Below are positions 1-64,000 of a stretch of DNA of 64,000 nt, piece after piece. The position numbers were made by a program, and so were the translations under genes. Every line of letters starts with the position of its first letter. Positions within the stretch are counted from its first letter, which is position 1. The DNA comes from Prevotella sp. (GTDB lineage: Bacteria; Bacteroidota; Bacteroidia; Bacteroidales; Bacteroidaceae), in the NCBI GenBank assembly GCA_017538105.1, contig JAFYJN010000012.1, positions 1-64,000 of the forward strand, given 5' to 3'. Below the pieces are notes generated by a model that had not been told where the DNA came from, made no database searches, and was given only the letters and a program-made list of their open reading frames with translations.

Positions 1-477
1 TAAATGAGCCTTTACAGCAGGGTAATCTTCGATTTTAATTCGAGGAATGCGCCCGCGAACGCCATTATGAGTGTTGATAAGATAAAGTCCATTGTCCACA
101 TAGCCGTATCTCTTTATATCCCTGCCGCGCAAAATAGGTCGAATAAGTTCAGCCGTTCTTTCGCGTTCATCCTCCGTTTGGCAGTTTGCCAGTATCTCAA
201 CACGTTTTTGAGAATCTATAATGAATGCTTCATTGCATCCTGTAAGTACACCACGATAGATGTTGATGTCCCAATCTTTGAGTGGTGTACCAACAGACTC
301 TATCTTCTTTTTGATGCTCAACTCTATGGGAGAAAGAATAACCCAACTGTCAGAAGAATTGAAGTCGCAGATGCTATTCTGCTGTTGCACGAAATCGCTG
401 GTTAAGTGAGAGCCATTCACAAGCTTGTTTGCAGATGGCCAAGCATGACGCGATTGAGCAAATGCCAAATAGTTCAT
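1..477 (-). CDS. Eco57I-type restriction-modification protein, TaqI-like specificity domain (partial, runs off left edge)
   Basis: The reverse strand is open from an ATG at 477 to the window edge, giving 159 residues with no stop. It matches what I know of the TaqI-like C-terminal specificity domain of Eco57I/type IIG enzymes: GVLTGCNEAF at residues 76-85 followed by RPILRGRDIKRY at 113-124, the segment that recognises the target DNA. The methyltransferase/nuclease N-terminal half expected before this region is absent, because the sequence immediately upstream is the recombinase gene. The ATG overlaps the recombinase stop codon (TAATG), so translational coupling is possible. Either this is a truncated relic or it is a specificity cassette moved by the neighbouring invertase. 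The family is recognised from memory of conserved motifs; the C-terminus is not visible. Confidence 0.75.
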   Translation of the reverse strand, partial: MNYLAFAQSRHAWPSANKLVNGSHLTSDFVQQQNSICDFNSSDSWVILSPIELSIKKKIESVGTPLKDWDINIYRGVLTGCNEAFIIDSQKRVEILANCQTEDERERTAELIRPILRGRDIKRYGYVDNGLYLINTHNGVRGRIPRIKIEDYPAVKAHL

Positions 478-1088
478 TAGTTCTCTGCCAATCCTTTAAG
501 TTCAATGAAACGAGCAAGGGTGTTCCTGTCAACCTTGCAAATTTTCGCTATTTTCCTCTTGGAAGTGCCGTTCTTCAGAAGTTCCTTGATGAGGACTTCC
601 TTACCTGATAGTTTGTATTTGTCGGTGCTACTCTTCTTTCCTTTAGGGCGACCAAGAACTACTCCTTCAGCCTTCTTCCTTGCTAAAGCTTCTTTAGTTC
701 GCTGGCTGATAAGATTACGTTCAATCTCGGCAGACAGCCCAAAAGCAAAAGCAAGGACTTTGCTTTGGATGTCATCGCCCAGACGATAGTTGTCTTTGAT
801 AGTCCATACACGGCACTCTTTTGTCATGCAGATATTCAGTATCTCCATAATCATAAAAAGATTCCTGCCCAATCGTGACAATTCACTACAGATGATAATG
901 TCATCTTTGTGGACTTTCTTAAGAAGGTTTCCCAATTGTCTCTTGGTGTAGTTCTTTGTACCACTGATAGTTTCCTCTATCCAATCGTTAATAACGATGT
1001 TCTGCTTTTCACAGAACTTGTTAATCTCGAAGCGTTGGTTTTCAACCGTCTGCTTGTCGCTGCTCACTCTGATATAACCGTAAATCAT
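477..1088 (-). CDS. Mpi-type serine DNA invertase/resolvase
   Basis: This 203-residue small serine recombinase breaks and rejoins DNA through a 5'-phosphoserine link. The N-terminal resolvase domain (about 1-135) shows YIRVS with catalytic Ser9 and Arg7, and ELSRLGRN with Arg72 and Arg75. After a long helix (LSAEIERNLISQRTKEA) comes a short DNA-binding helix-turn-helix at about 165-195. Length and C-terminal layout resemble the Bacteroides Mpi/invertase group rather than Tn3 resolvases with long tails. Mpi-group enzymes are known to flip promoters or gene segments; which sites this one uses cannot be told here. It is directly followed by a restriction specificity domain, overlapping by one base. 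No TAnnTTTG box is seen upstream, so its expression signal is unclear. Confidence 0.85.
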   Translation of the reverse strand: MIYGYIRVSSDKQTVENQRFEINKFCEKQNIVINDWIEETISGTKNYTKRQLGNLLKKVHKDDIIICSELSRLGRNLFMIMEILNICMTKECRVWTIKDNYRLGDDIQSKVLAFAFGLSAEIERNLISQRTKEALARKKAEGVVLGRPKGKKSSTDKYKLSGKEVLIKELLKNGTSKRKIAKICKVDRNTLARFIELKGLAEN

Positions 1089-1151
1089 TTTTCTGGGAAT
1101 TTACGAACATTTATCCATAACTTCCACAATATGTCAACGATTTGGTGCTTC

Positions 1152-1177
1152 TGTCCCTTTGTTTCTACGTCTAAAAT
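1152..1177 (+). repeat. Left copy of 26-base direct repeat flanking higBA
   Basis: The 26 bases starting TGTCCCTTTGTTTCTACGTC match 1906-1931 at 23 of 26 positions in the same orientation. The two copies bracket the HigBA toxin-antitoxin pair, 754 bases apart start to start. This copy also lies upstream of the recombinase start at 1088. Confidence 0.7.
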
Positions 1178-1188
1178 GAATAAAAAAG

Positions 1189-1205
1189 TTCGCAAAATTT
1201 GCGAA
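1189..1205. promoter_or_regulatory. Palindromic operator candidate for higBA
   Basis: TTCGCAAA and TTTGCGAA form perfect 8-base arms around one central base. The right arm contains the TTTG (1198-1201) that serves as the -33 element of the higBA promoter, so a protein bound here would block RNA polymerase. HigA-family antitoxins are known to repress their own promoters, and HigA as the binder is an inference. Confidence 0.6.
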
Positions 1206-1229
1206 TTTCAGAGAGTCGTGTTATCTTTG
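1198..1229 (+). promoter_or_regulatory. Bacteroidetes-type promoter for higBA
   Basis: The -33 element TTTG at 1198-1201 and the -7 box TATCTTTG at 1222-1229 are separated by 20 bases, the usual spacing in Bacteroidetes. The toxin start codon is 21 bases after the box. Confidence 0.7.
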
Positions 1230-1250
1230 CACCACAAAGAGAGCGTATAA

Positions 1251-1559
1251 ATGGATATAACGTTTGAAAAGGAATATCTGCGAGAACTGTTCTATGACGG
1301 TGAGGCGAGAGATAAAAAACATCGTTATCAGCCTGACATCATAAAACGATATGTCCGTGTGGTGAATATTCTCGACTCGGTAGATAAACCTTCAGATTTA
1401 TTACGCTATCGCTCATTACATTATGAGAAACTGGTGGGCGATATGGTTGGTATGGAATCTGTGCGTGTAAATAATAAGTATCGCATTGAGTTCAGAACAA
1501 CGTCAGAGGGAAACATCACTATTTGCAATATCATAGAATTGTCTAACCATTATAAATGA
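1251..1559 (+). CDS. higB: HigB-family toxin (RelE/ParE superfamily mRNA interferase)
   Basis: The 102-residue protein has the size and layout of HigB/RelE toxins: a helical start, then a beta-rich half with LRYRSLHYEKLVGDMVGMESVRVNNKYR-type residues, the 'killer protein' signature of an L-H-x-L-x-G region followed by S-x-R-x-N-x-x-R-I-x-F. In the family the toxin cuts mRNA on the ribosome. The antitoxin gene starts 16 bases downstream, toxin first, which is the order typical of higBA and unlike most toxin-antitoxin operons. A palindrome overlaps the promoter. Function is by family; no activity can be judged from sequence. Confidence 0.85.
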   Translation: MDITFEKEYLRELFYDGEARDKKHRYQPDIIKRYVRVVNILDSVDKPSDLLRYRSLHYEKLVGDMVGMESVRVNNKYRIEFRTTSEGNITICNIIELSNHYK

Positions 1560-1575
1560 ATAGGAGAGAACTGAT

Positions 1576-1887
1576 ATGGGAAATTTGGGATATGGAGCAT
1601 ATCCAACACACCCGGGAGAGGTGCTGAAGGATGAGATAATAGAACGTGGCATTAGTCAGCGCCAACTGGCAGAGAGCATGGGGCTGACATATTCTGTAGT
1701 GAACGAGATACTGAATGCCCGTCGGCCTCTTACAGCCAAGACTGCCCTTATGTTTGAGGCTGCACTTGATGTACCTGCTGACTCACTGATGTATCTGCAG
1801 ACAAAGTATAATATGCAGACGGCTCGCAAAGATTCATCGCTTACAAATATGTTGCGGGAAATAAGAAAGGTTGCAGCTGCCTTCTGA
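1576..1887 (+). CDS. higA: HigA-family antitoxin, XRE-type DNA-binding protein
   Basis: This 103-residue protein begins near the family hallmark HPGEVLKDE (about residues 13-21), followed by a helix-turn-helix (GISQRQLAESMG ... NEILNARRPLT, about 25-55). HigA proteins bind and neutralise HigB and repress the operon through the helix-turn-helix. It sits 16 bases after higB and both are read from the promoter at 1222-1229. The palindrome at 1189-1205 is the obvious candidate binding site. Immediately after its end the right copy of the 26-base direct repeat begins. Confidence 0.87.
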   Translation: MGNLGYGAYPTHPGEVLKDEIIERGISQRQLAESMGLTYSVVNEILNARRPLTAKTALMFEAALDVPADSLMYLQTKYNMQTARKDSSLTNMLREIRKVAAAF

Positions 1888-1905
1888 TATTATATTGCTT
1901 AGTTT

Positions 1906-1931
1906 TGTCCCTTTGTTCCTATGTCAAAAAT
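1906..1931 (+). repeat. Right copy of 26-base direct repeat flanking higBA
   Basis: This matches 1152-1177 with three mismatches (positions 13, 17 and 21 of the repeat). It begins 19 bases after the higA stop codon. Confidence 0.7.
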
Positions 1932-1978
1932 AGAATATCATACCCCCAAACATTTTTTTCAAAAAATTCTCCCAAAAG

Positions 1979-2009
1979 TTTGTCAGTTCCAAAAAAAGCG
2001 TTACCTTTG
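1979..2009 (+). promoter_or_regulatory. Promoter of the Gly-Leu-Leu-Gly tRNA operon
   Basis: TTTG at 1979-1982 and TACCTTTG at 2002-2009 are 19 bases apart, a strong match to the Bacteroidetes housekeeping promoter. The first tRNA begins about 40 bases downstream. Confidence 0.75.
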
Positions 2010-2049
2010 CAACCGCGTTTAGAGAAACGCTCCTTTTTGAAAGGGTAAT

Positions 2050-2122
<73 letters not shown>

Positions 2123-2125
2123 CAA

Positions 2126-2257
2126 CATTCTGAATAAATACCAAGTCGATAAGACATGCCCAGGTGGCGGAATTGGTAGACGCGCACGTTTCAGGTGCGT
2201 GTGCCGCGAGGTGTGCAGGTTCGAGTCCTGTTCTGGGCACTTTCTTTATTCAGAATG
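2126..2257. repeat. 13-base inverted repeat enclosing tRNA-Leu(CAG)
   Basis: CATTCTGAATAAA at 2126-2138 is perfectly complementary to TTTATTCAGAATG at 2245-2257. In the precursor RNA the arms would pair and enclose tRNA-Leu(CAG), 19 bases before its 5' end and 5 bases after its 3' end. A role as a processing stem is inferred. Confidence 0.6.
2158..2239 (+). tRNA. tRNA-Leu (anticodon CAG)
   Basis: This 82-base tRNA has acceptor GCCCAGG pairing with TCTGGGC, the class II D-arm, anticodon stem CACGT/GCGTG around loop TTCAGGT (anticodon CAG), a long variable arm, and the T-arm GCAGG-TTCGAGT-CCTGT. The discriminator is A, as expected for leucine. Confidence 0.95.
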
Positions 2258-2266
2258 GTTTTTGTT

Positions 2267-2350
2267 GGAGAGGTGGCGGAATTGGTAGACGCGCTACTTT
2301 GAGGGGGTAGTGTCAATTGCGACGTGGGAGTTCGAGTCTCCTCCTCTTCA
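2267..2350 (+). tRNA. tRNA-Leu (anticodon GAG)
   Basis: This 84-base class II tRNA has acceptor GGAGAGG/CCTCTTC, anticodon stem CTACT/GGTAG around loop TTGAGGG (anticodon GAG), a long variable arm and T-loop TTCGAGT, with discriminator A. It shares its D-arm with the preceding tRNA-Leu. Confidence 0.95.
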
Positions 2351-2409
2351 CAAAAACAAAGATTCTGGGAACAACCGCTATTGTTGCTGTTCTCATGGAA
2401 ATCTTCGTT

Positions 2410-2482
<73 letters not shown>

Positions 2483-2516
2483 CTGTTTTAGGATAAAAAC
2501 ACAAAACCTCCATTTA

Positions 2517-3056
2517 ATGAATTTATATCTTAGATACTTCGACAGGGAAACATTAGTGTATTCCGCCGATGAGGCTATCGATTTCCTTTGCTCCATTCCC
2601 GAAATAGGAATGAACCCCGATTTGGAACAGGACATCCGTGAATATGCTGAAAGCGACGTCTATTACCCCAAACGCTATAAGGTAAGGCCGCGTGTCTATT
2701 TCATCGTCATCAAGACGGAAGCGGCCACGATGCTCGACTTCAAACAGAAAAAAGCGCTCAGGTCAAACATCAATAACGACCGTCGTGACGCTCCGCAGGC
2801 TGTTAATAGACTCAACGAGGAAAAAGCGGGATGGTATGAGGGGACGCTTGACTTCAAAAGGGTGGTGCTCATGCCCGCAACAGGCAAGCATGAATACCGC
2901 GACACTCGCTTCGTGGCACAATGCAAGGCGCTGTCGGGACTCGACTGCTATAACCGCATCGTGGAACATCTCAGCACTCGTGTCGACAGGAGGAGCCAGT
3001 TCCCTTCGGCGAAAGGAAAGAACTTCAAGTTCAAATACCTGGGTATGTGGAAATAA
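2517..3056 (+). CDS. Conserved-looking hypothetical protein next to ssb
   Basis: I do not recognise this 179-residue protein. The open frame extends upstream through tRNA-Gly, so the first ATG after the tRNA (2517, MNLYLRYFDRETLVYSADEA) is taken as the start. It has no signal peptide or membrane segment, many charged residues (FKQKKALRSNINNDRRDAP), and a C-terminal basic stretch (KGKNFKFKYLGMWK). It ends 26 bases before ssb and may be cotranscribed with it. The basic character and place beside ssb would fit a nucleic-acid-linked role, but that is speculation. The downstream order ssb-gldE-phosphopantetheinyl transferase is familiar from other Bacteroidetes, where mutY often occupies this position. 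Confidence 0.75.
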   Translation: MNLYLRYFDRETLVYSADEAIDFLCSIPEIGMNPDLEQDIREYAESDVYYPKRYKVRPRVYFIVIKTEAATMLDFKQKKALRSNINNDRRDAPQAVNRLNEEKAGWYEGTLDFKRVVLMPATGKHEYRDTRFVAQCKALSGLDCYNRIVEHLSTRVDRRSQFPSAKGKNFKFKYLGMWK

Positions 3057-3082
3057 TCTTGTAACACGAATACGTTGCTACC

Positions 3083-3433
3083 ATGAATAAAGTAATGTTG
3101 ATAGGAAATGTGGGTAAAGAGCCTGAAGTGAGGTATTATGATACTGACCAGGCGATGGCTACTTTCCCCCTCGCCACGACAGAGAGAGGTTATACGCTGC
3201 CGAATGGAACCCAAGTGCCTGACAGGACCGATTGGCACAACATTGTGCTCTTCAAGGGACTGGCGAAGGTGGCTGAGAAATATGTCCATAAAGGCGACAA
3301 ACTGTATATCGAGGGGAGAATTAAATACAGGACCTACGATGACCAACGCGGACAAAAACGCTTCGTCACCGAGATATATGGCGAAAACATGGAGCTGTTG
3401 TCGCCAAAACCTCAAGATAACACCGAATCGTGA
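3083..3433 (+). CDS. ssb: Single-stranded DNA-binding protein
   Basis: This 116-residue OB-fold protein starts with MNKVMLIGNVGKEPEVRYY and contains the SSB hallmarks TDWHNIVLFKGLAKVAEKYVHKGDKLYIEG and YTLPNG. It would coat single-stranded DNA in replication and repair. It is short: after the OB fold it stops at PQDNTES, lacking both the usual glycine/proline-rich linker and the acidic DDDIPF-type tip that recruits partners in other bacteria. It may be a second, minimal SSB, or the short form seen in some Bacteroidetes. Its stop overlaps the gldE start by four bases, so the two are translationally coupled. Confidence 0.93.
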   Translation: MNKVMLIGNVGKEPEVRYYDTDQAMATFPLATTERGYTLPNGTQVPDRTDWHNIVLFKGLAKVAEKYVHKGDKLYIEGRIKYRTYDDQRGQKRFVTEIYGENMELLSPKPQDNTES

Positions 3434-4803
3434 ACATGACAACACTCGGTGTTTTGACGATAACCCTCAATTCCATTGTTGAGTCATTCTCTGAAGTACA
3501 TCTGTTGACACCGTCGATGGGTGTATACATAGCAGCCGCATTGGCTGCTTTGTTGCTTTTGTTCTCAGGATTCGCCAGTGGGTCGGAAATCGCTTTTTTC
3601 AGCCTATCACCGAATGACCTCAACGAACTTGACCCAGAGAAAAACGCTGCCGACAGAAAAATACAATTATTACGCGAAGATAGCGAACGGACATTGGCCA
3701 CGATTCTGATAACAAACAATCTGGTGAATGTCACGATTATCATGCTCTGCAACTATGTCTTCGCTAATTTGGTAGACTTCGGTAATGCGGTGGTGTTGCA
3801 GTTCATTTGTATCACCATCCTACTTACTTTCCTCTTGCTGCTCTTCGGTGAAATCATGCCGAAAGTATATGGACGGCAAAACCCGCTGAAGTTCTGCAGA
3901 AAGGTAGTGGGGGCCATCATGGTGCTCCGCAAATTGTTCTGGCCCATAGAATGGGTGCTCCTCAGAAGTGGCGTGCTGGCGGAAAAAGTGGTTCAAAAAG
4001 AAAACCATGTGCTCAGCGTCGACGACCTTGAACAGGCTCTTGAACTGACTGATGAAGACGAGATACGCGACGAACAGAGCATGCTCCGAGGTATCATTCG
4101 TTTCGGCGACGAGACGGTAAAGGAGGTGATGACTTCCAGAAGGGATATCGTCGACTTGGATATCAACAGCTCGTTCAAAGAGGTGCTCGATTGTGTGTTG
4201 GAAAACAACTACAGCCGCATTCCAGTATATCAGGATAATACGGATAATATCAAGGGTGTGCTCTATATCAAAGACCTCCTTCCGCATATCGACAAGGCTG
4301 CGACCTTCAAGTGGCAGAAATTAATTCGACCGCCGTTCTTCGTCCCTGAGACGAAAAAAGTGGACGACTTGCTTAAAGATTTCCAGCAAAACAAGGTGCA
4401 CATGGCTATCGTGGTGGATGAATTCGGAGGCACGTCGGGACTCATCACACTCGAGGATGTGTTGGAGGAAATTGTCGGTGAAATCAATGATGAGTACGAC
4501 GAGGAAGAGAAAACTTTCTCAAGACTGAACAAAAATACGTTTATCTTTGAAGGAAAAACGACACTCGGCGACTTCTGTCGCATCCTCGACATCAATGATG
4601 AAACGTTTGACGAGGTGGAAGGTGACGCTGATTCACTTGCTGGACTATTGCTCGAGATAAATGGTGACTTTCCCAAAGTTCACGATACCATTGAATATGA
4701 TAGATATCTCTTCGAAGTGCTCTCTGTTGAGGAGCGTCGAATAGCGAAAGTGAAAGTGGTCATACGTGACAAGGCGGAAAAGGATTCCAAGGTAAATAAT
4801 TAA
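3430..4803 (+). CDS. gldE: GldE-like CNNM/CBS-domain membrane protein
   Basis: This 457-residue protein has the CNNM (DUF21) membrane domain in its first about 170 residues, with helices near 32-50, 95-115 and 120-140, then two CBS domains (about 200-330; EVMTSRRDIVDLD and MAIVVDEFGGTSGLITLEDVLEEIVGEI) and a C-terminal CorC/HlyC transporter-associated domain (about 370-445). Relatives are called hemolysin-like or Mg/Co-efflux proteins; in Bacteroidetes the copy beside ssb is GldE, named from gliding motility but present in non-gliding species too. The gene overlaps ssb by four bases and is followed 10 bases later by a phosphopantetheinyl transferase. Ion specificity is unknown. Confidence 0.88.
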   Translation: MNMTTLGVLTITLNSIVESFSEVHLLTPSMGVYIAAALAALLLLFSGFASGSEIAFFSLSPNDLNELDPEKNAADRKIQLLREDSERTLATILITNNLVNVTIIMLCNYVFANLVDFGNAVVLQFICITILLTFLLLLFGEIMPKVYGRQNPLKFCRKVVGAIMVLRKLFWPIEWVLLRSGVLAEKVVQKENHVLSVDDLEQALELTDEDEIRDEQSMLRGIIRFGDETVKEVMTSRRDIVDLDINSSFKEVLDCVLENNYSRIPVYQDNTDNIKGVLYIKDLLPHIDKAATFKWQKLIRPPFFVPETKKVDDLLKDFQQNKVHMAIVVDEFGGTSGLITLEDVLEEIVGEINDEYDEEEKTFSRLNKNTFIFEGKTTLGDFCRILDINDETFDEVEGDADSLAGLLLEINGDFPKVHDTIEYDRYLFEVLSVEERRIAKVKVVIRDKAEKDSKVNN

Positions 4804-4813
4804 CAGCCACTGC

Positions 4814-5434
4814 ATGCCTGTCGCATTTATAGAACAGTTACCCGATGGCTCAAAAATTGGGGGATGGCGCTTCGACGAGACGCCGGATGCTTTGGTAGAC
4901 AAACACCCTTCATTGACGGATTGGTACGTTTCGCTGAAAGAAAAGTATCGTAGCGAGACGCGTATCATGGAGAAAATGGCTGTGCAGGTGCTGCTGATGG
5001 CAATGGATGAATGTGTGACCGACATGACGATCCCTCTCATCCATCATCTAGACTCTGGATGTCCTGTACTTTCCGACGGTAGGTTCATCAGTATTAGCCA
5101 TACAAAGGGCATGGCGGTTGTCATGCTCTCTGATGAGAGACCGGTGGGCATTGACGTGGAATACAGAAGTGCCAGGGTGGCGAAAATCGCGCATATGTTC
5201 CTGCGGCATGACGAGAAGCCGGATACCGTTGATGGGCAACTGCTAATATGGTGTGCCAAGGAAGCGGCCTACAAACTGTTCAGCGCAGAAAAACTGACGT
5301 TTGAACAGATGAAAGTTTTACCCTTCATGTTGCAGAAGAAGGGTGGAGTGCAACTGATGAACATGAAGAGCGATACGCTCGTTAATCTTTCTTACCGTTT
5401 CGATGACGACTATGTCTTGGTTTACACGTCTTAA
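4814..5434 (+). CDS. 4'-phosphopantetheinyl transferase superfamily protein
   Basis: This 206-residue enzyme has the Sfp/AcpS-type motifs: GIDVEYRSARVAKIA (Mg-binding Asp and Glu) and LLIWCAKEAAYKLF, the WxxKEAxxK signature that holds catalytic Lys and Glu. It would transfer phosphopantetheine from CoA to a serine of a carrier protein. Length is close to Sfp types. The Bacteroidetes gldE-linked gene is the usual context, and no polyketide or peptide synthase lies in this window, so acyl carrier protein is the likely substrate. The following gene starts within its last 32 bases. Confidence 0.88.
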   Translation: MPVAFIEQLPDGSKIGGWRFDETPDALVDKHPSLTDWYVSLKEKYRSETRIMEKMAVQVLLMAMDECVTDMTIPLIHHLDSGCPVLSDGRFISISHTKGMAVVMLSDERPVGIDVEYRSARVAKIAHMFLRHDEKPDTVDGQLLIWCAKEAAYKLFSAEKLTFEQMKVLPFMLQKKGGVQLMNMKSDTLVNLSYRFDDDYVLVYTS

Positions 5435-6452
5435 TGGGCTAACTGCCAGATGGACGGCTCTCCTCTGTTGTGTCTGTTTGCCAGGATGGGCACAGGCGCA
5501 GATGGATGCCCATGTGCATAAACAGAGGTCGTTCGCCAAAACGGTACCGCCAGGCGACTACAGTGGATTGTCGTGGCTCGGAGGAAACGAATATGCGGTG
5601 GTATGTGACAAAACCGACGATGCATGGCTCCGATTCCATATCGACATCGATTCGCTGACGGGCAAAATCAATGATGTGGAATATGTGGGAAAGACAACGC
5701 TCGGCGCAAAACGACGCGATCCGGAGGATGTGGTGTTTGTCCCGCAAGATAGCTCTCTCTTTATCTGCTGCGAATCGGACAATGAAGTGTGGGAATACCG
5801 ACTCGACGGCTCGTGTACGGGACGGAAACTCCAGGTTCCCGAGGTGTTCGAAAAAGCAAGGGGTAACTGCGGACTGGAAGCTCTCGCATATCATCCTCAG
5901 TCGCGACGGTTCTGGGTCATCAATGAGAGTACGATTATGGGTGATGGTGACCAGCCAACGGCAATGAACGGAGTGGCTGGCAGGTTGAGGCTGCAAGCTT
6001 TTGATGCTGATATGACGGCACGTGAACAATACCTGTATGTCATGGAAAAGGCAGTGTCCGACAAACCGGCTATTATCTTCGCCATGGGGGTGAGCGCCCT
6101 GACAGCTTTGCCTGATGGACGATTGTTGGTCCTGGAAAGGGAGTTCCACGTGCCTAAAGGCAAACTGGGGGCATATGCTCAGTGTAAAATCTTTTTGGTC
6201 GATCCCCGAACAGCAACGCCCATAGGTACGGAGAGACAGTTGGAAAACGCTGTGCCGATGGAGAAGACGATGGTGTGTGAATGGCGGACAACGCTCACGT
6301 TGCTCAATCACGCCATAGCAAACTATGAGGGGATGTGTCTCGGACCGACGCTGAGTGATGGGCGATGGGTAATCGTGTTGTTGTCTGACTCGCAACATCA
6401 ATATGCGGGGGTGCTCAAAGATTGGTTCCGCACCATCGTCATCAAACCTTGA
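5403..6452 (+). CDS. Secreted phytase-like esterase domain protein
   Basis: This 349-residue protein has a signal peptide (TARWTALLCCVCLPGWAQA, cut near residue 33) and then a beta-propeller-like body with GDYSGLSWLGGNEYAVVCDK, RDPEDVVFVPQDSSLFICCE, NCGLEALAYHP and NYEGMCLGP. These fit the 'esterase-like activity of phytase' family (DUF4394/phytase-like), whose true substrates are poorly known. The start overlaps the preceding transferase by 32 bases; an in-frame ATG at 5412 is an alternative. It converges with the gene ending at 6442, overlapping its tail by 11 bases. Confidence 0.72.
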   Translation: MTTMSWFTRLNGLTARWTALLCCVCLPGWAQAQMDAHVHKQRSFAKTVPPGDYSGLSWLGGNEYAVVCDKTDDAWLRFHIDIDSLTGKINDVEYVGKTTLGAKRRDPEDVVFVPQDSSLFICCESDNEVWEYRLDGSCTGRKLQVPEVFEKARGNCGLEALAYHPQSRRFWVINESTIMGDGDQPTAMNGVAGRLRLQAFDADMTAREQYLYVMEKAVSDKPAIIFAMGVSALTALPDGRLLVLEREFHVPKGKLGAYAQCKIFLVDPRTATPIGTERQLENAVPMEKTMVCEWRTTLTLLNHAIANYEGMCLGPTLSDGRWVIVLLSDSQHQYAGVLKDWFRTIVIKP

Positions 6453-7254
6453 AACGGATATATGAACGGTCGTCATACGACTCGTTGCCGGCCATAACAC
6501 CTTTTGTGGCGGGATGGAGATGTATGAAGAGGGGGTCTTCGCGGATAACTTGTTCTAGGTAGGCTTCGGTTGAAGCCAAATCGGTAAACAACTTGGGGTA
6601 GCCGTCGCTGGCCAGAACTATCTCTTCGGCTTCGGGAACATAAAGCACTCGCACATAGTCCATGGCGATGGGATAGCCGTCGATAACGGCGAAGTCCTTG
6701 TTCTGTTGACGAGTCGACTGGATGATGTTTGGCAGGATGGCAGCACGACCTATGTCGTCATGGCGCAGGTGGTCAATGGAGGCGCGTCCTTCTTCCAATG
6801 CTTGATGAAGAATTGCTGAACGGTGGAGGGCATTGGTTTTTTCTGTCGGTTTCTCGTTGGTAAAGGGTTGGCTGTTTACTAGACATTGGCAGTCACCAAC
6901 CATCCATATCTCTTTCCTATGGATACTGTAGATGATGGCGCTGGCGGTCATGCGTGTTTCGGCTTGGTTCGATAGCGTGAGCCTGTCGATGTCCAAAGAA
7001 GAGTAGAGCTGACGAATATGACGTGTCACATCGCAACAGAACTGGTCGCAGTCAAGATCATAGGGCATACCTTGGATAAACGCGGCAATGGTCGTCGAGG
7101 CTAATCGCCCGTTGGTCATATCGTTGCGTAAACGGAGGGGACTCTTGCTCGTGCTGCCGTCAATGACGGCTACGTAATCATCGGTTGCCACGATGGCGTC
7201 TTCCGACGGGACGGCGGGACTTTTCCCCCGGCTGAGGCTTTCTATGATGGTCAT
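6442..7254 (-). CDS. PP2C-like phosphatase family protein (putative)
   Basis: The 270-residue reading from ATG 7254 (MTIIESLSRGKSPAVP) gives VIDGSTSKSPLRL near residue 35, a position and pattern like the DG motif of PP2C phosphatases, and MVGDCQCLV, like the GDS/GDC strand of that fold. Later, VLASDGYPKLF matches the PP2C 'SDG' strand. Together these suggest a metal-dependent serine/threonine phosphatase-like fold, though the first acidic motif is weak and function is uncertain. A longer frame exists up to 7350 but would sit deeper in ygiQ; even the shorter form overlaps ygiQ by 77 bases. It is the last gene of the minus-strand operon. Confidence 0.7.
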   Translation of the reverse strand: MTIIESLSRGKSPAVPSEDAIVATDDYVAVIDGSTSKSPLRLRNDMTNGRLASTTIAAFIQGMPYDLDCDQFCCDVTRHIRQLYSSLDIDRLTLSNQAETRMTASAIIYSIHRKEIWMVGDCQCLVNSQPFTNEKPTEKTNALHRSAILHQALEEGRASIDHLRHDDIGRAAILPNIIQSTRQQNKDFAVIDGYPIAMDYVRVLYVPEAEEIVLASDGYPKLFTDLASTEAYLEQVIREDPLFIHLHPATKGVMAGNESYDDRSYIRFKV

Positions 7255-9166
7255 GGTTGGTGTTGGTGGCGTCGGTTCTTGGTGGCGATGAAGGGCGACT
7301 CGTCGCCTTGGCATGGGGCCGGTCGCCGTATAGACGTGGGATAAGGTCACTCCTGCCTAACTTGCGCAACTCTTTCTCTATCTTCATGCGTTCCGAGGGT
7401 TGATACCAAAAGAAAAACTGTCGTTGGGCCAGCTTGTCCTGTTGGCTGTGGGCGGAATACACTTCTTCCAGCGTATAGGGATCATAGCCTGTATACCATG
7501 TCTCTGTGCTGATGGTCATCGGGGTGGGGGTGAAATCCTGCACTTGCTCAAGATGGAAGTCAAGTCGTTTGGTGATGACGGCTAATTCGGCCATGTCCTC
7601 GGCATGACAGCCGGGGTGACTGCTGATGAAGTAGGGGATGAGCTGCTGACGTAGGTGCTCTTGCTCGTTCAGACGGTCGAACTCGCGCTTGAAGGATTCA
7701 AATTGTTCAAAAGGAGGCTTGCGCATGAGGCGGAGCACACGTGAACTGGTGTGCTCGGGGGCAACCTTCAGGCGACCGCTGACATGATGGCATATCAACT
7801 CTCGGGTGTAGGCGCGGGCGGCGGCATTAACTTTCTCATCGCTACTATGATGAAGCAATAGGTCGTAACGTACACCGCTGCCAACAAAACTTTTCTTGAT
7901 ATAAGGTAAAGCGTCAACACTGCGGTAAATGTCGATAAGGGCGGTGTGGTCGGTGTTTAGGTTGTTACAGATGGACGGGTGGATGCATGAGGGACGCTTG
8001 CATACCTCACAGAATTTCTTGTTCCTACCACCCATGCCGTACATGTTGGCTGAGGGACCGCCAAGGTCGCTCAGGTAACCGCGGAAATCGTCCATCTGGC
8101 TAATCTGATGCACTTCCCGGAGTATACTTTCCTTGCTCCGGCTACAGATGAACTTGCCTTGGTGGGCACTGATGGTGCAGAAAGCGCAACCGCCGAAACA
8201 TCCACGATGGATAGTCACAGAATGTTTGATCATGTCGTAGGCGGGGATGCGTTTGCCCTTATACTTGGGGTGGGGTAGACGGGTAAAGGGGAGGTCGTAT
8301 ACGGCATCTAACTCGGCAGTGCTCGGCGGGGGATAGGGAGGGTTGACAACGGTGTACCAGCCACCGGTCTTCTGGAGCAGACGGCGGGCGTGAATCTTGT
8401 TCGACTCTTCTTCAATATGGCGGTAATTGGAGGCTTCTGCGCGCTTGTCGCGAAGACATATCTCATGGCTGTTCAATAAAATGTCGCTATCGCTGAGACC
8501 GCCAGGAATGTCTTCTTCTTTGCAGAGAAAGACGGTTTGGGGCATGTCGCGCAGATTACTTAGCGTAGCGCCTCCGTCCAACGCGCGGCACAGCGATACG
8601 ATGGCATGTTCGCCCATTCCATAAATGATAAGGTCGGCTCCAGAATCGTGTAGAATACTGGGCCTGAGGCGGTCTTGCCAATAGTCATAATGTGTTAGAC
8701 GGCGCATGCTGGCTTCGATGCCGCCTAACACAACGGGGATGTCGGGAAAAAGACGTTTTAAAATCTGGGTGTAAACAATGGTGGGATATTCGGGACGACA
8801 GTCATGGCGTCCGTCGGGACTGTAGGCGTCTTCACTGCGCAAACGACGGTTGGCGGTGTATTTGTTCACCATGGAATCCATGCAGCCGGGAGAAATGCCG
8901 AAAAAAAGACGCGGACGGCCCAATTTCTTGAAGTCACGGTAGTCTCCATGCCAATCGGGTTGGGGAACGATGGCTACCTTGTAGCCGGCGGCTTCTATGC
9001 AACGGCCGATGACGGCGGCACCAAAAGAGGGGTGGTCCACATAAGCATCACCAGAGAAGAGTATAACGTCTAACTCTTCCCAACCACGTATCTCAACCTC
9101 CTTCTTGGTCGTTGGCAACCAGTCGGATAGTTGCAGTGACGATGCCTGCCGTTCCCCATTAAGCAT
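7178..9166 (-). CDS. ygiQ: YgiQ family radical SAM protein
   Basis: This 662-residue protein has the YgiQ arrangement: an N-terminal domain (DVILFSGDAYVDHPSFGAA, about 33-51), the motif VVLGGIEASMRRLTHYDYW, and a radical SAM cluster motif GCFGGCAFCTISAHQGK (CxxxCxxC) that binds a 4Fe-4S cluster and S-adenosylmethionine. A second cysteine group (CEVCKRPSCIHPSIC) may bind another metal site. The C-terminal tail is basic and proline-rich (KATSRPSSPPRTDATNTNHD) and is the part overlapped by the next gene. The reaction of YgiQ is not established. It belongs to the minus-strand operon that begins near 13.4 kb. Confidence 0.93.
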   Translation of the reverse strand: MLNGERQASSLQLSDWLPTTKKEVEIRGWEELDVILFSGDAYVDHPSFGAAVIGRCIEAAGYKVAIVPQPDWHGDYRDFKKLGRPRLFFGISPGCMDSMVNKYTANRRLRSEDAYSPDGRHDCRPEYPTIVYTQILKRLFPDIPVVLGGIEASMRRLTHYDYWQDRLRPSILHDSGADLIIYGMGEHAIVSLCRALDGGATLSNLRDMPQTVFLCKEEDIPGGLSDSDILLNSHEICLRDKRAEASNYRHIEEESNKIHARRLLQKTGGWYTVVNPPYPPPSTAELDAVYDLPFTRLPHPKYKGKRIPAYDMIKHSVTIHRGCFGGCAFCTISAHQGKFICSRSKESILREVHQISQMDDFRGYLSDLGGPSANMYGMGGRNKKFCEVCKRPSCIHPSICNNLNTDHTALIDIYRSVDALPYIKKSFVGSGVRYDLLLHHSSDEKVNAAARAYTRELICHHVSGRLKVAPEHTSSRVLRLMRKPPFEQFESFKREFDRLNEQEHLRQQLIPYFISSHPGCHAEDMAELAVITKRLDFHLEQVQDFTPTPMTISTETWYTGYDPYTLEEVYSAHSQQDKLAQRQFFFWYQPSERMKIEKELRKLGRSDLIPRLYGDRPHAKATSRPSSPPRTDATNTNHDHHRKPQPGEKSRRPVGRRHRGNR

Positions 9167-9231
9167 TTGGCTTAAATCCTTAATTACCTAAATAGTCCCT
9201 ATAGCTTCTTTACTACCAAAACCTCACCATT

Positions 9232-9540
9232 TCATTCCTCCACTTCTTCACTCCTCCACTCCTTGTATAATTCCAAGAGGTGAGTGAGGCCGATGGCTTT
9301 CATATGTTTGTTGTAGATGACATCCAGGCAGAGGTCCAGCAGGTCCTTGTCGTTGCCGAAGGCACCACTGAGCAAGGAACGTACGGTAAACTTCAGCTTG
9401 TCAACAACGGTCTCGTCGATAATGCCGTCGCTGCCCACCAAGTTATCCAGGAGTTGATAACGGCGTAAGGTTTGCAAGTGTTGGTCGCTTACCTCAATGT
9501 TGCGGGTGCCCGATGCATTGGCTTGTATCTTATGTGTCAT
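9232..9540 (-). CDS. Small hypothetical protein
   Basis: I do not recognise this 102-residue protein. It is rich in leucine and acidic residues, apparently all-helical (LQTLRRYQLLDNLVGSDG, DKDLLDLCLDVIYNKHMKAI), and has no signal peptide or membrane segment. It lies between the golvesin-domain gene (57 bases away) and ygiQ (65 bases away) on the same strand, so it is likely cotranscribed. Codon use looks like that of its neighbours. Confidence 0.65.
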   Translation of the reverse strand: MTHKIQANASGTRNIEVSDQHLQTLRRYQLLDNLVGSDGIIDETVVDKLKFTVRSLLSGAFGNDKDLLDLCLDVIYNKHMKAIGLTHLLELYKEWRSEEVEE

Positions 9541-9597
9541 AGAATAGATATGATGTTTTAATATTTGAATCTGAAAGAAACGTATGTTTAATGCTTT

Positions 9598-12537
9598 TTA
9601 CTTTTTTCCTTTTTTCCCTTTTTTCCCCTTCAATAGGTAATTCATGATGCCGCGCATCACATGACCTTGGGCCTGTGACGATTCGAGGCATTCGAACGGA
9701 AATCCCATGGTGAAGCAACGGTAGTCTTGGCCGCTATAGGCAACAGCGGCCGAGCGGCCATCACCATAGAGCATGGCACAGATGCCTGGCTGCTGGGGCT
9801 GAAGAATGTCGGGGGTCGGCGAGGCGTAATGGGTCTCGTTCATCCTGCTGTAGAACGTGAAATCGCCACCAAGACCCTGAACCTTGCCGCCGTGGGTGCC
9901 GCGGTCAGTGCCACCATAACCTACCTTCAGTACAGAGGAAAGAAACATTTGCTGGTTCCTCTCGGTCATGTCGGCACCTACAAATGAACCGCTTATCAAC
10001 AGGCTGCCATGCTGCTTGGCGTATTGGGAGAGCTTCTGCTGCATCGTGCTGCTGAAGGCTTGATAGAGTACCAACGAACGACCATCGTTACGCTCCAGGC
10101 CCAAGACCAGGTCAACACAGTCGTAGTCTGTCAACTTTATCTTGCCGCTTTCCACCGACTCGCTCGAACAACTTACGATGTTGTAACTCTGGGCGGAATG
10201 GATGGCTTCGGCATGGGTCTTCACATAATTGAAGTCGTTGCCGGCGATAAAACGACCGGCAAGTTCGTCTCCGCCATAACCCAGCGAACCGGGACCTTCC
10301 TTGCCGCGCTGACTATTGTCGAAACAGGTCTGACGACCGTTCCAACCCGCCGTGGGACCATAAGTAATGCCTGGGTCGGCATCCAAGTCGAATCCTTTTC
10401 GGTCTCCAGTGTCAATGATGGCGGGGGATGTGAGGCGGTGGAATCCGTTCACCACCAACACGGTTTGATGGGCATCTGGCTGTATGCAGGCTGAAAGCAC
10501 TTCCGACGGAAAACTCTCGCCGCCTTTGTTCACAGCTGTAATACGGAAATGATACAGATGCCCAGGATTAACATCTACTAAACAACTGTTGCCTTTCACG
10601 TTGGTGCCGTTGTCGAAGCCACCGTCGTCAATGGCACAATACACATTGAAGGAACTAGGAGAGGCACTGGGTTCTTGGGGGTCACGGGTACCGGCCCAAC
10701 TGAGTTTCACTTTGTCCTTTCCAGTCAGTTCAATCTGGAAACTGTTGGGTTGGAGGGGTTGAACAGTATACTTGGTGCCATGCATCTCATTCACATAACG
10801 AAGGATGGTCTTATAGATGGAACGGGCTAAGGTGAAGCGGAAATTGGGGTCGAGAGCATAACGCATATCACCAAAATTCTGGTGCGACAGGGTCTCGATG
10901 ATGGAAGAGGGAACGGCGGGCAACCGACTCTCGGAGTAATTGCGGTCGTATATCACTCGCTTGTACCATTTGTTATAACGGTAGCGAAGATCGCGGTAGG
11001 CTCCTTCCAACAGGGCGTCGGCAAAATCGCGAGAGGCCAAACGGGAGATGCCGGCATCATACTTGCCATCGTTGTATTGCGTGGTGCAGATGGAGAGGGT
11101 TCCTATCAACTCGTTGCCGCCCGTGCGGTCATAGCCGGCATCGCTGTGAACGGCAAGCTCTAACTCGATGGGGACGCGCTTGCCCGTCTGGCCGGGCATG
11201 AACACGCTACCACCGCCTATCCAGTTGGTGAAAAGGGAGCGTACGTTGATGTCGTCACCATAGTCGTCTTTGCCTTCCTTTGAGCTGTAAACACTATAAG
11301 GGGCTCCGGCCCATTGTGCGAAATAACGGGAGCCTTCAAGGCAACGGGGCATGCCACTGGTGCTACCGCCACGGGTGATGTTGCCCATACCACCGCCAAA
11401 ACGAACGGCATCGGCACTTACAAGGCCTGAATGCTCGCTATCGTTAATCAATTCCACACGGTTGCCGATATCCATACCCTTGGAAAAATCAAAGGTACCT
11501 AAATAAACCCAGGTGCTACCGCCCATGCGCTGGTTGACGCGGAAATGGGTGGGCTGGCCTTTATGCCATACCACATAATGGGCGTCGTCGACACTGTTGG
11601 GAAGGGTCTGGTAACTTACGTATACGGCATAACGGCCACTTTCGGGAATGTCGGGCAGGTAGGTGGCTATACTAACGTCTTTTTTACTGGTACTTTTCAC
11701 CATGCGGGCACTGCCGGCGGAAAAGGGATTCTCACCATCGCGATAAGTTCCGCCGTGACGGGCAAAACCATTTTGGTCGGTGGTAGTCCAGGGATGGCTG
11801 CCGTTGCGTTCATCATATCGACCTGCACTGCTGCCGTCATTGTCTACTATTACTTCCCGTTTCTGCCAGTCGCGCTCACGGGGGGAGAAAACCACGGCTC
11901 CTGCATTCTCCAGCATGGGCATCAGATAGGGGACGACAATAGTTTGGGTGAACAGGTCTTCGGTGGTGCAGAATAGGTTCGGACGCTGCCATTTCCACTG
12001 GCCTTTGTTCTTGTCGTAATATTTTCCGTGGCTGGCTCCTATGGAGAGGTGGCGACCATCGAGACCTTCGGTCACTTCGTGAGGACGGGACACATTCTTC
12101 ACCCATGGATTGCCTTCGTAATCTACGCTACCCCAAGTGCGCTTGCGGTCCTTGTTGTCTCGAAAACGGTTGGGTATCAATTCGCTCAACTCATAACCGT
12201 TGGTCATTAAACGAATACGGTAACGGTTGTAAGGGGAGGGAAGAGAACGACCAATCTTATCGTAGATGTCGTCCACTATCTCGGGCGTCAGCTCTTGCTC
12301 GGAAAACTTTGAGTCGGCATCGATAATAAGAGTGTTGCTGCTGTCGTCAATTCGGAAACCCGTCATCTTCGATTTCAACTGGTAATTGGTGTGGCGGGCT
12401 TGGTAATTGTTGAAGAAGGATTCCAAACGACTCCGAATGTTGTCGCGTTGTTCGCCATCCTGGCTAAAAACTTGCTGATAGAAAAAGAACAGCAGTAAAA
12501 GGGGGATATAACGGGGATTGTTGCGTAAAAATGTCAT
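9598..12537 (-). CDS. Secreted golvesin-domain / xanthan-lyase-like protein
   Basis: The 979-residue protein starts with a signal peptide (PRYIPLLLLFFFYQQVFSQ). Its centre carries a golvesin C-terminal-like segment (ISRYAVYVSYQTLPNSVDDAHYVVWHKG-type sequence around 310-380), followed by ELAVHSDAGYDRTGGNELIGTLS (about 460-480), which resembles the catalytic zinc region of N-acetylmuramoyl-alanine amidases (His/Asp and a later Glu). A fibronectin type III-like domain follows (about 610-690: VKLSWAGTRDPQEPSASPSSFNVY). Bacteroidetes homologs are annotated xanthan lyase, but that name is weakly supported; a wall or polysaccharide hydrolase is the cautious call. It overlaps the acyltransferase gene by four bases. 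The last residues are a lysine/glycine run (KGKKGKKGKK). Confidence 0.78.
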   Translation of the reverse strand: MTFLRNNPRYIPLLLLFFFYQQVFSQDGEQRDNIRSRLESFFNNYQARHTNYQLKSKMTGFRIDDSSNTLIIDADSKFSEQELTPEIVDDIYDKIGRSLPSPYNRYRIRLMTNGYELSELIPNRFRDNKDRKRTWGSVDYEGNPWVKNVSRPHEVTEGLDGRHLSIGASHGKYYDKNKGQWKWQRPNLFCTTEDLFTQTIVVPYLMPMLENAGAVVFSPRERDWQKREVIVDNDGSSAGRYDERNGSHPWTTTDQNGFARHGGTYRDGENPFSAGSARMVKSTSKKDVSIATYLPDIPESGRYAVYVSYQTLPNSVDDAHYVVWHKGQPTHFRVNQRMGGSTWVYLGTFDFSKGMDIGNRVELINDSEHSGLVSADAVRFGGGMGNITRGGSTSGMPRCLEGSRYFAQWAGAPYSVYSSKEGKDDYGDDINVRSLFTNWIGGGSVFMPGQTGKRVPIELELAVHSDAGYDRTGGNELIGTLSICTTQYNDGKYDAGISRLASRDFADALLEGAYRDLRYRYNKWYKRVIYDRNYSESRLPAVPSSIIETLSHQNFGDMRYALDPNFRFTLARSIYKTILRYVNEMHGTKYTVQPLQPNSFQIELTGKDKVKLSWAGTRDPQEPSASPSSFNVYCAIDDGGFDNGTNVKGNSCLVDVNPGHLYHFRITAVNKGGESFPSEVLSACIQPDAHQTVLVVNGFHRLTSPAIIDTGDRKGFDLDADPGITYGPTAGWNGRQTCFDNSQRGKEGPGSLGYGGDELAGRFIAGNDFNYVKTHAEAIHSAQSYNIVSCSSESVESGKIKLTDYDCVDLVLGLERNDGRSLVLYQAFSSTMQQKLSQYAKQHGSLLISGSFVGADMTERNQQMFLSSVLKVGYGGTDRGTHGGKVQGLGGDFTFYSRMNETHYASPTPDILQPQQPGICAMLYGDGRSAAVAYSGQDYRCFTMGFPFECLESSQAQGHVMRGIMNYLLKGKKGKKGKK

Positions 12538-13091
12538 GATGGGTCTCCGATAGTGAAATTTTCTGGGTGCTTGCCCTTGAAGTTTTTGTAATAATGCTTG
12601 ATCTTTTGCATGTCGCTGTCAATGTCGCCTGTGGGGATGATTTCCTCCGTACACTGGATGAGCTTGCGGCTGTAGTCCAAACCATAAAGAAGAATGGGAA
12701 GGTGAGCCTTCATGGCGATGATGTAGAATCCCTTTTTCCATTCCCCCGTGGCGGAACGGGTGCCTTCAGGGGTAATCGTCAGGTGAAAAGTGTCTTCGCG
12801 AAGGGCCGTGGCGGCAAGCGTGTCAGTCATGCTGGTACGCTTGTCACGATAGACGGGGATGCCGCCAAGACGACGAAACAACAATCCCAAAGGCCAGAAA
12901 AACCATTCCTTCTTCATCAGAAACTGAATTTTCCAACCTTCGGCACCGGAATACAACTGACCTAATACAAAATCCCAGTTGCTCGTGTGAGGGGCTAAAC
13001 AGATGATGTATTTCGCTGGGTGGACAATAGTCACTTCCTTCGTCCAACCCAACCGTTTATACAATAGCCAACGGCAAAATCTCTTCCACAT
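12534..13091 (-). CDS. 1-acyl-sn-glycerol-3-phosphate acyltransferase-like protein
   Basis: This 185-residue PlsC-family protein carries the HX4D catalytic motif as HTSNWD (residues 35-40) and the substrate motif EGTRS (about 109-113) with GGIPVYRDK before it. It would transfer an acyl chain to a lysophospholipid or similar acceptor. It is smaller than typical PlsC (about 240) and lacks an obvious N-terminal membrane helix, a form common in Bacteroidetes. The ATG at 13091 follows the upstream hypothetical gene by 15 bases; its end overlaps the golvesin-domain gene by four bases, so translation is probably coupled. Confidence 0.85.
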   Translation of the reverse strand: MWKRFCRWLLYKRLGWTKEVTIVHPAKYIICLAPHTSNWDFVLGQLYSGAEGWKIQFLMKKEWFFWPLGLLFRRLGGIPVYRDKRTSMTDTLAATALREDTFHLTITPEGTRSATGEWKKGFYIIAMKAHLPILLYGLDYSRKLIQCTEEIIPTGDIDSDMQKIKHYYKNFKGKHPENFTIGDPS

Positions 13092-13106
13092 CTTTCAATT
13101 GACGCT

Positions 13107-13382
13107 TCATTCGCTCAATGCGTTGAGCTGGTCCAGAATCTCGGTCATCTGCTTGCTGAAATCAGCGGCCAACTGGTCATAGTAAACCTTGGGCTTCATG
13201 CCTGGTTCTGGATGGGATATCCGACTGACAAAATCGTTGCGGGTAATGATAATCGATGTTATCAAGGCCTCTACTGTTGATGGGTCGGCATGACCGCTGT
13301 ACAACGAAACGGCTATACATTCCGACAATACGTCATTGCAAATGTTGTTGATGGTCTTCTTGAGGGCTTTCTTGTTTGGCAT
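13107..13382 (-). CDS. Hypothetical protein heading the minus-strand operon
   Basis: I cannot assign this 91-residue helical protein (MPNKKALKKTINNICNDVLS ... LAADFSKQMTEILDQLNALSE). It has no membrane segment. It is the first gene after the promoter at 13430-13437 and precedes the acyltransferase by 15 bases, so it is the lead gene of a six-gene transcript reaching 6442. Confidence 0.7.
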   Translation of the reverse strand: MPNKKALKKTINNICNDVLSECIAVSLYSGHADPSTVEALITSIIITRNDFVSRISHPEPGMKPKVYYDQLAADFSKQMTEILDQLNALSE

Positions 13383-13429
13383 GTCGGTATTTGTTTAATT
13401 GGGGTGGTAAATATTCTTACTTTGAACTA

Positions 13430-13459
13430 CAAAGATAAACAAAAAAATGGGAATGACAA
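13430..13459 (-). promoter_or_regulatory. Promoter of the minus-strand operon 13382-6442
   Basis: On the reverse strand TATCTTTG lies at 13437-13430 with TTG at 13459-13457, 19 bases upstream. It is divergent from the pfp promoter about 100 bases away. Confidence 0.65.
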
Positions 13460-13533
13460 GTGATAAATCAAAAAAAATATACCCCAAAAACGATTTTTGT
13501 CTCTTTTCTTTCATTTGTCTCATGCAAAATGAG

Positions 13534-13541
13534 TAATTTTG
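13534..13541 (+). promoter_or_regulatory. -7 box of the pfp promoter
   Basis: TAATTTTG precedes the pfp start by 62 bases and is followed by GCAGC. A TTTG at 13514-13517 is nearer than usual (16 bases), so the -33 assignment is uncertain. Confidence 0.55.
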
Positions 13542-13603
13542 CAGCTGAATATCACCCCCTGACACTCATCGTTGTACACTCAACAATTTAATAATATGGT
13601 TTT

Positions 13604-15244
13604 ATGAAGAAAAGTGCATTGCAACAGGCTAGGGCCGATTATCAGCCAAAACTGCCAAAGGCTCTCCTAGGCGCTGTTAAGGTAAAAGAAGGACAACCGA
13701 CACAAAGCGTTGACAATCAGGAAGAAATTAAAAAATTGTTCCCCCATACCTATGGTATGCCTCTCGTGGAATTTGTTCCTGGAGACAGCGCTCTTGAAAA
13801 AAAGGTAAATGTGGGCGTCATCCTCAGTGGAGGACAGGCTCCCGGTGGTCACAATGTCATCACGGGACTGTTCGATACCGTGAAAAAACTCAACCCCGAA
13901 AACAAACTATATGGTTTCATTTTGGGACCGGGCGGACTCGTTGACCATAACTATATGGAACTGACGAAAGAAATAGTCGATGATTATAGAAACACGGGTG
14001 GATTCGATATGATCGGTTCGGGACGAACGAAACTTGAAAAAGTGGATCAATTCGAAAAAGGACTTCAAATCTTAAAGCAACTCCAAATCAATGCACTGGT
14101 CATCATCGGTGGAGACGACTCCAATACCAACGCTTGTGTGTTGGCTGAATACTATGCGGCGCATGATACTGGAATTCAGGTCATTGGATGCCCAAAGACC
14201 ATTGACGGCGACCTTAAAAATGATCAGATAGAAACGTCCTTCGGATTCGATACGGCTACCAAAACTTATGCCGAACTCATCGGTAATATTGAACGCGATT
14301 GCAATTCGGCACGCAAATACTGGCATTTCATCAAGGTGATGGGGCGTTCGGCAAGTCATATAGCTCTCGAATGTGCCTTGCAGTGCCAGCCAAATGTGTG
14401 CATCATCTCTGAAGAGGTGGAACAGAAAGACATGACGCTCAACCAAGTGGTAGACAATCTGTGTGAGGCTATTGCGGTAAGGGCGGCTGATGGTAAAAAT
14501 TTCGGAACGGTCATCGTTCCCGAAGGACTGATCGAGTTCATACCGGCCATCGGACGACTCATCCAGGAACTCAACGACTTGCTCGCGGAACATGGTTCGG
14601 AGTACAAGGACCTTGACAAAAAGGCACAACGCGAATATATCATCAACCACCTTTCCAAAGAAAACGCGGCAACCTTCGAGACACTTCCCACAGGGGTGGC
14701 ACGTCAGCTATCGCTCGACCGCGATCCGCACGGAAACGTACAGGTGTCGCTCATCGAAACTGAAAAGTTGCTTTCCGACATGTGTGAGGCTAGACTTGCC
14801 GAATGGAAGAAAGAAGGAAAGTATGTGGGTAAATTTGCCGCTCAACATCATTTCTTCGGATACGAGGGTCGATGCGCTGCTCCGTCCAACTATGATGCAG
14901 ACTATTGCTATGCACTCGGCGCCAGTGCTGCTCAGCTCATCGCTTGCGGAAAAACGGGTTACATGGCCATCGTTAAGAACACAACAGCTCCCGCTGATCA
15001 GTGGGTGGCGGGTGGTGTGCCTATCACCATGATGATGAACATGGAACGACGCAACGGTGAGATGAAACCGGTAATACGAAAAGCATTGGTTGAACTAGAC
15101 GGAAAACCGTTTAAGGCCTTCGCCGCTATGCGTGACAAATGGGCAAGGGAAACTTGTTACGTTTATCCTGGTCCCATTCAGTATTGGGGACCGACAGAGG
15201 TGTGCGACAAACCGACCCAGACATTGATTTACGAAAAACAATAA
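13604..15244 (+). CDS. pfp: Diphosphate--fructose-6-phosphate 1-phosphotransferase
   Basis: This 546-residue enzyme reversibly phosphorylates fructose-6-phosphate with pyrophosphate. It shows GVILSGGQAPGGHNVI (PPi/sugar site), IIGGDDSNTNA with the Asp pair that marks PPi- rather than ATP-dependence, and PKTIDGDLKND with the catalytic Asp. Length matches the long plant/Bacteroidetes PFP type (about 550) rather than the 320-residue ATP enzymes. A strong terminator follows directly. A second, ATP-type pfkA lies at 37192, so both glycolytic routes are encoded. Confidence 0.96.
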   Translation: MKKSALQQARADYQPKLPKALLGAVKVKEGQPTQSVDNQEEIKKLFPHTYGMPLVEFVPGDSALEKKVNVGVILSGGQAPGGHNVITGLFDTVKKLNPENKLYGFILGPGGLVDHNYMELTKEIVDDYRNTGGFDMIGSGRTKLEKVDQFEKGLQILKQLQINALVIIGGDDSNTNACVLAEYYAAHDTGIQVIGCPKTIDGDLKNDQIETSFGFDTATKTYAELIGNIERDCNSARKYWHFIKVMGRSASHIALECALQCQPNVCIISEEVEQKDMTLNQVVDNLCEAIAVRAADGKNFGTVIVPEGLIEFIPAIGRLIQELNDLLAEHGSEYKDLDKKAQREYIINHLSKENAATFETLPTGVARQLSLDRDPHGNVQVSLIETEKLLSDMCEARLAEWKKEGKYVGKFAAQHHFFGYEGRCAAPSNYDADYCYALGASAAQLIACGKTGYMAIVKNTTAPADQWVAGGVPITMMMNMERRNGEMKPVIRKALVELDGKPFKAFAAMRDKWARETCYVYPGPIQYWGPTEVCDKPTQTLIYEKQ

Positions 15245-15252
15245 TCACTTGG

Positions 15253-15286
15253 CGAGGGAATGGGTCACCCCATTCCCTCGTTTTTT
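15253..15286 (+). terminator. Rho-independent terminator of pfp
   Basis: Perfect 12-base arms (CGAGGGAATGGG and CCCATTCCCTCG) around TCAC are followed by six T. It lies 8 bases after the pfp stop and contains the out-of-place ATG at 15260, which is therefore unlikely to start the next gene. Confidence 0.92.
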
Positions 15287-15346
15287 ATTAACACGCCCGT
15301 CCTCACTAAAACGGCTCTCATAGATTCTCCCCCAACGATACAAGCT

Positions 15347-16246
15347 ATGCCTTCCCAAAAAGCGACATCCTCTTTCAAAGCATGGAACATGCTCAAGCGT
15401 GTTCCAAAATCGGTTTGGTGGATGGTGGCGGTCATACTGATGGTGGCATATGCGTGGATTTTCTATTCCTCACTCGTGGGACCGTCGGGTTTCAGATGGA
15501 GAGCTGTCTTCGGCGATCCTGATTATCCCAAAGGATATGATATTCACGGCATAGACATCAGCCATCATCAGGGGGAAATCAACTGGGATCGTTTGCGCAA
15601 TGCCATGATTGACCGTAGTCCAGTGCGATTCGTCATGATAAAAGCAACGGAGGGAGGGGATTTTCTTGACGAAAACTTTGAGGAGAATTTCCACGAGGCG
15701 CGCGAACATGGGTTTATGCGCGGTGCATACCACTTTTGGTCGAATAAAAACGGCGCGCGCGAACAAGCGTATTTCTTCCTCGAGAAAGTGCCGCTAGAAG
15801 AGGGGGACCTGCCGCCTGTCCTTGATGTGGAGAGTAAACCGGATGATGTGTCAAACGAGGATTTCCAACGCGATATCCTCACATGGCTGCATATCGTGGA
15901 AGATCGCTATCATGTGAAGCCGATAATCTATACCAATTACAAATTCAAAGAAGAATTCCTCAGCGATGAACGATTTGATGACTATCCCTACTGGATAGCT
16001 CATTATTATGTCAAACAGGTGGAGTACAAGGGGAAATGGAAATTTTGGCAACATACCGATGTCGGTAAATTGCCAGGAATAAAGGGATACGTCGACCTGG
16101 ATATTTACAATGGTAGCTACTACGATTTGCAGAAACTGACCATCCCCCCACGTCAGACCGAAGAAGAAGTGGAAAACACCAACATACACCAGTCACCGGA
16201 CAGCACGGAACGTGACAGCCTTAACCCGATACTTGAGGCAGACTGA
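15347..16246 (+). CDS. Glycoside hydrolase family 25 lysozyme-like protein
   Basis: From ATG 15347 the 299-residue protein has a short cytoplasmic start, one membrane anchor (VWWMVAVILMVAYAWIFYSS, about 25-44) and a GH25 barrel: GIDISHHQGEINW with the first catalytic Asp, FVMIKATEGGDFLDENF, GAYHFW and PPVLDVES with the second Asp and Glu. GH25 enzymes cut the glycan strand of peptidoglycan. The open frame extends back to 15260, inside the pfp terminator, so the later ATG is preferred. The last 94 bases run into the opposite-strand prmA gene. Confidence 0.87.
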   Translation: MPSQKATSSFKAWNMLKRVPKSVWWMVAVILMVAYAWIFYSSLVGPSGFRWRAVFGDPDYPKGYDIHGIDISHHQGEINWDRLRNAMIDRSPVRFVMIKATEGGDFLDENFEENFHEAREHGFMRGAYHFWSNKNGAREQAYFFLEKVPLEEGDLPPVLDVESKPDDVSNEDFQRDILTWLHIVEDRYHVKPIIYTNYKFKEEFLSDERFDDYPYWIAHYYVKQVEYKGKWKFWQHTDVGKLPGIKGYVDLDIYNGSYYDLQKLTIPPRQTEEEVENTNIHQSPDSTERDSLNPILEAD

Positions 16247-17031
16247 ATGAGCATAGGTGCGTCCTGTTCGTAAAAACCACTCAAAATCAGTTGTCCGCCC
16301 GTATTGAGCACTTCTTTGAAATGAGGCATGTCTTCCAATAAAACATTACGGTTGATATTGGCCAATACATAATCAAAAAGACCGCTCACATGCGATAGCA
16401 CGCTGCTGTCGCCTAACAACACGTCGATGCCTTCAACACCATTGATTTCCATGTTGTGACGGATGTTACGAACACACCATTCGTCAATGTCATAGGCCAC
16501 AACATCCTCAGCGCCTGCTTTCTTGGCCAACAGCGATAGAATGCCGGTGCCACAGCCACAGTCCAATACACGCTTGCCCGACAAGTCTTGATGCAATAAT
16601 TCGCTGACAATCATACGTGTGGTGGCGTGGGTGCCGGTGCCGAATGATTGACTGGCTTCTATGGTGAGGTCAATGGGGTAGTGCTCGGAGGGAATGTGTT
16701 TGTTGTCGTGTATAACACAGTCATGCCCGATGATGATGGGTGGAAAACCTTCTTCTTCCCAAACAACATTCCAATCGCGGTCTTCTACGTCATTGATGAC
16801 ATAAGTTACAGACACGTCGGGGAGGGGGAAAAACGAAAGGACTTCTTCCAACTTAACAGTATCGAAAATATCGTCGGGAACATATCCGATTAAACCGTCT
16901 TCGGTGTCTTCAAACGATTCGAAACCAATGTCACCCAACAGGGCGGCCAATAAGTCACGACAGGTCTCCAAGTCAACGCCTGACGTGCTAGAGGAGACGG
17001 AGATGGAGAATTTTACTGACTTGTATTTCAT
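16153..17031 (-). CDS. prmA: Ribosomal protein L11 methyltransferase
   Basis: This 292-residue enzyme transfers methyl groups from S-adenosylmethionine to ribosomal protein L11. Visible motifs are FGTGTHATTRM, the family's substrate loop, then VLDCGCGTGILSLLA (SAM motif I), VAYDIDEW and DYVLANINRNVL (NxNxxxL variant of the catalytic NPP/NINxxVL motif). The frame reaches back to 17166, but MKYKSVKFSISVSS at 17031 matches the expected N-terminus and follows a TATTTTTG box on the reverse strand at 17059-17052. Its 3' end overlaps the GH25 gene by 94 bases. Confidence 0.94.
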   Translation of the reverse strand: MKYKSVKFSISVSSSTSGVDLETCRDLLAALLGDIGFESFEDTEDGLIGYVPDDIFDTVKLEEVLSFFPLPDVSVTYVINDVEDRDWNVVWEEEGFPPIIIGHDCVIHDNKHIPSEHYPIDLTIEASQSFGTGTHATTRMIVSELLHQDLSGKRVLDCGCGTGILSLLAKKAGAEDVVAYDIDEWCVRNIRHNMEINGVEGIDVLLGDSSVLSHVSGLFDYVLANINRNVLLEDMPHFKEVLNTGGQLILSGFYEQDAPMLIQSASSIGLRLSRSVLSGDWCMLVFSTSSSV

Positions 17032-17124
17032 GGGATTGTTAAATTTTGATGCAAAAATATAAAAAATAGGGAAAAACCTACCATGCTTTAGGGTTTTTCC
17101 GTATATTTGTGGAAAAAGTAGGGG

Positions 17125-17132
17125 TAATTTTG
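17125..17132 (+). promoter_or_regulatory. -7 box upstream of the Tyr/Trp/Gly-rich secreted protein
   Basis: TAATTTTG lies 39 bases before the ATG at 17171. The TTTG at 17106-17109 is 15 bases upstream, closer than usual, so the -33 element is doubtful. Confidence 0.5.
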
Positions 17133-17170
17133 TAACGTAATAGAGTATAATGTTTAAAACTGGCATAAAA

Positions 17171-18292
17171 ATGAAAAAACTGTTTATCTTTTCCTTATTG
17201 ATGGGAGCCGTTCATCTTGGTGTTATGGCACAGGATGATATGTATTTCTCTTCTTCCAAGAAAAGCGCGACGACTACAACGCAGCCACAGGTCGTCGTAA
17301 TCGAACCGGAAGAGACACCCGCGTATTATTCGGGAAGCGACCGCGATGTGGATGAGTATAACCATCCTCGTATGCGAAGCAGCTACCAAGTGGTGGGTAC
17401 CGATTCCTTGGGAAACGATATCATTGAGTTCTCCTTAGGGTCGGGCTATCCTACTGATTCGGTGACTGTCGATTCAGTGGCTGTCTATGACGACCCAGAG
17501 GATGATTACCGATTCAGTCGGAGAATGGGACGCTTTGACGGCTTCTATGGCTGGTATGACCCATTTTTCTATGGCTATTGGGGCGATCCATTGTGGAGAT
17601 GGTATGACCCATACTACCGCTTAGGCTTTTATGGCTGGTACGATCCTTGGTATTACGGATATTGGGGCTACTATGGTTATTATGACCCATGGCTCTATGG
17701 TGGCTATTATCCTTGGTGGTACCGTGATTACTACGGATGGTACGGACCTATTTATCATGGTCACGGAGGCATAGCTCATCGGGGCGTTGCTGGCACGCAA
17801 AACCATGGCACGTTTACATATAGAGGCCATGGCGGGTCAAGGTCAACGGCTTCAGCGGGTGGCTTTGGAGGCTCTCGCTCCTCAGGCGGCTTCGGTAGCA
17901 GAGGTGCCAGCGGAACAAGAAGTGGCTCGGGAGTTAGACAAGGTACGGACGGCTCAAGGCCTAGCACGGGCTTTGGCGGATCACGTTCGGGTTACGGCAG
18001 TTCCTCTTCCAGCTCAAGCTCTTCGGCCACAAGGTCGACCACCGGCTCTCGTTCTTACAGCAGCGGCAGCTCTTCACGCTCGGCCACGCAGTCAAGCTCA
18101 CGTTCTTACGATAGCGGCAGTCGTTCCAGCGGCTATAGCGGTAGTAGCCATAGCAGCAGTTCAAGCAGTCGCAGCAGCGGCAGTGGTTTTGGCAGTGGCG
18201 GCAGTAGCCATAGCAGCGGAAGCTTTGGTGGCGGCGGCGGTGGTAGCCGTGGCGGCGGCTTCGGCGGCGGTGGCGGACGTAGTCACAGATAA
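17171..18292 (+). CDS. Secreted low-complexity protein (Tyr/Trp-rich centre, Ser/Gly-rich tail)
   Basis: I do not recognise a named family. The 373-residue protein starts with a signal peptide (MKKLFIFSLLMGAVHLGVMAQ). Residues about 110-200 consist of repeats of YGWYDP, YYGYWG and similar, with tyrosine, tryptophan and glycine dominating. From about 225 the chain is almost only Ser, Gly, Arg and Thr, with runs such as SSSSSSSS, ending in GGGGGSRGGGFGGGGGRSHR. Such composition suggests a surface or matrix protein, perhaps amyloid-like or condensate-forming. An upstream ATG at 17150 is possible but gives a poorer leader. A FadL-like gene follows after 55 bases. Confidence 0.82.
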   Translation: MKKLFIFSLLMGAVHLGVMAQDDMYFSSSKKSATTTTQPQVVVIEPEETPAYYSGSDRDVDEYNHPRMRSSYQVVGTDSLGNDIIEFSLGSGYPTDSVTVDSVAVYDDPEDDYRFSRRMGRFDGFYGWYDPFFYGYWGDPLWRWYDPYYRLGFYGWYDPWYYGYWGYYGYYDPWLYGGYYPWWYRDYYGWYGPIYHGHGGIAHRGVAGTQNHGTFTYRGHGGSRSTASAGGFGGSRSSGGFGSRGASGTRSGSGVRQGTDGSRPSTGFGGSRSGYGSSSSSSSSSATRSTTGSRSYSSGSSSRSATQSSSRSYDSGSRSSGYSGSSHSSSSSSRSSGSGFGSGGSSHSSGSFGGGGGGSRGGGFGGGGGRSHR

Positions 18293-18347
18293 TAAAAGGT
18301 GAACTAAAATAATATATATTCTCAAACCTCAAATCTCACATTTCAAG

Positions 18348-19958
18348 ATGAAAAGAATCTCCATATTCGCCATCGCCATCGGTTTTGCCATGAACATGGC
18401 GGCACAGGAAACATACGAATCGGCAAAAATTGCTTCCGAAGACCTTAACGGTACAGCACGCTTCGTGTCGATGGGTGGTGCCCTCGACGCCCTTGGTGCC
18501 GACATATCCACCATACGAACCAATCCGGCAGGCATCGGTCTTTTCCGCCATTCCATGGTATCGGCTTCATTTGGCATGGTATCACAGCAGGATGCGGCGG
18601 AATCATCCTTCGTAGACGCTACCAACATGAGTTTCGACCAAGTAGGATTCGTTTACTCCAAACAGACAAGGGAAAACTCATTCTTCAATTTTGGATTCAG
18701 CTACCATAAGAGTCGTAACTTCGACTATATCTTGTCTGCGCAGGGGGCTCTCAACGGCACATCGCAAAATAAGGTGTCTTACATGAAGATGAAAGAGGGA
18801 TACCTTTACCCAAACGCCAGTGGTGATGGACAGCCCTACAGTCCAGATTGGAATCATTCATATAGTTCATGTAACCAATTGGACGATATATATGCCAATA
18901 ACCTCTTCTATGCTTCGGGTGAGGAGGATGCTTACTACTATGATGCAAAAGACTATAACCTCACACGTGGACATAAAGGTTATATTGGGGTATATGACTT
19001 CAACTTCAGTGGAAACTTAAACAATCGTGTGTTCTTGGGACTCACAATGGGCATTCACGATGTGCACTACAAACACAGTGGGGTTTATACAGAGAATATG
19101 GTGCCTAACCCTGAGGAGATATCATCGTTGACCGCCTATGATGACCGTCGCATCACTGGCGCGGGATTTGATGTCAAGGCTGGTGTCATCTTCCGACCCG
19201 TCGAAACGTCACCTTTCCGCATCGGTCTGTCGGTGGCGACGCCTACTTGGTATAGCCTTACTACCACCAACTCACTCGTTGTGATGGATAACCTCGGCCA
19301 AAAAGCCTATGGAGGAGAGACCTATGATTACAAACTATATACACCGTGGAAGTTTGGACTCAGCCTTGGACATACTATCGGTTCCATGGTGGCCATAGGT
19401 GCTGGATTCGACTACGCTGACTATTCCGCGCTTGACAATAGAATCATTGATGGTGAACACTATGATTGGTATACTGACTCTTACTACAATTCTTCTTCGG
19501 AAGATGTGGAGGCCAACAGCAATACGGAGCGTTCGCTCAAAGGGGTTTGCACATTCAAGGTAGGTGCCGAGGTGAAACCGACTCCGGAGATGGCTTTCCG
19601 TTTGGGATACAATGTCTCCACTGCGATGTACGACGAGAAGGGATTCAAAGATGGTACGCTTGATTCCCCAGCGTCATATTACTCTTCGGCAACAGACTAT
19701 ACCAACTGGAAGGCGACCAACCATATTACAGCGGGATTTGGCTACACCTTTGATAAACTGAGCTTGGACCTGGCTTATCAGTATACTTGTTCCAAGGGTG
19801 ACTTCAAACCGTTCATGGAATATGATGAGGCTACTGGACAATTCGGTAACTACGACCGACAGATGAATGATGCGCTCTCCGAAAATATATATGTCAATCC
19901 GCAACAGGTGGACTTCAAACGCCATCAACTCATTCTCACACTGGGTTACCACTTCTAA
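18348..19958 (+). CDS. FadL/TodX-like outer membrane transport protein
   Basis: This 536-residue protein has a signal peptide (MKRISIFAIAIGFAMNMAAQ) and the N-terminal hatch signature of OMPP1/FadL proteins: GTARFVSMGGALDALGADISTIRTNPAG. The rest alternates short aromatic-ended strands (FNFGFSYHKSRNF, LTAGFGYTFDKLSLDLAYQY), ending in LILTLGYHF with a terminal Phe, as in outer membrane barrels. FadL relatives pass hydrophobic molecules across the outer membrane; the cargo here is unknown. It is probably cotranscribed with the secreted low-complexity protein upstream. A terminator-like hairpin lies 44 bases after the stop. Confidence 0.85.
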   Translation: MKRISIFAIAIGFAMNMAAQETYESAKIASEDLNGTARFVSMGGALDALGADISTIRTNPAGIGLFRHSMVSASFGMVSQQDAAESSFVDATNMSFDQVGFVYSKQTRENSFFNFGFSYHKSRNFDYILSAQGALNGTSQNKVSYMKMKEGYLYPNASGDGQPYSPDWNHSYSSCNQLDDIYANNLFYASGEEDAYYYDAKDYNLTRGHKGYIGVYDFNFSGNLNNRVFLGLTMGIHDVHYKHSGVYTENMVPNPEEISSLTAYDDRRITGAGFDVKAGVIFRPVETSPFRIGLSVATPTWYSLTTTNSLVVMDNLGQKAYGGETYDYKLYTPWKFGLSLGHTIGSMVAIGAGFDYADYSALDNRIIDGEHYDWYTDSYYNSSSEDVEANSNTERSLKGVCTFKVGAEVKPTPEMAFRLGYNVSTAMYDEKGFKDGTLDSPASYYSSATDYTNWKATNHITAGFGYTFDKLSLDLAYQYTCSKGDFKPFMEYDEATGQFGNYDRQMNDALSENIYVNPQQVDFKRHQLILTLGYHF

Positions 19959-20002
19959 AAATATTTCTGATACTGTTGTTTACAACATTTCATCTTACCT
20001 TC

Positions 20003-20031
20003 TACCCCCTCCCTGGCGGAGGGGGTAATTT
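20003..20031 (+). terminator. Terminator-like hairpin after the FadL-like gene
   Basis: TACCCCCTCC pairs with GGAGGGGGTA around a short loop, followed by ATTTGTT. The T-run is weak. The G/C-block sequence belongs to a style of intergenic hairpin seen elsewhere in the window (20670-20720, 27588-27620). Confidence 0.5.
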
Positions 20032-20150
20032 GTTCCTTCCCTTTTCCCTGGAGTTTTTGTCCATTCAAGGACAACTACTACAAACGTCCCTACAATTCCT
20101 TTCGCAAAAAGCAAAAAAAGTATAAAAACAGCGTTTTTTGTCTATCTTAC

Positions 20151-20181
20151 TTGGAAAAGTTCAGAATATGACTTACTTTTG
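20151..20181 (+). promoter_or_regulatory. Promoter of a candidate small RNA
   Basis: TTG at 20151-20153 and TACTTTTG at 20174-20181 are separated by 20 bases, matching the housekeeping promoter. No protein gene follows on this strand. Confidence 0.65.
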
Positions 20182-20187
20182 CAAACG

Positions 20188-20270
20188 AAACAAGTAAGAT
20201 TAGTTTTTTTAGTGGTTAATTTAGTTTTAGTAAGTATGAATGAGAGCATGTCGTGAGACATGCTCTTTTT
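20188..20270 (+). ncRNA. Candidate small RNA (about 80 bases)
   Basis: The stretch from just after a good promoter to a perfect terminator hairpin has no open frame of note and no gene beyond the terminator on this strand. It begins with an A/G-rich segment and a T-run followed by repeated TTTAG/GTAAG words. The start is inferred as about 7 bases after the -7 box. No known RNA family is recognised. Confidence 0.5.
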
Positions 20271-20275
20271 GTTTT
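20243..20275 (+). terminator. Rho-independent terminator of the candidate small RNA
   Basis: GAGCATGTC and GACATGCTC form a perfect 9-base stem around GTGA, extended by an A-T pair and followed by TTTTTGTTTT. Confidence 0.9.
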
Positions 20276-20355
20276 GCAGAATATCTAATTACCCTCAATC
20301 AACGGCAGTGATATAAAAAAAGAAGTCAAGATGTTCTCTTGACTTCTCTTCTTTG

Positions 20356-20428
20356 TACGCCTGCAGGGGCTCGAACCCTGGACACCCTGATTAAGAGTCA
20401 GGTGCTCTACCAACTGAGCTACAAGCGC
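20356..20428 (-). tRNA. tRNA-Lys (anticodon CTT)
   Basis: The reverse strand folds into a 73-base tRNA: acceptor GCGCTTG/CAGGCGT, D-arm AGCTCAGTTGGTAGAGC, anticodon stem CCTGA/TCAGG around CTCTTAA (anticodon CTT), and T-arm CAGGG-TTCGAGC-CCCTG. The first acceptor pair is G-T. A promoter (TAATTTTG at 20469-20462, TTTG at 20493-20490, 20-base spacing) lies upstream. Confidence 0.95.
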
Positions 20429-20461
20429 ATCATTAGTGCTGTCGTTTCCGAATTGCGGATG

Positions 20462-20493
20462 CAAAATTACTCCTTTTTTCCAATATGACCAAA
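20462..20493 (-). promoter_or_regulatory. Promoter of tRNA-Lys
   Basis: On the reverse strand TTTG at 20493-20490 and TAATTTTG at 20469-20462 are spaced by 20 bases, 34 bases before the tRNA 5' end. Confidence 0.65.
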
Positions 20494-20845
20494 CATTTCC
20501 CCATTTTTTTTGTTTTATACCCGATTTTTCCCCTCCTTTTTCTCTATTTTTCCTTCGAAGGGCTTCTTTTTCAAATAATCGCAACTCTGTTGCGTTAAAC
20601 AATACTGCGACCGGCCGTAGAAGGGAGCAGTACCTTAGTGAACGAGCGACAAGCGGAGCGGTTACATCCCCTCCCGATGTTGGGAGGGGCTTGGGGAGGG
20701 CAGGTGCCCCTCCTTAGGCAAGGAGGGGGCGGGGTGGTTGTGAAAGCAAATCCTCCTAAGCGGACAAAATCTTCAAGGCGGGGTGGTTGTGAAAGTCCGC
20801 AACGGGGTGGTTGTGGAAGCAAACTTCATAGACATAAGAGAAAAA
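20494..20845. other. Gene-free stretch with G/C-block direct repeats
   Basis: No credible gene is present. The segment 20660-20840 holds inverted G/C blocks (CCCCTCCCGATGTTGGGAGGGG at 20669-20690 with imperfect pairing) and three copies of the word GGGGTGGTTGTG (near 20730, 20780 and 20804), each followed by a GGAAG or GAAAG variant. It lies between tRNA-Lys and the htpG terminator and looks like accumulated intergenic repeat material. Confidence 0.6.
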
Positions 20846-20876
20846 GTAACCCCTCCTTAAACAAGGAGGGGTTACC
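20846..20876 (-). terminator. Terminator of htpG
   Basis: Perfect 13-base arms (GTAACCCCTCCTT and AAGGAGGGGTTAC) surround a short A-rich loop. On the reverse strand the hairpin is followed by TTTTTC. It sits just beyond the htpG stop at 20881. Confidence 0.85.
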
Positions 20877-20880
20877 TATT

Positions 20881-22932
20881 TTAGATCATCTCTAACGACC
20901 GTTTTAAGAATGCGTCCAAAGCGGCTCCCTTGAGCATGCCATTGCGAAGCAATGCCAAGTCTATGAGTTGATGTACAACTACATTGTCTTTTGACCAATC
21001 GGCTATCACCGCTTTTTTCTTGTCACGTTGTTCGCTGATGGCTTTTTCCGTGGCGGTCATGTCATCTTTCTCTTCCTGAGTCACCTCGTCGGCTTTCTTT
21101 TTATCGCGTTCCTGACGTAGCACGGCCAATCGGGCTTCAAGACCCTTGATCTCGCTCTCGATGGGTTTCAACGCCTCGGCGCATTCGCTCTTCTCTCCGT
21201 CGATGACACGTTGGATGAGTGGGTGGTCACTGTTCAGTACCATGCTGTACATGTCGGGCATTTGGGCGTAAAAAGCCATGCCGCTCTGGAAACGACTCAT
21301 GTCTTTCATTCTCCGCATGTATTCGCTCTGGGTAATGACCACGGGCTGACCAGTGGCACCGAGACTTTCCACCTCTACATGGAACTCGGCCTTCTCCAGA
21401 TGGGGCAGTTGGCTCTGGAACGCTTCCGACAAGTTGGCGCTGTCTGCGCTGTCCAACGTGTTCTTTGGAGCTTCCTCTTTCACGATAAGGCGTTCCACAA
21501 TGTCGCCATCAACACGGGTGAATCGGCTCTTCTCCTGCTTCTGTTCCAACATTGAGGCCAATGGCACGTCAAGATCGCCATCCATCATCAGCACGCTGTA
21601 ACCCTTTTCCTTGGCGGCTTCGATATAGCTGTATTGCTCTTCCTTGTCAGTGGCATATAGATACACCAACTGACCGTCTTTGTCGGTTTGGTTGTCCTTG
21701 ATGAGTGTTTTGTATTCCTCGTATGTGAAGAATTTGTCATCGGTGTCGCGAAGCAACGCGAAATCTTTGGCACGGTCGTAGAAATCTTCCTGCGACAACA
21801 TACCGTAATGTATGAATATCTTCAGGTCGTTCCACTTCTCTTCATAATCCTTGCGGTTCTCCTTGAAAATGCTGTTTAGGCGGTCGGCAACTTTCTTAGT
21901 GATGTATGTCGAAATCTTTTTGACGTTGGCATCGCTCTGAAGATAGCTGCGGCTCACGTTCAATGGAATGTCAGGTGAGTCGATGACACCGTGGAGCAGG
22001 GTGAGAAATTCGGGGACAATGCCTTCCACCTGGTCGGTGACAAACACTTGGTTGCAATACAATTGTATCTTGTTGCGCTGTAATTCGATGTTCGACTTGA
22101 TACGGGGGAAATACAATATGCCAGTAAGGTTGAAGGGGAAGTCCACGTTTAGGTGAATCCAGAACAACGGCTCATCTTGCATGGGGTAAAGCGTACGGTA
22201 GAATGATTGGTAATCCTCGTCTTTCAGACTGCTCGGCGCCTTTGTCCACAACGGTTCCACGGAGTTGATAATGTGGTCTTCTTCGGTTTCCACCTGTTTG
22301 CCGTCTTTCCATTCGCTTTTCTTGCCGAAGGCGATGGGAACGCTCATAAACTTGCAGTATTTGTTGAGCAATTCCTCTATTTTCGACTTCTCCAAAAACT
22401 CTTTGCAGTCGTCGTCGATGTAAAGGATGATGTCACTGCCTCGGTCGGTCTTTTCCACCTCTTCTATTTCGTATTCTGGACTTCCGTCACAACTCCATTT
22501 TACGGCTTGGGCTCCCTCTTGATAACTCTTGGTTACGATTTCCACCTTTTTGCTCACCATGAAGGCACTATAGAAACCAAGACCGAAATGGCCGATAATG
22601 GCGTTGGCGTTGTCCTTGTATTTGTCCAAAAAGTCATTGACACCGGAGAAGGCAATCTGGTTGATGTATTTGTCTATCTCCTCGGCTGTCATACCGATAC
22701 CACGGTCACTGAAAGTCAAAGTTCCTTTCTTGCTGTCAATGGCGATGTGGACGGTAAGGTCGCCTAAGTCGCCTTTGTAGTCACCGCGTTCTGCCAATGT
22801 TTTCATCTTTTGGGTGGCATCAACAGCGTTTGAGACCATCTCACGTAGAAAAATCTCATGGTCTGAATACAAAAATTTCTTGATGACGGGAAAAATGTTC
22901 TCCGTCGTTACTCCAATGTTTCCTTTTGACAT
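20881..22932 (-). CDS. htpG: HtpG (bacterial Hsp90) molecular chaperone
   Basis: From ATG 22932 the protein has 683 residues. The N-terminal GHKL ATPase domain shows EIFLREMVSNAVDA, SDRGIGMT and GHFGLGFYSAFMV, which bind ATP; the middle and C-terminal dimerisation domains follow (NVSRSYLQSD, MRRMKDMSRFQ). It is an ATP-driven chaperone for folding and stress recovery in the cytoplasm. The frame extends 20 residues upstream, but MSKGNIGVTTENIFPV is the normal N-terminus and the extra leader is low-complexity. A charged helical segment (RQERDKKKADEVTQEEKDD) near the C-terminus is typical of Bacteroidetes HtpG. Confidence 0.97.
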   Translation of the reverse strand: MSKGNIGVTTENIFPVIKKFLYSDHEIFLREMVSNAVDATQKMKTLAERGDYKGDLGDLTVHIAIDSKKGTLTFSDRGIGMTAEEIDKYINQIAFSGVNDFLDKYKDNANAIIGHFGLGFYSAFMVSKKVEIVTKSYQEGAQAVKWSCDGSPEYEIEEVEKTDRGSDIILYIDDDCKEFLEKSKIEELLNKYCKFMSVPIAFGKKSEWKDGKQVETEEDHIINSVEPLWTKAPSSLKDEDYQSFYRTLYPMQDEPLFWIHLNVDFPFNLTGILYFPRIKSNIELQRNKIQLYCNQVFVTDQVEGIVPEFLTLLHGVIDSPDIPLNVSRSYLQSDANVKKISTYITKKVADRLNSIFKENRKDYEEKWNDLKIFIHYGMLSQEDFYDRAKDFALLRDTDDKFFTYEEYKTLIKDNQTDKDGQLVYLYATDKEEQYSYIEAAKEKGYSVLMMDGDLDVPLASMLEQKQEKSRFTRVDGDIVERLIVKEEAPKNTLDSADSANLSEAFQSQLPHLEKAEFHVEVESLGATGQPVVITQSEYMRRMKDMSRFQSGMAFYAQMPDMYSMVLNSDHPLIQRVIDGEKSECAEALKPIESEIKGLEARLAVLRQERDKKKADEVTQEEKDDMTATEKAISEQRDKKKAVIADWSKDNVVVHQLIDLALLRNGMLKGAALDAFLKRSLEMI

Positions 22933-23102
22933 GGTTGTTGTTGTTTTATGATGATTGTTACTATTTACTATATGAAAATAATGTCTCCCCAATTACCCGC
23001 TTACCCTTATGCAAATTCTGTGCCAATCCCTCTTCTTCTACCCGTTTTTGTTCCTTTCACGAAGAACCTTATACTTGACCGATGGATACATAATAAAGAA
23101 TA

Positions 23103-23130
23103 CAGGGTGTTGGACATTTCCAACACCCTG
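23103..23130. terminator. Terminator-like hairpin downstream of the 23.2 kb lipoprotein
   Basis: Perfect 12-base arms (CAGGGTGTTGGA and TCCAACACCCTG) surround CATT. The reverse strand has only a mixed T/A tail, so it may work as a terminator or as an mRNA 3'-end stabiliser. Confidence 0.6.
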
Positions 23131-23159
23131 CACGATAGCCACTTCCACAGCTCATGTTC

Positions 23160-23558
23160 TCAATTCTCCTTTACTGCGACAATTCCTCCCCAATCTTTGT
23201 CTATGTAAAATGTGTGGGTTAACTCCAATGGCTTGTCGCCGTTGGTCTCCACCTCGTATTTCAGACGGATGAAATACAGTTTGTCACCTTGCTTATAGGG
23301 CTGGTAACGGATACCCGACTTGAACGGACCGATGTGGGTGACATTGGTGTGCAACGAGGCGATGGCCTGGCTGCTCACACGAAAGGTGGAGTCATATTTC
23401 TCCCAACGATCCACACTGTAGTCGTTGTTGATGAGGTTCTCTTCCAGAAAAGATTTCACCAACGAACGCGAACGGTGTTCCTCTCCGCAACTCACGAAGA
23501 GCACGGCGAGGAACAATATCCCAATGATCAAATAACCATGATGATGTTTTCTGGCCAT
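23160..23558 (-). CDS. Putative lipoprotein of unknown function
   Basis: This 132-residue protein from ATG 23558 has a membrane leader with a lipobox-like end (IIGILFLAVLFVSC, Cys about 23), so it is probably lipid-anchored. The body (SLVKSFLEENLINNDYSVDR, LYFIRLKYEVETNGDKPLEL, THTFYIDKDWGGIVAVKE) resembles small beta-rich Bacteroidetes lipoproteins without assigned function. An earlier ATG at 23585 is possible. It lies between pepD and htpG on the same strand. Confidence 0.72.
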   Translation of the reverse strand: MARKHHHGYLIIGILFLAVLFVSCGEEHRSRSLVKSFLEENLINNDYSVDRWEKYDSTFRVSSQAIASLHTNVTHIGPFKSGIRYQPYKQGDKLYFIRLKYEVETNGDKPLELTHTFYIDKDWGGIVAVKEN

Positions 23559-23613
23559 AGTTGTATTTTGTTGTTTATTTATCAAATGAAACAGCTAGGA
23601 AACAGTCATTATT

Positions 23614-25065
23614 TTACTTGATTTTCTTCAGCATCAACAGCAGGTGATCCCATACCATTTGCACTGTGGGGATGTGCAGGCGCTCATCGGGGGAATGGAC
23701 ACCACGCAACGTCGGACCAAACGATACCATGTCTAAGTCGGGATAACGTTCTGAGAACAAACCACATTCCAGACCGGCATGGATGCCTAACACGACGGGG
23801 TCTTTTTTGAATAGTTCCTTGTAACATTCAACGGCAAGACGGGTCAGGGCACTGTCGGAACGCATCTTCCAGGCGGGATAGCCGTCTCCTTGTTCAACAC
23901 GGGCGCCAGCCAACTCGAACAGGGCTTTCACGGTGTTCCCTTGGTTTTCGAGATTGCTCATCACATTGCTGCGCTGAGAGGCGACAACAACCACCTCACA
24001 GTCTTTCGTCACCACACTGGCAACATTGCTCGATGTTTCTACCAGCCATGCCACAGACTCGTCCTGACACATGGCATAAACACCGTTATCAACAGCTTGG
24101 AGGGCACGGATGATGTTCTTGCCCACCTCGTCGATGATCACTTTGCTGGCTTTGCCGCTCGACATCTCAAACACCATGGCCTGTTCAGTGACATGGAACT
24201 CATCTTCTACCTCTGAAGCGAAAATGTTCCAGTCGGCCTTGACGGTTTCTTTTTCTTTTTCAGGAACGGCAAAACAGACCTTGCCATCGCGGGGAATGGC
24301 ATTGTGCATGCGACCGCTGTCAAAACTAACCAAACGTAAGTCCATTTTATCCATCTCCTTATAAAGGAATCTGGCTAAGATTTTGATGGCATTGGCTCGT
24401 TTCTTGTTGATGTCGTCGCCGGAATGACCGCCGTTCAGTCCTTTCAGGTTGGCTTCCATGAAAAAATAGCCTTTGGGGGCTTTCTCTCGGTCAAAAGTGA
24501 AGGTGGCTGTGGTGGTCTTGCCACCGGCGCACGATACGAAGATCTGGCCTTCGTCCTCGGAATCGAGATTGATGAGCATTTTGCCGCTCATAAAGCCGGC
24601 TTCCATGCCAAAGGCTCCAGTAAGTCCCGTTTCCTCGTCGCGAGTGAAGACACATTCTATCGGACCGTGCTCAATGTCGTCGCTGTCAAGAAGTGCTAAC
24701 TCCATCGCGCAGCCGATGCCGTCATCGGCTCCAAGAGTAGTACCCTTGGCCTTCAGCCACTCTCCGTCAACATACGTTTGGATGGCATCTTTGTCGAAGT
24801 CGAAGTCCACGTCCACCAACTTCTCGCATACCATGTCCATGTGGCTCTGAAGAATCAATGTCTGACGGTCTTCATAGCCGGGAGTGGCGCCTTTGCTGAT
24901 CAATACGTTGCCCACGGCATCTCGTTTGGTAGGTAAACCGCGAGACTCTCCGAATTCCAATAGATAGGCAATCATTTTTTCCTCGCGTTTCGAAGGGCGG
25001 GGTATCTTATTGATACGGGCAAATTGTTCAAACACGCAACGGGGCGCCAAGTCTTTCTTTTTCAT
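23614..25065 (-). CDS. pepD: Aminoacyl-histidine dipeptidase (M20 family)
   Basis: The 483-residue zinc peptidase shows the M20 metal ligands: LQSHMDMVCEK (His and the catalytic Asp two residues later), LGADDGIGCAMELALL (bridging Asp), FTRDEETGLTG (catalytic Glu and metal Glu) and, near the end, GIHAGLECGLF (metal His/Glu area). PepD splits dipeptides such as carnosine and Cys-Gly in the cytoplasm. Two adjacent ATG codons at 25068 and 25065 are equally likely starts; a leader upstream is improbable. Its promoter (TACCTTTG at 25211-25204) abuts the divergent gene at 25240. Confidence 0.95.
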   Translation of the reverse strand: MKKKDLAPRCVFEQFARINKIPRPSKREEKMIAYLLEFGESRGLPTKRDAVGNVLISKGATPGYEDRQTLILQSHMDMVCEKLVDVDFDFDKDAIQTYVDGEWLKAKGTTLGADDGIGCAMELALLDSDDIEHGPIECVFTRDEETGLTGAFGMEAGFMSGKMLINLDSEDEGQIFVSCAGGKTTTATFTFDREKAPKGYFFMEANLKGLNGGHSGDDINKKRANAIKILARFLYKEMDKMDLRLVSFDSGRMHNAIPRDGKVCFAVPEKEKETVKADWNIFASEVEDEFHVTEQAMVFEMSSGKASKVIIDEVGKNIIRALQAVDNGVYAMCQDESVAWLVETSSNVASVVTKDCEVVVVASQRSNVMSNLENQGNTVKALFELAGARVEQGDGYPAWKMRSDSALTRLAVECYKELFKKDPVVLGIHAGLECGLFSERYPDLDMVSFGPTLRGVHSPDERLHIPTVQMVWDHLLLMLKKIK

Positions 25066-25145
25066 CATAATGATTATTTTATGGTTGATAATTCTCTTCA
25101 CATTTCCCTCATCGCCACAAAAAATGCAAATTATTACACTCTTAT

Positions 25146-25176
25146 TTTGTGTTTCACCTTTTTTGCATTACCTTTG
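25146..25176 (+). promoter_or_regulatory. Promoter for the small membrane protein and OmpH-like gene
   Basis: TTTG at 25146-25149 and TACCTTTG at 25169-25176 are 19 bases apart. Transcription to the right would overlap the 5' end of the pepD transcript by about 15 bases. Confidence 0.7.
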
Positions 25177-25203
25177 CAGGGATTTTATATACCTAAAACT
25201 ATG

Positions 25204-25234
25204 CAAAGGTAATAGAATTCTGTTGTAATACAAA
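25204..25234 (-). promoter_or_regulatory. Promoter of pepD
   Basis: On the reverse strand TTTG at 25234-25231 and TACCTTTG at 25211-25204 are 19 bases apart. It lies downstream of the plus-strand promoter, so the two initial transcripts are complementary at their 5' ends. Confidence 0.7.
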
Positions 25235-25239
25235 ATAAA

Positions 25240-25446
25240 ATGCTGACAAATATCCTTATTGCTGTAATCCTTGTCGCCATAGCCATGACCTTGCTGTGTG
25301 TAAAAGTACTCATCCATAAAAATGGACGCTTTTCCTCACAACATATCCATGACAACGAGGCACTCAAGGAAAAAGGCATCCACTGCGTCATTGAACAGGA
25401 TAGGGAGATGAGGGAACAAAACAATGCGGTAAAAGAACATCGATAA
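25240..25446 (+). CDS. Small single-pass membrane protein
   Basis: This 68-residue protein has one hydrophobic helix (NILIAVILVAIAMTLLCVKV, residues 4-23) followed by a basic turn and a hydrophilic tail (FSSQHIHDNEALKEKGIHC). Small proteins of this design with a conserved G-R-F-x-x-x-H-I segment occur in Bacteroidetes; I recall this pattern but not a function. It starts 64 bases after a good promoter and precedes the OmpH-like gene by 24 bases, so the two are probably cotranscribed. Its short length and clean start codon with no competing frame support it as real. Confidence 0.75.
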   Translation: MLTNILIAVILVAIAMTLLCVKVLIHKNGRFSSQHIHDNEALKEKGIHCVIEQDREMREQNNAVKEHR

Positions 25447-25470
25447 TAATCAAAACAAGTAAATAAAAAA

Positions 25471-26112
25471 ATGAAAAAAAATCTTTTCAAGGTAATGGCT
25501 ATGGCTGCTGTGGCGGCTCTTTCCTTCTCGTGTCAAGACAATGCAAAGTCGGATTCCAAAATACCGGCTTCCGCGGGCAACACCTCCCAACTTATCGCAT
25601 ATGTCGAAATTGATACCATTATGAGTCAGTATGAATTCTGCAAGGAAATGAAGACCCAACTCGAGTCGAAAGGACAGAATATCGAGAATGCACTCAAGGG
25701 GCAGGAGCAGAATCTACAGGCTGCCGTGCAGAACTTCCAAAGCAAAATGCAAAACAACGGCTTCTCAAGTCGTCAAGAGGCAGAAAACCAGCAAGCGGCC
25801 ATTGAACGCCAACAGCAACAATATGTAGCAGCACAACAACGCCTCTCCGCTGAATTCCAGGGCGAGACAGCCAAGTTCCAACAGGCGCTTATCGATAGCT
25901 TGCAACATTTCCTCGCCGACTACAACAAAGATAAAAAATATGCTTTCATCCTTACAAAACAATTGGGCGACAACCTTCTCTATGCTGACAATGCATATGA
26001 CATCACCGAGGATGTGGTGGCAGGATTGAACAAAGCATATAAACCGGGAAAGAAAGAAGAAAAGAAAGAGGAGAAAAAAGAAGAAAAGTCTGACTCTACT
26101 GCCAAGAAATAA
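25471..26112 (+). CDS. OmpH/Skp-family periplasmic chaperone-like lipoprotein
   Basis: The 213-residue protein is mostly coiled coil (about 55-150; QNLQAAVQNFQSKMQNNG, ERQQQQYVAAQQRLSAEFQ) ending in the Skp-type beta strand YAFILTKQLGDNLLYAD. Skp/OmpH binds unfolded outer membrane proteins. Unlike soluble Skp, the leader ends in SFSC (Cys about 21), a lipobox, so a membrane-anchored form is expected. The tail is a run of Lys and Glu (KKEEKKEEKKEEK). A terminator follows 54 bases after the stop. Confidence 0.87.
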   Translation: MKKNLFKVMAMAAVAALSFSCQDNAKSDSKIPASAGNTSQLIAYVEIDTIMSQYEFCKEMKTQLESKGQNIENALKGQEQNLQAAVQNFQSKMQNNGFSSRQEAENQQAAIERQQQQYVAAQQRLSAEFQGETAKFQQALIDSLQHFLADYNKDKKYAFILTKQLGDNLLYADNAYDITEDVVAGLNKAYKPGKKEEKKEEKKEEKSDSTAKK

Positions 26113-26165
26113 CCTCTCTCTTGAGGATTTCATAGAATTTCCTATTATTTCTTAAAATAATCTTT

Positions 26166-26190
26166 AGGCGGGCTTTGGCCCGCCTTTATT
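26166..26190 (+). terminator. Terminator of the OmpH-like gene
   Basis: AGGCGGGC pairs with GCCCGCCT around TTTG, followed by TTATT. It lies just before nth. Confidence 0.8.
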
Positions 26191-26199
26191 CACCTCCCC

Positions 26200-26883
26200 A
26201 TGAACAGAAAAGACCGCTACGCATTTATCGTCGATTATTTTCGCCAGCGACAACCTGATGTAACTACCGAACTGTTTTTTGACAGTCCCTTCCAATTGCT
26301 TGTGGCCACCATGCTTAGCGCGCAATGCACCGACAAACGCATTAACATGGTCACTCCGCCACTGTTTGAAAAATATCCCGATGCTGTCACCATGGCTACA
26401 GCCTCCGAAGCGGACATTCTCAGTTTTATCAACAGTGTGTCATACCCCAATGCCAAGGCTAAACATCTGGTGGCTATGGCAAAACAATTGGCAGATGAGT
26501 TCTGCGGAGTCGTGCCAGATACCATCGACCAACTGACTTCTCTCAATGGGGTGGGGCGCAAGACGGCCAATGTCGTGCTCTCTGTGGCTTTCAAACAACC
26601 GACCATGGCTGTTGATACACATGTCTTCCGTGTCAGCCACCGTCTGGGCTTGGTGGCAAAGACAGCAAACACACCGGAAAAGGTGGAACGCGAATTGATG
26701 AGAAACATTCCCGAAGAATATGTTTCACGCGCTCACCATTGGCTACTACTACACGGCCGTTATATTTGTACCAGTCGCAATCCCAAATGCTCCACTTGCG
26801 ATTTCTCAACCATCTGCCCCTCATCAACAAAATCCTCAACAACAAAAGGCTCAATATCTAAATCCAATAACGAAAAAGGATAG
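26200..26883 (+). CDS. nth: Endonuclease III
   Basis: This 227-residue DNA glycosylase/AP-lyase removes oxidised pyrimidines. It has the helix-hairpin-helix LTSLNGVGRKTANVVL with the catalytic Lys, VDTHVFRVSHRLGL with the catalytic Asp, and the 4Fe-4S cluster spacing C-x6-C-x2-C-x5-C (CTSRNPKCSTCDFSTIC). The C-terminal tail of about 20 residues (PSSTKSSTTKGSISKSNNEKG) is beyond the usual end and overlaps the terminator. Translation begins 10 bases after the previous terminator, so a separate start of transcription is implied, though no clear box is seen. Confidence 0.96.
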   Translation: MNRKDRYAFIVDYFRQRQPDVTTELFFDSPFQLLVATMLSAQCTDKRINMVTPPLFEKYPDAVTMATASEADILSFINSVSYPNAKAKHLVAMAKQLADEFCGVVPDTIDQLTSLNGVGRKTANVVLSVAFKQPTMAVDTHVFRVSHRLGLVAKTANTPEKVERELMRNIPEEYVSRAHHWLLLHGRYICTSRNPKCSTCDFSTICPSSTKSSTTKGSISKSNNEKG

Positions 26884-26903
26884 CGATGCCGCTATCCTTT
26901 TTC
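26878..26903. terminator. Terminator overlapping the nth stop codon
   Basis: GGATAGCG pairs with CGCTATCC around ATGC, followed by TTTTT on the plus strand and preceded by AAAAA, so it can act in both directions between nth and rubrerythrin. The left arm includes the nth stop codon. Confidence 0.8.
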
Positions 26904-26995
26904 TATCTATAGTTCCTATAGCCTCTATATTTACTAAAGCTACAACACCCCTCCTTTTACCTTTTTACTTTTTTACCTTTTTACCCTTTTACTTT
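26904..26995. other. Pyrimidine-rich spacer between nth and rubrerythrin
   Basis: After the terminator the plus strand becomes nearly all C and T, with repeated TTTTTACC/TTTTTACT words (26955-26995). No gene is seen. The same kind of tract lies at 32390-32455. Confidence 0.6.
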
Positions 26996-27535
26996 TCAAT
27001 AGTTTTCCGCCTTCAGCTCGAAGAAACTCTGCGGATGGTCGCACACAGGGCAAATTTCGGGGGCATCCTTGCCCACAACCACATGACCGCAGTTGCGGCA
27101 CTGCCAAATGGCGTCGCCATCACGTGAAAAGACAATTTTGTCTTCGATGTTCTTCAATAACTTGCGATAGCGCTCCTCATGGTGCTTCTCAATAGCTGCG
27201 ACACCGCGGAATTTCTCGGCAATCTCAGTAAAGCCTTCCTCTTCGGCTTCTTTAGCCATACGGGCGTACATGTCTGTCCACTCGAAATTCTCTCCCTCGG
27301 CAGCCGCTTTAAGGTTTTCGGGAGTTGATTTGATGCCGCCTTCCAAATATTTAAACCACATCTTGGCATGCTCCTTCTCGTTGGCGGCTGTCTCCTCGAA
27401 GATGGCGCTTATCTGCACATAGCCGTCTTTTTTGGCTTTTGAGGCCCAATAGGTGTACTTGTTGCGAGCCATACTCTCACCTGCAAAGGCTATCTGCAGG
27501 TTTTTCTCTGTCTTTGTTCCTTTCAATGCTTTCAT
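26996..27535 (-). CDS. rbr: Rubrerythrin
   Basis: This 179-residue protein has an N-terminal four-helix di-iron domain with ExxH-type ligands ([24 protein letters not shown]) and a C-terminal rubredoxin-like site with two CxxC pairs ([20 protein letters not shown]). It reduces hydrogen peroxide in anaerobes. The layout and length match classic rubrerythrin. It is convergent with nth, whose terminator lies between them. Confidence 0.96.
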
Positions 27536-27621
27536 AATGCTTCTGTATTATATTAATGAATAAATCTCAATTAAATCACCTCAATCAGGTTCCCCCCTCC
27601 TGGGAGGGGGAAGGGGGAGGT

Positions 27622-28677
27622 TTAAATGCTTATTTCTCCACACAAACTTCTGTTCATCATCGCACGGATGGTGTCAGGGTCCTCATAACGGCCTTGCAGA
27701 TGCATCAGTTTCGTTACGGCGGCCTCCACAGTACTGTCGTAACCGCTCACCACTCCGGCATTTTGCAACTGATAACCAGTGTCGTAACGTGACATGGCGA
27801 CACAGCCGCTTACACACTGACTGATGTTTACAATGACGACACCTCGGCGCGAGGCAGACTCAAACAGACGCATGAGCCAGGGGGCCTGGGGCGCATTGCC
27901 GCTACCGAAAGTGCGCATCACGATGCTGCGCAACTCAGGAGCATCCAAAATATGACGGAATAGGTGCTCCTCTATGCCGGGGAAAAGTGAAAAGACAATA
28001 ACATTAGTGTCCATCACCATGTGGGGCACCATGGCGCGTTGGTAGTCGGGCCGCAGGATATGGTGGTCGTGAAACGTGAAGTCTACTCCGGCATCACACA
28101 GGTGTGGATAGTTAAATGTGTCGAAGGCGTTAAAACCGTCGGCGGTGCGTTTCGTGGAGCGGTTTCCGCGCAACAGCTTGCCTCCAAAATAGATGCATAC
28201 CTCGGGTACCTTCGGATATCCATCTTCGCCAACGGCGGCAGCCAGTTCGATGCTCGTCAACAGATTTTCCTTGCCGTCGGTGCGCAACTGTCCTATCGGC
28301 AACTGCGAACCGGTCAAGATGACAGGCTTCGTCAGGTTCTCCAGCATATACGACAGGGCGGAGGCAGTATAGGCCATTGTGTCTGTACCGTGCAATATTA
28401 CAAAACCATCATATTCGTCGTAGCGGCGTGAGATGATGTCCACCAAATGGGCCCACTCAAGCGGACGGATATCAGAGGAATCTAAAGGGGGCGTGAACTG
28501 GTATGTGTCGAAACCAACACGCAGATAGCGGAACTCATACATCTGTTGGGCCAAATGGTCGAAATCCAAAGGCTCCAATGCCCCAGTCTGGGGGTTGATG
28601 TCCATGCCTATAGTGCCGCCAGTGTATATCAATAGAACTTTCCCGGTCCGACGGAATACTGTCGTTGTGTCATTCAT
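27622..28677 (-). CDS. ansA: Type I L-asparaginase
   Basis: From ATG 28677 the 351-residue enzyme shows LLIYTGGTIGM (first catalytic Thr), GFVILHGTDTMAYTASAL (second Thr and Asp) and PVILTGSQLPIG, typical of cytoplasmic asparaginase I, which releases ammonia from asparagine. No signal peptide is present; the frame extends 17 residues upstream (MDIFVYICSCKNHLLHY), but that stretch overlaps the promoter (TATATTTG at 28713-28706, with TTG 19 bases upstream on the reverse strand), so it is rejected. C-terminal GYDSTVEAAVTKLMHL is normal for the family. Confidence 0.93.
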   Translation of the reverse strand: MNDTTTVFRRTGKVLLIYTGGTIGMDINPQTGALEPLDFDHLAQQMYEFRYLRVGFDTYQFTPPLDSSDIRPLEWAHLVDIISRRYDEYDGFVILHGTDTMAYTASALSYMLENLTKPVILTGSQLPIGQLRTDGKENLLTSIELAAAVGEDGYPKVPEVCIYFGGKLLRGNRSTKRTADGFNAFDTFNYPHLCDAGVDFTFHDHHILRPDYQRAMVPHMVMDTNVIVFSLFPGIEEHLFRHILDAPELRSIVMRTFGSGNAPQAPWLMRLFESASRRGVVIVNISQCVSGCVAMSRYDTGYQLQNAGVVSGYDSTVEAAVTKLMHLQGRYEDPDTIRAMMNRSLCGEISI

Positions 28678-28705
28678 ATAATGTAATAGGTGGTTTTTAC
28701 AACTG

Positions 28706-28735
28706 CAAATATAAACAAATATATCCATTCCACAA
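28706..28735 (-). promoter_or_regulatory. Promoter of ansA
   Basis: On the reverse strand TATATTTG at 28713-28706 follows a TTG at 28735-28733 with 19 bases between. It starts transcription just upstream of the ATG at 28677. Confidence 0.6.
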
Positions 28736-28830
28736 AAAATATCTTTTATCGTATATCTTTTTCATATTCATTAACTATGCATCTTGATGATGGATTATGA
28801 CAACAAATGGACTTTTGTAACTGATAAAAT

Positions 28831-28861
28831 TTGGATATGTCGGATGAATGATGTATCTTTG
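28831..28861 (+). promoter_or_regulatory. Promoter of uxaC
   Basis: TTG at 28831-28833 and TATCTTTG at 28854-28861 are 20 bases apart, 63 bases before the uxaC ATG. Confidence 0.7.
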
Positions 28862-28924
28862 CCTGCAACTTGACGAAAGAGAGGAAACAACTATCAATAT
28901 ATCTATTAAAACAATAAATCGATC

Positions 28925-30328
28925 ATGAAAAAATTTATGGACGAGAATTTCCTGCTCGAGACAAAAACAGCGCAGGAACTTTATCACAACCATGCGGCAA
29001 AAATGCCCATTATCGACTACCACTGCCACCTCATACCGCAGATGGTGGCCGATGACCACAAATTCAAGAGTATTACTGAACTGTGGCTCGGCGGCGACCA
29101 TTACAAGTGGCGTGCTATGCGCACTAATGGCATCGACGAACGATTCTGCACGGGAAAAGACACTACCGATTGGGAAAAATTCGAGAAATGGGCGGAAACG
29201 GTGCCCTATACATTCCGTAACCCGCTATATCACTGGACACACTTGGAACTGAAAACAGCTTTTGGCATTGATAAACTGCTCTGCCCAAAAACGGCACGTG
29301 AAATCTTCGACGAGTGTAACGAAAAACTACAATTGCCGGAATACACGGCACGTGGCTTCATGCGCAGATACCATGTGGAATGTGTATGCACCACTGACGA
29401 CCCTGTTGACGACCTCCGCTATCACAAGATGACACGGGAAAGTGGATTTGAAGTGAAGATGATACCGGCATGGAGACCCGACAAGGCGATGAACATCGAA
29501 AAAACGGATTTCGCGGATTATGTCAATCAATTGGCGGAGGTGTCGGGTGTCGACATCGTCAAATTCAAGGATATGGTCGATGCGCTGCAGAAACGACATG
29601 ATTTCTTCCATGAAAACGGATGTCGTCTCTCTGACCATGGCATAGAGGAGTTTTATGATGAGCCATACACCGACTCACAGATAGAAACGATCTTCGCAAA
29701 GGCGATGCGAGGCCAAAGACTGTCAGTAGATGAGACAAGGCAGTACAAACATTGTTTCCTCACCATCATGGCGGAGATGGACCATGCTTCGGATTGGACG
29801 CAACAGTTCCACTATGGAGCAATTCGTGACAACAATAGCTTGATGTTCGACAGACTGGGACCTGACACAGGATTCGACTCTATTGGCGAATTCAACACAG
29901 CACAGGCTATGAGCCATTTCCTCAACAATCTTAATGCAGAGGGTAAACTCACTCGTACCATCATCTATACACTAAATCCTTGCGCCAACGAGGTCATTGC
30001 AACCATGCTTGGCAATTTCCAGGATGGTTCATGTCCTGGAAAAATACAGTTTGGCTCGGGATGGTGGTTCAACGACCAACTAGATGGCATGACACGCCAG
30101 ATGAACGCGCTATCTGTACTTGGACTATTAAGCCGCTTTGTGGGAATGCTCACCGATTCTCGTTCTTTCCTCAGTTATCCGAGGCATGAATATTTCCGCA
30201 GGTTGCTCTGCAACCTCCTCGGAAATGATGTGGAGAAGGGATTGTTGCCCAATGATACAGAGTCGTTGGCACGTATGGTGGAGGACATCTCATACAACAA
30301 TGCACGACGTTACTTTAAGTTCTATTGA
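28925..30328 (+). CDS. uxaC: Glucuronate/galacturonate isomerase
   Basis: The 467-residue enzyme converts D-glucuronate to D-fructuronate or D-galacturonate to tagaturonate. The metal-binding start DYHCHLIP (residues about 31-38), ALNPCANEVIATMLGNFQ-type C-terminal half and FGSGWWFNDQLDGM (substrate-binding region) are the expected family features, and length is as usual. It feeds uronic acids from plant polysaccharides into the Entner-Doudoroff-type route; the GH67 alpha-glucuronidase in this window could supply the glucuronate, although the genes are 24 kb apart. It has its own promoter and a bidirectional terminator after it. Confidence 0.96.
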   Translation: MKKFMDENFLLETKTAQELYHNHAAKMPIIDYHCHLIPQMVADDHKFKSITELWLGGDHYKWRAMRTNGIDERFCTGKDTTDWEKFEKWAETVPYTFRNPLYHWTHLELKTAFGIDKLLCPKTAREIFDECNEKLQLPEYTARGFMRRYHVECVCTTDDPVDDLRYHKMTRESGFEVKMIPAWRPDKAMNIEKTDFADYVNQLAEVSGVDIVKFKDMVDALQKRHDFFHENGCRLSDHGIEEFYDEPYTDSQIETIFAKAMRGQRLSVDETRQYKHCFLTIMAEMDHASDWTQQFHYGAIRDNNSLMFDRLGPDTGFDSIGEFNTAQAMSHFLNNLNAEGKLTRTIIYTLNPCANEVIATMLGNFQDGSCPGKIQFGSGWWFNDQLDGMTRQMNALSVLGLLSRFVGMLTDSRSFLSYPRHEYFRRLLCNLLGNDVEKGLLPNDTESLARMVEDISYNNARRYFKFY

Positions 30329-30404
30329 TAGCCTCAACTAGCTGTCACCAAACAGAAAGTGTCAAAAACAAATAATCGGTTATGTGTAGAACACATCACA
30401 TTTA

Positions 30405-30438
30405 AAATTATGAGGAGTCAACCGACTCCTCATAATTT
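30405..30438. terminator. Bidirectional terminator between uxaC and the LytTR operon
   Basis: Perfect 15-base arms (AAATTATGAGGAGTC and GACTCCTCATAATTT) surround AACC. It separates convergent transcripts. Confidence 0.88.
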
Positions 30439-30474
30439 GTAGGGGCACGAGTTGATGTCCCCCTTAACTTCTAT

Positions 30475-31236
30475 TCAATTTCCTTTGATTTTCCCCTTGC
30501 CAAGAAACTTTGTTTCAATATAAGCCTGGAATGTTTCCTTGTACATGTCGCCTATGGGAAGACTGATGGGTTCGCGACGTGCATCTGCTACCAACGGCTG
30601 AATGAACACACGGTTTTTGTTCACCTCTTCTATCTTGTTCAGGTTGATGATGTAAGAACGGTGGATGCGCATGAAAGTGGGAGGGAGAACGTCTTCCAAT
30701 TTCTTCATCGACAATAGGGTGATGAGAGGCTTGGCTTGCCCTGTCAACCAAATCTTTAGGTATTCGCTCATGCCTTCTACATAGGCAATGTCGCGCATGC
30801 TCACCTTTACTATTTTATAGTCGGTCTTAACGAAGATATTGTCGTCTGTAGGCTGAATCGTTTCAGGAATGGAAGGCGACAATGACAGTCGGTCGAGCAG
30901 ACGTTGTGCCGAACGCTGGAAATCCTGTAGGCCGAAAGGCTTCAATAGGTAGTCCACGGCATTTACCTTGAATCCTTCCACAGCATATTCGGAATAGGCG
31001 GTGGTGAAGACAACCAACGGAGGGGATGGCAGAGACTTAACAAAATCCATGCCGTTCAAGTCGGGCATGTTGATGTCGCAGAAGATGGCATCTACAGAGT
31101 CGTGCTCCAAGAAGCGATGGGCTTCAAGGGCACTTTGGCATTGACCAGCCAACTCCAAGAAAGACACCTTGCCGATATAGGTTACTAACTGCTGAAGAGC
31201 CAATGGCTCATCATCTATGGCGAGAACTCGAATCAT
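30475..31236 (-). CDS. LytTR-family response regulator
   Basis: The 253-residue protein has a CheY receiver domain (LAIDDEP near the start, phosphorylatable Asp in IFCDINMPDLNG about residue 57, conserved Lys in LLKPFGL) and a C-terminal LytTR DNA-binding domain (about 150-245; IAYVEGMSEYLKIWL and FMRIHRSYIINLNKI). LytTR regulators control gene expression by binding DNA through beta strands. Its ATG overlaps the kinase stop by four bases, so kinase and regulator are coupled. Target promoters are not known, but the two secreted proteins upstream in the same transcript are candidates. Confidence 0.94.
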   Translation of the reverse strand: MIRVLAIDDEPLALQQLVTYIGKVSFLELAGQCQSALEAHRFLEHDSVDAIFCDINMPDLNGMDFVKSLPSPPLVVFTTAYSEYAVEGFKVNAVDYLLKPFGLQDFQRSAQRLLDRLSLSPSIPETIQPTDDNIFVKTDYKIVKVSMRDIAYVEGMSEYLKIWLTGQAKPLITLLSMKKLEDVLPPTFMRIHRSYIINLNKIEEVNKNRVFIQPLVADARREPISLPIGDMYKETFQAYIETKFLGKGKIKGN

Positions 31237-32387
31237 GATAGGGGGATGGTTAATTCGACATTGTATTCTTTGGCTCCATCGTTGATGACCAATGTGTAAT
31301 GGTTGTCATAAAGTAAATCCAATCGCTGACGAACATTTGCAAGACCGACGCCGCCTTTCTCCTCATTCGGCTTCTCGGCCTTCGAATTACGACAACGGAA
31401 GAGTAAATGGTCATTGTCAAACGAGGCTTTCACTTCGATAAATGACGCATGCTGGTAGCTCACACCGTGTTTGAAAGCGTTCTCGATAAATGAGATGAGC
31501 ATCAACGGGGGGATGGACTTCTCGGGGACTTCCTCGGGTAAATCCACACTGATTTTCACCTTGTCGGTATATCGCAACTGCATCAGCTTAATGTAAGTAC
31601 GTAGAAACTCAAACTCCCTGGACAATGACACACCGCTCTTGTCACCCTCGTACAAAACGAAACGCATCATCTTCGACAACTCCAAGATGGTCTCTTGGGC
31701 CTTCTGTGGTGCGATGTCTACTAATGCGTGGATGTTGTTCAAGGTATTCATGAAGAAATGGGGATTGATCTGGTAGCGAAGGTAAACCAACTGCTGTTCC
31801 AGGTTCTGCTTCTCCAACTCCAACAACTTCTTGCGGTCGTTACGGCTTCGGAAATAAAACTTCACGCCGAGGTTGGCGCCAAACATCAATAGGAGAATCA
31901 TGACGGCCAGGATGTCGCGCTCACCGATGATGGGGGGTGGAAAATGACGACGGAAAGCAAACGGAGGATGGTTGTCAGACGTTGAAGAATGACTGCTACT
32001 TAACTCGCTTGGACGACTGTCACGAAGTTCCATGGGAGGAGGCATTTGACGCATTGTTCTCTTGCGGTCGGGACGGATACTGCACTGGTAGATGACGAAA
32101 ACTGTCAAGATGATGGCAACAATGGAGAAATACAAAAGCCGACGCTGCTTATATACCAGCAGGGGAGCTAATAAAAAGTTGTGGATGAGGAACAGCAGAA
32201 GGAATACGGCAAAACGACGCCACACAATAAACACTTCTGTCCAATCGAAAGAAATGGATTGGTCGCTAACCGAACGGACATAAAGACTTAGTAGTGGGGT
32301 CGCAAAAAGTATGACCCACACAACCAAATATATCACGTTTTCTTGACGAGACTGATTCTTCAACCAAAGCATATCTTCCAAACCCAT
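31233..32387 (-). CDS. LytS-type sensor histidine kinase
   Basis: This 384-residue kinase has four hydrophobic segments (about 18-37, 54-73, 81-97 and 155-175), then the His_kinase family motif RYQINPHFFMNTLNNIHALV, whose His is the phosphorylation site, and the ATPase motifs SFIENAFKHGV and GVGLANVRQRL. It is a membrane sensor of the LytS/AgrC-like type without a PAS or other recognisable ligand domain; a proline- and charge-rich loop (about 105-150) separates segments 3 and 4. ATG 32387 or 32372 may be the start. The signal is unknown. Confidence 0.92.
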   Translation of the reverse strand: MGLEDMLWLKNQSRQENVIYLVVWVILFATPLLSLYVRSVSDQSISFDWTEVFIVWRRFAVFLLLFLIHNFLLAPLLVYKQRRLLYFSIVAIILTVFVIYQCSIRPDRKRTMRQMPPPMELRDSRPSELSSSHSSTSDNHPPFAFRRHFPPPIIGERDILAVMILLLMFGANLGVKFYFRSRNDRKKLLELEKQNLEQQLVYLRYQINPHFFMNTLNNIHALVDIAPQKAQETILELSKMMRFVLYEGDKSGVSLSREFEFLRTYIKLMQLRYTDKVKISVDLPEEVPEKSIPPLMLISFIENAFKHGVSYQHASFIEVKASFDNDHLLFRCRNSKAEKPNEEKGGVGLANVRQRLDLLYDNHYTLVINDGAKEYNVELTIPLS

Positions 32388-32450
32388 TCCTTTTTACTTT
32401 TTTACCCTTTTACTTTTTTACCCTTTTACTCTTTTACCTTTTTACCTTTT
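32388..32450. other. Repetitive pyrimidine tract upstream of the sensor kinase
   Basis: The plus strand holds repeated TTTTTACC/TTTTACT words; on the coding (minus) strand this is a purine tract of GGTAAAAA units. The region immediately precedes the kinase start and may help ribosome loading, though it is also present elsewhere in the window. Confidence 0.55.
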
Positions 32451-34406
32451 TTACCATGGCCAAGGACCCGGACCGCCACCACCGCCTGTATACGATGAGA
32501 GCGAAACGGTAGTGGTGTTGCTCGTCTCTGTGATGGTGCCGCCGATATTGCCAACACCGTCAAAGAGTGTGGTGCCGCCGCTTACGCTCACGCTCTTTTT
32601 CAAGGTTGGTTTAGTAGAGGCCGAAACAACAATCTTATTGCCGCCGCTTGCTGGGGTTTTGAAGGCGAAAGTCTCACCGCCGTAAGTCATCGCATACCAA
32701 GTGTTGCTGCTCCACGATGAGGAGTAATAACAAGACTGCGACAGACTGGCACCATTTTCCAGACCACCAATGGCCACCAAGGTGCCACCGCTCACGTATA
32801 GCTTCTTATGCTCTTCGCTGTTGGCATCGATGGCTACCTCGGGTTGGGAAGAACCAATAGCGTACACCAAACCGCCTTTGATATAACAGTTGCCGTTGGC
32901 ATCAAGGCCGTCATTGCCCGATGAACGGGCGTACACATAACCGCCCGAAATGGTAAGGTCACCCGTACCAACCTTCTCTCCACTTACAGTGGTGTAAGAG
33001 GCGTTGATGCCGTCATCTGAAGCGTTCACGGTGGTCTGACCGCCGCTGATGGTGATGCTGTTCTTGCTCTCAATACCTTCGCCACCAGCTCCTGTGGTGG
33101 TGACGCTGATTACCGCGTCACCGTTGATGCTGAGGGCTCCGTCTACCTTGATGCCTTTGGGCGATGACTTGTGGTCGCTGTCGTATGACTCGAGTTGTCT
33201 CGAATTAGTGATGGTGGTGAGCGTGCCATTCGAAGAGGCGGCGACGGCATGGCCCGAAGTGTGGATGGTTAATGTGCCACCAGTGGCTGTAAAAGTGCCA
33301 TCTCCATTGATGCCTTTGCCTCCTGCACCAGTACTCGTCAGGTCGAGGTTGCCACCACTGATGATGATGTTGCCATCGGCCCCTAAACAAGCGCAGGCCT
33401 TGGTCTTTTGTTTGGTGCTGTCCCATAGACCTCCGCCACTTGTGCCCACTGTGATGGTGCCGCCGCTGATAGTCATGTCGCCTTCGCCCTTGATGCCTTT
33501 GGCGGCATTGGCGGTGACGTTGATATTGATGGTGCCTCCTTGAAGGTAAATGTTGCCACTGTCTTCTTCTTCATGGTCGGTGGTCTCGCCTGTGGAGGCA
33601 TTGCCGTCGATATCGCATTGGATGCCGTCATCATCCACACCGCTGATATTCACAGTGCCGCTTTCCATTAGAAAATACTCAGTGCAGTTGATGCCGTCAC
33701 CAACGGCTGACGTGATGTTCAGGGTGGCATTCTTCAGAGTCATATATTCGCCAGTCTTGATACCGTGTTTCACCTTGCCAACAATGTTCAGGATTCCCTT
33801 CTGCGCAAACTCGGCATGTCCCTTCACGTATAGACAGCCTTTCTGCGAATTGTTCGAAGCGTCGGTCAAGCTGTTCTCGGTGTCATTGCAAACTTTTATT
33901 TTGATGCGCTTGCCGTTTTGAATGTGTACGGCAGCTCCGCTGTAAACGGGGTTGGTGTTGGTCAATGTTAGCCCGTTTAACTCCACCGTGGCTTTGTAAT
34001 CGCCTGACATATAAAACTCGCCGTCGCTGGAAACGCCGCTCAATGTATAGGTGATTTCTTGGGCGAGGTCGTTGCTCTGGGCTATAGACACGTGGGCGTT
34101 ACTAATGGTGGGGGTGAGGTATTGAGCAACGTTGCCTGCTATCACCACCGAGGCTGAAGAACCTTCGTATACTACGCGAACGGTGTTGTCTGTCACTTCG
34201 CTCTCGTCGACAGTCATCGCGTTGATGTCGTTCAGGGCAAAGGTTTTGCCCATAATGGTTAACGTGGTTCCGCTGGTATAGGTCATGTCTCCGGTCTGAG
34301 AGGATGGAAACTGATAGGTTACGCAGCCTACCGTAACGTTCAACGTCTGGGACATGGCTCCCACGGTCATGGCAATAGCCACGAGAAGTGAATAGGTCTT
34401 TTTCAT
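32451..34406 (-). CDS. Secreted carbohydrate-binding beta-helix protein (DUF4353/Cthe_2159-like)
   Basis: This 651-residue protein has a signal peptide (MKKTYSLLVAIAMTVGAMS). Its body is a chain of beta-helix rungs: ISGGTITVGTSGGGLWDSTK, ISGGNLDLTSTGAGGKGINGDG, ISGGYVYARSSGNDGLDANG, rich in Gly, Thr, Asn and Asp. This resembles the Cthe_2159 polysaccharide-binding family, whose members bind pectin and cellulosic material with calcium. Acidic loops (DHEEEDSG) would suit calcium. The C-terminus is GGGGGPGPWPW. Its gene overlaps the upstream small secreted protein gene by four bases and precedes the LytS/LytTR pair, so the two may sense or respond to glycan. Exact ligand is unknown. Confidence 0.75.
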   Translation of the reverse strand: MKKTYSLLVAIAMTVGAMSQTLNVTVGCVTYQFPSSQTGDMTYTSGTTLTIMGKTFALNDINAMTVDESEVTDNTVRVVYEGSSASVVIAGNVAQYLTPTISNAHVSIAQSNDLAQEITYTLSGVSSDGEFYMSGDYKATVELNGLTLTNTNPVYSGAAVHIQNGKRIKIKVCNDTENSLTDASNNSQKGCLYVKGHAEFAQKGILNIVGKVKHGIKTGEYMTLKNATLNITSAVGDGINCTEYFLMESGTVNISGVDDDGIQCDIDGNASTGETTDHEEEDSGNIYLQGGTININVTANAAKGIKGEGDMTISGGTITVGTSGGGLWDSTKQKTKACACLGADGNIIISGGNLDLTSTGAGGKGINGDGTFTATGGTLTIHTSGHAVAASSNGTLTTITNSRQLESYDSDHKSSPKGIKVDGALSINGDAVISVTTTGAGGEGIESKNSITISGGQTTVNASDDGINASYTTVSGEKVGTGDLTISGGYVYARSSGNDGLDANGNCYIKGGLVYAIGSSQPEVAIDANSEEHKKLYVSGGTLVAIGGLENGASLSQSCYYSSSWSSNTWYAMTYGGETFAFKTPASGGNKIVVSASTKPTLKKSVSVSGGTTLFDGVGNIGGTITETSNTTTVSLSSYTGGGGGPGPWPW

Positions 34407-34792
34407 CTCATGGTAATTTTAAAGGTCTTGTCACAGGTCTTTACTATATAGATGCCTTTACGCATATGATCCTTCGTTACTTGACGTCCCTGAAGGTCGA
34501 AAATGGTGATGTCCTCGTCTTGGGGCAACGTTTCGATGTCTATCGTCTTAATGCCGGTAATGTCTTCTTCATTTGAAAATGCCATCTTCTCAAGATTGGC
34601 TACGGGAATGGAAAGGGTGTTCTCCCCATTGGTGGCGATAAGGGTGCCGTCACTGAAACTGATATTTGCACCGGTGGCGGCAATACTTTGCGTAGTTCCG
34701 TCGGTGAGCGTGAACTGCAGATATTTGTAGTCGGATGCACGCATGCCAAGAACCAACGTACACAATATTCCGGCAATTATTACTTTTTTCAT
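34403..34792 (-). CDS. Small secreted protein with T9SS-like C-terminal tail
   Basis: The 129-residue protein begins with a signal peptide (MKKVIIAGILCTLVLGMRAS). Its C-terminal third (TIFDLQGRQVTKDHMRKGIYIVKTCDKTFKITMR-like, about 95-129) fits the type A C-terminal sorting domain of the type IX secretion system: I-x-D-x-x-G-R-x-V, then G-x-Y-x-V and a basic end. T9SS would carry it to the surface. It is read from the promoter at 34853-34846 and overlaps the next gene by four bases. What the middle of the protein does is unknown. Confidence 0.75.
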   Translation of the reverse strand: MKKVIIAGILCTLVLGMRASDYKYLQFTLTDGTTQSIAATGANISFSDGTLIATNGENTLSIPVANLEKMAFSNEEDITGIKTIDIETLPQDEDITIFDLQGRQVTKDHMRKGIYIVKTCDKTFKITMR

Positions 34793-34845
34793 AATAACGC
34801 TTGTTTTTTGATTTGTTGTTTATGTCTCTTTACTTGTTTTATTTG

Positions 34846-34877
34846 CAAAAGTAAGCAAAGTCCCTTTTTCTTCCAAA
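34846..34877 (-). promoter_or_regulatory. Promoter of the secreted-protein/LytTR operon
   Basis: On the reverse strand TACTTTTG at 34853-34846 is preceded by TTTG at 34877-34874, with 20 bases between. Confidence 0.65.
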
Positions 34878-35036
34878 AAAAATCAGTTAAATGCACTCAT
34901 CGTTCAGCGAATGCTATGAATTCAGATTCTTTTCATGTTGTTTCGTTTTCGGTTTTCTGCTCTTTAGCCAATTTGCTCATTTCTGCCTTGGGAAACTTTT
35001 TCTAGATATGACGGACTGCCAATTCGTTTTTTTTCC

Positions 35037-35044
35037 TAATTTTG
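35037..35044 (+). promoter_or_regulatory. -7 box upstream of the deoxyribosyltransferase-fold gene
   Basis: TAATTTTG precedes the gene by 130 bases. No good -33 element is seen at the standard distance. Confidence 0.45.
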
Positions 35045-35048
35045 CACC

Positions 35049-35126
35049 ATGAGAGTGAACTGCAGGAGTCTTGGACAAATGCCTTCGCATAAACAGACAC
35101 TACCACTTCAGGTGGAGCCTTCATAA
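35049..35126 (+). CDS. Candidate leader peptide (25 codons)
   Basis: An ATG only 5 bases after the -7 box opens a frame of 25 residues (MRVNCRSLGQMPSHKQTLPL at its start) ending at TAA 35126, 47 bases before the gene at 35174. If transcription starts near 35050 the frame would be leaderless. It has no amino acid bias suggestive of attenuation and no known family; it could be chance. Confidence 0.2.
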   Translation: MRVNCRSLGQMPSHKQTLPLQVEPS

Positions 35127-35173
35127 ACACGATTTTTTATACACAGAAAGCAACCTCGTTAACAATCAATACA

Positions 35174-35590
35174 ATGAACAAAAAAGTCTATTTCGCAGGC
35201 TCCATCCGTGGAGGGAGGCTTGACGCCAATCTCTACAAACGCATCATCGAATACATCCAACTTTCTGACACGGTCCTAACTGAACATGTGGGCGATCTGG
35301 CATTGAGCGCACTCGAACGAGGGCCACAAGGCGACAGGGCTATCTACGAACAGGACACGGCATGGCTTCGACAGTCAGATTTGCTCATAGCAGAATGTTC
35401 TTGCCCGTCCCTGGGCGTGGGCTATGAACTGGCTTATGCCGAACACCTGAACATACCCTGCCACATATTCTACAACAAGACTCATTGCCAACTATCCGCC
35501 ATGCTCACTGGCAACACCTTTTTTAATATATACCCCTATGAACACGAAGAGGAAATCTTTCAGATGATAGACAGGATAATCTCATCATAG
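35174..35590 (+). CDS. Nucleoside 2-deoxyribosyltransferase family protein (DNPH1-like)
   Basis: This 138-residue protein shows the family's flavodoxin-like Rossmann pattern: KKVYFAGSIRGGR at the start (phosphate-binding loop), AIYEQDTAWLRQSDLLIAEC and CPSLGVGYELAYA with the catalytic Glu. This layout resembles DNPH1/Rcl, 2'-deoxynucleoside 5'-phosphate N-hydrolase, more than the nucleoside transferase. It would clear or salvage deoxynucleotides. The gene stands alone, 115 bases before an antiporter gene. Confidence 0.82.
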   Translation: MNKKVYFAGSIRGGRLDANLYKRIIEYIQLSDTVLTEHVGDLALSALERGPQGDRAIYEQDTAWLRQSDLLIAECSCPSLGVGYELAYAEHLNIPCHIFYNKTHCQLSAMLTGNTFFNIYPYEHEEEIFQMIDRIISS

Positions 35591-35644
35591 CTCACACACC
35601 ACATTCTTCCCATAACGGGAAACGCAAAATAATTAATGTTTTAT

Positions 35645-35675
35645 TTTGAGTTTCTCTTCGTTTTCACTACCTTTG
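35645..35675 (+). promoter_or_regulatory. Promoter of the NhaD-type antiporter
   Basis: TTTG at 35645-35648 and TACCTTTG at 35668-35675 are 19 bases apart, 30 bases before the start codon. Confidence 0.7.
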
Positions 35676-35704
35676 CAGATAAATAACCTTTCAACCTTCT
35701 AGTT

Positions 35705-37087
35705 ATGACACTCATCCTCGTCGCTATTTTGCTCATGGCTTTCGTTCTCATTTCCACGGAAAATATCACGAATGTCAATAAAGCGGCTGTGGCTATTTTC
35801 GCCGGCACTGTAGGGTGGGTGCTCTACATTTGTTGGGGGACCGACTTCGTAACGAGCCAACATAACGGAGAATATGTCGATTTCCTGAACGGGGCCGTGG
35901 CCACTAGTACGGCGGTAAAGCAATATATAGCACAGGAGATTTTCCTTAAATATGTGGGAAGGGCGGCAGAGGTGGTTCTCTTCCTCCTGGCCACCATGAC
36001 CATCGTCGAGATTCTCAATAACAACGGGTGCTTCGATTTCATCGCTTCATGGACGCGCACCAGACGAAGCCGACGACTGTTGTGGGGACTCGCCACAGCC
36101 ACATTCCTGCTCTCCGCAAACCTGGACAACGTCACCACAACTGTCATGATGCTTGTCATCATGCGTAACCTCATACCTACACGCGCTCACCGACTCATAT
36201 ACGGCAGTGCCATCGTGTTGGCGGCCAACAGTGGGGGGGCTCTCACAGTCATCGGCGATCCAACAGGGTTGGTGTTGTGGAACATCGAGGCGGTGACAGC
36301 GTCTGATTTCTCTTTCTCACTCCTCTTGCCTTGTATGGCACTATGGGTCGTGCCTACATTCCTGCTGGGGAGAATGCTGCCAGAAAGAGTAGACATAGAA
36401 TGGAGGCAGATGCCTTATAGGGGCGACGACACGAACCTCAATGTTTGGCAGCGTGTGGTCATGCTCTTTGTGGGAATCGGTGGACTGTGGTTCATCCCAA
36501 CCTTCCATAATATTACAAAACTCAGTCCTTTCCTTGGTGCTACATGTGTGCTGTCCGTACTTTGGGTGGTGAACGAAATATTTAACCGCAAACTCATGCG
36601 CATTGATAAGATGGCCAGCAACCGTAAACCGATAGCTCTCCAATATGGAGTTATACAGATGATGCTGTTTGTGTTGGGTATCATGTTGGCCATAGCCGTG
36701 GTACAGGAAACGGGGGCCATACGATGGCTCGCCGGCATATGCGACAGACATGTGGGTAATGTGTGGATAATGGGTGCCATCATGGGATGCTTCAGTACAA
36801 TACTCGACAATTTCGCCACGGCCATGAGTTTCATATCATTCCATTCGGTGAATGGATTGGATGGAACGGCTGGAACCATGGTCGACTACATGCAGAATGG
36901 GGCATACTGGAAAATGGTGGCATTCTCGGTGGCAGCCGGCGGAAATCTGATGATTATCGGCTCCATGAGCGGCATGGCATTGTTGAAGATGGAACGTGTT
37001 AGGGTGGGGTGGTTTTTCCGAAACATAGGAACAAAAGCTATCCTTGGATGGATAGCCGGACTCATCATCCTCTTCTTCACCATCTAA
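35705..37087 (+). CDS. nhaD: NhaD-type sodium/proton antiporter
   Basis: This 460-residue, about 11-helix protein belongs to the ion-transporter superfamily that includes NhaD and ArsB. The conserved half-membrane motif ANLDNVTTTVMMLVIMRNLIP and LAANSGGALTVIGDPTGLVLW are typical of NhaD and likely hold the ion-binding polar residues; the second half repeats the pattern at CFSTILDNFATAMS. It would exchange sodium for protons across the inner membrane. ATG 35705 follows a good promoter. The pfkA gene lies about 100 bases downstream without its own clear box. Confidence 0.9.
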   Translation: MTLILVAILLMAFVLISTENITNVNKAAVAIFAGTVGWVLYICWGTDFVTSQHNGEYVDFLNGAVATSTAVKQYIAQEIFLKYVGRAAEVVLFLLATMTIVEILNNNGCFDFIASWTRTRRSRRLLWGLATATFLLSANLDNVTTTVMMLVIMRNLIPTRAHRLIYGSAIVLAANSGGALTVIGDPTGLVLWNIEAVTASDFSFSLLLPCMALWVVPTFLLGRMLPERVDIEWRQMPYRGDDTNLNVWQRVVMLFVGIGGLWFIPTFHNITKLSPFLGATCVLSVLWVVNEIFNRKLMRIDKMASNRKPIALQYGVIQMMLFVLGIMLAIAVVQETGAIRWLAGICDRHVGNVWIMGAIMGCFSTILDNFATAMSFISFHSVNGLDGTAGTMVDYMQNGAYWKMVAFSVAAGGNLMIIGSMSGMALLKMERVRVGWFFRNIGTKAILGWIAGLIILFFTI

Positions 37088-37191
37088 CCCTACCTTCCCA
37101 TAGAATGAAAAGCATGAAGAACCTGGATAATCTTGGTAAAAGACAAGGGTTGCTTATGAAAACTCGATAACCTAAATAATATCAATCATAA

Positions 37192-38169
37192 ATGGCAAGA
37201 ATAAAGACTATAGGAGTCATGACATCCGGAGGCGATGCTCCGGGCATGAACGCGGCCATTCGTGCGGTCACTCGTGCGGGTATTTGTAATGGTTTCAACA
37301 TCATGGGTATCTATCGCGGATACGATGGACTTATCAACGATGAAATAGTACCCTTCACAACCGAAAACGTAAGTGGCATCATCATGTCGGGAGGCACAAT
37401 CCTGAAAACGGCACGTAGCAAGGAGTTCATGACAACGGAAGGAAAGCGGAAAGCTTATGATAACATGGTGAAACATGGCATCGATGCTTTGATTGTTATC
37501 GGCGGAAATGGGTCGCTCACCGGGGCAATGCACTTCGCTCAGGAATATGATGTGTGCTGCATAGGACTACCAGGTACCATCGACAATGACCTGTATGGTA
37601 CCGATTCAACCATCGGTTACGACACAACCATGAATACCATCATGGACTGCGTGGACCGGATACGCGACACGGCACAAAGTCACGAACGGATATTTTTCGT
37701 TGAGGTGATGGGACGAGATGCAGGATTCCTCGCACAGAACAGTGCCATCGCAAGCGGGGCCGAGGCGGCCATCATACCTGAAGACTCTACCGATGTTGAC
37801 CAATTGGCCCGGTTTATGGAGCGTGGTATCAGAAAGTCGAAGAAAAGCTGTATCGTCATAGTGTCGGAGAGTCCCAAATGTGGTGCGCTCTACTACGCTG
37901 AGCGTGTCAGAAAAGAATTTCCTAACTTCGATGTGCGGGTGTCTATCCTCGGGCATCTACAACGGGGTGGTCGTCCGACAGCACACGACCGCATCTTGGC
38001 CAGCCGTACAGGAGTGGGGGCTATAGAGGCCATCCTTCAGGGGCAGCGTAATGTGATGATTGGTGTTCGCAACAACGAGGTGGTTTATGTGCCACTCAGC
38101 GAAGCCATAAGAAGCGACAAACCGTTTGACAAAAAACTCATAAAAGTGCTTGACGAACTGAGCATCTAA
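37192..38169 (+). CDS. pfkA: ATP-type 6-phosphofructokinase
   Basis: The 325-residue enzyme shows [16 protein letters not shown] (nucleotide/sugar start), [19 protein letters not shown] (catalytic Asp) and [11 protein letters not shown]. It is the length and layout of ATP-dependent PfkA. The conserved GGDGS motif reads [10 protein letters not shown]: Asp103 in E. coli numbering is Asn (codon AAT). That Asp helps bind Mg-ATP, so activity or donor preference could differ. With PPi-dependent PFP also encoded, this copy might have a different role. It could be cotranscribed with nhaD or read from its own weak promoter. Confidence 0.92.
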
Positions 38170-38185
38170 AAAAATAGGACGTTTA

Positions 38186-38217
38186 TTGTGCGTTTAAGTT
38201 TCTTTTTCGTAATTTTG
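38186..38217 (+). promoter_or_regulatory. Promoter of the ATP synthase operon
   Basis: TTG at 38186-38188 and TAATTTTG at 38210-38217 are 21 bases apart, 50 bases before atpD. Confidence 0.68.
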
Positions 38218-38258
38218 CGATGTAAATTTATATTCTGATATCATTAACAATTAAATAA

Positions 38259-39794
<1,536 letters not shown>

Positions 39795-39799
39795 CACGT

Positions 39800-40054
39800 A
39801 TGCTGAAATTGAAAATAGTATCTCCGGAAAGAATTGAATACCAGGGTGAAGCTTCCGACGTGAAGGTGCCGGGAACCTTGGGCAACTTTGAGATACTCGA
39901 AAACCACGCGCCCATCATCTCCTCTCTGCAGAAAGGTATCGTAGAGTATACTAACAGTGAGGGTGTGCAACAACTCCCCATTACGGGTGGCTTCGTCGAG
40001 GTGCTGAAAAACGAGGTGTCGCTCTGCGTGGAAAAAGATGATGAGCCTGACTGA
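39800..40054 (+). CDS. atpC: ATP synthase F1 subunit epsilon (short form)
   Basis: This 84-residue protein contains only the N-terminal beta sandwich of epsilon (LKLKIVSPERIEYQGEASDV, GNFEILENHAPIISSL, GGFVEVLKNEVSLCVE). The usual C-terminal helical hairpin (about 45 residues), which brakes ATP hydrolysis in other bacteria, is missing, as in other Bacteroidetes. ATG 39800 is preferred over a TTG at 39791 inside atpD. Its end overlaps the next gene by 17 bases. Confidence 0.93.
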   Translation: MLKLKIVSPERIEYQGEASDVKVPGTLGNFEILENHAPIISSLQKGIVEYTNSEGVQQLPITGGFVEVLKNEVSLCVEKDDEPD

Positions 40055-40316
40055 GTTCGCTTTCTCTCTGGTGTTCTTCACTTTGCTGGGATTGGCTTAT
40101 GTAAAAGGCTATGATGCGGTGAAAAAACATGCACCGACATATCTGCCGCATTTCTATCTCATCATGACGGCTGTCAGAATAGTGATGGTGATAACGGTGG
40201 TAGCGGTTTATACATTGCTGATTTCCAAAAGCAGAGACGATTCTATTCATTTCGCCATTTGGTTCCTAATACTCTACGGCGTCATGATGATAGTGACACT
40301 GATTTATAAACATTAA
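40038..40316 (+). CDS. AtpI-like small membrane protein
   Basis: This 92-residue protein has three hydrophobic helices (SLVFFTLLGLAYVKGY, FYLIMTAVRIVMVITVVAVYTL, FAIWFLILYGVMMIVTLIY). The position between epsilon and subunit a matches the AtpI-type gene of Bacteroidetes operons; AtpI helps c-ring assembly elsewhere, but this is not proven here. It overlaps atpC by 17 bases and atpB starts 12 bases later. A downstream ATG at 40041 is an equal start. Confidence 0.75.
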   Translation: MMSLTEFAFSLVFFTLLGLAYVKGYDAVKKHAPTYLPHFYLIMTAVRIVMVITVVAVYTLLISKSRDDSIHFAIWFLILYGVMMIVTLIYKH

Positions 40317-40328
40317 ATAATAAATGAT

Positions 40329-41396
40329 ATGAAAAGACTGCTCATCACATGGATGGCACTCCTTGTTTTCATGCCGCTGTTTGCATCGGAACAGGGGGGT
40401 GAGACCATCAATGCGAAAGAGGTGGTTCTTGAACACATCAAGGATAGTCATGAGTGGCATATCACCAACATCGGCGACAAACCGCTGGTCATACACCTGC
40501 CGGTCATCGTCCATAGTTCCACAGGATGGCATGTCTTCTGCAGTTCTAAGTTCGCGCACGAACCCGATGCCAACGGATACCGCATGGCACCGGAACATAA
40601 CTTGGCCATCGCCACAAAAGGCGACAACGCAGGAAAAATAGTGGAACTGGGTGCAGGGGGGGAGACTCCAGTGACCGACCTCTCTATCACAAAAACGGTG
40701 GCAGTGATGTTCATCAATGCGATTATCTTGCTGTGCTGCATCCTGATACCGGCCCGCTGGTATAGAAAACACAAGGCGAGTGACCCGGCACCCAAGGGAT
40801 TCACAGGATTCATCGAGATGATGGTCATGTATGTGGTGGATGAAATCATCAAGCCGGGAGTGGGGAAGGGTTACGAAAAGTACACTCCTTATCTGCTCAC
40901 GTGCTTCTTTTTCATCTTTACGTGCAATGTCATGGGACTCATGCCCTTCCCGCCAGGGGGAGGGAATGTGACGGGCAACATCGCCGTGACGTTCTTCCTT
41001 GCTCTTTGTACGTTCATCATCGTGCAGTTCAGCGGAAACAAACATTACTGGAAGGATATCTTCTGGCCGGATGTGCCAACATGGCTTAAGGCGCCGGTAC
41101 CGATCATTCCAGTGATAGAGTTCGTGGGTATTTTCACGAAACCTTTCGCACTCATGATCCGTCTCTTCGCAAATATGATGGCTGGACACGCTATCGCAAT
41201 AGCCATTACGTGTATCATCTTCCTCGTGGCGGGAAAGGTCATTGCCGTGCAAGTGGGTATGAGCACGCTGAGTGTTCTCATGAGCATATTTATGATGTGT
41301 CTCGAATGTCTTGTATGCTTCATCCAGGCTTTGGTGTTCACTATGCTTAGCGCGGTGTTCATCGGACTGGCACGTGTGCAACCTGAACACGAATAG
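40329..41396 (+). CDS. atpB: ATP synthase Fo subunit a
   Basis: The 355-residue membrane protein contains LMIRLFANMMAGHAIAIAI with the essential Arg, and the EFVGIFTKPFA segment, marks of subunit a that forms the proton half-channels. It is longer than the E. coli protein (271) because of an N-terminal extension of about 125 residues, starting with a signal peptide-like stretch (MKRLLITWMALLVFMPLFAS) and a soluble domain, as in other Bacteroidetes. Confidence 0.96.
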   Translation: MKRLLITWMALLVFMPLFASEQGGETINAKEVVLEHIKDSHEWHITNIGDKPLVIHLPVIVHSSTGWHVFCSSKFAHEPDANGYRMAPEHNLAIATKGDNAGKIVELGAGGETPVTDLSITKTVAVMFINAIILLCCILIPARWYRKHKASDPAPKGFTGFIEMMVMYVVDEIIKPGVGKGYEKYTPYLLTCFFFIFTCNVMGLMPFPPGGGNVTGNIAVTFFLALCTFIIVQFSGNKHYWKDIFWPDVPTWLKAPVPIIPVIEFVGIFTKPFALMIRLFANMMAGHAIAIAITCIIFLVAGKVIAVQVGMSTLSVLMSIFMMCLECLVCFIQALVFTMLSAVFIGLARVQPEHE

Positions 41397-41435
41397 TTCA
41401 TTCCTATCAACTACCACTTTAACTCCCATTTCTGA

Positions 41436-41720
<285 letters not shown>

Positions 41721-41815
41721 TGTTGATCGTTGATGATTGAACGAATAGTGAATGAAAATTCTTAATACTCAGAAACGAGCAACTCGTCAAATCATCAACT
41801 AAAAAACTAGTTTCC

Positions 41816-42325
41816 ATGGATTTATTGATTCCAAGTACTGGCCTGCTGTTTTGGATGACAATCACGTTCCTCGTGGTGTTTTTCCTCCTATGGCGCTATG
41901 GCTTTCCTGTCATCACAAAAATGGTGAACGATAGGAAGGCTTTCATCGACGATAGTCTGAAAAAAGCGCACGAGGCGAACGAGAAATTGGCCAATATTCA
42001 GAAAGAAGGTGAATCCATCTTGCAGGAGGCACGCGAGCGGCAGGCCCAAATATTGAAAGAAGCGGCCGAAACACGTGATGCCATCGTCGAAAAAGCTCAG
42101 GAAAAAGCTCGCGTTGAGGGGGCTAGGCTGCTCGCAGAGGCAAAAACGGAAATAGAGACGGAGAAACAGAATGCTATACGCGATATTCGTGCGCAAGTGG
42201 CGGAACTCTCCGTTCAAATATCCGAAAAAATCCTGAGGCAAAACCTGCATTCTGACAAAGAGCAGATGGATTTGATCAACCGCCTGCTGGATGATGCTGT
42301 GGGGAAAAATGATCTCGTAAATTAA
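41816..42325 (+). CDS. atpF: ATP synthase Fo subunit b
   Basis: This 169-residue protein has one N-terminal membrane helix (GLLFWMTITFLVVFFLLWRY) and a long charged coiled coil (about 45-160; KKAHEANEKLANIQKEGESI) that forms the peripheral stalk. The length and position before atpH fit subunit b. It starts with ATG after a 95-base gap from atpE and ends 5 bases before atpH. Confidence 0.95.
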   Translation: MDLLIPSTGLLFWMTITFLVVFFLLWRYGFPVITKMVNDRKAFIDDSLKKAHEANEKLANIQKEGESILQEARERQAQILKEAAETRDAIVEKAQEKARVEGARLLAEAKTEIETEKQNAIRDIRAQVAELSVQISEKILRQNLHSDKEQMDLINRLLDDAVGKNDLVN

Positions 42326-42330
42326 AGCGT

Positions 42331-42867
42331 ATGGACTTAGGAGTAATATCGGTAAGGTATGCTCGGGCATTGCTCAAAAGCAGCATGCTGTCGAAACAGG
42401 AAGAGAAGGTGTATGAAGATATGAAGACGATGCTCGGCAATTATCTTCATGTGCCCCAGCTCCGTACCACGATAGACAACCCCATGCTTGACAACGCCAA
42501 GAAAATTGAGGTGCTGAATGCGGCTTGTGGCGACAAACCAACGGACCTTACCAAGAGATTCGTGAAAATGGTGGTCGACGAGGGACGTGAACAGACCATG
42601 CAGTTCATGGCGGCGGCATACATCACGCTTTACCGACAGCAGAAAAACATCATCAGCGGAAAACTCATCACCGCCGCTGCCGTCAACCCCGTTACGGAGA
42701 GGAAGATGAAACAGTTGGTGGAGAGCAGAACTAATGGCACTGTGGAATTCCAAACTGAGGTGAACCCGGATATCATCGGGGGATTCATACTCGAATACGA
42801 TACTTACAGGATGGATGCAAGCGTGCAACGACAACTGCGTGACATCCTCACGCAGCTAAAGAAATAG
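42331..42867 (+). CDS. atpH: ATP synthase F1 subunit delta
   Basis: The 178-residue protein starts MDLGVISVRYARAL, the delta-subunit N-terminus, and ends with GGFILEYDTYRMDASVQRQL, the conserved C-terminal segment (GGxxxxxxxxxxDxSxxxxL) that fixes the stalk to the F1 head. It directly follows atpF and precedes atpA by 63 bases. Confidence 0.95.
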   Translation: MDLGVISVRYARALLKSSMLSKQEEKVYEDMKTMLGNYLHVPQLRTTIDNPMLDNAKKIEVLNAACGDKPTDLTKRFVKMVVDEGREQTMQFMAAAYITLYRQQKNIISGKLITAAAVNPVTERKMKQLVESRTNGTVEFQTEVNPDIIGGFILEYDTYRMDASVQRQLRDILTQLKK

Positions 42868-42930
42868 GAAAGATAGAACGTTCGCTGTTTTAATTTTCTA
42901 ATATTTTAATATTTTAATTCTAAAGATCGA

Positions 42931-44517
42931 ATGTCAGATAAAATAAAACCAAGCGAAGTGTCGGAAGTGCTGTTGCAGCAGTTACAGGGCATCAGCGACG
43001 GACAGAAGTTCGATGAGGTGGGCACCGTGCTCCAGGTGAGCGATGGCGTGGCGCGCATTTATGGACTGCGCAATGCCGAGGCCAACGAATTGCTGGAGTT
43101 CGAAAACGGCACCATGGCTATCGTGATGAACCTCGAAGAGGATAATGTGGGCTGCGTGCTCTTGGGTTCCACTTCGGGCATCAAAGAGGGCATGGTTGTG
43201 AAACGCACTAAACGAATCGCTTCCATACGCGTCAACGATAACATGCTGGGACGTGTTATCAATCCGCTCGGACAGGCAATCGATGGAAAGGGCGACATCG
43301 ACCTCTCCAACGCTTTCGAGATGCCACTCGACAGAAAGGCGCCTGGTGTCATCTATCGACAGCCGGTGAAGGAACCGTTGCAGACGGGCCTCAAGGCGGT
43401 CGACTCGATGATTCCTATCGGACGGGGACAGCGAGAGCTTATCATCGGTGACCGACAGACGGGAAAAACGGCAATCGCAGTGGACACCATCATCAACCAG
43501 AAAAGCTTCTACGAGGCTGGAAAACCGGTGTATTGTATCTATGTGGCCATCGGACAGAAAGCTTCTACAGTGGCGGCTCTCGTGCAAAACCTAAAGGAAC
43601 ATGGGGCTATGCCTTATACCATCATCGTTTCGGCAACGGCGGCAGATCCAGCTGCTATGCAGTACTATGCTCCGTTCGCGGGAGCAGCCATAGGCGAATA
43701 TTTCCGCGACAGAGGTGAGTCGGCGCTTGTCGTCTACGATGACTTGTCGAAACAAGCCGTGGCTTACCGTGAGGTGTCGCTTATCCTTCGCCGTCCCTCG
43801 GGACGCGAGGCATACCCGGGCGACGTGTTCTACCTCCACAGCCGTCTTCTCGAACGTGCGGCGCGTATCAACGACCAACAGGAGGTGGCTGAGAAAATGA
43901 ACGACTTGCCAGAGTGCATGAAAGGGCATGTACGTGGTGGTGGCTCGCTCACGGCACTCCCCATCATCGAAACTCAGGCGGGCGACGTGTCGGCGTATAT
44001 CCCGACAAACGTCATCTCTATTACCGATGGACAGATTTATCTCGAAACGGATCTCTTTAACCAAGGATTCCGACCGGCTATTAACGTGGGTATCTCGGTG
44101 AGCCGTGTGGGTGGATCGGCACAGATAAAGAGTATGAAGAAGGTGGCGGGAACGCTGAAAATCGATATGGCACAATACCGCGAGTTGGAGGCTTTCTCGA
44201 AATTCTCCAGTGATATGGATGCTGTGACAGCGATGACGCTCGACCGAGGACGAAAGAACAACCAACTGCTCATACAGCCTCAATACCAGCCAATGCAGGT
44301 GGGCGAACAGGTAGCCATCCTCTTCTGTGGAACGCGTGGACTGATGCACGATGTGCCCGTCGATCAGGTGCGCCAATGCCAGGATGCTTTCCTCGACAAG
44401 CTGCGCACAAGCAACCCGGAGGTCATCGAACTGCTTGGTAGCGGCAAGATTGACGACGAAGCCATGAAAGTGCTTGAAAACGTCATGAGTGACATTACCG
44501 GACAGTATAAAGCATGA
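42931..44517 (+). CDS. atpA: ATP synthase F1 subunit alpha
   Basis: This 528-residue non-catalytic nucleotide-binding subunit shows the Walker A motif [11 protein letters not shown] (about 175) and the alpha signature [17 protein letters not shown]. It forms the alternating alpha/beta head. The next gene starts 6 bases later. A 492-residue open frame on the opposite strand across atpA-atpG is a codon-bias shadow. Confidence 0.98.
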
Positions 44518-44523
44518 TAGCCT

Positions 44524-45489
44524 ATGCCGTCGCTCAAAGAGATAAAAAACCGGATAGCATCTGTCAATAGCACGCGTAAAATCACGAGTGCCATGAAAAT
44601 GGTGGCATCTTCGAAGCTTCACCACGCCCAGATGATGATTGAGAATATGTTGCCATATGAAACCATGCTCGAACATATCCTGAAAGCTTTCTTGGCTGCC
44701 GAGGCCGACGCGCAATCTGTCTACGACCAGGAACGACCGGTGAAGAATGTGGCTCTCGTGGTGTTTGCTTCCAACAGTAGCCTCTGTGGGGGATTCAATG
44801 CCAATGTGCTGAAGATGATGCAGCAGGTGGTCGACGGTTATAGCCACCTCGGTAAAGAGCACATCCTGGTCTATCCCATAGGACGTAAGGTGTCGGAGAG
44901 AGTGGGCAAGATGGGACTGCGTTCGGCTGGTAACTTCATGGAATTGGCCGACAAGCCGAATGTCAACCAATGCATTGACATTGCCATGGAACTGGGCGAG
45001 AAATTCCGTAGCGGCGAGGTGGATAAGGTGGAACTTATTTACCACCACTTCAAAAGCGCTGGTTCCCAAGTGCTAACACGGAAGACGTTCCTGCCCATCG
45101 ATATCTCCACCGAACTGGAGCGAGACCATGAACGGGACCTCACGTCTACCATCGTCACCAAAGAGGCGCAGGACTATTTGAAAAAGCATAAGAAGGAGGT
45201 ACGGCACGAGCAAGAGGAGGTAAAACCTCTTAACGACAATTTCATTGTCGAACCAGACATGGAGTCGGTCCTGAGGGTGCTCATACCCAAATTGGCGCAT
45301 CTCATGCTCTATACGGCTCTTCTCGACAGTAACGCTTCCGAACACGCGGCACGTATGGTGGCCATGCAGACGGCTACTGACAATGCAGATGAACTGCTAC
45401 GCGAACTCAATCTGCAGTATAACAAGAGCCGACAGCAGGCTATCACCAACGAACTGCTCGACATCGTCGGTGGTTCAGTCAACAACTGA
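44524..45489 (+). CDS. atpG: ATP synthase F1 subunit gamma (with insertion)
   Basis: This 321-residue central-shaft subunit starts PSLKEIKNRIASVNSTRKIT and ends LQYNKSRQQAITNELLDIVGGS, the two conserved terminal helices. It is about 35 residues longer than E. coli gamma (287); the extra part lies in the middle third and includes a charged stretch (KKHKKEVRHEQEEVKPL). Similar lengthening is seen in other Bacteroidetes. It is the last gene of the operon and is followed by a terminator. Confidence 0.96.
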   Translation: MPSLKEIKNRIASVNSTRKITSAMKMVASSKLHHAQMMIENMLPYETMLEHILKAFLAAEADAQSVYDQERPVKNVALVVFASNSSLCGGFNANVLKMMQQVVDGYSHLGKEHILVYPIGRKVSERVGKMGLRSAGNFMELADKPNVNQCIDIAMELGEKFRSGEVDKVELIYHHFKSAGSQVLTRKTFLPIDISTELERDHERDLTSTIVTKEAQDYLKKHKKEVRHEQEEVKPLNDNFIVEPDMESVLRVLIPKLAHLMLYTALLDSNASEHAARMVAMQTATDNADELLRELNLQYNKSRQQAITNELLDIVGGSVNN

Positions 45490-45512
45490 TGCACACTCTT
45501 TTTTCTTTATAA

Positions 45513-45551
45513 CGGTTCAGGCTTCACATCGTGTGGGCCTGAACTGTTTTT
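45513..45551 (+). terminator. Terminator of the ATP synthase operon
   Basis: CGGTTCAGGC pairs with GCCTGAACTG (one G-T pair) with inner CACA/TGTG arms, followed by TTTTTC. It is 23 bases after the atpG stop and 14 bases before the next gene. Confidence 0.9.
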
Positions 45552-45564
45552 CTTCCTTTTAACA

Positions 45565-46329
45565 ATGGATAAACCAACAGCAAAAGACATCATCTCATTT
45601 ATGGAGTCGTTGCGCGACGAAGAGCAGCGATGTAACCTCATGCGTTTTTTCAAGACGGGGGAAGGCGATTATGGCGAGGGCGACGAGTTCTTGGGATTGA
45701 AAGTTCCGCAGACGCGAGAGGTGGCGAAACGGATGTCCGACTTGCCCTTGGAGGAGGTGCCCGAATTGCTTGTCAATCGATTCCATGAAGTACGCTTGTG
45801 TGGATTGCTCATCCTAGTGAGGAAGTTCGAGTCGTTGGCAAAAAAAAGAATGGAACGCTCTGAGAAATGCATGACTGAACGGGATGAGATTGTTGGGATG
45901 TATCTTCATTATGCTGATTACGCAAACAATTGGGACTTGGTAGATTTGTCGGCTCCAAAGATTGTCGGCCATTGGCTGATGCTGCCAACACTTTTAGGTG
46001 ACAAACAGACTATTATGGATGAATTGGCTCAGAGCAACAATCTCTGGCGACAACGTATCAGCATGGTTTCTACATGGATGACTTCACGAATGGGCGACCC
46101 GTCATGGTGCCTCCGCTATGCTGAGATGCATTTGCATCACTCCCACGACCTGATGCATAAGGCTGTGGGATGGATGCTACGCGAGATGGGAAAACAGGTC
46201 AGTATGGACCTGTTGCGCGACTTCCTTCAAAGACACGTCCATGAAATGTCGCGCACTACATTACGCTATGCCATCGAAAAAATGACTGACGAGGAAAGGA
46301 AGTATTGGATGAACTACTCTCCTTCTTAA
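45565..46329 (+). CDS. AlkD-like DNA alkylation repair protein
   Basis: The 254-residue all-helical protein has the HEAT-like repeats of AlkD glycosylases, with ANNWDLVDLSAPKIVGHWL, where the Trp-Asp pair lines the catalytic pocket, and DPSWCLRYAEMHLHHSHDLMHKAVGWMLRE, a helix with conserved His and Trp. AlkD removes N3- and N7-alkylated bases. The gene starts just after the ATP synthase terminator, with no clear promoter box, and is convergent with the acyl-CoA synthetase gene 3 bases away. Confidence 0.87.
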   Translation: MDKPTAKDIISFMESLRDEEQRCNLMRFFKTGEGDYGEGDEFLGLKVPQTREVAKRMSDLPLEEVPELLVNRFHEVRLCGLLILVRKFESLAKKRMERSEKCMTERDEIVGMYLHYADYANNWDLVDLSAPKIVGHWLMLPTLLGDKQTIMDELAQSNNLWRQRISMVSTWMTSRMGDPSWCLRYAEMHLHHSHDLMHKAVGWMLREMGKQVSMDLLRDFLQRHVHEMSRTTLRYAIEKMTDEERKYWMNYSPS

Positions 46330-46332
46330 TTC

Positions 46333-47952
46333 TTACTTATACAAAAAGCGTTTGATGCTCATCTTTGGGGTCTTTTCAAAAGGTGAATCCATCAGTTCCA
46401 CCTTGTTGATTTGACTGTAAGCGGGAAGCGATTTGTTGGCAGTGGTGCGTATCAGTTCTGGGATGCCCTTTCTTGACTCTTCGTCTAAATCCTCGGGAAT
46501 TTCAGGATATACCAAGGCCACTAGTTTGCCTTTGCGGTCCACGACGAGTGATTCAATCACATACGGACAGCCTGAAAGCACCGCCTCCAATTCTTCTGGA
46601 TAGATGTTCTGGCCGGAAGAGTTGAGAATCATCGACTTGATGCGGCCACGGATGAAAATGTTGTTCTCGTCATCTATCAGACCCAGGTCACCGGTTCGGA
46701 ACCATCCATCGTCAGTGAAAGCTGCGGCGTTGGCCTCGGGATTCTTATAATAGCCAATGGTAATGTTGCGGCCACGAACTTGGATTTCACCCGCGATAGC
46801 CTTCGGGTCTTCCGAATCTATTCTTAGCTCGTGGACGGGTTTGCCACAGGAACCAGGGACAAAATTGGGCCACCATTCCCAACCCAGCAATGGGCAGGCC
46901 TCCGTCATTCCATATCCCACAGTAAAAGGTAGGTGTATGTCGAAGAAGCATTGCTCCACTTCTGGCTTGAGCGGGGCTCCTCCCATGATGAAACAGCGCA
47001 CGCGACCACCAAAGGCCGACAGTATCTTTTTGCGAATGATCTTGTAAATGAGTTTTTTCGCATAAGGCATGTTGAACATCCATTGTATTTTCTCCAATGC
47101 GGGCTTGATGGAACTGGCATAAACCTTTTCCATGACCAACGGCACAGTGACAACCATATAGGGTTTCACATCCTGCATCGCTTTGAGAAGTGTCGTTGGC
47201 GATGGGGTCTTGCCAAGGAAATACACGGTGACACCATCGACATTGGGATGGATGAATTCGATAGCCAGACCATACATGTGGGCCATGGGGAGCATTGAGA
47301 CGATGGTTTCTCCAGGGTGGTTCGGAAATTGATTGTTGGCAAAATCGTCGGTGTCGGAAATGGCTCCGTATGTGAGCATTACGCCTTTGGGGTTGCCCGT
47401 AGTTCCTGACGTGTAATTGATGATGGCCAACTTGTCCGAATTGTTCGTGGGATAGGAAACGAAATCGGGTGAGAGCCCATGAGGATGACGGTGCGAGAAT
47501 GCCTTTTCACGGTTCTTCCAGGCTTTGGCCACTTTCTCATCCCTATGCCATAGTAAACTCCAATCTTTCACATTGATGGCAGCCTTGAGAACGGGCATTT
47601 GCTCGGGGTTCAGCTTCTTCCAGATGTCCTCGTCGGTAAAAAGAAGGACGCTGTCAGAGTGATTCGTGAGAGCAGTGACACTGTTGGGGTGGAAATCGGC
47701 TAAAAGTGGTACTGCCACGCAGCCATTGACATTGGTGTCCCAGAATGCGATGGCCCAGCGGGCTGAATTACGGGCGCAAATGGCAATCTTGTTGCGCTTG
47801 GTTATCCCGGCTTCGTTGATGAATAGCCGGAACTGTTCTATGTTTGTGGCTAAATCTGCATAAGTAAAGGATTCGCCATTGTAGTCACAGAGTGCTTTTT
47901 GGTTCCATTGTTTGCGAACCGTCTCCTCAAGTTTTTTCAGATAGTGTTTCAT
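46333..47952 (-). CDS. Long-chain acyl-CoA synthetase (AMP-forming)
   Basis: This 539-residue adenylate-forming enzyme has the motif IINYTSGTTGNPKGVML (P-loop), VGYGMTEACP and DGWFRTGDLGLIDDENN (ATP- and substrate-binding), then RIKSMILNSSGQNIYPEELE with the C-terminal hinge. It would activate fatty acids for incorporation or degradation. It ends 3 bases after the AlkD-like gene on the opposite strand. No TAnnTTTG box is clear upstream. Confidence 0.93.
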   Translation of the reverse strand: MKHYLKKLEETVRKQWNQKALCDYNGESFTYADLATNIEQFRLFINEAGITKRNKIAICARNSARWAIAFWDTNVNGCVAVPLLADFHPNSVTALTNHSDSVLLFTDEDIWKKLNPEQMPVLKAAINVKDWSLLWHRDEKVAKAWKNREKAFSHRHPHGLSPDFVSYPTNNSDKLAIINYTSGTTGNPKGVMLTYGAISDTDDFANNQFPNHPGETIVSMLPMAHMYGLAIEFIHPNVDGVTVYFLGKTPSPTTLLKAMQDVKPYMVVTVPLVMEKVYASSIKPALEKIQWMFNMPYAKKLIYKIIRKKILSAFGGRVRCFIMGGAPLKPEVEQCFFDIHLPFTVGYGMTEACPLLGWEWWPNFVPGSCGKPVHELRIDSEDPKAIAGEIQVRGRNITIGYYKNPEANAAAFTDDGWFRTGDLGLIDDENNIFIRGRIKSMILNSSGQNIYPEELEAVLSGCPYVIESLVVDRKGKLVALVYPEIPEDLDEESRKGIPELIRTTANKSLPAYSQINKVELMDSPFEKTPKMSIKRFLYK

Positions 47953-48031
47953 GGAGCTTCAATACTTGGTTGATACTTGTTCAATGATATTGGTTTTCAG
48001 AACAACGGTGATGGTGGGTAATCCTTTATAC

Positions 48032-48409
48032 TCAGATAACGGCTACTACTTCAATTTCCACCAACGCCCCTTTGGGTAAAGTCTTTACCGCAACGGCTGA
48101 ACGGGCGGGGAAGGGCTCGGTAAAAAAGTCTGCATACACGGTGTTCATGTCGGAAAAGTCTTTCATGTCTGCCATGAATACAGTTGTTTTTACAACATCA
48201 CCCAGCGTAAGGCCTACTTCTTCCAAGATAGCCTTCACATTCAACAGTGATTGACGTGTTTGTTCCTTGATGCCACCTTCGACAAAAACACCTGTTGATG
48301 GGTCAATGGGAATTTGGCCGGAGGTATAGACGAAATTACCCACTTGGACCGCTTGACTGTAAGGTCCGATTGCTGAAGGTGCCTTTGTCGTACTGATTGC
48401 TTTCTTCAT
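48032..48409 (-). CDS. ridA: RidA family reactive imine deaminase
   Basis: The 125-residue protein from ATG 48409 carries GPYSQAVQVGNFVYTSGQIPID and the active-site Arg region SAVAVKTLPKGALVEIE (Arg in FPARSAV). RidA hydrolyses reactive enamine/imine products of amino acid enzymes. The frame goes 17 residues further up, but that stretch lacks the family start. A TATATTTG box at 48553-48546 on the reverse strand may be its promoter. Confidence 0.94.
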   Translation of the reverse strand: MKKAISTTKAPSAIGPYSQAVQVGNFVYTSGQIPIDPSTGVFVEGGIKEQTRQSLLNVKAILEEVGLTLGDVVKTTVFMADMKDFSDMNTVYADFFTEPFPARSAVAVKTLPKGALVEIEVVAVI

Positions 48410-48575
48410 AATTGTCTCTTTGGTTATGTTGATAGATTGTGTTTTAATTCTTCCAAGCATTAACTTTTTCGTTGATTTCCTCTCTTTTCCTCATTTTGAA
48501 TTGTATTCTGGTCGGGAGAATAGTCAACAGTGTAAAATATGGGTACAAATATAATGAAAAGTCTTCAATTTAATG

Positions 48576-48583
48576 TATCTTTG
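48576..48583 (+). promoter_or_regulatory. -7 box of the nitroreductase gene
   Basis: TATCTTTG lies 35 bases before the start codon. No convincing -33 element is seen. Confidence 0.55.
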
Positions 48584-48618
48584 CCATTGGTTTTGTTGAA
48601 TTATCTAATAAAAAAGAC

Positions 48619-49227
48619 ATGAAAAGAACGTTATTCTGCCTCGTGGCAATGGTAAGTGTGCTGACAATTTCAGCGCAAAGTGTATATGAGAACGCAGTTA
48701 TTGACAATATCATGGCGCGTCGCTCTGTGCGTAAGTACCTCGACAAGCCTGTGGAGCACGAGAAATTGGAGGTGATTGTGCGCGCGGGCATCAATGCGCC
48801 GAGCGGGATGAACCGTCAGCCATGGTTGGTACGTGTAGTGGAAGACCAAAAGTTGATAGCCGACGTGACGGAAGTCTATAAACAAGAGAACGAAGAGCAA
48901 GTGAAGCGCGACAGGGATTTTAAAAACATGTTCCGAAATGCGCCGAACCTTATTTGTGTTTGCACTCCAGCAAATGGTGGCGGCGAACTGGATGCAGGAT
49001 TGCTGGGTGAGAATATGATGCTGGCGGCACAGTCATTGGGCCTAGGCACCTGTTGCTTGCAAGGACCCGTTCGTTTCCTGCTCTCGAACGCGAAGTGCAA
49101 GTTCTTCCTCGACCGTCTTGAAATTCCTGTCGACTACCGTCTTAATTACATCATTGCCATCGGATATCCCGATGAACAACCCGAAGCTAAACCTCGCGAT
49201 GCGTCAAAGGTGAAATATATTATGTGA
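48619..49227 (+). CDS. Secreted nitroreductase-family protein
   Basis: The 202-residue protein begins with a signal-like segment (MKRTLFCLVAMVSVLTISAQ) and then the nitroreductase fold: ARRSVRKYLDKPVEHEKLEVIV and GINAPSGMNRQPWLVRVVED, the FMN-binding start, and QSLGLGTCCLQGP, the central FMN site. Most family members are cytoplasmic, so a signal peptide is unusual but recurrent in Bacteroidetes. Substrate is unknown. It precedes a flavin reductase-like gene by 90 bases. Confidence 0.9.
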   Translation: MKRTLFCLVAMVSVLTISAQSVYENAVIDNIMARRSVRKYLDKPVEHEKLEVIVRAGINAPSGMNRQPWLVRVVEDQKLIADVTEVYKQENEEQVKRDRDFKNMFRNAPNLICVCTPANGGGELDAGLLGENMMLAAQSLGLGTCCLQGPVRFLLSNAKCKFFLDRLEIPVDYRLNYIIAIGYPDEQPEAKPRDASKVKYIM

Positions 49228-49317
49228 TAGTGTCTGTCAATCGTGATGGCGACATGAACTGATGCAAGCCCGTGCTTCGGGATTAATAATTTTGGAAATG
49301 TATGATTCAATAATAAT

Positions 49318-49842
49318 ATGAAAGAGATTGACTACAAAAACATGAAATTCAATCCATTCAACCTCATTGGTGGAGAATGGATGTTGGTGACGGCGGGTAA
49401 TGAAACGACTGGGTGTAACACGATGACGGCTTCATGGGGACATTTAGGATGCCTATGGGGGCGCAATGACCCGACAGCGGTGGTTTACCTGCGCCCTTCA
49501 CGTTATACCAAGAAGTTCGTGGATGAAGAGCCGTACTTCACCCTCTGCGTCATGGATAAGTCGTTCAAAAAACAGATGGCTTACTTAGGTAGTGTTTCCG
49601 GACGTGACGAAGACAAAATTTCAAAAACGGGCCTCACTCCCGTCTATGATGATAATTCCGTGTATTTCCAAGAGGCCAAGTTGGTGCTGGTCTGCAAGAA
49701 GCTTTATGCTTCGGAACTTCAGGAAAGCGGCTTCCTCTATCAGGATACTATTGACGCGAACTATCCCCAGCGCGATTTTCATACAATGTATGTGGGTAAG
49801 ATTGAGAAGGTGCTGGTAAGGGATGATGAGTATCTTAAGTAG
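49318..49842 (+). CDS. Flavin reductase-like protein
   Basis: The 174-residue protein resembles the flavin reductase/FMN-binding split barrel family: NPFNLIGGEWMLVTAGNETT, NTMTASWGHLGCLWGRNDP (flavin contacts), and VVYLRPSRYTKKFVDE. It would use FMN to reduce a partner or small molecule. It lies between two redox genes on the same strand and may share a transcript with the SDR gene 32 bases downstream. Confidence 0.87.
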   Translation: MKEIDYKNMKFNPFNLIGGEWMLVTAGNETTGCNTMTASWGHLGCLWGRNDPTAVVYLRPSRYTKKFVDEEPYFTLCVMDKSFKKQMAYLGSVSGRDEDKISKTGLTPVYDDNSVYFQEAKLVLVCKKLYASELQESGFLYQDTIDANYPQRDFHTMYVGKIEKVLVRDDEYLK

Positions 49843-49874
49843 TTTTTTGGGATAGAATTTGTATTTGAGGAGGA

Positions 49875-50693
49875 ATGCAAATGGTTGATTATGGCTTGGA
49901 GAATAAAGTGGCTTTGATTACTGGGACTAATAACCCACAGGGAATTGGAGCGACTACGGCATTCGCTTTTGCTCGTGAAGGGGCAAAGCTTGTTTTGGTA
50001 TATAAGAAAGTTCATAGGCCATACGACAAGAATAAGACTGACAGAAATGGGCCTGACCGTTATTATCAGGCAAATGCAGGGAGTGCTGATTTAGTTGAAA
50101 AAAAACTCAAGGAAATGAACGCTGACTATATGATTTTGGAAAGCGACATTTCCAATGAGGAAGCCGTAAAGAAAATCTATTCGACCGCTTTGGAACAATA
50201 CGGGAGGATAGATATCTTGGTGAATAATGCGGCGGTAGATGACGAGAATGGCTTTGATACAATAGAAAGGATTACCGCAAAAGTTATCGACGATACGTTT
50301 GCGGTCAATGTTCGGGGAAGCATTTTGATGATCAGGGAAATGGTGAAGCATCGAGGTGACTATGGAAGAATTGTCAATATTTCCACTGATGCATCACAGA
50401 TATTTGCGGGGCAGATAACCTATGGGGCGAGCAAGGCGACCATGGAAGCGCTTACTCGTAGCATTGCTCTTGAAGTGGCGAAGTATGGAATAACTGTAAA
50501 TTGTGTCGCACCAGGGCCAACCCAAACGGGATGGATTGACGCCGATTTGGAAAAGACGGTTATTCCGTTAATTCCAATGGGAGAATTAATCCAACCGGAA
50601 GATATTGCTGAAACAATCTTGTTTTTGGCAAGTGAGCAGTCTAGAATGCTAACGGGTCAAGTAATAAAAGTGTCTGGTGGACATGCTCTTTAA
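49875..50693 (+). CDS. Short-chain dehydrogenase/reductase
   Basis: This 272-residue SDR shows the dinucleotide-binding start ALITGTNNPQGIGATTAFAF (TGxxxGIG with an insertion), DILVNNAAVDD (NNAA), and the catalytic Tyr-Lys in ITYGASKATMEALTRSIA (YxxxK). It ends with FLASEQSRMLTGQVIKVSGGHAL, typical of 3-oxoacyl-ACP reductase relatives. Which alcohol/ketone it works on is not evident. The spacer of 32 bases to the upstream flavin reductase suggests cotranscription. Codon choices here look more A/T-rich than neighbours. Confidence 0.85.
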   Translation: MQMVDYGLENKVALITGTNNPQGIGATTAFAFAREGAKLVLVYKKVHRPYDKNKTDRNGPDRYYQANAGSADLVEKKLKEMNADYMILESDISNEEAVKKIYSTALEQYGRIDILVNNAAVDDENGFDTIERITAKVIDDTFAVNVRGSILMIREMVKHRGDYGRIVNISTDASQIFAGQITYGASKATMEALTRSIALEVAKYGITVNCVAPGPTQTGWIDADLEKTVIPLIPMGELIQPEDIAETILFLASEQSRMLTGQVIKVSGGHAL

Positions 50694-50744
50694 TTCTTAT
50701 GACGCAGCGTAACCTCATGTCTTTGGAGGACGATGAGTAATTCC

Positions 50745-50944
50745 CCAAACGACCAATCTCCCAATCTCCCAAACGACCAAACGACCAATCTCCCAAACGA
50801 CCAAACGACCAATCTCCCAAACGACTAAACGACCAATCTCCCAAACGACTAAACGACCAATCTCCCAAACGACTAAACGACCAATCTCCCAAACGACTAA
50901 ACGACCAATCTCCCAAACGACTAAACGACCAATCTCCCAATCTC
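50745..50944. repeat. Composite minisatellite of 25 eight-base units
   Basis: The array consists only of three 8-base words: A = CCAATCTC, B = CCAAACGA, C = CTAAACGA. Their order is B A A B B A B B A then (B C A) five times, then A. The 24-base higher-order unit B C A is repeated exactly in the right half, while the left half uses B B A, so the array seems to have grown by tandem copying of a 24-base block after a B-to-C change. Being 24 bases, it also keeps reading frame. It lies in the 3' untranslated part of the SDR transcript. Confidence 0.95.
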
Positions 50945-50980
50945 CCAAGATTAAGTGAAATGCGTAGCCATGGCATAATT

Positions 50981-51024
50981 ATGGCTCAGGGAGTATCCAA
51001 GGATAACTCCCTGAGCCATTTTTC
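50981..51024. terminator. Terminator between SDR gene and cysK
   Basis: ATGGCTCAGGGAGT pairs perfectly with ACTCCCTGAGCCAT (14 bases) around an 11-base loop, followed by TTTTTC. An alternative stem AGCCAT (50966-50971) with ATGGCT (50981-50986) would compete with it. Confidence 0.9.
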
Positions 51025-51080
51025 ATTCTTCATTGGATGTGACTGTCACGTCACCCAAATCAATGATAATGGATGGTGGC

Positions 51081-52028
51081 TTATAGTGGATACTCCTCAA
51101 AGGCGTAGAGTACCGTCGAAAGATAACGCTCACCTGTGTCGGGCAATAATACAACAATTTTCTTGCCGGCATTTTCTGGACGTTTGGCCACTTCGGAGGC
51201 GGCGTAAAGGGCGGCTCCTGCAGAGATACCTACCAATAGACCTTCTTGCTGGGCTATTTCACGACCTGTACGTATGGCATCGTCATTGTCCACGTCGAAC
51301 ACCTCGTCGATGATATCGGAGTCGTAGGTCTTGGGAATGAATCCAGCACCAATACCCTGAATCTTATGGGGACCGCTCTTTCCTCCATTCAGGACTGGGC
51401 TGCTCTTCGGTTCCACAGCAACAATCTGAACACTTGCGTTCTGTTCTTTTAAATATTTGCCAACACCTGAAATCGTGCCGCCTGTTCCTACACCTGCCAC
51501 AAAAATGTCCACCTTGCCTTCTGTCTGTGCCCATATCTCTGGTCCCGTGGTGCCATAATGTTTGGATGGATTGGCTGGGTTCTCAAACTGCTGAAGAATG
51601 ACGGCGCCAGGGGTCGTGTCGCGCAACTCTTCTGCTGCACGGATAGCGCCGGGCATGCCATCTTTGCCAGGGGTGAGGCGTACCTCGGCTCCATAGGCTT
51701 TCACAAGGTTCCTGCGTTCAACGCTCATCGTGTCGGGCATGGTCAGGATGAGGTGGTAGCCTTTCACGGCACTGACAAGAGCCAGACCTACACCGGTGTT
51801 ACCGCTCGTCGGCTCGATGATGATGCCACCGGGTTTCAGAATGCCTCTCCGCTCGGCATCTTCTATCATGGCCAGCGCGATACGGTCTTTCACACTGCCA
51901 CCAGGGTTGAAATATTCTACTTTGGCTATGAGGGTGGTTGATAACCCTTTGTTTTGCGAATACTTGTTGAGCTCAAGAAGTGGAGTGTTGCCGATGAGCT
52001 CGGTCAGCTGTTTTGCGATCTTTGCCAT
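51081..52028 (-). CDS. cysK: Cysteine synthase A (O-acetylserine sulfhydrylase)
   Basis: The 315-residue PLP enzyme makes cysteine from O-acetylserine and sulfide. Lys47 in [10 protein letters not shown] binds PLP, and [22 protein letters not shown] and [17 protein letters not shown] are the phosphate loop and substrate-binding regions of CysK. It is the last gene of the metY-SDR-cysK operon; the intergenic gap from the SDR is 28 bases. Confidence 0.96.
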
Positions 52029-52056
52029 ATTATAAGTATTTTATTGTTGTTTGATT

Positions 52057-52767
52057 TCATTTCTCTTCCACTATAGGATAGAGCTCGATAAACTCGCCTT
52101 GATGACTTTTGCCGTCATTGATGAGTTCTGCGGTTTTTTGTCCCACAGTCTCGATGTCGTGAAAACCGGGAAGACTCATGTTGCCATTTAAGTCGGTCGT
52201 TGTCGGGCCAGGGTGAATGGAGAATATCTCCAACGACAGGTTGTTCTGCTGAAATTCTATGGCCATGACACCCATCATTGCATTCTGGGCTGCTTTGCTC
52301 GCCACATAAGCCAAAGGATGCCAGTAGGGACTGATCTCGGAAGGCACGGTGATATTGACTATCCTCCCTTTGTTCTTTGCCAACAGCGGTATCAGTTTCT
52401 TGGTGAGCTCAAATGTGCCGATGAAGTTCACATTGAGGGTTTCCTTGATGTCGCTGATTTCGGTGTGCGTGCTGTCGACGCTCATGTCACCAGAGATGCC
52501 GGCATTGTTTATCAACAACGAGAGATTGGGAAATCGTAGGTTCACCTCATTGGCGGCTTGGTCAATATTGGCTAGGTCTGACAGCTCGATGTTTACCCAA
52601 CCCAATACATCGACGCCAGCTGCCTCTAACTTGTGGATAGCTTCTGTGGCGCGCTGCTTATGACGTGCGCCGATGATGACTTTCCAACCGCTTAGTCCCA
52701 AATGCTTCGCAATGCCAAACCCGATACCCTTGTTGGCTCCCGTAACCAATACAGTTCTATTTTCCAT
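52057..52767 (-). CDS. Short-chain dehydrogenase/reductase (SDR)
   Basis: The 236-residue SDR from ATG 52767 has TVLVTGANKGIGFGIAKHLG (NAD(P) motif), LLINNAGISGD (NNAG) and the active-site HPLAYVASKAAQNAMM (YxxxK read as YVASK). It resembles sepiapterin/carbonyl reductase-type SDRs; substrate unknown. It sits 4 bases after metY, between metY and cysK, but a sulfur role is not supported by the sequence itself. A longer frame to 52818 would overlap metY. Confidence 0.85.
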   Translation of the reverse strand: MENRTVLVTGANKGIGFGIAKHLGLSGWKVIIGARHKQRATEAIHKLEAAGVDVLGWVNIELSDLANIDQAANEVNLRFPNLSLLINNAGISGDMSVDSTHTEISDIKETLNVNFIGTFELTKKLIPLLAKNKGRIVNITVPSEISPYWHPLAYVASKAAQNAMMGVMAIEFQQNNLSLEIFSIHPGPTTTDLNGNMSLPGFHDIETVGQKTAELINDGKSHQGEFIELYPIVEEK

Positions 52768-52771
52768 ATCT

Positions 52772-54064
52772 CTATACTTTTTCAAACGCTTGGGCCAGGT
52801 CATCAATGATGTCGTCAATATGCTCGGTACCTATCGAGAGACGGATCGTGGAAGGTGTGATGTGCTGCTGCTTCAACTCCTCGTCAGTCATCTGTGAGTG
52901 GGTGGTGGTGTAGGGGTGAATGACGAGACTCTTCACGTCGGCGACATTGGCTAATAGTGAGAAAATCTGCAACGAGTCGATAAATTTCCATGCTGCTTCC
53001 ACGCCACCCTTGATTTCGAAGGTGAAGATGGAGCCGCCACCATTGGGGAAATATTTCTTATATAGTGCATGGTCGGGATGGCTTTCCAAGGAGGGGTGGT
53101 TCACATGGACAACCTTGGGATGGTTGGCGAGAAAGTCAACGACCTTTAGTGCATTCGCCACATGTCGTTCTACGCGCAGACTCAAGGTCTCTACCCCCTG
53201 CAACAGGATGAAGGCGTTGAAGGGCGAGATGGCGGCTCCTGTGTCACGAAGGATGACGGCACGGATACGGGTTACGAAAGCGGCCGCACCTGCGACATCG
53301 GCAAACACGGCACCATGATACGAGGGGTCGGGCTTGGCTAACGTGGGGAACTTGTCAGGGTTGGCTTTCCAGTCGAACTTGCCACCATCAACGATGACAC
53401 CACCCAGACTGGTACCATGACCGCCCAAGAACTTAGTGGCGGAATGAACCACGATATCGGCACCATGTTCCAATGGACGGATGAGGTAGGGCGTGCCGAA
53501 AGTGTTGTCGACGATAAAGGGAATGCCGTGCTTGTGGGCTACGGCGGCAACACCCTCTAAGTTGAGAACCTCGCTGTTTGGATTGCCGAAGGTCTCGGCA
53601 TATATTACCTTTGTGTTGGGCTGGATGGCGGCCTCAAGGGCCTCAAGGTCGTTCACATTTAGTATGGTGTTGCTGATGCCCTGTGTGGCGAGGGTGTGGG
53701 TGATGAGGTTGAACGAACCACCGTAGAGATTGTCGGCGGCAACAATATGGTCGCCTACCTGCACTATATTTTGCAAAGCATAGGTGATGGCTGCGGCACC
53801 ACTCGCAACGGCCAGGCCAGCGACACCTCCTTCAAGAGCGGCCACACGGTCCTCGAAAACGCCCTGGGTGGAGTTTGTCAAACGACCGTATATATTTCCT
53901 GCATCGCGAAGCGCGAAACGGTCGGCGGCATGTTGTGAGTTGCGGAACACATAACTAGTGGTTTGGTAAATGGGAACGGCTCGGGCGTCGGTGGCGGGGT
54001 CGGCCTGCTCCTGACCAACATGCAACTGCAAAGTCTCAAAACGGTAATTCTTCTTTGTACTCAT
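52772..54064 (-). CDS. metY: O-acetylhomoserine aminocarboxypropyltransferase
   Basis: This 430-residue PLP enzyme joins O-acetylhomoserine and sulfide to make homocysteine. It has LQLHVGQEQADPATDARAVPIYQTTSY at the start, the PLP Lys in VVHSATKFLGGHGTS, and the MetY-type C-terminal SIGTEHIDDIIDDLAQAF. It is longer than cystathionine gamma-synthase (about 380), as usual for MetY. It is the first gene of the sulfur operon, driven by TACCTTTG at 54154-54147, divergent from an Lrp-type regulator. Confidence 0.95.
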   Translation of the reverse strand: MSTKKNYRFETLQLHVGQEQADPATDARAVPIYQTTSYVFRNSQHAADRFALRDAGNIYGRLTNSTQGVFEDRVAALEGGVAGLAVASGAAAITYALQNIVQVGDHIVAADNLYGGSFNLITHTLATQGISNTILNVNDLEALEAAIQPNTKVIYAETFGNPNSEVLNLEGVAAVAHKHGIPFIVDNTFGTPYLIRPLEHGADIVVHSATKFLGGHGTSLGGVIVDGGKFDWKANPDKFPTLAKPDPSYHGAVFADVAGAAAFVTRIRAVILRDTGAAISPFNAFILLQGVETLSLRVERHVANALKVVDFLANHPKVVHVNHPSLESHPDHALYKKYFPNGGGSIFTFEIKGGVEAAWKFIDSLQIFSLLANVADVKSLVIHPYTTTHSQMTDEELKQQHITPSTIRLSIGTEHIDDIIDDLAQAFEKV

Positions 54065-54146
54065 ATCCTTTTCCTTTCTATTTTTATTATTATGATTTTC
54101 TAATTATATAACCTTTTAATGTTTTAATATTTTAATTTTCCCGCTG

Positions 54147-54178
54147 CAAAGGTACACACTTTGGTGATATCATCCAAA
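54147..54178 (-). promoter_or_regulatory. Promoter of the metY operon
   Basis: On the reverse strand TTTG at 54178-54175 and TACCTTTG at 54154-54147 are 20 bases apart. Confidence 0.7.
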
Positions 54179-54182
54179 TTTC

Positions 54183-54213
54183 TTGTTAATTTAAGAAAAA
54201 ATCACTATTTTTG
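54183..54213 (+). promoter_or_regulatory. Promoter of the Lrp/AsnC regulator
   Basis: TTG at 54183-54185 and TATTTTTG at 54206-54213 are 20 bases apart. It is divergent from the metY promoter with about 30 bases between the -7 boxes, so one regulator could control both. Confidence 0.65.
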
Positions 54214-54283
54214 CGCTGTGAAAAGAATAATCTTCTAAGAGAAACCATTTTATACACCTCTAACAGAATAAAACTCTGAAATC

Positions 54284-54748
54284 ATGGCGGAATTATTAGA
54301 CGAAATCGATTTGCAGATACTCAAAACGCTGCAAAAAAATGCAAAACTGACCACTAAGGAATTGGCCGACGCGGTCCACCTTACTCCCACACCTGTTTTC
54401 GAAAGGCAAAAAAGACTGGAGAAAAAAGGTTACATCAAAAAGTATGTGGCGGTGCTCGACCCCGACAAATTGAACCAGGGACTGCTCGTGTTCTGCAAAG
54501 TAAAACTCAAACAGATCAACCGGGAGATTGCGGAGTCTTTCACGCGGCGTATCATGCGCTTACACGAGGTGACGGAATGCTATAACACTTCTGGCAACTA
54601 TGACTATCTTTTGAAAGTACGTGCACGCGATATGAAACAATACCAAGAATTTATACTCACAAAACTAGGCGATATAGACTCTGTGGGCTCCATAGAGAGC
54701 ACTTTCGTCATGAGCGAAGTGAAGCAGAACTATGGTATAAATATTTAA
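54284..54748 (+). CDS. Lrp/AsnC family transcriptional regulator
   Basis: The 154-residue protein has an N-terminal helix-turn-helix (DLQILKTLQKNAKLTTKELADAVHLTP, about 8-45) and a C-terminal RAM ligand-binding fold (VAVLDPDKLNQGLLVFCKV, CYNTSGNYDYLLKVRARDM). Such regulators respond to amino acids and often control metabolism next door. It is divergent from metY-SDR-cysK and the likely regulator of that operon, by position. It has no operon partner downstream. Confidence 0.93.
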   Translation: MAELLDEIDLQILKTLQKNAKLTTKELADAVHLTPTPVFERQKRLEKKGYIKKYVAVLDPDKLNQGLLVFCKVKLKQINREIAESFTRRIMRLHEVTECYNTSGNYDYLLKVRARDMKQYQEFILTKLGDIDSVGSIESTFVMSEVKQNYGINI

Positions 54749-54835
54749 AAATCGGTGTGTTCCGATTTAAACTCTTCTCATTTTCCAAAATTCAAAAAAT
54801 CTCATAACTACTTAATCTCTTTAATATGTTTTTTG

Positions 54836-54843
54836 TATCTTTG
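54836..54843 (+). promoter_or_regulatory. -7 box of the glycan operon
   Basis: TATCTTTG lies 71 bases before the GH67 start. No clear -33 element is seen. Confidence 0.6.
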
Positions 54844-54914
54844 CAGCATAAGTCAAACTGCAACAATCCAAACACCTTTATGATTGGTAATGAAAAGGTG
54901 TAAAAAATTTCATT

Positions 54915-56891
54915 ATGACAAAGAAAAGATTATTTATTTCCGCGTTTTTCATACTGTTGACGTGGTGGAACACAAGTGCCGTTTATGGCGAGGATGGCAG
55001 CCGTCTCTGGCTCCGCTATGACACTGTCAACGCATCGTCAAAGATAACGGGCGTGAAGTGTACTGCCCTGACAGAGTTGCAAACCTACTGGCAGGGAGGA
55101 TCTGTCGTGCTGAAACTGCAAAAGGGCATGGCAAAGGATGGCTACTCCATCAAGAGCCAGGGAAGAAAGACCGTGATAGCCGCAACCAACGATGCGGGCC
55201 TGCTCTACGGAGCCTATCACTTATTACGCCTGCAACAGACAGGCCAATCCTGTGCTAACCTCGATATCAGTGAGCAGCCGGCTTACGATTTGCGAATCCT
55301 GAACCACTGGGATAACCCAAACGGCACCGTGGAACGTGGTTTCGCGGGCAGGAGCATCTTTGTGAATCCGGTCCCGGAACGGATGAAGATGTACGGACGG
55401 GCTAATGCGTCAATCGGCATCAATGGCACCGTGCTCAACAACGTAAATGCCAAGCCCGAGGCTCTGTCCACCGAACAGTTGCAGGTGGCGAAGAATATCG
55501 CCGACCAATTGCGCCCCTACGGAATCCGCGTATATCTCTCCATCAATTTCGCCTCGCCCATCAAATTGGGCGGACTGAAAACTGCTGACCCGTTGGATGC
55601 TGATGTCAAAAAATGGTGGAAGGACAAAGTGAACGAGATCTACCGACTCATTCCTGACTTCGGCGGATTTCTCGTGAAGGCTAACTCGGAAGGGGAGCCA
55701 GGTCCGCAGGACTTCGGACGTACACATGCCGATGGCGCAAACATGCTGGCCGACGTTTTGAGGCCGCATCAGGGCATCGTGATGTGGCGCGCTTTCGTCT
55801 ACAAGCCCCAAAGCAGTGACCGTGCCAATCAGGCCTATGAGGAGTTCATGCCGCTCGATGGTCAGTTTGCCGACAATGTCATCATTCAAATAAAGAACGG
55901 ACCCGTCGACTTCCAGCCCCGCGAGCCCTATAGTCCGCTGTTCACGGCCATGAAACGGACAGACGTGATGGTGGAGTTTCAGATTACACAGGAGTATCTC
56001 GGTGCGGCCAACCACTTGGTTTATCTCGCACCGATGTGGCGGGAGTTCTTCTCGTTTGTGAAACCAAACAGCCTGAAGGCGATGGCGGGAGTGGCCAATA
56101 TCGGCGACAACACCAATTGGTGCGGACACCACTTTGCGCAGGCCAACTGGTATGCTTTCGGACGATTGGCTTGGAACCCCTCGCTGACATCTGAGCAAAT
56201 AGCTGACGAGTGGTTGCGCCAGACATTTGGCAATGAAGAACAACTGGTAAGTTCAGTAAAGCCGATAATGCTCGAAAGCCGTGAGGCGGCCGTTAACTAC
56301 ATGATGCCGCTGGGCATACATCATGTCTTTGCAGGGGGGCATCATTACGGACCTGAACCATGGTACAATCCGCCTGGCACAAGAGCTGATTGGACACCAC
56401 CATACTACCATCGCGCCGACTCCATCGGTATGGGCTTCAATCGCACGATGACAGGCTCGGCCAACGTCAGGCAATATCCTGACGCGTTATGCAACCTCTA
56501 CAATGACATCAACACCTGTCCTGAGAACTTGCTGACGTGGTTCCATCACGTGCCTTGGGACCACCGTATGAAGAACGGACGTACCTTCTGGGATGAATTG
56601 TGTCACAAATACAATGAAGGGGTAATTCAGGCGCGCCATTTCTTGGCGGTGTGGGATGCCATGCAATCTTATGTCGACCCTCAGCGTTTCGATGATGTGC
56701 AGCGCAAATTACGTATCCAGGCTCGCGATGCCGTGTGGTGGCGCGATGCTTGCCTGCTCTATTTCCAGACATTCTCGAAACGTCCTATCCCACAGGATGT
56801 GGAGCACCCCGTTCACAACCTCGATGAGATGATGCAGTTCAAAATTCGTATCTCCATGTATGAGAATCCCGAATGTGGGTATACCAAATAA
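54915..56891 (+). CDS. Alpha-glucuronidase (GH67)
   Basis: The 658-residue enzyme removes 4-O-methyl-glucuronate side chains from xylan fragments. It has a signal peptide (LFISAFFILLTWWNTSAVYG), then LNHWDNPNGTVERGFAG (GH67 signature), GFLVKANSEGEPGPQ (acidic active-site region near residue 257) and VEFQITQEYLGAANH. Length is slightly shorter than typical GH67 (about 700). The released glucuronate would be used by UxaC. It is first in a four-gene operon with GH97, GH29 and GH2, all on the plus strand. Confidence 0.95.
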   Translation: MTKKRLFISAFFILLTWWNTSAVYGEDGSRLWLRYDTVNASSKITGVKCTALTELQTYWQGGSVVLKLQKGMAKDGYSIKSQGRKTVIAATNDAGLLYGAYHLLRLQQTGQSCANLDISEQPAYDLRILNHWDNPNGTVERGFAGRSIFVNPVPERMKMYGRANASIGINGTVLNNVNAKPEALSTEQLQVAKNIADQLRPYGIRVYLSINFASPIKLGGLKTADPLDADVKKWWKDKVNEIYRLIPDFGGFLVKANSEGEPGPQDFGRTHADGANMLADVLRPHQGIVMWRAFVYKPQSSDRANQAYEEFMPLDGQFADNVIIQIKNGPVDFQPREPYSPLFTAMKRTDVMVEFQITQEYLGAANHLVYLAPMWREFFSFVKPNSLKAMAGVANIGDNTNWCGHHFAQANWYAFGRLAWNPSLTSEQIADEWLRQTFGNEEQLVSSVKPIMLESREAAVNYMMPLGIHHVFAGGHHYGPEPWYNPPGTRADWTPPYYHRADSIGMGFNRTMTGSANVRQYPDALCNLYNDINTCPENLLTWFHHVPWDHRMKNGRTFWDELCHKYNEGVIQARHFLAVWDAMQSYVDPQRFDDVQRKLRIQARDAVWWRDACLLYFQTFSKRPIPQDVEHPVHNLDEMMQFKIRISMYENPECGYTK

Positions 56892-57009
56892 TCTCTGCAT
56901 CCTTCCTGTGGACAAAGGGAAATGATCATTCACAATATTGCGATAGCTTGTCGGCACGATGCGCCTGACATCGTCTTTTATTTCGTAACATTGTATAGAT
57001 AATATTGAA

Positions 57010-58854
57010 ATGAATATGAGAAAACTGTTTTCAATTACCATTTTATGGGGTGTGGCATTGACTTTAAATGCACAGCGTTATGCCTCTCCCAATGGGAAAT
57101 TACAGGCGCAGTTAATGAACGTCGACAAGAAACTTGTCATTAGCTATGAAAAGCGGAAAGTGGTGGAACTGGCAGACATCCAGTTCAATCAAATGACGTT
57201 CGTGAGAAAAGTCACGGACGACTATCAGATGCTGGAGGGCAAACGCTTGCATTGCTCCAACAAGGCTAACGAGTACCAAGCACCAATCGGAGACAATGCG
57301 AAAATCGTGATGAGGCTTTACAACGATGGTGTCGCATTCCGCTATGAATATTCTGGACTTCAGGAAAGTAAGATACCCGCCGAGCAAACAACATACATCA
57401 TCCCCGAGGGAACGAAACGCTGGATGCAGCAATGGAGCGACGGCTACGAGGGCTTCTTCCCTCTTTCGACGACTGCCAACGTGAAGACATTGACAGGTTT
57501 TGGTGGTTCTGTCGTCTCAGATGACATAAACACCCATTGGGGTTATCCGTTGTTGATGGAACCTGCTGACGGTGTGTTTGCACTCGTCACTGAGGCCAAT
57601 ATTGAACGGAGGCAGAGCGCCTCGAGCTTGTTTAACAAAGGCGAGTTCTTCAGTGTGGTGCAAGACCAAAACGACCTGTTGCTGACGGGCGACTGGCATA
57701 CGCCTTGGCGTGTAGTCATCATCGGCAAATTAGCTGACATCGTGCAGTCGACATTGGTGACGGATGTCAGTGAGCCTTCGAAACTGATAGACACCAGTTG
57801 GATAAAGCCTGGTGTCGTATCTTGGATTTATTGGGCCAATAACCACGGGTCCAACGACTATAATATCATCAAGAAATATGTGGATATGGCCGTTACGCTG
57901 AAGTTGCCCTATGTGCTCATCGACGCCGAATGGGACGAGATGGACAAGGTGGCTTCCAACGAAGGAAAGACCATTGAGGATGCCGTGGCCTACGCAAATG
58001 CCAACGGTGTAAAACCGATAATATGGTACAACTCGTCTGTAGGGTGGGTAAACGGCGCCCCAGGTCCGAAGTACCGTTTGAACAAGCCCGAAGATCGGGA
58101 GAAGGAATTCGCCTGGTGTGAAAGGATAGGGGTGGCTGGCGTGAAAATAGACTTCTTCAGCGGCGACAATCAGATGAATATGGACTATTGTCAGGATTTG
58201 CTCGAGAGTGCCGCACGTCACCATCTGCTTGTCAACTTTCATGGTGCTCCTATTCCCCGTGGATGGCAGCGTACTTATCCCAACCTCCTCTCGACGGAGG
58301 GCGTTTATGGTGCAGAGTGGTACAATAACGTGCCTACATTTACGAAGAAAGCGGCCTGTCATAATGCCACACTGCCCTATACGCGAAATGTGATAGGGCC
58401 GATGGACTACACTCCTTGCGCTTTCAGTGACTCGCAGCATCCGCACATCACGTCGAAAGGCCATGAACTGGCTCTAACCGTGCTCTACGAGAGTGGCTTG
58501 CAGCACCTCGCCGACCGTCCGGAGAGTTTCTTGGCCCAACCTCAAGAGGTACAGACATTCTTGGGGCAATTGCCTACCGTATGGGATGAGACCCGATTTG
58601 TCAGTGGCTATCCTGGTGAGAGCGCCGTGTTGGCGCGAAGAAGCGGAAATTCCTGGTATGTGGCGGGAATCAATGGAAAGGACGAGCCGCAGACGCTTGC
58701 AACCAAACTTGGTTTCATGGGCAAGAAATGGAAAAAAGCACAGTTGTTCACCGATGATGTTTCTGGCCAGTGGCAGATAGATAATATCACCAAACTTCCT
58801 TCGCAAATTTACAGCCAACCGCGCGGTGGTTTTGTACTCGTCATACAAAAGTGA
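57010..58854 (+). CDS. GH97 glycoside hydrolase
   Basis: The 614-residue enzyme has a signal peptide (MRKLFSITILWGVALTLNA) and the three GH97 domains: N-terminal beta-sandwich (about 20-260), catalytic barrel (YVLIDAEWDEMDK, GVKPIIWYNSS, GVAGVKIDFFSGDNQ with Asp381, LLVNFHGAPIPRGWQRTYPN) and C-terminal sheet. GH97 includes inverting alpha-glucosidases and retaining alpha-galactosidases; an Asp after KI in the fourth-strand position is the retaining-type nucleophile, so an alpha-galactosidase-like enzyme is favoured. The gap to GH67 is 118 bases. Confidence 0.9.
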   Translation: MNMRKLFSITILWGVALTLNAQRYASPNGKLQAQLMNVDKKLVISYEKRKVVELADIQFNQMTFVRKVTDDYQMLEGKRLHCSNKANEYQAPIGDNAKIVMRLYNDGVAFRYEYSGLQESKIPAEQTTYIIPEGTKRWMQQWSDGYEGFFPLSTTANVKTLTGFGGSVVSDDINTHWGYPLLMEPADGVFALVTEANIERRQSASSLFNKGEFFSVVQDQNDLLLTGDWHTPWRVVIIGKLADIVQSTLVTDVSEPSKLIDTSWIKPGVVSWIYWANNHGSNDYNIIKKYVDMAVTLKLPYVLIDAEWDEMDKVASNEGKTIEDAVAYANANGVKPIIWYNSSVGWVNGAPGPKYRLNKPEDREKEFAWCERIGVAGVKIDFFSGDNQMNMDYCQDLLESAARHHLLVNFHGAPIPRGWQRTYPNLLSTEGVYGAEWYNNVPTFTKKAACHNATLPYTRNVIGPMDYTPCAFSDSQHPHITSKGHELALTVLYESGLQHLADRPESFLAQPQEVQTFLGQLPTVWDETRFVSGYPGESAVLARRSGNSWYVAGINGKDEPQTLATKLGFMGKKWKKAQLFTDDVSGQWQIDNITKLPSQIYSQPRGGFVLVIQK

Positions 58855-58921
58855 TTTCCGAAGAATGAGTCAAAGACTTATGTAATGCTTGTATGACCAG
58901 AAGAATAAACGACTTGACAAA

Positions 58922-60658
58922 ATGAAGAAACGATTTTTTTCAACTATTTTGTTTAGTGTGACGGCTCTAATTGTTGGTGCACAGAGCAATACACCTTGTG
59001 GTCCTGTGCCGACAGAAAACCAGCTGCGGTGGCAGGAGATGGAGATGTATGCCTTTATCCACTATTCGCTCAATACCTATACCGACCAAGAGTGGGGATA
59101 CGGTGACGAGGACCCTAACTTGTTCAACCCGAGTGATCTCGACTGTCGCCAATGGGCGCGCGTATGTAAGCAGGCTGGCATGAAGGGCATCATATTTACG
59201 GCGAAACATCATTGTGGGTTCTGCATGTGGCCCTCAAAATTTACGGAGTATTCTGTGAAAAATTCTCCATGGAAAAACGGCAAGGGCGACGTGGTGCGCG
59301 AACTGGCTGAGGCTTGTCGTGAGGAAGGACTTGAGTATGCGGTCTATCTCTCGCCGTGGGACAGGAATCATCTTGAGTACGGACGACCTGAATACGTCAC
59401 TTACTTCCGCAACCAACTCCGTGAATTGCTGACGGAGTATGGCGATATGTTCGAGGTGTGGTTCGATGGTGCCAACGGCGGCGACGGGTGGTATGGCGGA
59501 GCCAACGAGCAACGCCACATTGACAGAACGACCTACTACCAGTGGCCGGAAACCTATCGTATGATTCGCGATTTGCAGCCGAATGCACTTATCTGGAACG
59601 ATGGTGGCGACCGAGGCGACTTGCGATGGGTGGGCACGGAGGCGGGCTTTATAGGCGAGACAAACTGGAGCCTGTTGAACAAGACGGGCGACGTGCCTTA
59701 CGAACAGTTGCATTATGGTTTGGAGAACGGCAACGTATGGGTGCCGGGAGAGACCAACACAAGCATACGTCCTGGCTGGTTTTACCATGCCACCGAGGAT
59801 GCCCATGTGAAGAGTCTTTCAAAATTGATGGATACCTATTATAAATCGGTGGGCCGCAACTCATGTCTGTTGCTAAATTTCCCCATCATGCCCAACGGAC
59901 GTATCCATCCCACCGACTCGCTGCGCGGCATCGCATTCAAAAAGATGATCGACGAAGTGTTCAAAACTGACCTGACGAACAAGGCAAAGGTGAAAAAGAA
60001 CGGTGTGGAAACGATCATCTCTTTCAAAAAGCCCACAGCCTTCAATCGATTCGTGGTAGAGGAAGACATCCGCTATGGACAGCGCGTCAAAAAGTTTTCC
60101 TTGGAGGCTGAGGTTGACGGGAAATGGATACAACTGAGGGATGAACTTGTCAACAACGGCGACGGACTGACCACAATCGGACATCGCCGCATCGTTTGCT
60201 TCCCCACAGTCACCGCCACTCGCCTGCGTTTTACCATCCTCGACAGCAAATGCGAACCCATCATCAAGCGCACGTCTTTATATCTCGCTCCTCAACTTTC
60301 AGCTGACATTCCAAACAGTGGTGAGAAAAGAAGCAGCAACCTCCACTTCTTCTTCTGTAGTCCCAAACAAATGATGATTGACTACGAGCAGGAGCAGACG
60401 ATTACCGCCTTCCGATACTTGCCACCGCAGACCACGCGTAATGGCCTTGTTACGCACTACACCCTTTGGGCGTCTTCTGATTGGAGCAATTGGCGGAAAG
60501 TAGCCTCTGGAGAATTTTCGAACATCGTGAACAACCCCATTTGGCAGACTGTTCGCTTTGAGCAGCCTGTAAAAGCCAAGATACTGCGTCTGGATGCCGA
60601 ACGTTTGGCCGAGGGCGACCGCCTGGCTTTCGACGACATGGAAGTGGTAATGGAATGA
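58922..60658 (+). CDS. GH29 alpha-L-fucosidase
   Basis: From ATG 58922 this 578-residue enzyme has a leader (MKKRFFSTILFSVTALIVGA) and the GH29 barrel (about 25-330; MKGIIFTAKHHCGFCMW, and EVWFDGANGGDGW with nucleophile Asp182). Two C-terminal domains follow: a galactose-binding-like sandwich (about 340-450; FNRFVVEEDIRYGQRVKKFS) and a chitobiase-like/F5-8 type domain (about 470-578). It removes fucose from glycans. It may act on xyloglucan or pectin side chains here. An upstream in-frame ATG at 58889 is less likely. Confidence 0.9.
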   Translation: MKKRFFSTILFSVTALIVGAQSNTPCGPVPTENQLRWQEMEMYAFIHYSLNTYTDQEWGYGDEDPNLFNPSDLDCRQWARVCKQAGMKGIIFTAKHHCGFCMWPSKFTEYSVKNSPWKNGKGDVVRELAEACREEGLEYAVYLSPWDRNHLEYGRPEYVTYFRNQLRELLTEYGDMFEVWFDGANGGDGWYGGANEQRHIDRTTYYQWPETYRMIRDLQPNALIWNDGGDRGDLRWVGTEAGFIGETNWSLLNKTGDVPYEQLHYGLENGNVWVPGETNTSIRPGWFYHATEDAHVKSLSKLMDTYYKSVGRNSCLLLNFPIMPNGRIHPTDSLRGIAFKKMIDEVFKTDLTNKAKVKKNGVETIISFKKPTAFNRFVVEEDIRYGQRVKKFSLEAEVDGKWIQLRDELVNNGDGLTTIGHRRIVCFPTVTATRLRFTILDSKCEPIIKRTSLYLAPQLSADIPNSGEKRSSNLHFFFCSPKQMMIDYEQEQTITAFRYLPPQTTRNGLVTHYTLWASSDWSNWRKVASGEFSNIVNNPIWQTVRFEQPVKAKILRLDAERLAEGDRLAFDDMEVVME

Positions 60659-60719
60659 TATGTTGTATGGCCCCTTATGTTCGTTTGCCTAGAAAAAAAC
60701 TATCAACATTTTGAGTAAT

Positions 60720-62528
60720 ATGATGAAGAGAACGATGGTCCTAATGGCGGTAATTGCTATCGCCATGATAACTGTGTTGGCACAGGAGATTCCTCAAGTG
60801 ATGAATGTGATGAGCCGTCAATCACTGTCGCTCAACGGCGACTGGCACTACCTCGTGGATGTGCAGGAGGAGGGTTATTACGACTACCGCATGAAGCCCA
60901 TCGATTGGGGATTTATGCTGAATGCTAAACCACAGCGACCAGAGGACTTGATAGAGTACAACTTCGATGCTGCACCGACAATGCGCGTGCCTGGCGACTG
61001 GAACACTCAGGACGAGCGCCTTTTCTTCTATGAGGGTACGGTGTGGCTGCAACGTTATTTCGACTACAAACCTCAGGGTAATCGTCGGGCATTGCTCTAT
61101 TTCGGTGCGGTGAACTACGAATGTCACGTCTATGTGAATGGACGCAAGGCAGGTCATCATGTGGGTGGCTTTACTCCGTTCAACTTCGACGTGACGGACT
61201 TGCTGCATGAGGGTCGAAATTTCGTCATTGTGAAAGTAGACAACAAACGCAGTGTCTCGGCGGTTCCCACACTGATTTTCGACTGGTGGAACTACGGAGG
61301 CATCACCCGTGATGTGCTGCTGATGAGCGTTGCTCCAACATACATAGAGAACTATTCGCTACAGTTAGACAAGGGGGGCAGGGGAAAGTTGCGGATGTTG
61401 GACTTCTCGCTTCGGTTGAACCATAAAGAGGCTGGTCATAAAGTGACACTGAACATCCCGGAATTGAAACTCAAAAAGACATTCTATACGGATGCTAACG
61501 GTGGCGTTGATGGCCAGCTGTCCATATCTCAATCAAAATTGCAACTTTGGTCGCCTGCTACTCCCAAATTATATAAAGTGGAGATTGAAATGGACGGGGA
61601 AACCGTCAGTGATGAGATAGGCTTTCGTACCATTGAAACACAGGGCAAGCAAATCCTGCTCAATGGCGAGCCGATATTCCTGAAGGGCATCAGCATGCAT
61701 GAAGAGAAACCTTACGGCGGTGGTCGTGCCAATTCGGCAGAGGATGCGCGGACGCTGCTCTCTTGGGTCAAGGAACTGGGCTGCAACTATGTTCGTCTGG
61801 CACACTATCCCCACAACGAATACATGGTCCGTGAGGCTGAACGAATGGGTATCATGGTCTGGAGCGAGATACCTTGCTATTGGACTATCGACTGGACGAA
61901 CGAGGACACCTATCAGAATGCTCAACGACAACTCTCCGACATGATAGTACGCGACCACAATCGTGTCAATATTATCATCTGGTCGATAGCTAACGAGACA
62001 CCACACTCAGCCGAACGTGACCACTTCCTCGGGCGTCTGGCACGCTTTGCTCGCAGTCAAGACTCCACGCGGCTCATCTCAATGGCCATGGAGGTGACGT
62101 CGGCATCTAACTATGTGAACCGATTACATGACAATATGCACCAGTACGTAGATGTGGTCAGTTTCAACCAATATATTGGATGGTATCGCGACGTGAACGA
62201 TGCTGCCAAAATGACTTGGGAAATACCCTACGACAAACCTGTGATCGTCAGTGAATTCGGTGGTGGTGCCAAATACGGGCTTCATGGTGAGAAGAACCAG
62301 CGATGGACTGAGGAGTTCCAGGAAAACCTCTATCGTGAGAACATCCGTATGCTCGACAAGATTGACGGATTGGCTGGCACTACGCCATGGATTCTGAAAG
62401 ACTTCCGTTCACCTCGCCGCGTGCTTACTGGTATCCAGGACTACTACAACAGAAAAGGCATCTTCTCAGACCGAGGAGAGAAAAAACTTGCCTTCTATGT
62501 GTTGAGAGATTGGTATCGTGGCAAATGA
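60720..62528 (+). CDS. GH2 beta-galactosidase/beta-glucuronidase-type hydrolase
   Basis: The 602-residue enzyme starts with a leader (MVLMAVIAIAMITVLAQ) and the GH2 layout: N-terminal jelly-roll (SLNGDWHYLVD, about 30-190), immunoglobulin-like middle (about 200-310), and a barrel with WSIANETPHSAERDHF (acid/base Glu426) and VIVSEFGGG (nucleophile Glu512). The size is near beta-glucuronidase (about 600) rather than the 1000-residue LacZ type. The Asn-Glu-Thr region and lack of a long C-terminal domain leave beta-glucuronidase, galactosidase or mannosidase open. A TTG at 60711 in frame is not preferred. It is the last gene of the operon. Confidence 0.9.
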   Translation: MMKRTMVLMAVIAIAMITVLAQEIPQVMNVMSRQSLSLNGDWHYLVDVQEEGYYDYRMKPIDWGFMLNAKPQRPEDLIEYNFDAAPTMRVPGDWNTQDERLFFYEGTVWLQRYFDYKPQGNRRALLYFGAVNYECHVYVNGRKAGHHVGGFTPFNFDVTDLLHEGRNFVIVKVDNKRSVSAVPTLIFDWWNYGGITRDVLLMSVAPTYIENYSLQLDKGGRGKLRMLDFSLRLNHKEAGHKVTLNIPELKLKKTFYTDANGGVDGQLSISQSKLQLWSPATPKLYKVEIEMDGETVSDEIGFRTIETQGKQILLNGEPIFLKGISMHEEKPYGGGRANSAEDARTLLSWVKELGCNYVRLAHYPHNEYMVREAERMGIMVWSEIPCYWTIDWTNEDTYQNAQRQLSDMIVRDHNRVNIIIWSIANETPHSAERDHFLGRLARFARSQDSTRLISMAMEVTSASNYVNRLHDNMHQYVDVVSFNQYIGWYRDVNDAAKMTWEIPYDKPVIVSEFGGGAKYGLHGEKNQRWTEEFQENLYRENIRMLDKIDGLAGTTPWILKDFRSPRRVLTGIQDYYNRKGIFSDRGEKKLAFYVLRDWYRGK

Positions 62529-62553
62529 AGTCCCCTTAGAGTGCAACAAAGTA

Positions 62554-62582
62554 AAAGGGAAACCACTAAGTGGCTTCCCTTT
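62554..62582. terminator. Bidirectional terminator after the GH operon
   Basis: AAAGGGAA and TTCCCTTT pair, with inner CCAC/GTGG arms around TAA and single bulges. It separates the GH2 gene from the convergent hydrolase gene. Confidence 0.78.
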
Positions 62583-62613
62583 ATCTTCGTTAAACGAGCA
62601 ATTGTTGCTCAAT

Positions 62614-63672
62614 TTAGAAATTCTTTCGGACGCCTTGCCAGTCGGGGAATTCCTTCTTCAGATATTCATCGTCGAGGAAGAGGGCGGATTGGCTCACATC
62701 GCCTTTCAACTGCCAGTCGAGCCATTTCACCACTGCTTTGGCATAGTTGCCACCATGTTTCTCGTAATAGGTGCCGCTGTGACCATCCTTCGAGTTCAGC
62801 ATCACAACAGGGATGTTGTCGGCAATGCGTTCATAATCCTTCTGTGCATTTTCGTAGGCGATGTCGCCAGGACCGCCAATCATGTAGAACATCGGCTGGT
62901 GGAGACCTTTGAGCGATTCCTTTGTCGATCCCATCATATCCATGTCGCCGATACCGGAGTTTAGCATGATACAGGTCTTGATACGAGAATCGTCTGCAAT
63001 TCCCAAAACCTGTGCACCACCACATGATTGTCCCATAGCGGCCACATGGCTGATGTCGAGACATTGATGATACTCCGATCCGGCGGCACCATTCTGGTAT
63101 GTCAACCAGCCAAGCACTTCCAACAGCATATCAGGATAGGTCTCGATGAAGGGTGGAGGAGGGGCTTGCTCTTCGCCACTCTGGGCTTTCTTCCGCATCT
63201 CTTCCAGCAATTTTTCCTGTCGTTCCTGTTGAGCCTTTATCTCTTCGGCGGTATATGGCAGAATCTTTTCACCATTGGCCATAATCACCTCCCCTTTGGT
63301 TTCTGGATAATTGGCTCTTAGGACCCCTCTCCATTGTGCCATCACGTCTTCTTCGTCATATGGGCCGATGGCGGCTACCACATAACCGTATGATGCCACC
63401 TCGCTCAACAGCAGGCGCATCTCTACATTGTTGTTGTAACATGCGCCATTGGCATAGACAATCACTGGCAAAGCGCCATTTGCAGTCACCACCTCATTCA
63501 TGTTCTGAGGGCGATAGAACGTGAAGCCAGGGCAAGAGGCATCGCCAACCACCTCCGATTTGAATGGTCCAGTACCACCTTCTTCCACTACTTGCTTTCG
63601 AATTGTCTGGGCATTCAACCCTACACTTGTGGCAACTATAATCGTTGCCAATAATAATTTCTTTATTCCCAT
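62614..63672 (-). CDS. Secreted alpha/beta hydrolase (esterase-like)
   Basis: This 352-residue protein has a signal peptide (MGIKKLLLATIIVATSVGLN). The hydrolase fold is marked by LPVIVYANGACYNNN (oxyanion strand), AAMGQSCGGAQVLGIADDS with the nucleophile Ser, and an end-region Asp and His (LNSKDGHSGTYYEKHG) that completes the triad. An inserted charged helix (about 130-165; YTAEEIKAQQERQEKLLEEM) is unusual. Convergent with the GH operon, it may deacetylate or deferuloylate xylan, but substrate is unknown. It could be cotranscribed with nothing else in the window. Confidence 0.87.
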   Translation of the reverse strand: MGIKKLLLATIIVATSVGLNAQTIRKQVVEEGGTGPFKSEVVGDASCPGFTFYRPQNMNEVVTANGALPVIVYANGACYNNNVEMRLLLSEVASYGYVVAAIGPYDEEDVMAQWRGVLRANYPETKGEVIMANGEKILPYTAEEIKAQQERQEKLLEEMRKKAQSGEEQAPPPPFIETYPDMLLEVLGWLTYQNGAAGSEYHQCLDISHVAAMGQSCGGAQVLGIADDSRIKTCIMLNSGIGDMDMMGSTKESLKGLHQPMFYMIGGPGDIAYENAQKDYERIADNIPVVMLNSKDGHSGTYYEKHGGNYAKAVVKWLDWQLKGDVSQSALFLDDEYLKKEFPDWQGVRKNF

Positions 63673-63752
63673 TTTGTTATATATGTAATTGTTTTTTTGT
63701 TATGAATGTATTCTTACATGATTGCTATTATGTTATAAGTTAGGCTCCCGTA

Positions 63753-64000
63753 TTACTTGATGATTTCTTCTATAGGTTTACGCTTCTTTTCCTTTGTCTC
63801 ATCAACAGGATATCCCAGCGGTATCAGTACGGCAGGTTCTTCATTTTCTGACAGTCCAAAAAGGCTTTTGCATAGTCCAGTATTGAAATTGCAGACCCAA
63901 CAGGTTCCAAGACCTTGTTCTGTGGCTGCCAAACAAAGATGTTCCACGGCAATGGCGATATCGATGTCGCCATGATGTTTTCCATCGCCACGTACCCATT
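63753..64000 (-). CDS. Nitroreductase-family protein (C-terminal part; 5' end beyond right edge)
   Basis: The reverse strand is open to the window edge (81 residues visible plus stop). The sequence shows HHGDIDIAIAVEHLCLAATE, then QGLGTCWVCNF, the nitroreductase FMN/dimer segment, and PAVLIPLGYPVD, the conserved C-terminal strand. It matches small NAD(P)H-flavin nitroreductases. The N-terminal FMN-binding half is missing by truncation of the window. It is separate from the nitroreductase at 48619. Confidence 0.88.
   Translation of the reverse strand, partial: WVRGDGKHHGDIDIAIAVEHLCLAATEQGLGTCWVCNFNTGLCKSLFGLSENEEPAVLIPLGYPVDETKEKKRKPIEEIIK

Follow-up and report, generated by a model that had tools for sequence, protein, structure and literature searches.

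Why a DNA invertase gene should be followed at once by a bare restriction specificity domain is the question raised by the left end of the window, the window being the whole 64,000-nucleotide stretch of Prevotella sp. DNA that was analysed. The answer favoured here, at a probability of about 0.87, is that the locus is the invertase-side half of a combinatorial specificity shufflon that has its own invertase.

The invertase gene and the adjoining specificity frame

The first gene of the pair is assigned by profile to the Mpi-family serine invertases and is predicted to catalyse DNA inversion. Pfam placed a Resolvase domain in it (PF00239, E 7.8e-34), and NCBIfam NF009949 matched residues 1-199 of 203 with 348 bits, above the cut-off of 272. 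The adjoining specificity ORF runs to base 1 of the window, which is the end of contig C23 in an assembly of 3.61 Mb and 102 contigs. Coordinates are collected in Table 1.

Table 1. Features at the left end of the window
Feature	Position	Strand	Remark
Predicted Mpi-family serine DNA invertase, 203 aa	477..1088	(-)	best 80 relatives 81-98% identical
Silent specificity cassette ORF, 159 codons, open to contig end	1..477	(-)	
~75-bp stretch between invertase stop and cassette	400..476	(-)	resembles post-invertase DNA of Segatella albensis (L041) and L038
Site 1, AGCGATTTCGTGCAACA, proposed crossover site at cassette start	383..399	(-)	
Module A, N type (IYRGVLTG)	137..399	(-)	
Site 2, CGACCTATTTTGCGCGGCA, second proposed crossover site	123..141	(-)	
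Start of module B1, NTHNG type, cut by contig end	1..136	(-)	
HigB-like toxin gene (PF05015)	1251-1559	(+)	divergent from invertase
HTH_3 antitoxin-like gene	1576-1887	(+)	divergent from invertase
Four tRNA genes (Gly-GCC, Leu-CAG, Leu-GAG, Gly-GCC)	2050-2483	(+)	near the locus

An earlier note on this DNA had described an invertase followed by a specificity domain without a methyltransferase. The order, on the (-) strand, is borne out by the open reading frames and by PF00239, NF009949 and PADLOC. The description of the domain is also correct, because PADLOC aligned its 159 residues with the specificity end of type IIG restriction-methyltransferases (best E 1.2e-38); a Pfam search of the same 159 residues returned zero matches. 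The head-to-tail fusion that the note proposed was mistaken, the pair being two overlapping genes. In the window, the ATG of the specificity ORF does overlap the invertase stop, by one base (TAATG), but this did not hold up as a conserved feature, an ATG lying directly 5′ of the cassette in 24 of 59 loci. The overlap, together with the intact silent frames described below, would suit translation of the silent ORF as a separate specificity subunit coupled to the invertase. Such a subunit is nevertheless very unlikely, given the 24 of 59 loci and given that in Prevotella intermedia 17F the convergent second gene on its own yielded no motif and, when added to the first gene, no new motif (accessible portion of PMC5608340).

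The cassette itself starts at base 399, ∼75 bp beyond the invertase stop. This spacer is missing in relatives where site 1 directly abuts the invertase. At L041 (S. albensis, 10001-10612) and also at L038, Mpi-type invertases 95% identical to that of the window are followed by a window-like spacer stretch, and a search of the S. albensis genome for module A was negative at E 1e-10.

A proposed partner enzyme in the same genome

The earlier note had proposed a search for a full Eco57I-type gene with a matching junction, and such a gene was found in the same genome, on contig C57, the last 270 bases of which gave the only other match to the fragment in the genome at E 10. This contig carries the gene for a PLD- and SNF2/helicase-domain protein of 1103 aa and, after it, one for an Eco57I-type methyltransferase (PF07669, E 6.9e-39; PADLOC REase_MTase_IIG, E 1.7e-104) that is still open at the contig end and has a specificity region homologous to the window fragment. 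Adenine methyltransferase and specificity domain lie in one chain, as is characteristic of type IIG enzymes. As regards an endonuclease domain in that chain, zero Pfam families were found at E 0.01 before residue 485 of the methyltransferase, the PLD domain sitting in the partner helicase. Membership of DISARM was rejected (DrmD, 149.7 bits against a cut-off of 610), as was membership of BREX (PglX, 93.8 bits against a cut-off of 500).

The window and C57 cassettes share 70% nucleotide identity over 263 bp, beginning at AGCGATTTCGTGCA in both. Module A is of the Q type (INYGIKTG) on C57 and of the N type in the window. C57 terminates exactly after the CGACC of its own site 2. The window cassette and its putative neighbour stand on separate contigs, the stretch between them being missing from the assembly, a point against the shufflon. 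Rearrangement of a locus may cause an assembly gap such as that between C57 and C23, although the gap is not proof of it. Within this genome, a B-module profile matched the piece in the window and, on C42 and C62, two other methyltransferases; site 3, module B2 and the rest of the B modules were not found elsewhere in the assembly by this search.

Cassette pairs and junctions in relatives

An invertase scan of GTDB species genomes yielded 492 relatives, of which the best 80 were analysed. A specificity-domain match lay directly downstream of the invertase in 53 of the 80, and the site 1 motif (≤3 mismatches) adjoined the invertase in 59 of the 80, compared with 0 of 76 upstream control stretches. 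The pairing of invertase and cassette is more than chance and recurs in most of the best 80 relatives; the earlier view that a recombinase and a specificity domain in one putative transcript are unusual finds no support in these counts. The 59 sites include three hybrids (L082, L088 and L107); L117 was dropped as a duplicate of L051, and L116 enters the site counts with its expressed copy only.

An invertase with a silent cassette and a convergent second cassette was present in 26 of the best 80 relatives, with a methyltransferase match in 23 of these 26 and a helicase match in 19, 12 of the 19 at ≥65% identity. Within the genus, 30 of 200 genomes (own included) matched the fragment at E 1e-3, and five (G003, G124, G132, G140 and G195) carry two fragment copies in opposite orientation, 1.0-1.2 kb apart. 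The inverted arrangement that had been predicted for this locus is thus found in both samples. In 34 of the 80 relatives, the contig broke off no more than 2 kb from the invertase on the side of the cassette, compared with 5 of the 80 on the opposite side. The best 80 include Parasutterella muris (L101), of a genus that we take to lie outside Bacteroidota. In an order-wide sample, module A was matched at E 1e-25 in 18 of 393 genomes, many of the matches being single methyltransferases, and a scan of IMG/VR gave 41 loci, with a cassette pair in three (L143, L145 and L158).

Site 1 was absent near the invertase at ≤3 mismatches in 20 of the 80, one further relative being cut too short. Some of these 20 loci are hybrid, diverged or cut, and the group counts against the shufflon. 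When the 12 with long flanks were searched genome-wide (E 1e-10), module A was found elsewhere in three, two of these matches being weak (40-45% identity), and in nine there was none, so that invertases without a cassette do exist. The other eight include L067, which is a hybrid; L073 and L092, which carry a domain match; and L075, which ends inside a site.

A complete frame of 267-338 codons was retained by 29 of the 41 silent copies with ≥1000 nt of sequence. The remaining 12, which weigh against the shufflon, include A-only and hybrid forms, two copies with N runs and one cassette-less locus. For silent B modules, three silent-silent pairs gave dN/dS values of 0.054, 0.114 and 0.120, and one expressed-expressed pair at similar distance gave 0.104; dS in these pairs is 1.3-1.8, near saturation, and was undefined in three of nine pairs. 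Judged from frames and ratios, the silent copies appear to be maintained. The earlier note had also allowed for a relic of an insertion, that is, a dead fragment in which an old insertion or recombination event had stranded a specificity domain next to a recombinase. The window frame, open only up to the contig end, and the ∼75 bp of other sequence preceding the cassette would fit such a relic, as would the cassette-less invertases and the 12 incomplete silent copies. It is contradicted by the 29 complete frames, by the dN/dS of 0.05-0.12 and by junction sites that are identical within loci, and is accordingly regarded as highly improbable.

In the cassette, three junctions constrained at the DNA level, sites 1-3, separate modules A, B1 and B2. 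The site 1 17-mer AGCGWTTTYGTGCRGCA was identical in the silent and expressed copies of 23 of 26 loci, whereas random pairing gave 8% and none of 2000 permutations was as extreme; between loci it varies, synonymously too. The exceptions were L054 and L119, with one difference each, and L107, a site 1/site 2 hybrid; the own-genome pair differs at 1 of 17 positions. In the 12 bases to the left of site 1 there was no within-locus similarity (mean distance of 7.00, against 6.997 by permutation). At site 2, 24-mers were identical within the locus in 48% of 23 loci, compared with 3% by permutation. The site 3 profile rests on 14 loci with both copies matched by pattern, 21 copies being unmatched.

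The constraint is visible in codon choice. Several codons of site 1 (Ser AGC, 54/55; Asp GAT, 29/29; first Gln CAG, 46/46) and site 2 (Arg CGA, 55/56; Ile ATT, 54/56; Gly GGC, 53/56) are near-frozen, against a mean normalised codon entropy of 0.88 for 56 well-conserved codons elsewhere, and site 3 uses Tyr TAT (53/53), Glu GAG (40/40), Asp GAC (13/13), Asp GAT (44/44) and Pro CCA (52/53). Other site codons are unconstrained (normalised entropy of 0.96 for Phe and 0.98 for the second Gln of site 1, and of 0.81 for Ile and 0.92 for Asp of site 2), a point against the shufflon.

Exchange of cassettes over evolutionary time could also be due to ordinary homologous recombination or gene conversion, the invertase serving another switch. 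Within loci, tens of bases flanking site 2 have been homogenised, as this could bring about, and specificity genes of Helicobacter pylori undergo domain movement at repeats by a mechanism that the available text of PMC3077401 leaves open. The sharp boundary at site 1, with unrelated left flanks, argues against this explanation, as do the 2-bp junctions of a flipped B1 and the site 1/site 2 hybrids, which share little beyond the core. Only two exact copies of site 1 are present in the 3.6-Mb genome, moreover, both in these cassettes, and homologous recombination is considered unlikely. A global switch of the Mpi type was rejected on the basis of the two exact sites and of 50 matches (25 per strand) at ≤3 mismatches, compared with 28 for a reversed-pattern control.

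Module exchange, proposed mechanism and methylation motifs

Module A is ∼90 aa long and occurs as the two types already named, Q and N. Module B1 occurs as NTHNG, ATFP and PWHFP types, and 54 B2 modules formed 18 families on clustering at 50% identity. Silent and expressed copies were of opposite A types in 22 of 25 loci (own genome counted), and their B1 types differed in 22 of 22 loci. All six combinations of A and B1 occur (Q 13, 13, 3; N 11, 10, 4; n = 54; chi-square p 0.82). Hoylesella loescheii carries a silent module A that matches, base for base, the module A expressed in Alloprevotella tannerae; B1 differs in kind (55%), and the H. loescheii B2 is cut by the contig end.

Close relatives were found in opposite arrangements. 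Prevotella vespertina (G003) and G132 are ∼97% identical through helicase and methyltransferase, and the expressed module A of G003 corresponds to the silent A of G132 (98.7% over 302 bp, zero amino-acid changes). Module B of the expressed gene has remained in place, the silent B1 has been inverted, and the invertase is found ∼17 kb off. The flipped B1 is bordered by junctions of 2 bp, CC at one end and GG at the other, such as a serine recombinase with a 2-bp core would leave. This was not a clean reciprocal swap, because the N type of G132 does not reappear as the silent A of G003.

A second pair is provided by the Lactococcus plasmids pJM1F and pUCCL629A, which have the same invertase accession and a backbone 92% identical over 5764 bp. 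They share a block of A and B1, 98.8% and 100% identical respectively, which pJM1F expresses and which in pUCCL629A is silent and inverted; site 3 marks the end of the block, and past it the B2 modules are unrelated. At the other positions, the two B1 modules belong to one type, with 85% identity. In both plasmids the invertase points away from the silent cassette, opposite to the Bacteroidales layout. The stretches covered of pUCCL635A and pLLUC147A contained neither invertase nor silent cassette. Given that B2 or the silent A differs too, neither the plasmid pair nor the Prevotella pair is a pure one-step inversion, which counts against the shufflon.

Breaks were also observed at site 2. Six cassettes, one expressed (L036) and five silent (L039, L059, L065, L072 and L108), stop directly after it (CGACC, with a single-base change in two cases) and run on into other sequence, and at four loci (L067, L082, L088 and L107) module B follows the invertase side directly, the join lying at site 2. 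At L036, the expressed enzyme is cut short after site 2, 14 bp replacing B1 in an apparent off state, and a larger array with four B2 modules occupies 10612-12872.

The shufflon is preferred because a partner enzyme exists on C57, because 26 of 80 relatives have convergent pairs, 23 of these 26 with identical site 1, and because the left flank is unrelated. The frozen site codons, the module shuffling, the opposite arrangements, the bias of contig ends and the low dN/dS of silent copies point the same way. The expressed partner would be the Eco57I-type methyltransferase beside the PLD-SNF2 helicase on C57, its C-terminal DNA-reading region comprising modules A, B1 and B2, with three short recombination sites as their borders. 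Another set of modules, silent and in opposite orientation, would sit 3′ of the invertase. The invertase of the window, as the putative catalyst, would recombine like sites, so that exchange at site 1 would swap A, B1 and B2, at site 2 B1 and B2, and at site 3 B2 alone. As like sites would exchange at three points, two cassettes could give eight proteins, and a flip of B1 between sites 2 and 3 would break the gene, giving an off state. Such switching would be expected to take place in living populations. The phase-variable system of the earlier note, in which the invertase swaps the cassette joined to the enzyme, is supported by the partner on C57 and by the inverted relatives, but with three exchange points and not one.

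How the three exchange points would be kept apart can be described only tentatively, by a scheme that is possible but somewhat doubtful as a whole. In this scheme, each junction would have its own 2-bp core (GC at site 1, CC at site 2 and GG at site 3), like would pair with like with the frame kept, the flip of B1 would serve as an off switch, two cassettes would provide eight specificities, and module A would set one end of the motif, CC for Q and GG for N. The core rule, under which like cores pair and sites 2 and 3 of one cassette are mutually inverted, is possible. Since site 3 would have the polarity opposite to site 2 and the same core, B1 could flip in place. With the crossover placed at these cores, the right arms of site 1 (86/89) and site 2 (53/56) show GC again at a distance of 12-13 bases. 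On four unrelated arms GC stands 14-15 bases out, namely on the invertase side (24/62), the methyltransferase side (18/27), the left of site 2 (34/56) and the right of site 3 (47/52); the left arm of site 3 fits this spacing poorly (15/52). Recombination would have to be leaky, because the site 1/site 2 hybrids could form only with a mismatched core.

Inverting type I specificity genes are already well known. The phase-variable type I hsdS systems, such as pneumococcal cod/spnIII and the gut hsdS invertons, resemble the present loci, as far as their available descriptions go, in having inverted specificity genes, a nearby recombinase and variable specificity. They differ in having a separate S subunit, whereas here the modules form the C-terminus of a single-chain methyltransferase. 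PsrA, the invertase of cod/spnIII, is a tyrosine-type recombinase, and the gut hsdS invertons, in the descriptions available, likewise have tyrosine-type recombinases; here, by contrast, an Mpi-type serine invertase adjoins and each cassette has three sites. Mpi of Bacteroides fragilis has the same NCBIfam family name as the window invertase, but inverts at least thirteen regions genome-wide, whereas exact site 1 copies here are confined to two cassettes. Milman, Yelin and Kishony, writing in 2023 on gene-altering programmed inversions, reportedly named type II systems as a newly found inverting family. In the literature searched (titles and abstract openings), no three-site shufflon in a single-chain type IIG-like enzyme is described.

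The locus most like the shufflon loci is Pin17FIII of P. intermedia 17F, which, in the accessible sections of PMC5608340, comprises a 3354-bp methyltransferase gene, a convergent 918-bp gene 23 bp off and an SNF2 helicase upstream. The native DNA of this strain has three related motifs, GGNYAG, CCNYAG and GGYGAB, of which the cloned Pin17FIII gene gives GGYGAB only; in those sections the other two are left unexplained by the authors and inversion is not proposed for this type IIG locus (PMC5608340). The modules, in the shufflon, would set the motif. In Rikenella microfusus DSM 15922 (L087), the two A modules are identical (270/270 bases), and CC is present in each of the three motifs, the alignment of SCCAAB being uncertain. 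Taken together, the identical A modules and the shared CC suggest that module A sets the CC or GG end of the motif. The expressed frame of L087 breaks within B1.

If true, the shufflon would explain the unassigned methylation motifs of P. intermedia 17F, and it makes the testable prediction for Bacteroidales methylomes that a single locus gives rise to several related motifs. It would also be a natural case of a recombinase that keeps three exchange points apart, and a plug-in specificity switch on different enzyme bodies, reaching Lactococcus plasmids and Parasutterella, would bear on phage defence and on barriers to DNA transfer. At L099 and L111, cassette pairs of the same kind stand on methyltransferases with a different N-terminus, and the retrieved stretch around them has no helicase match; the shufflon looks here as though it could be plugged into other enzyme bodies.

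Two further records were noted. At L100 (Bacteroides xylanisolvens XB1A), the two cassettes of a record titled as a complete sequence are separated by a run of N, which is either a real gap or masking by the collection. The circular record NZ_OY725960.1 (L184, H1), a 15.5-kb plasmid of Bacteroides finegoldii, carries a methyltransferase with module A (84%) and, ∼1.2 kb past the methyltransferase end, an annotated 'recombinase family protein'.
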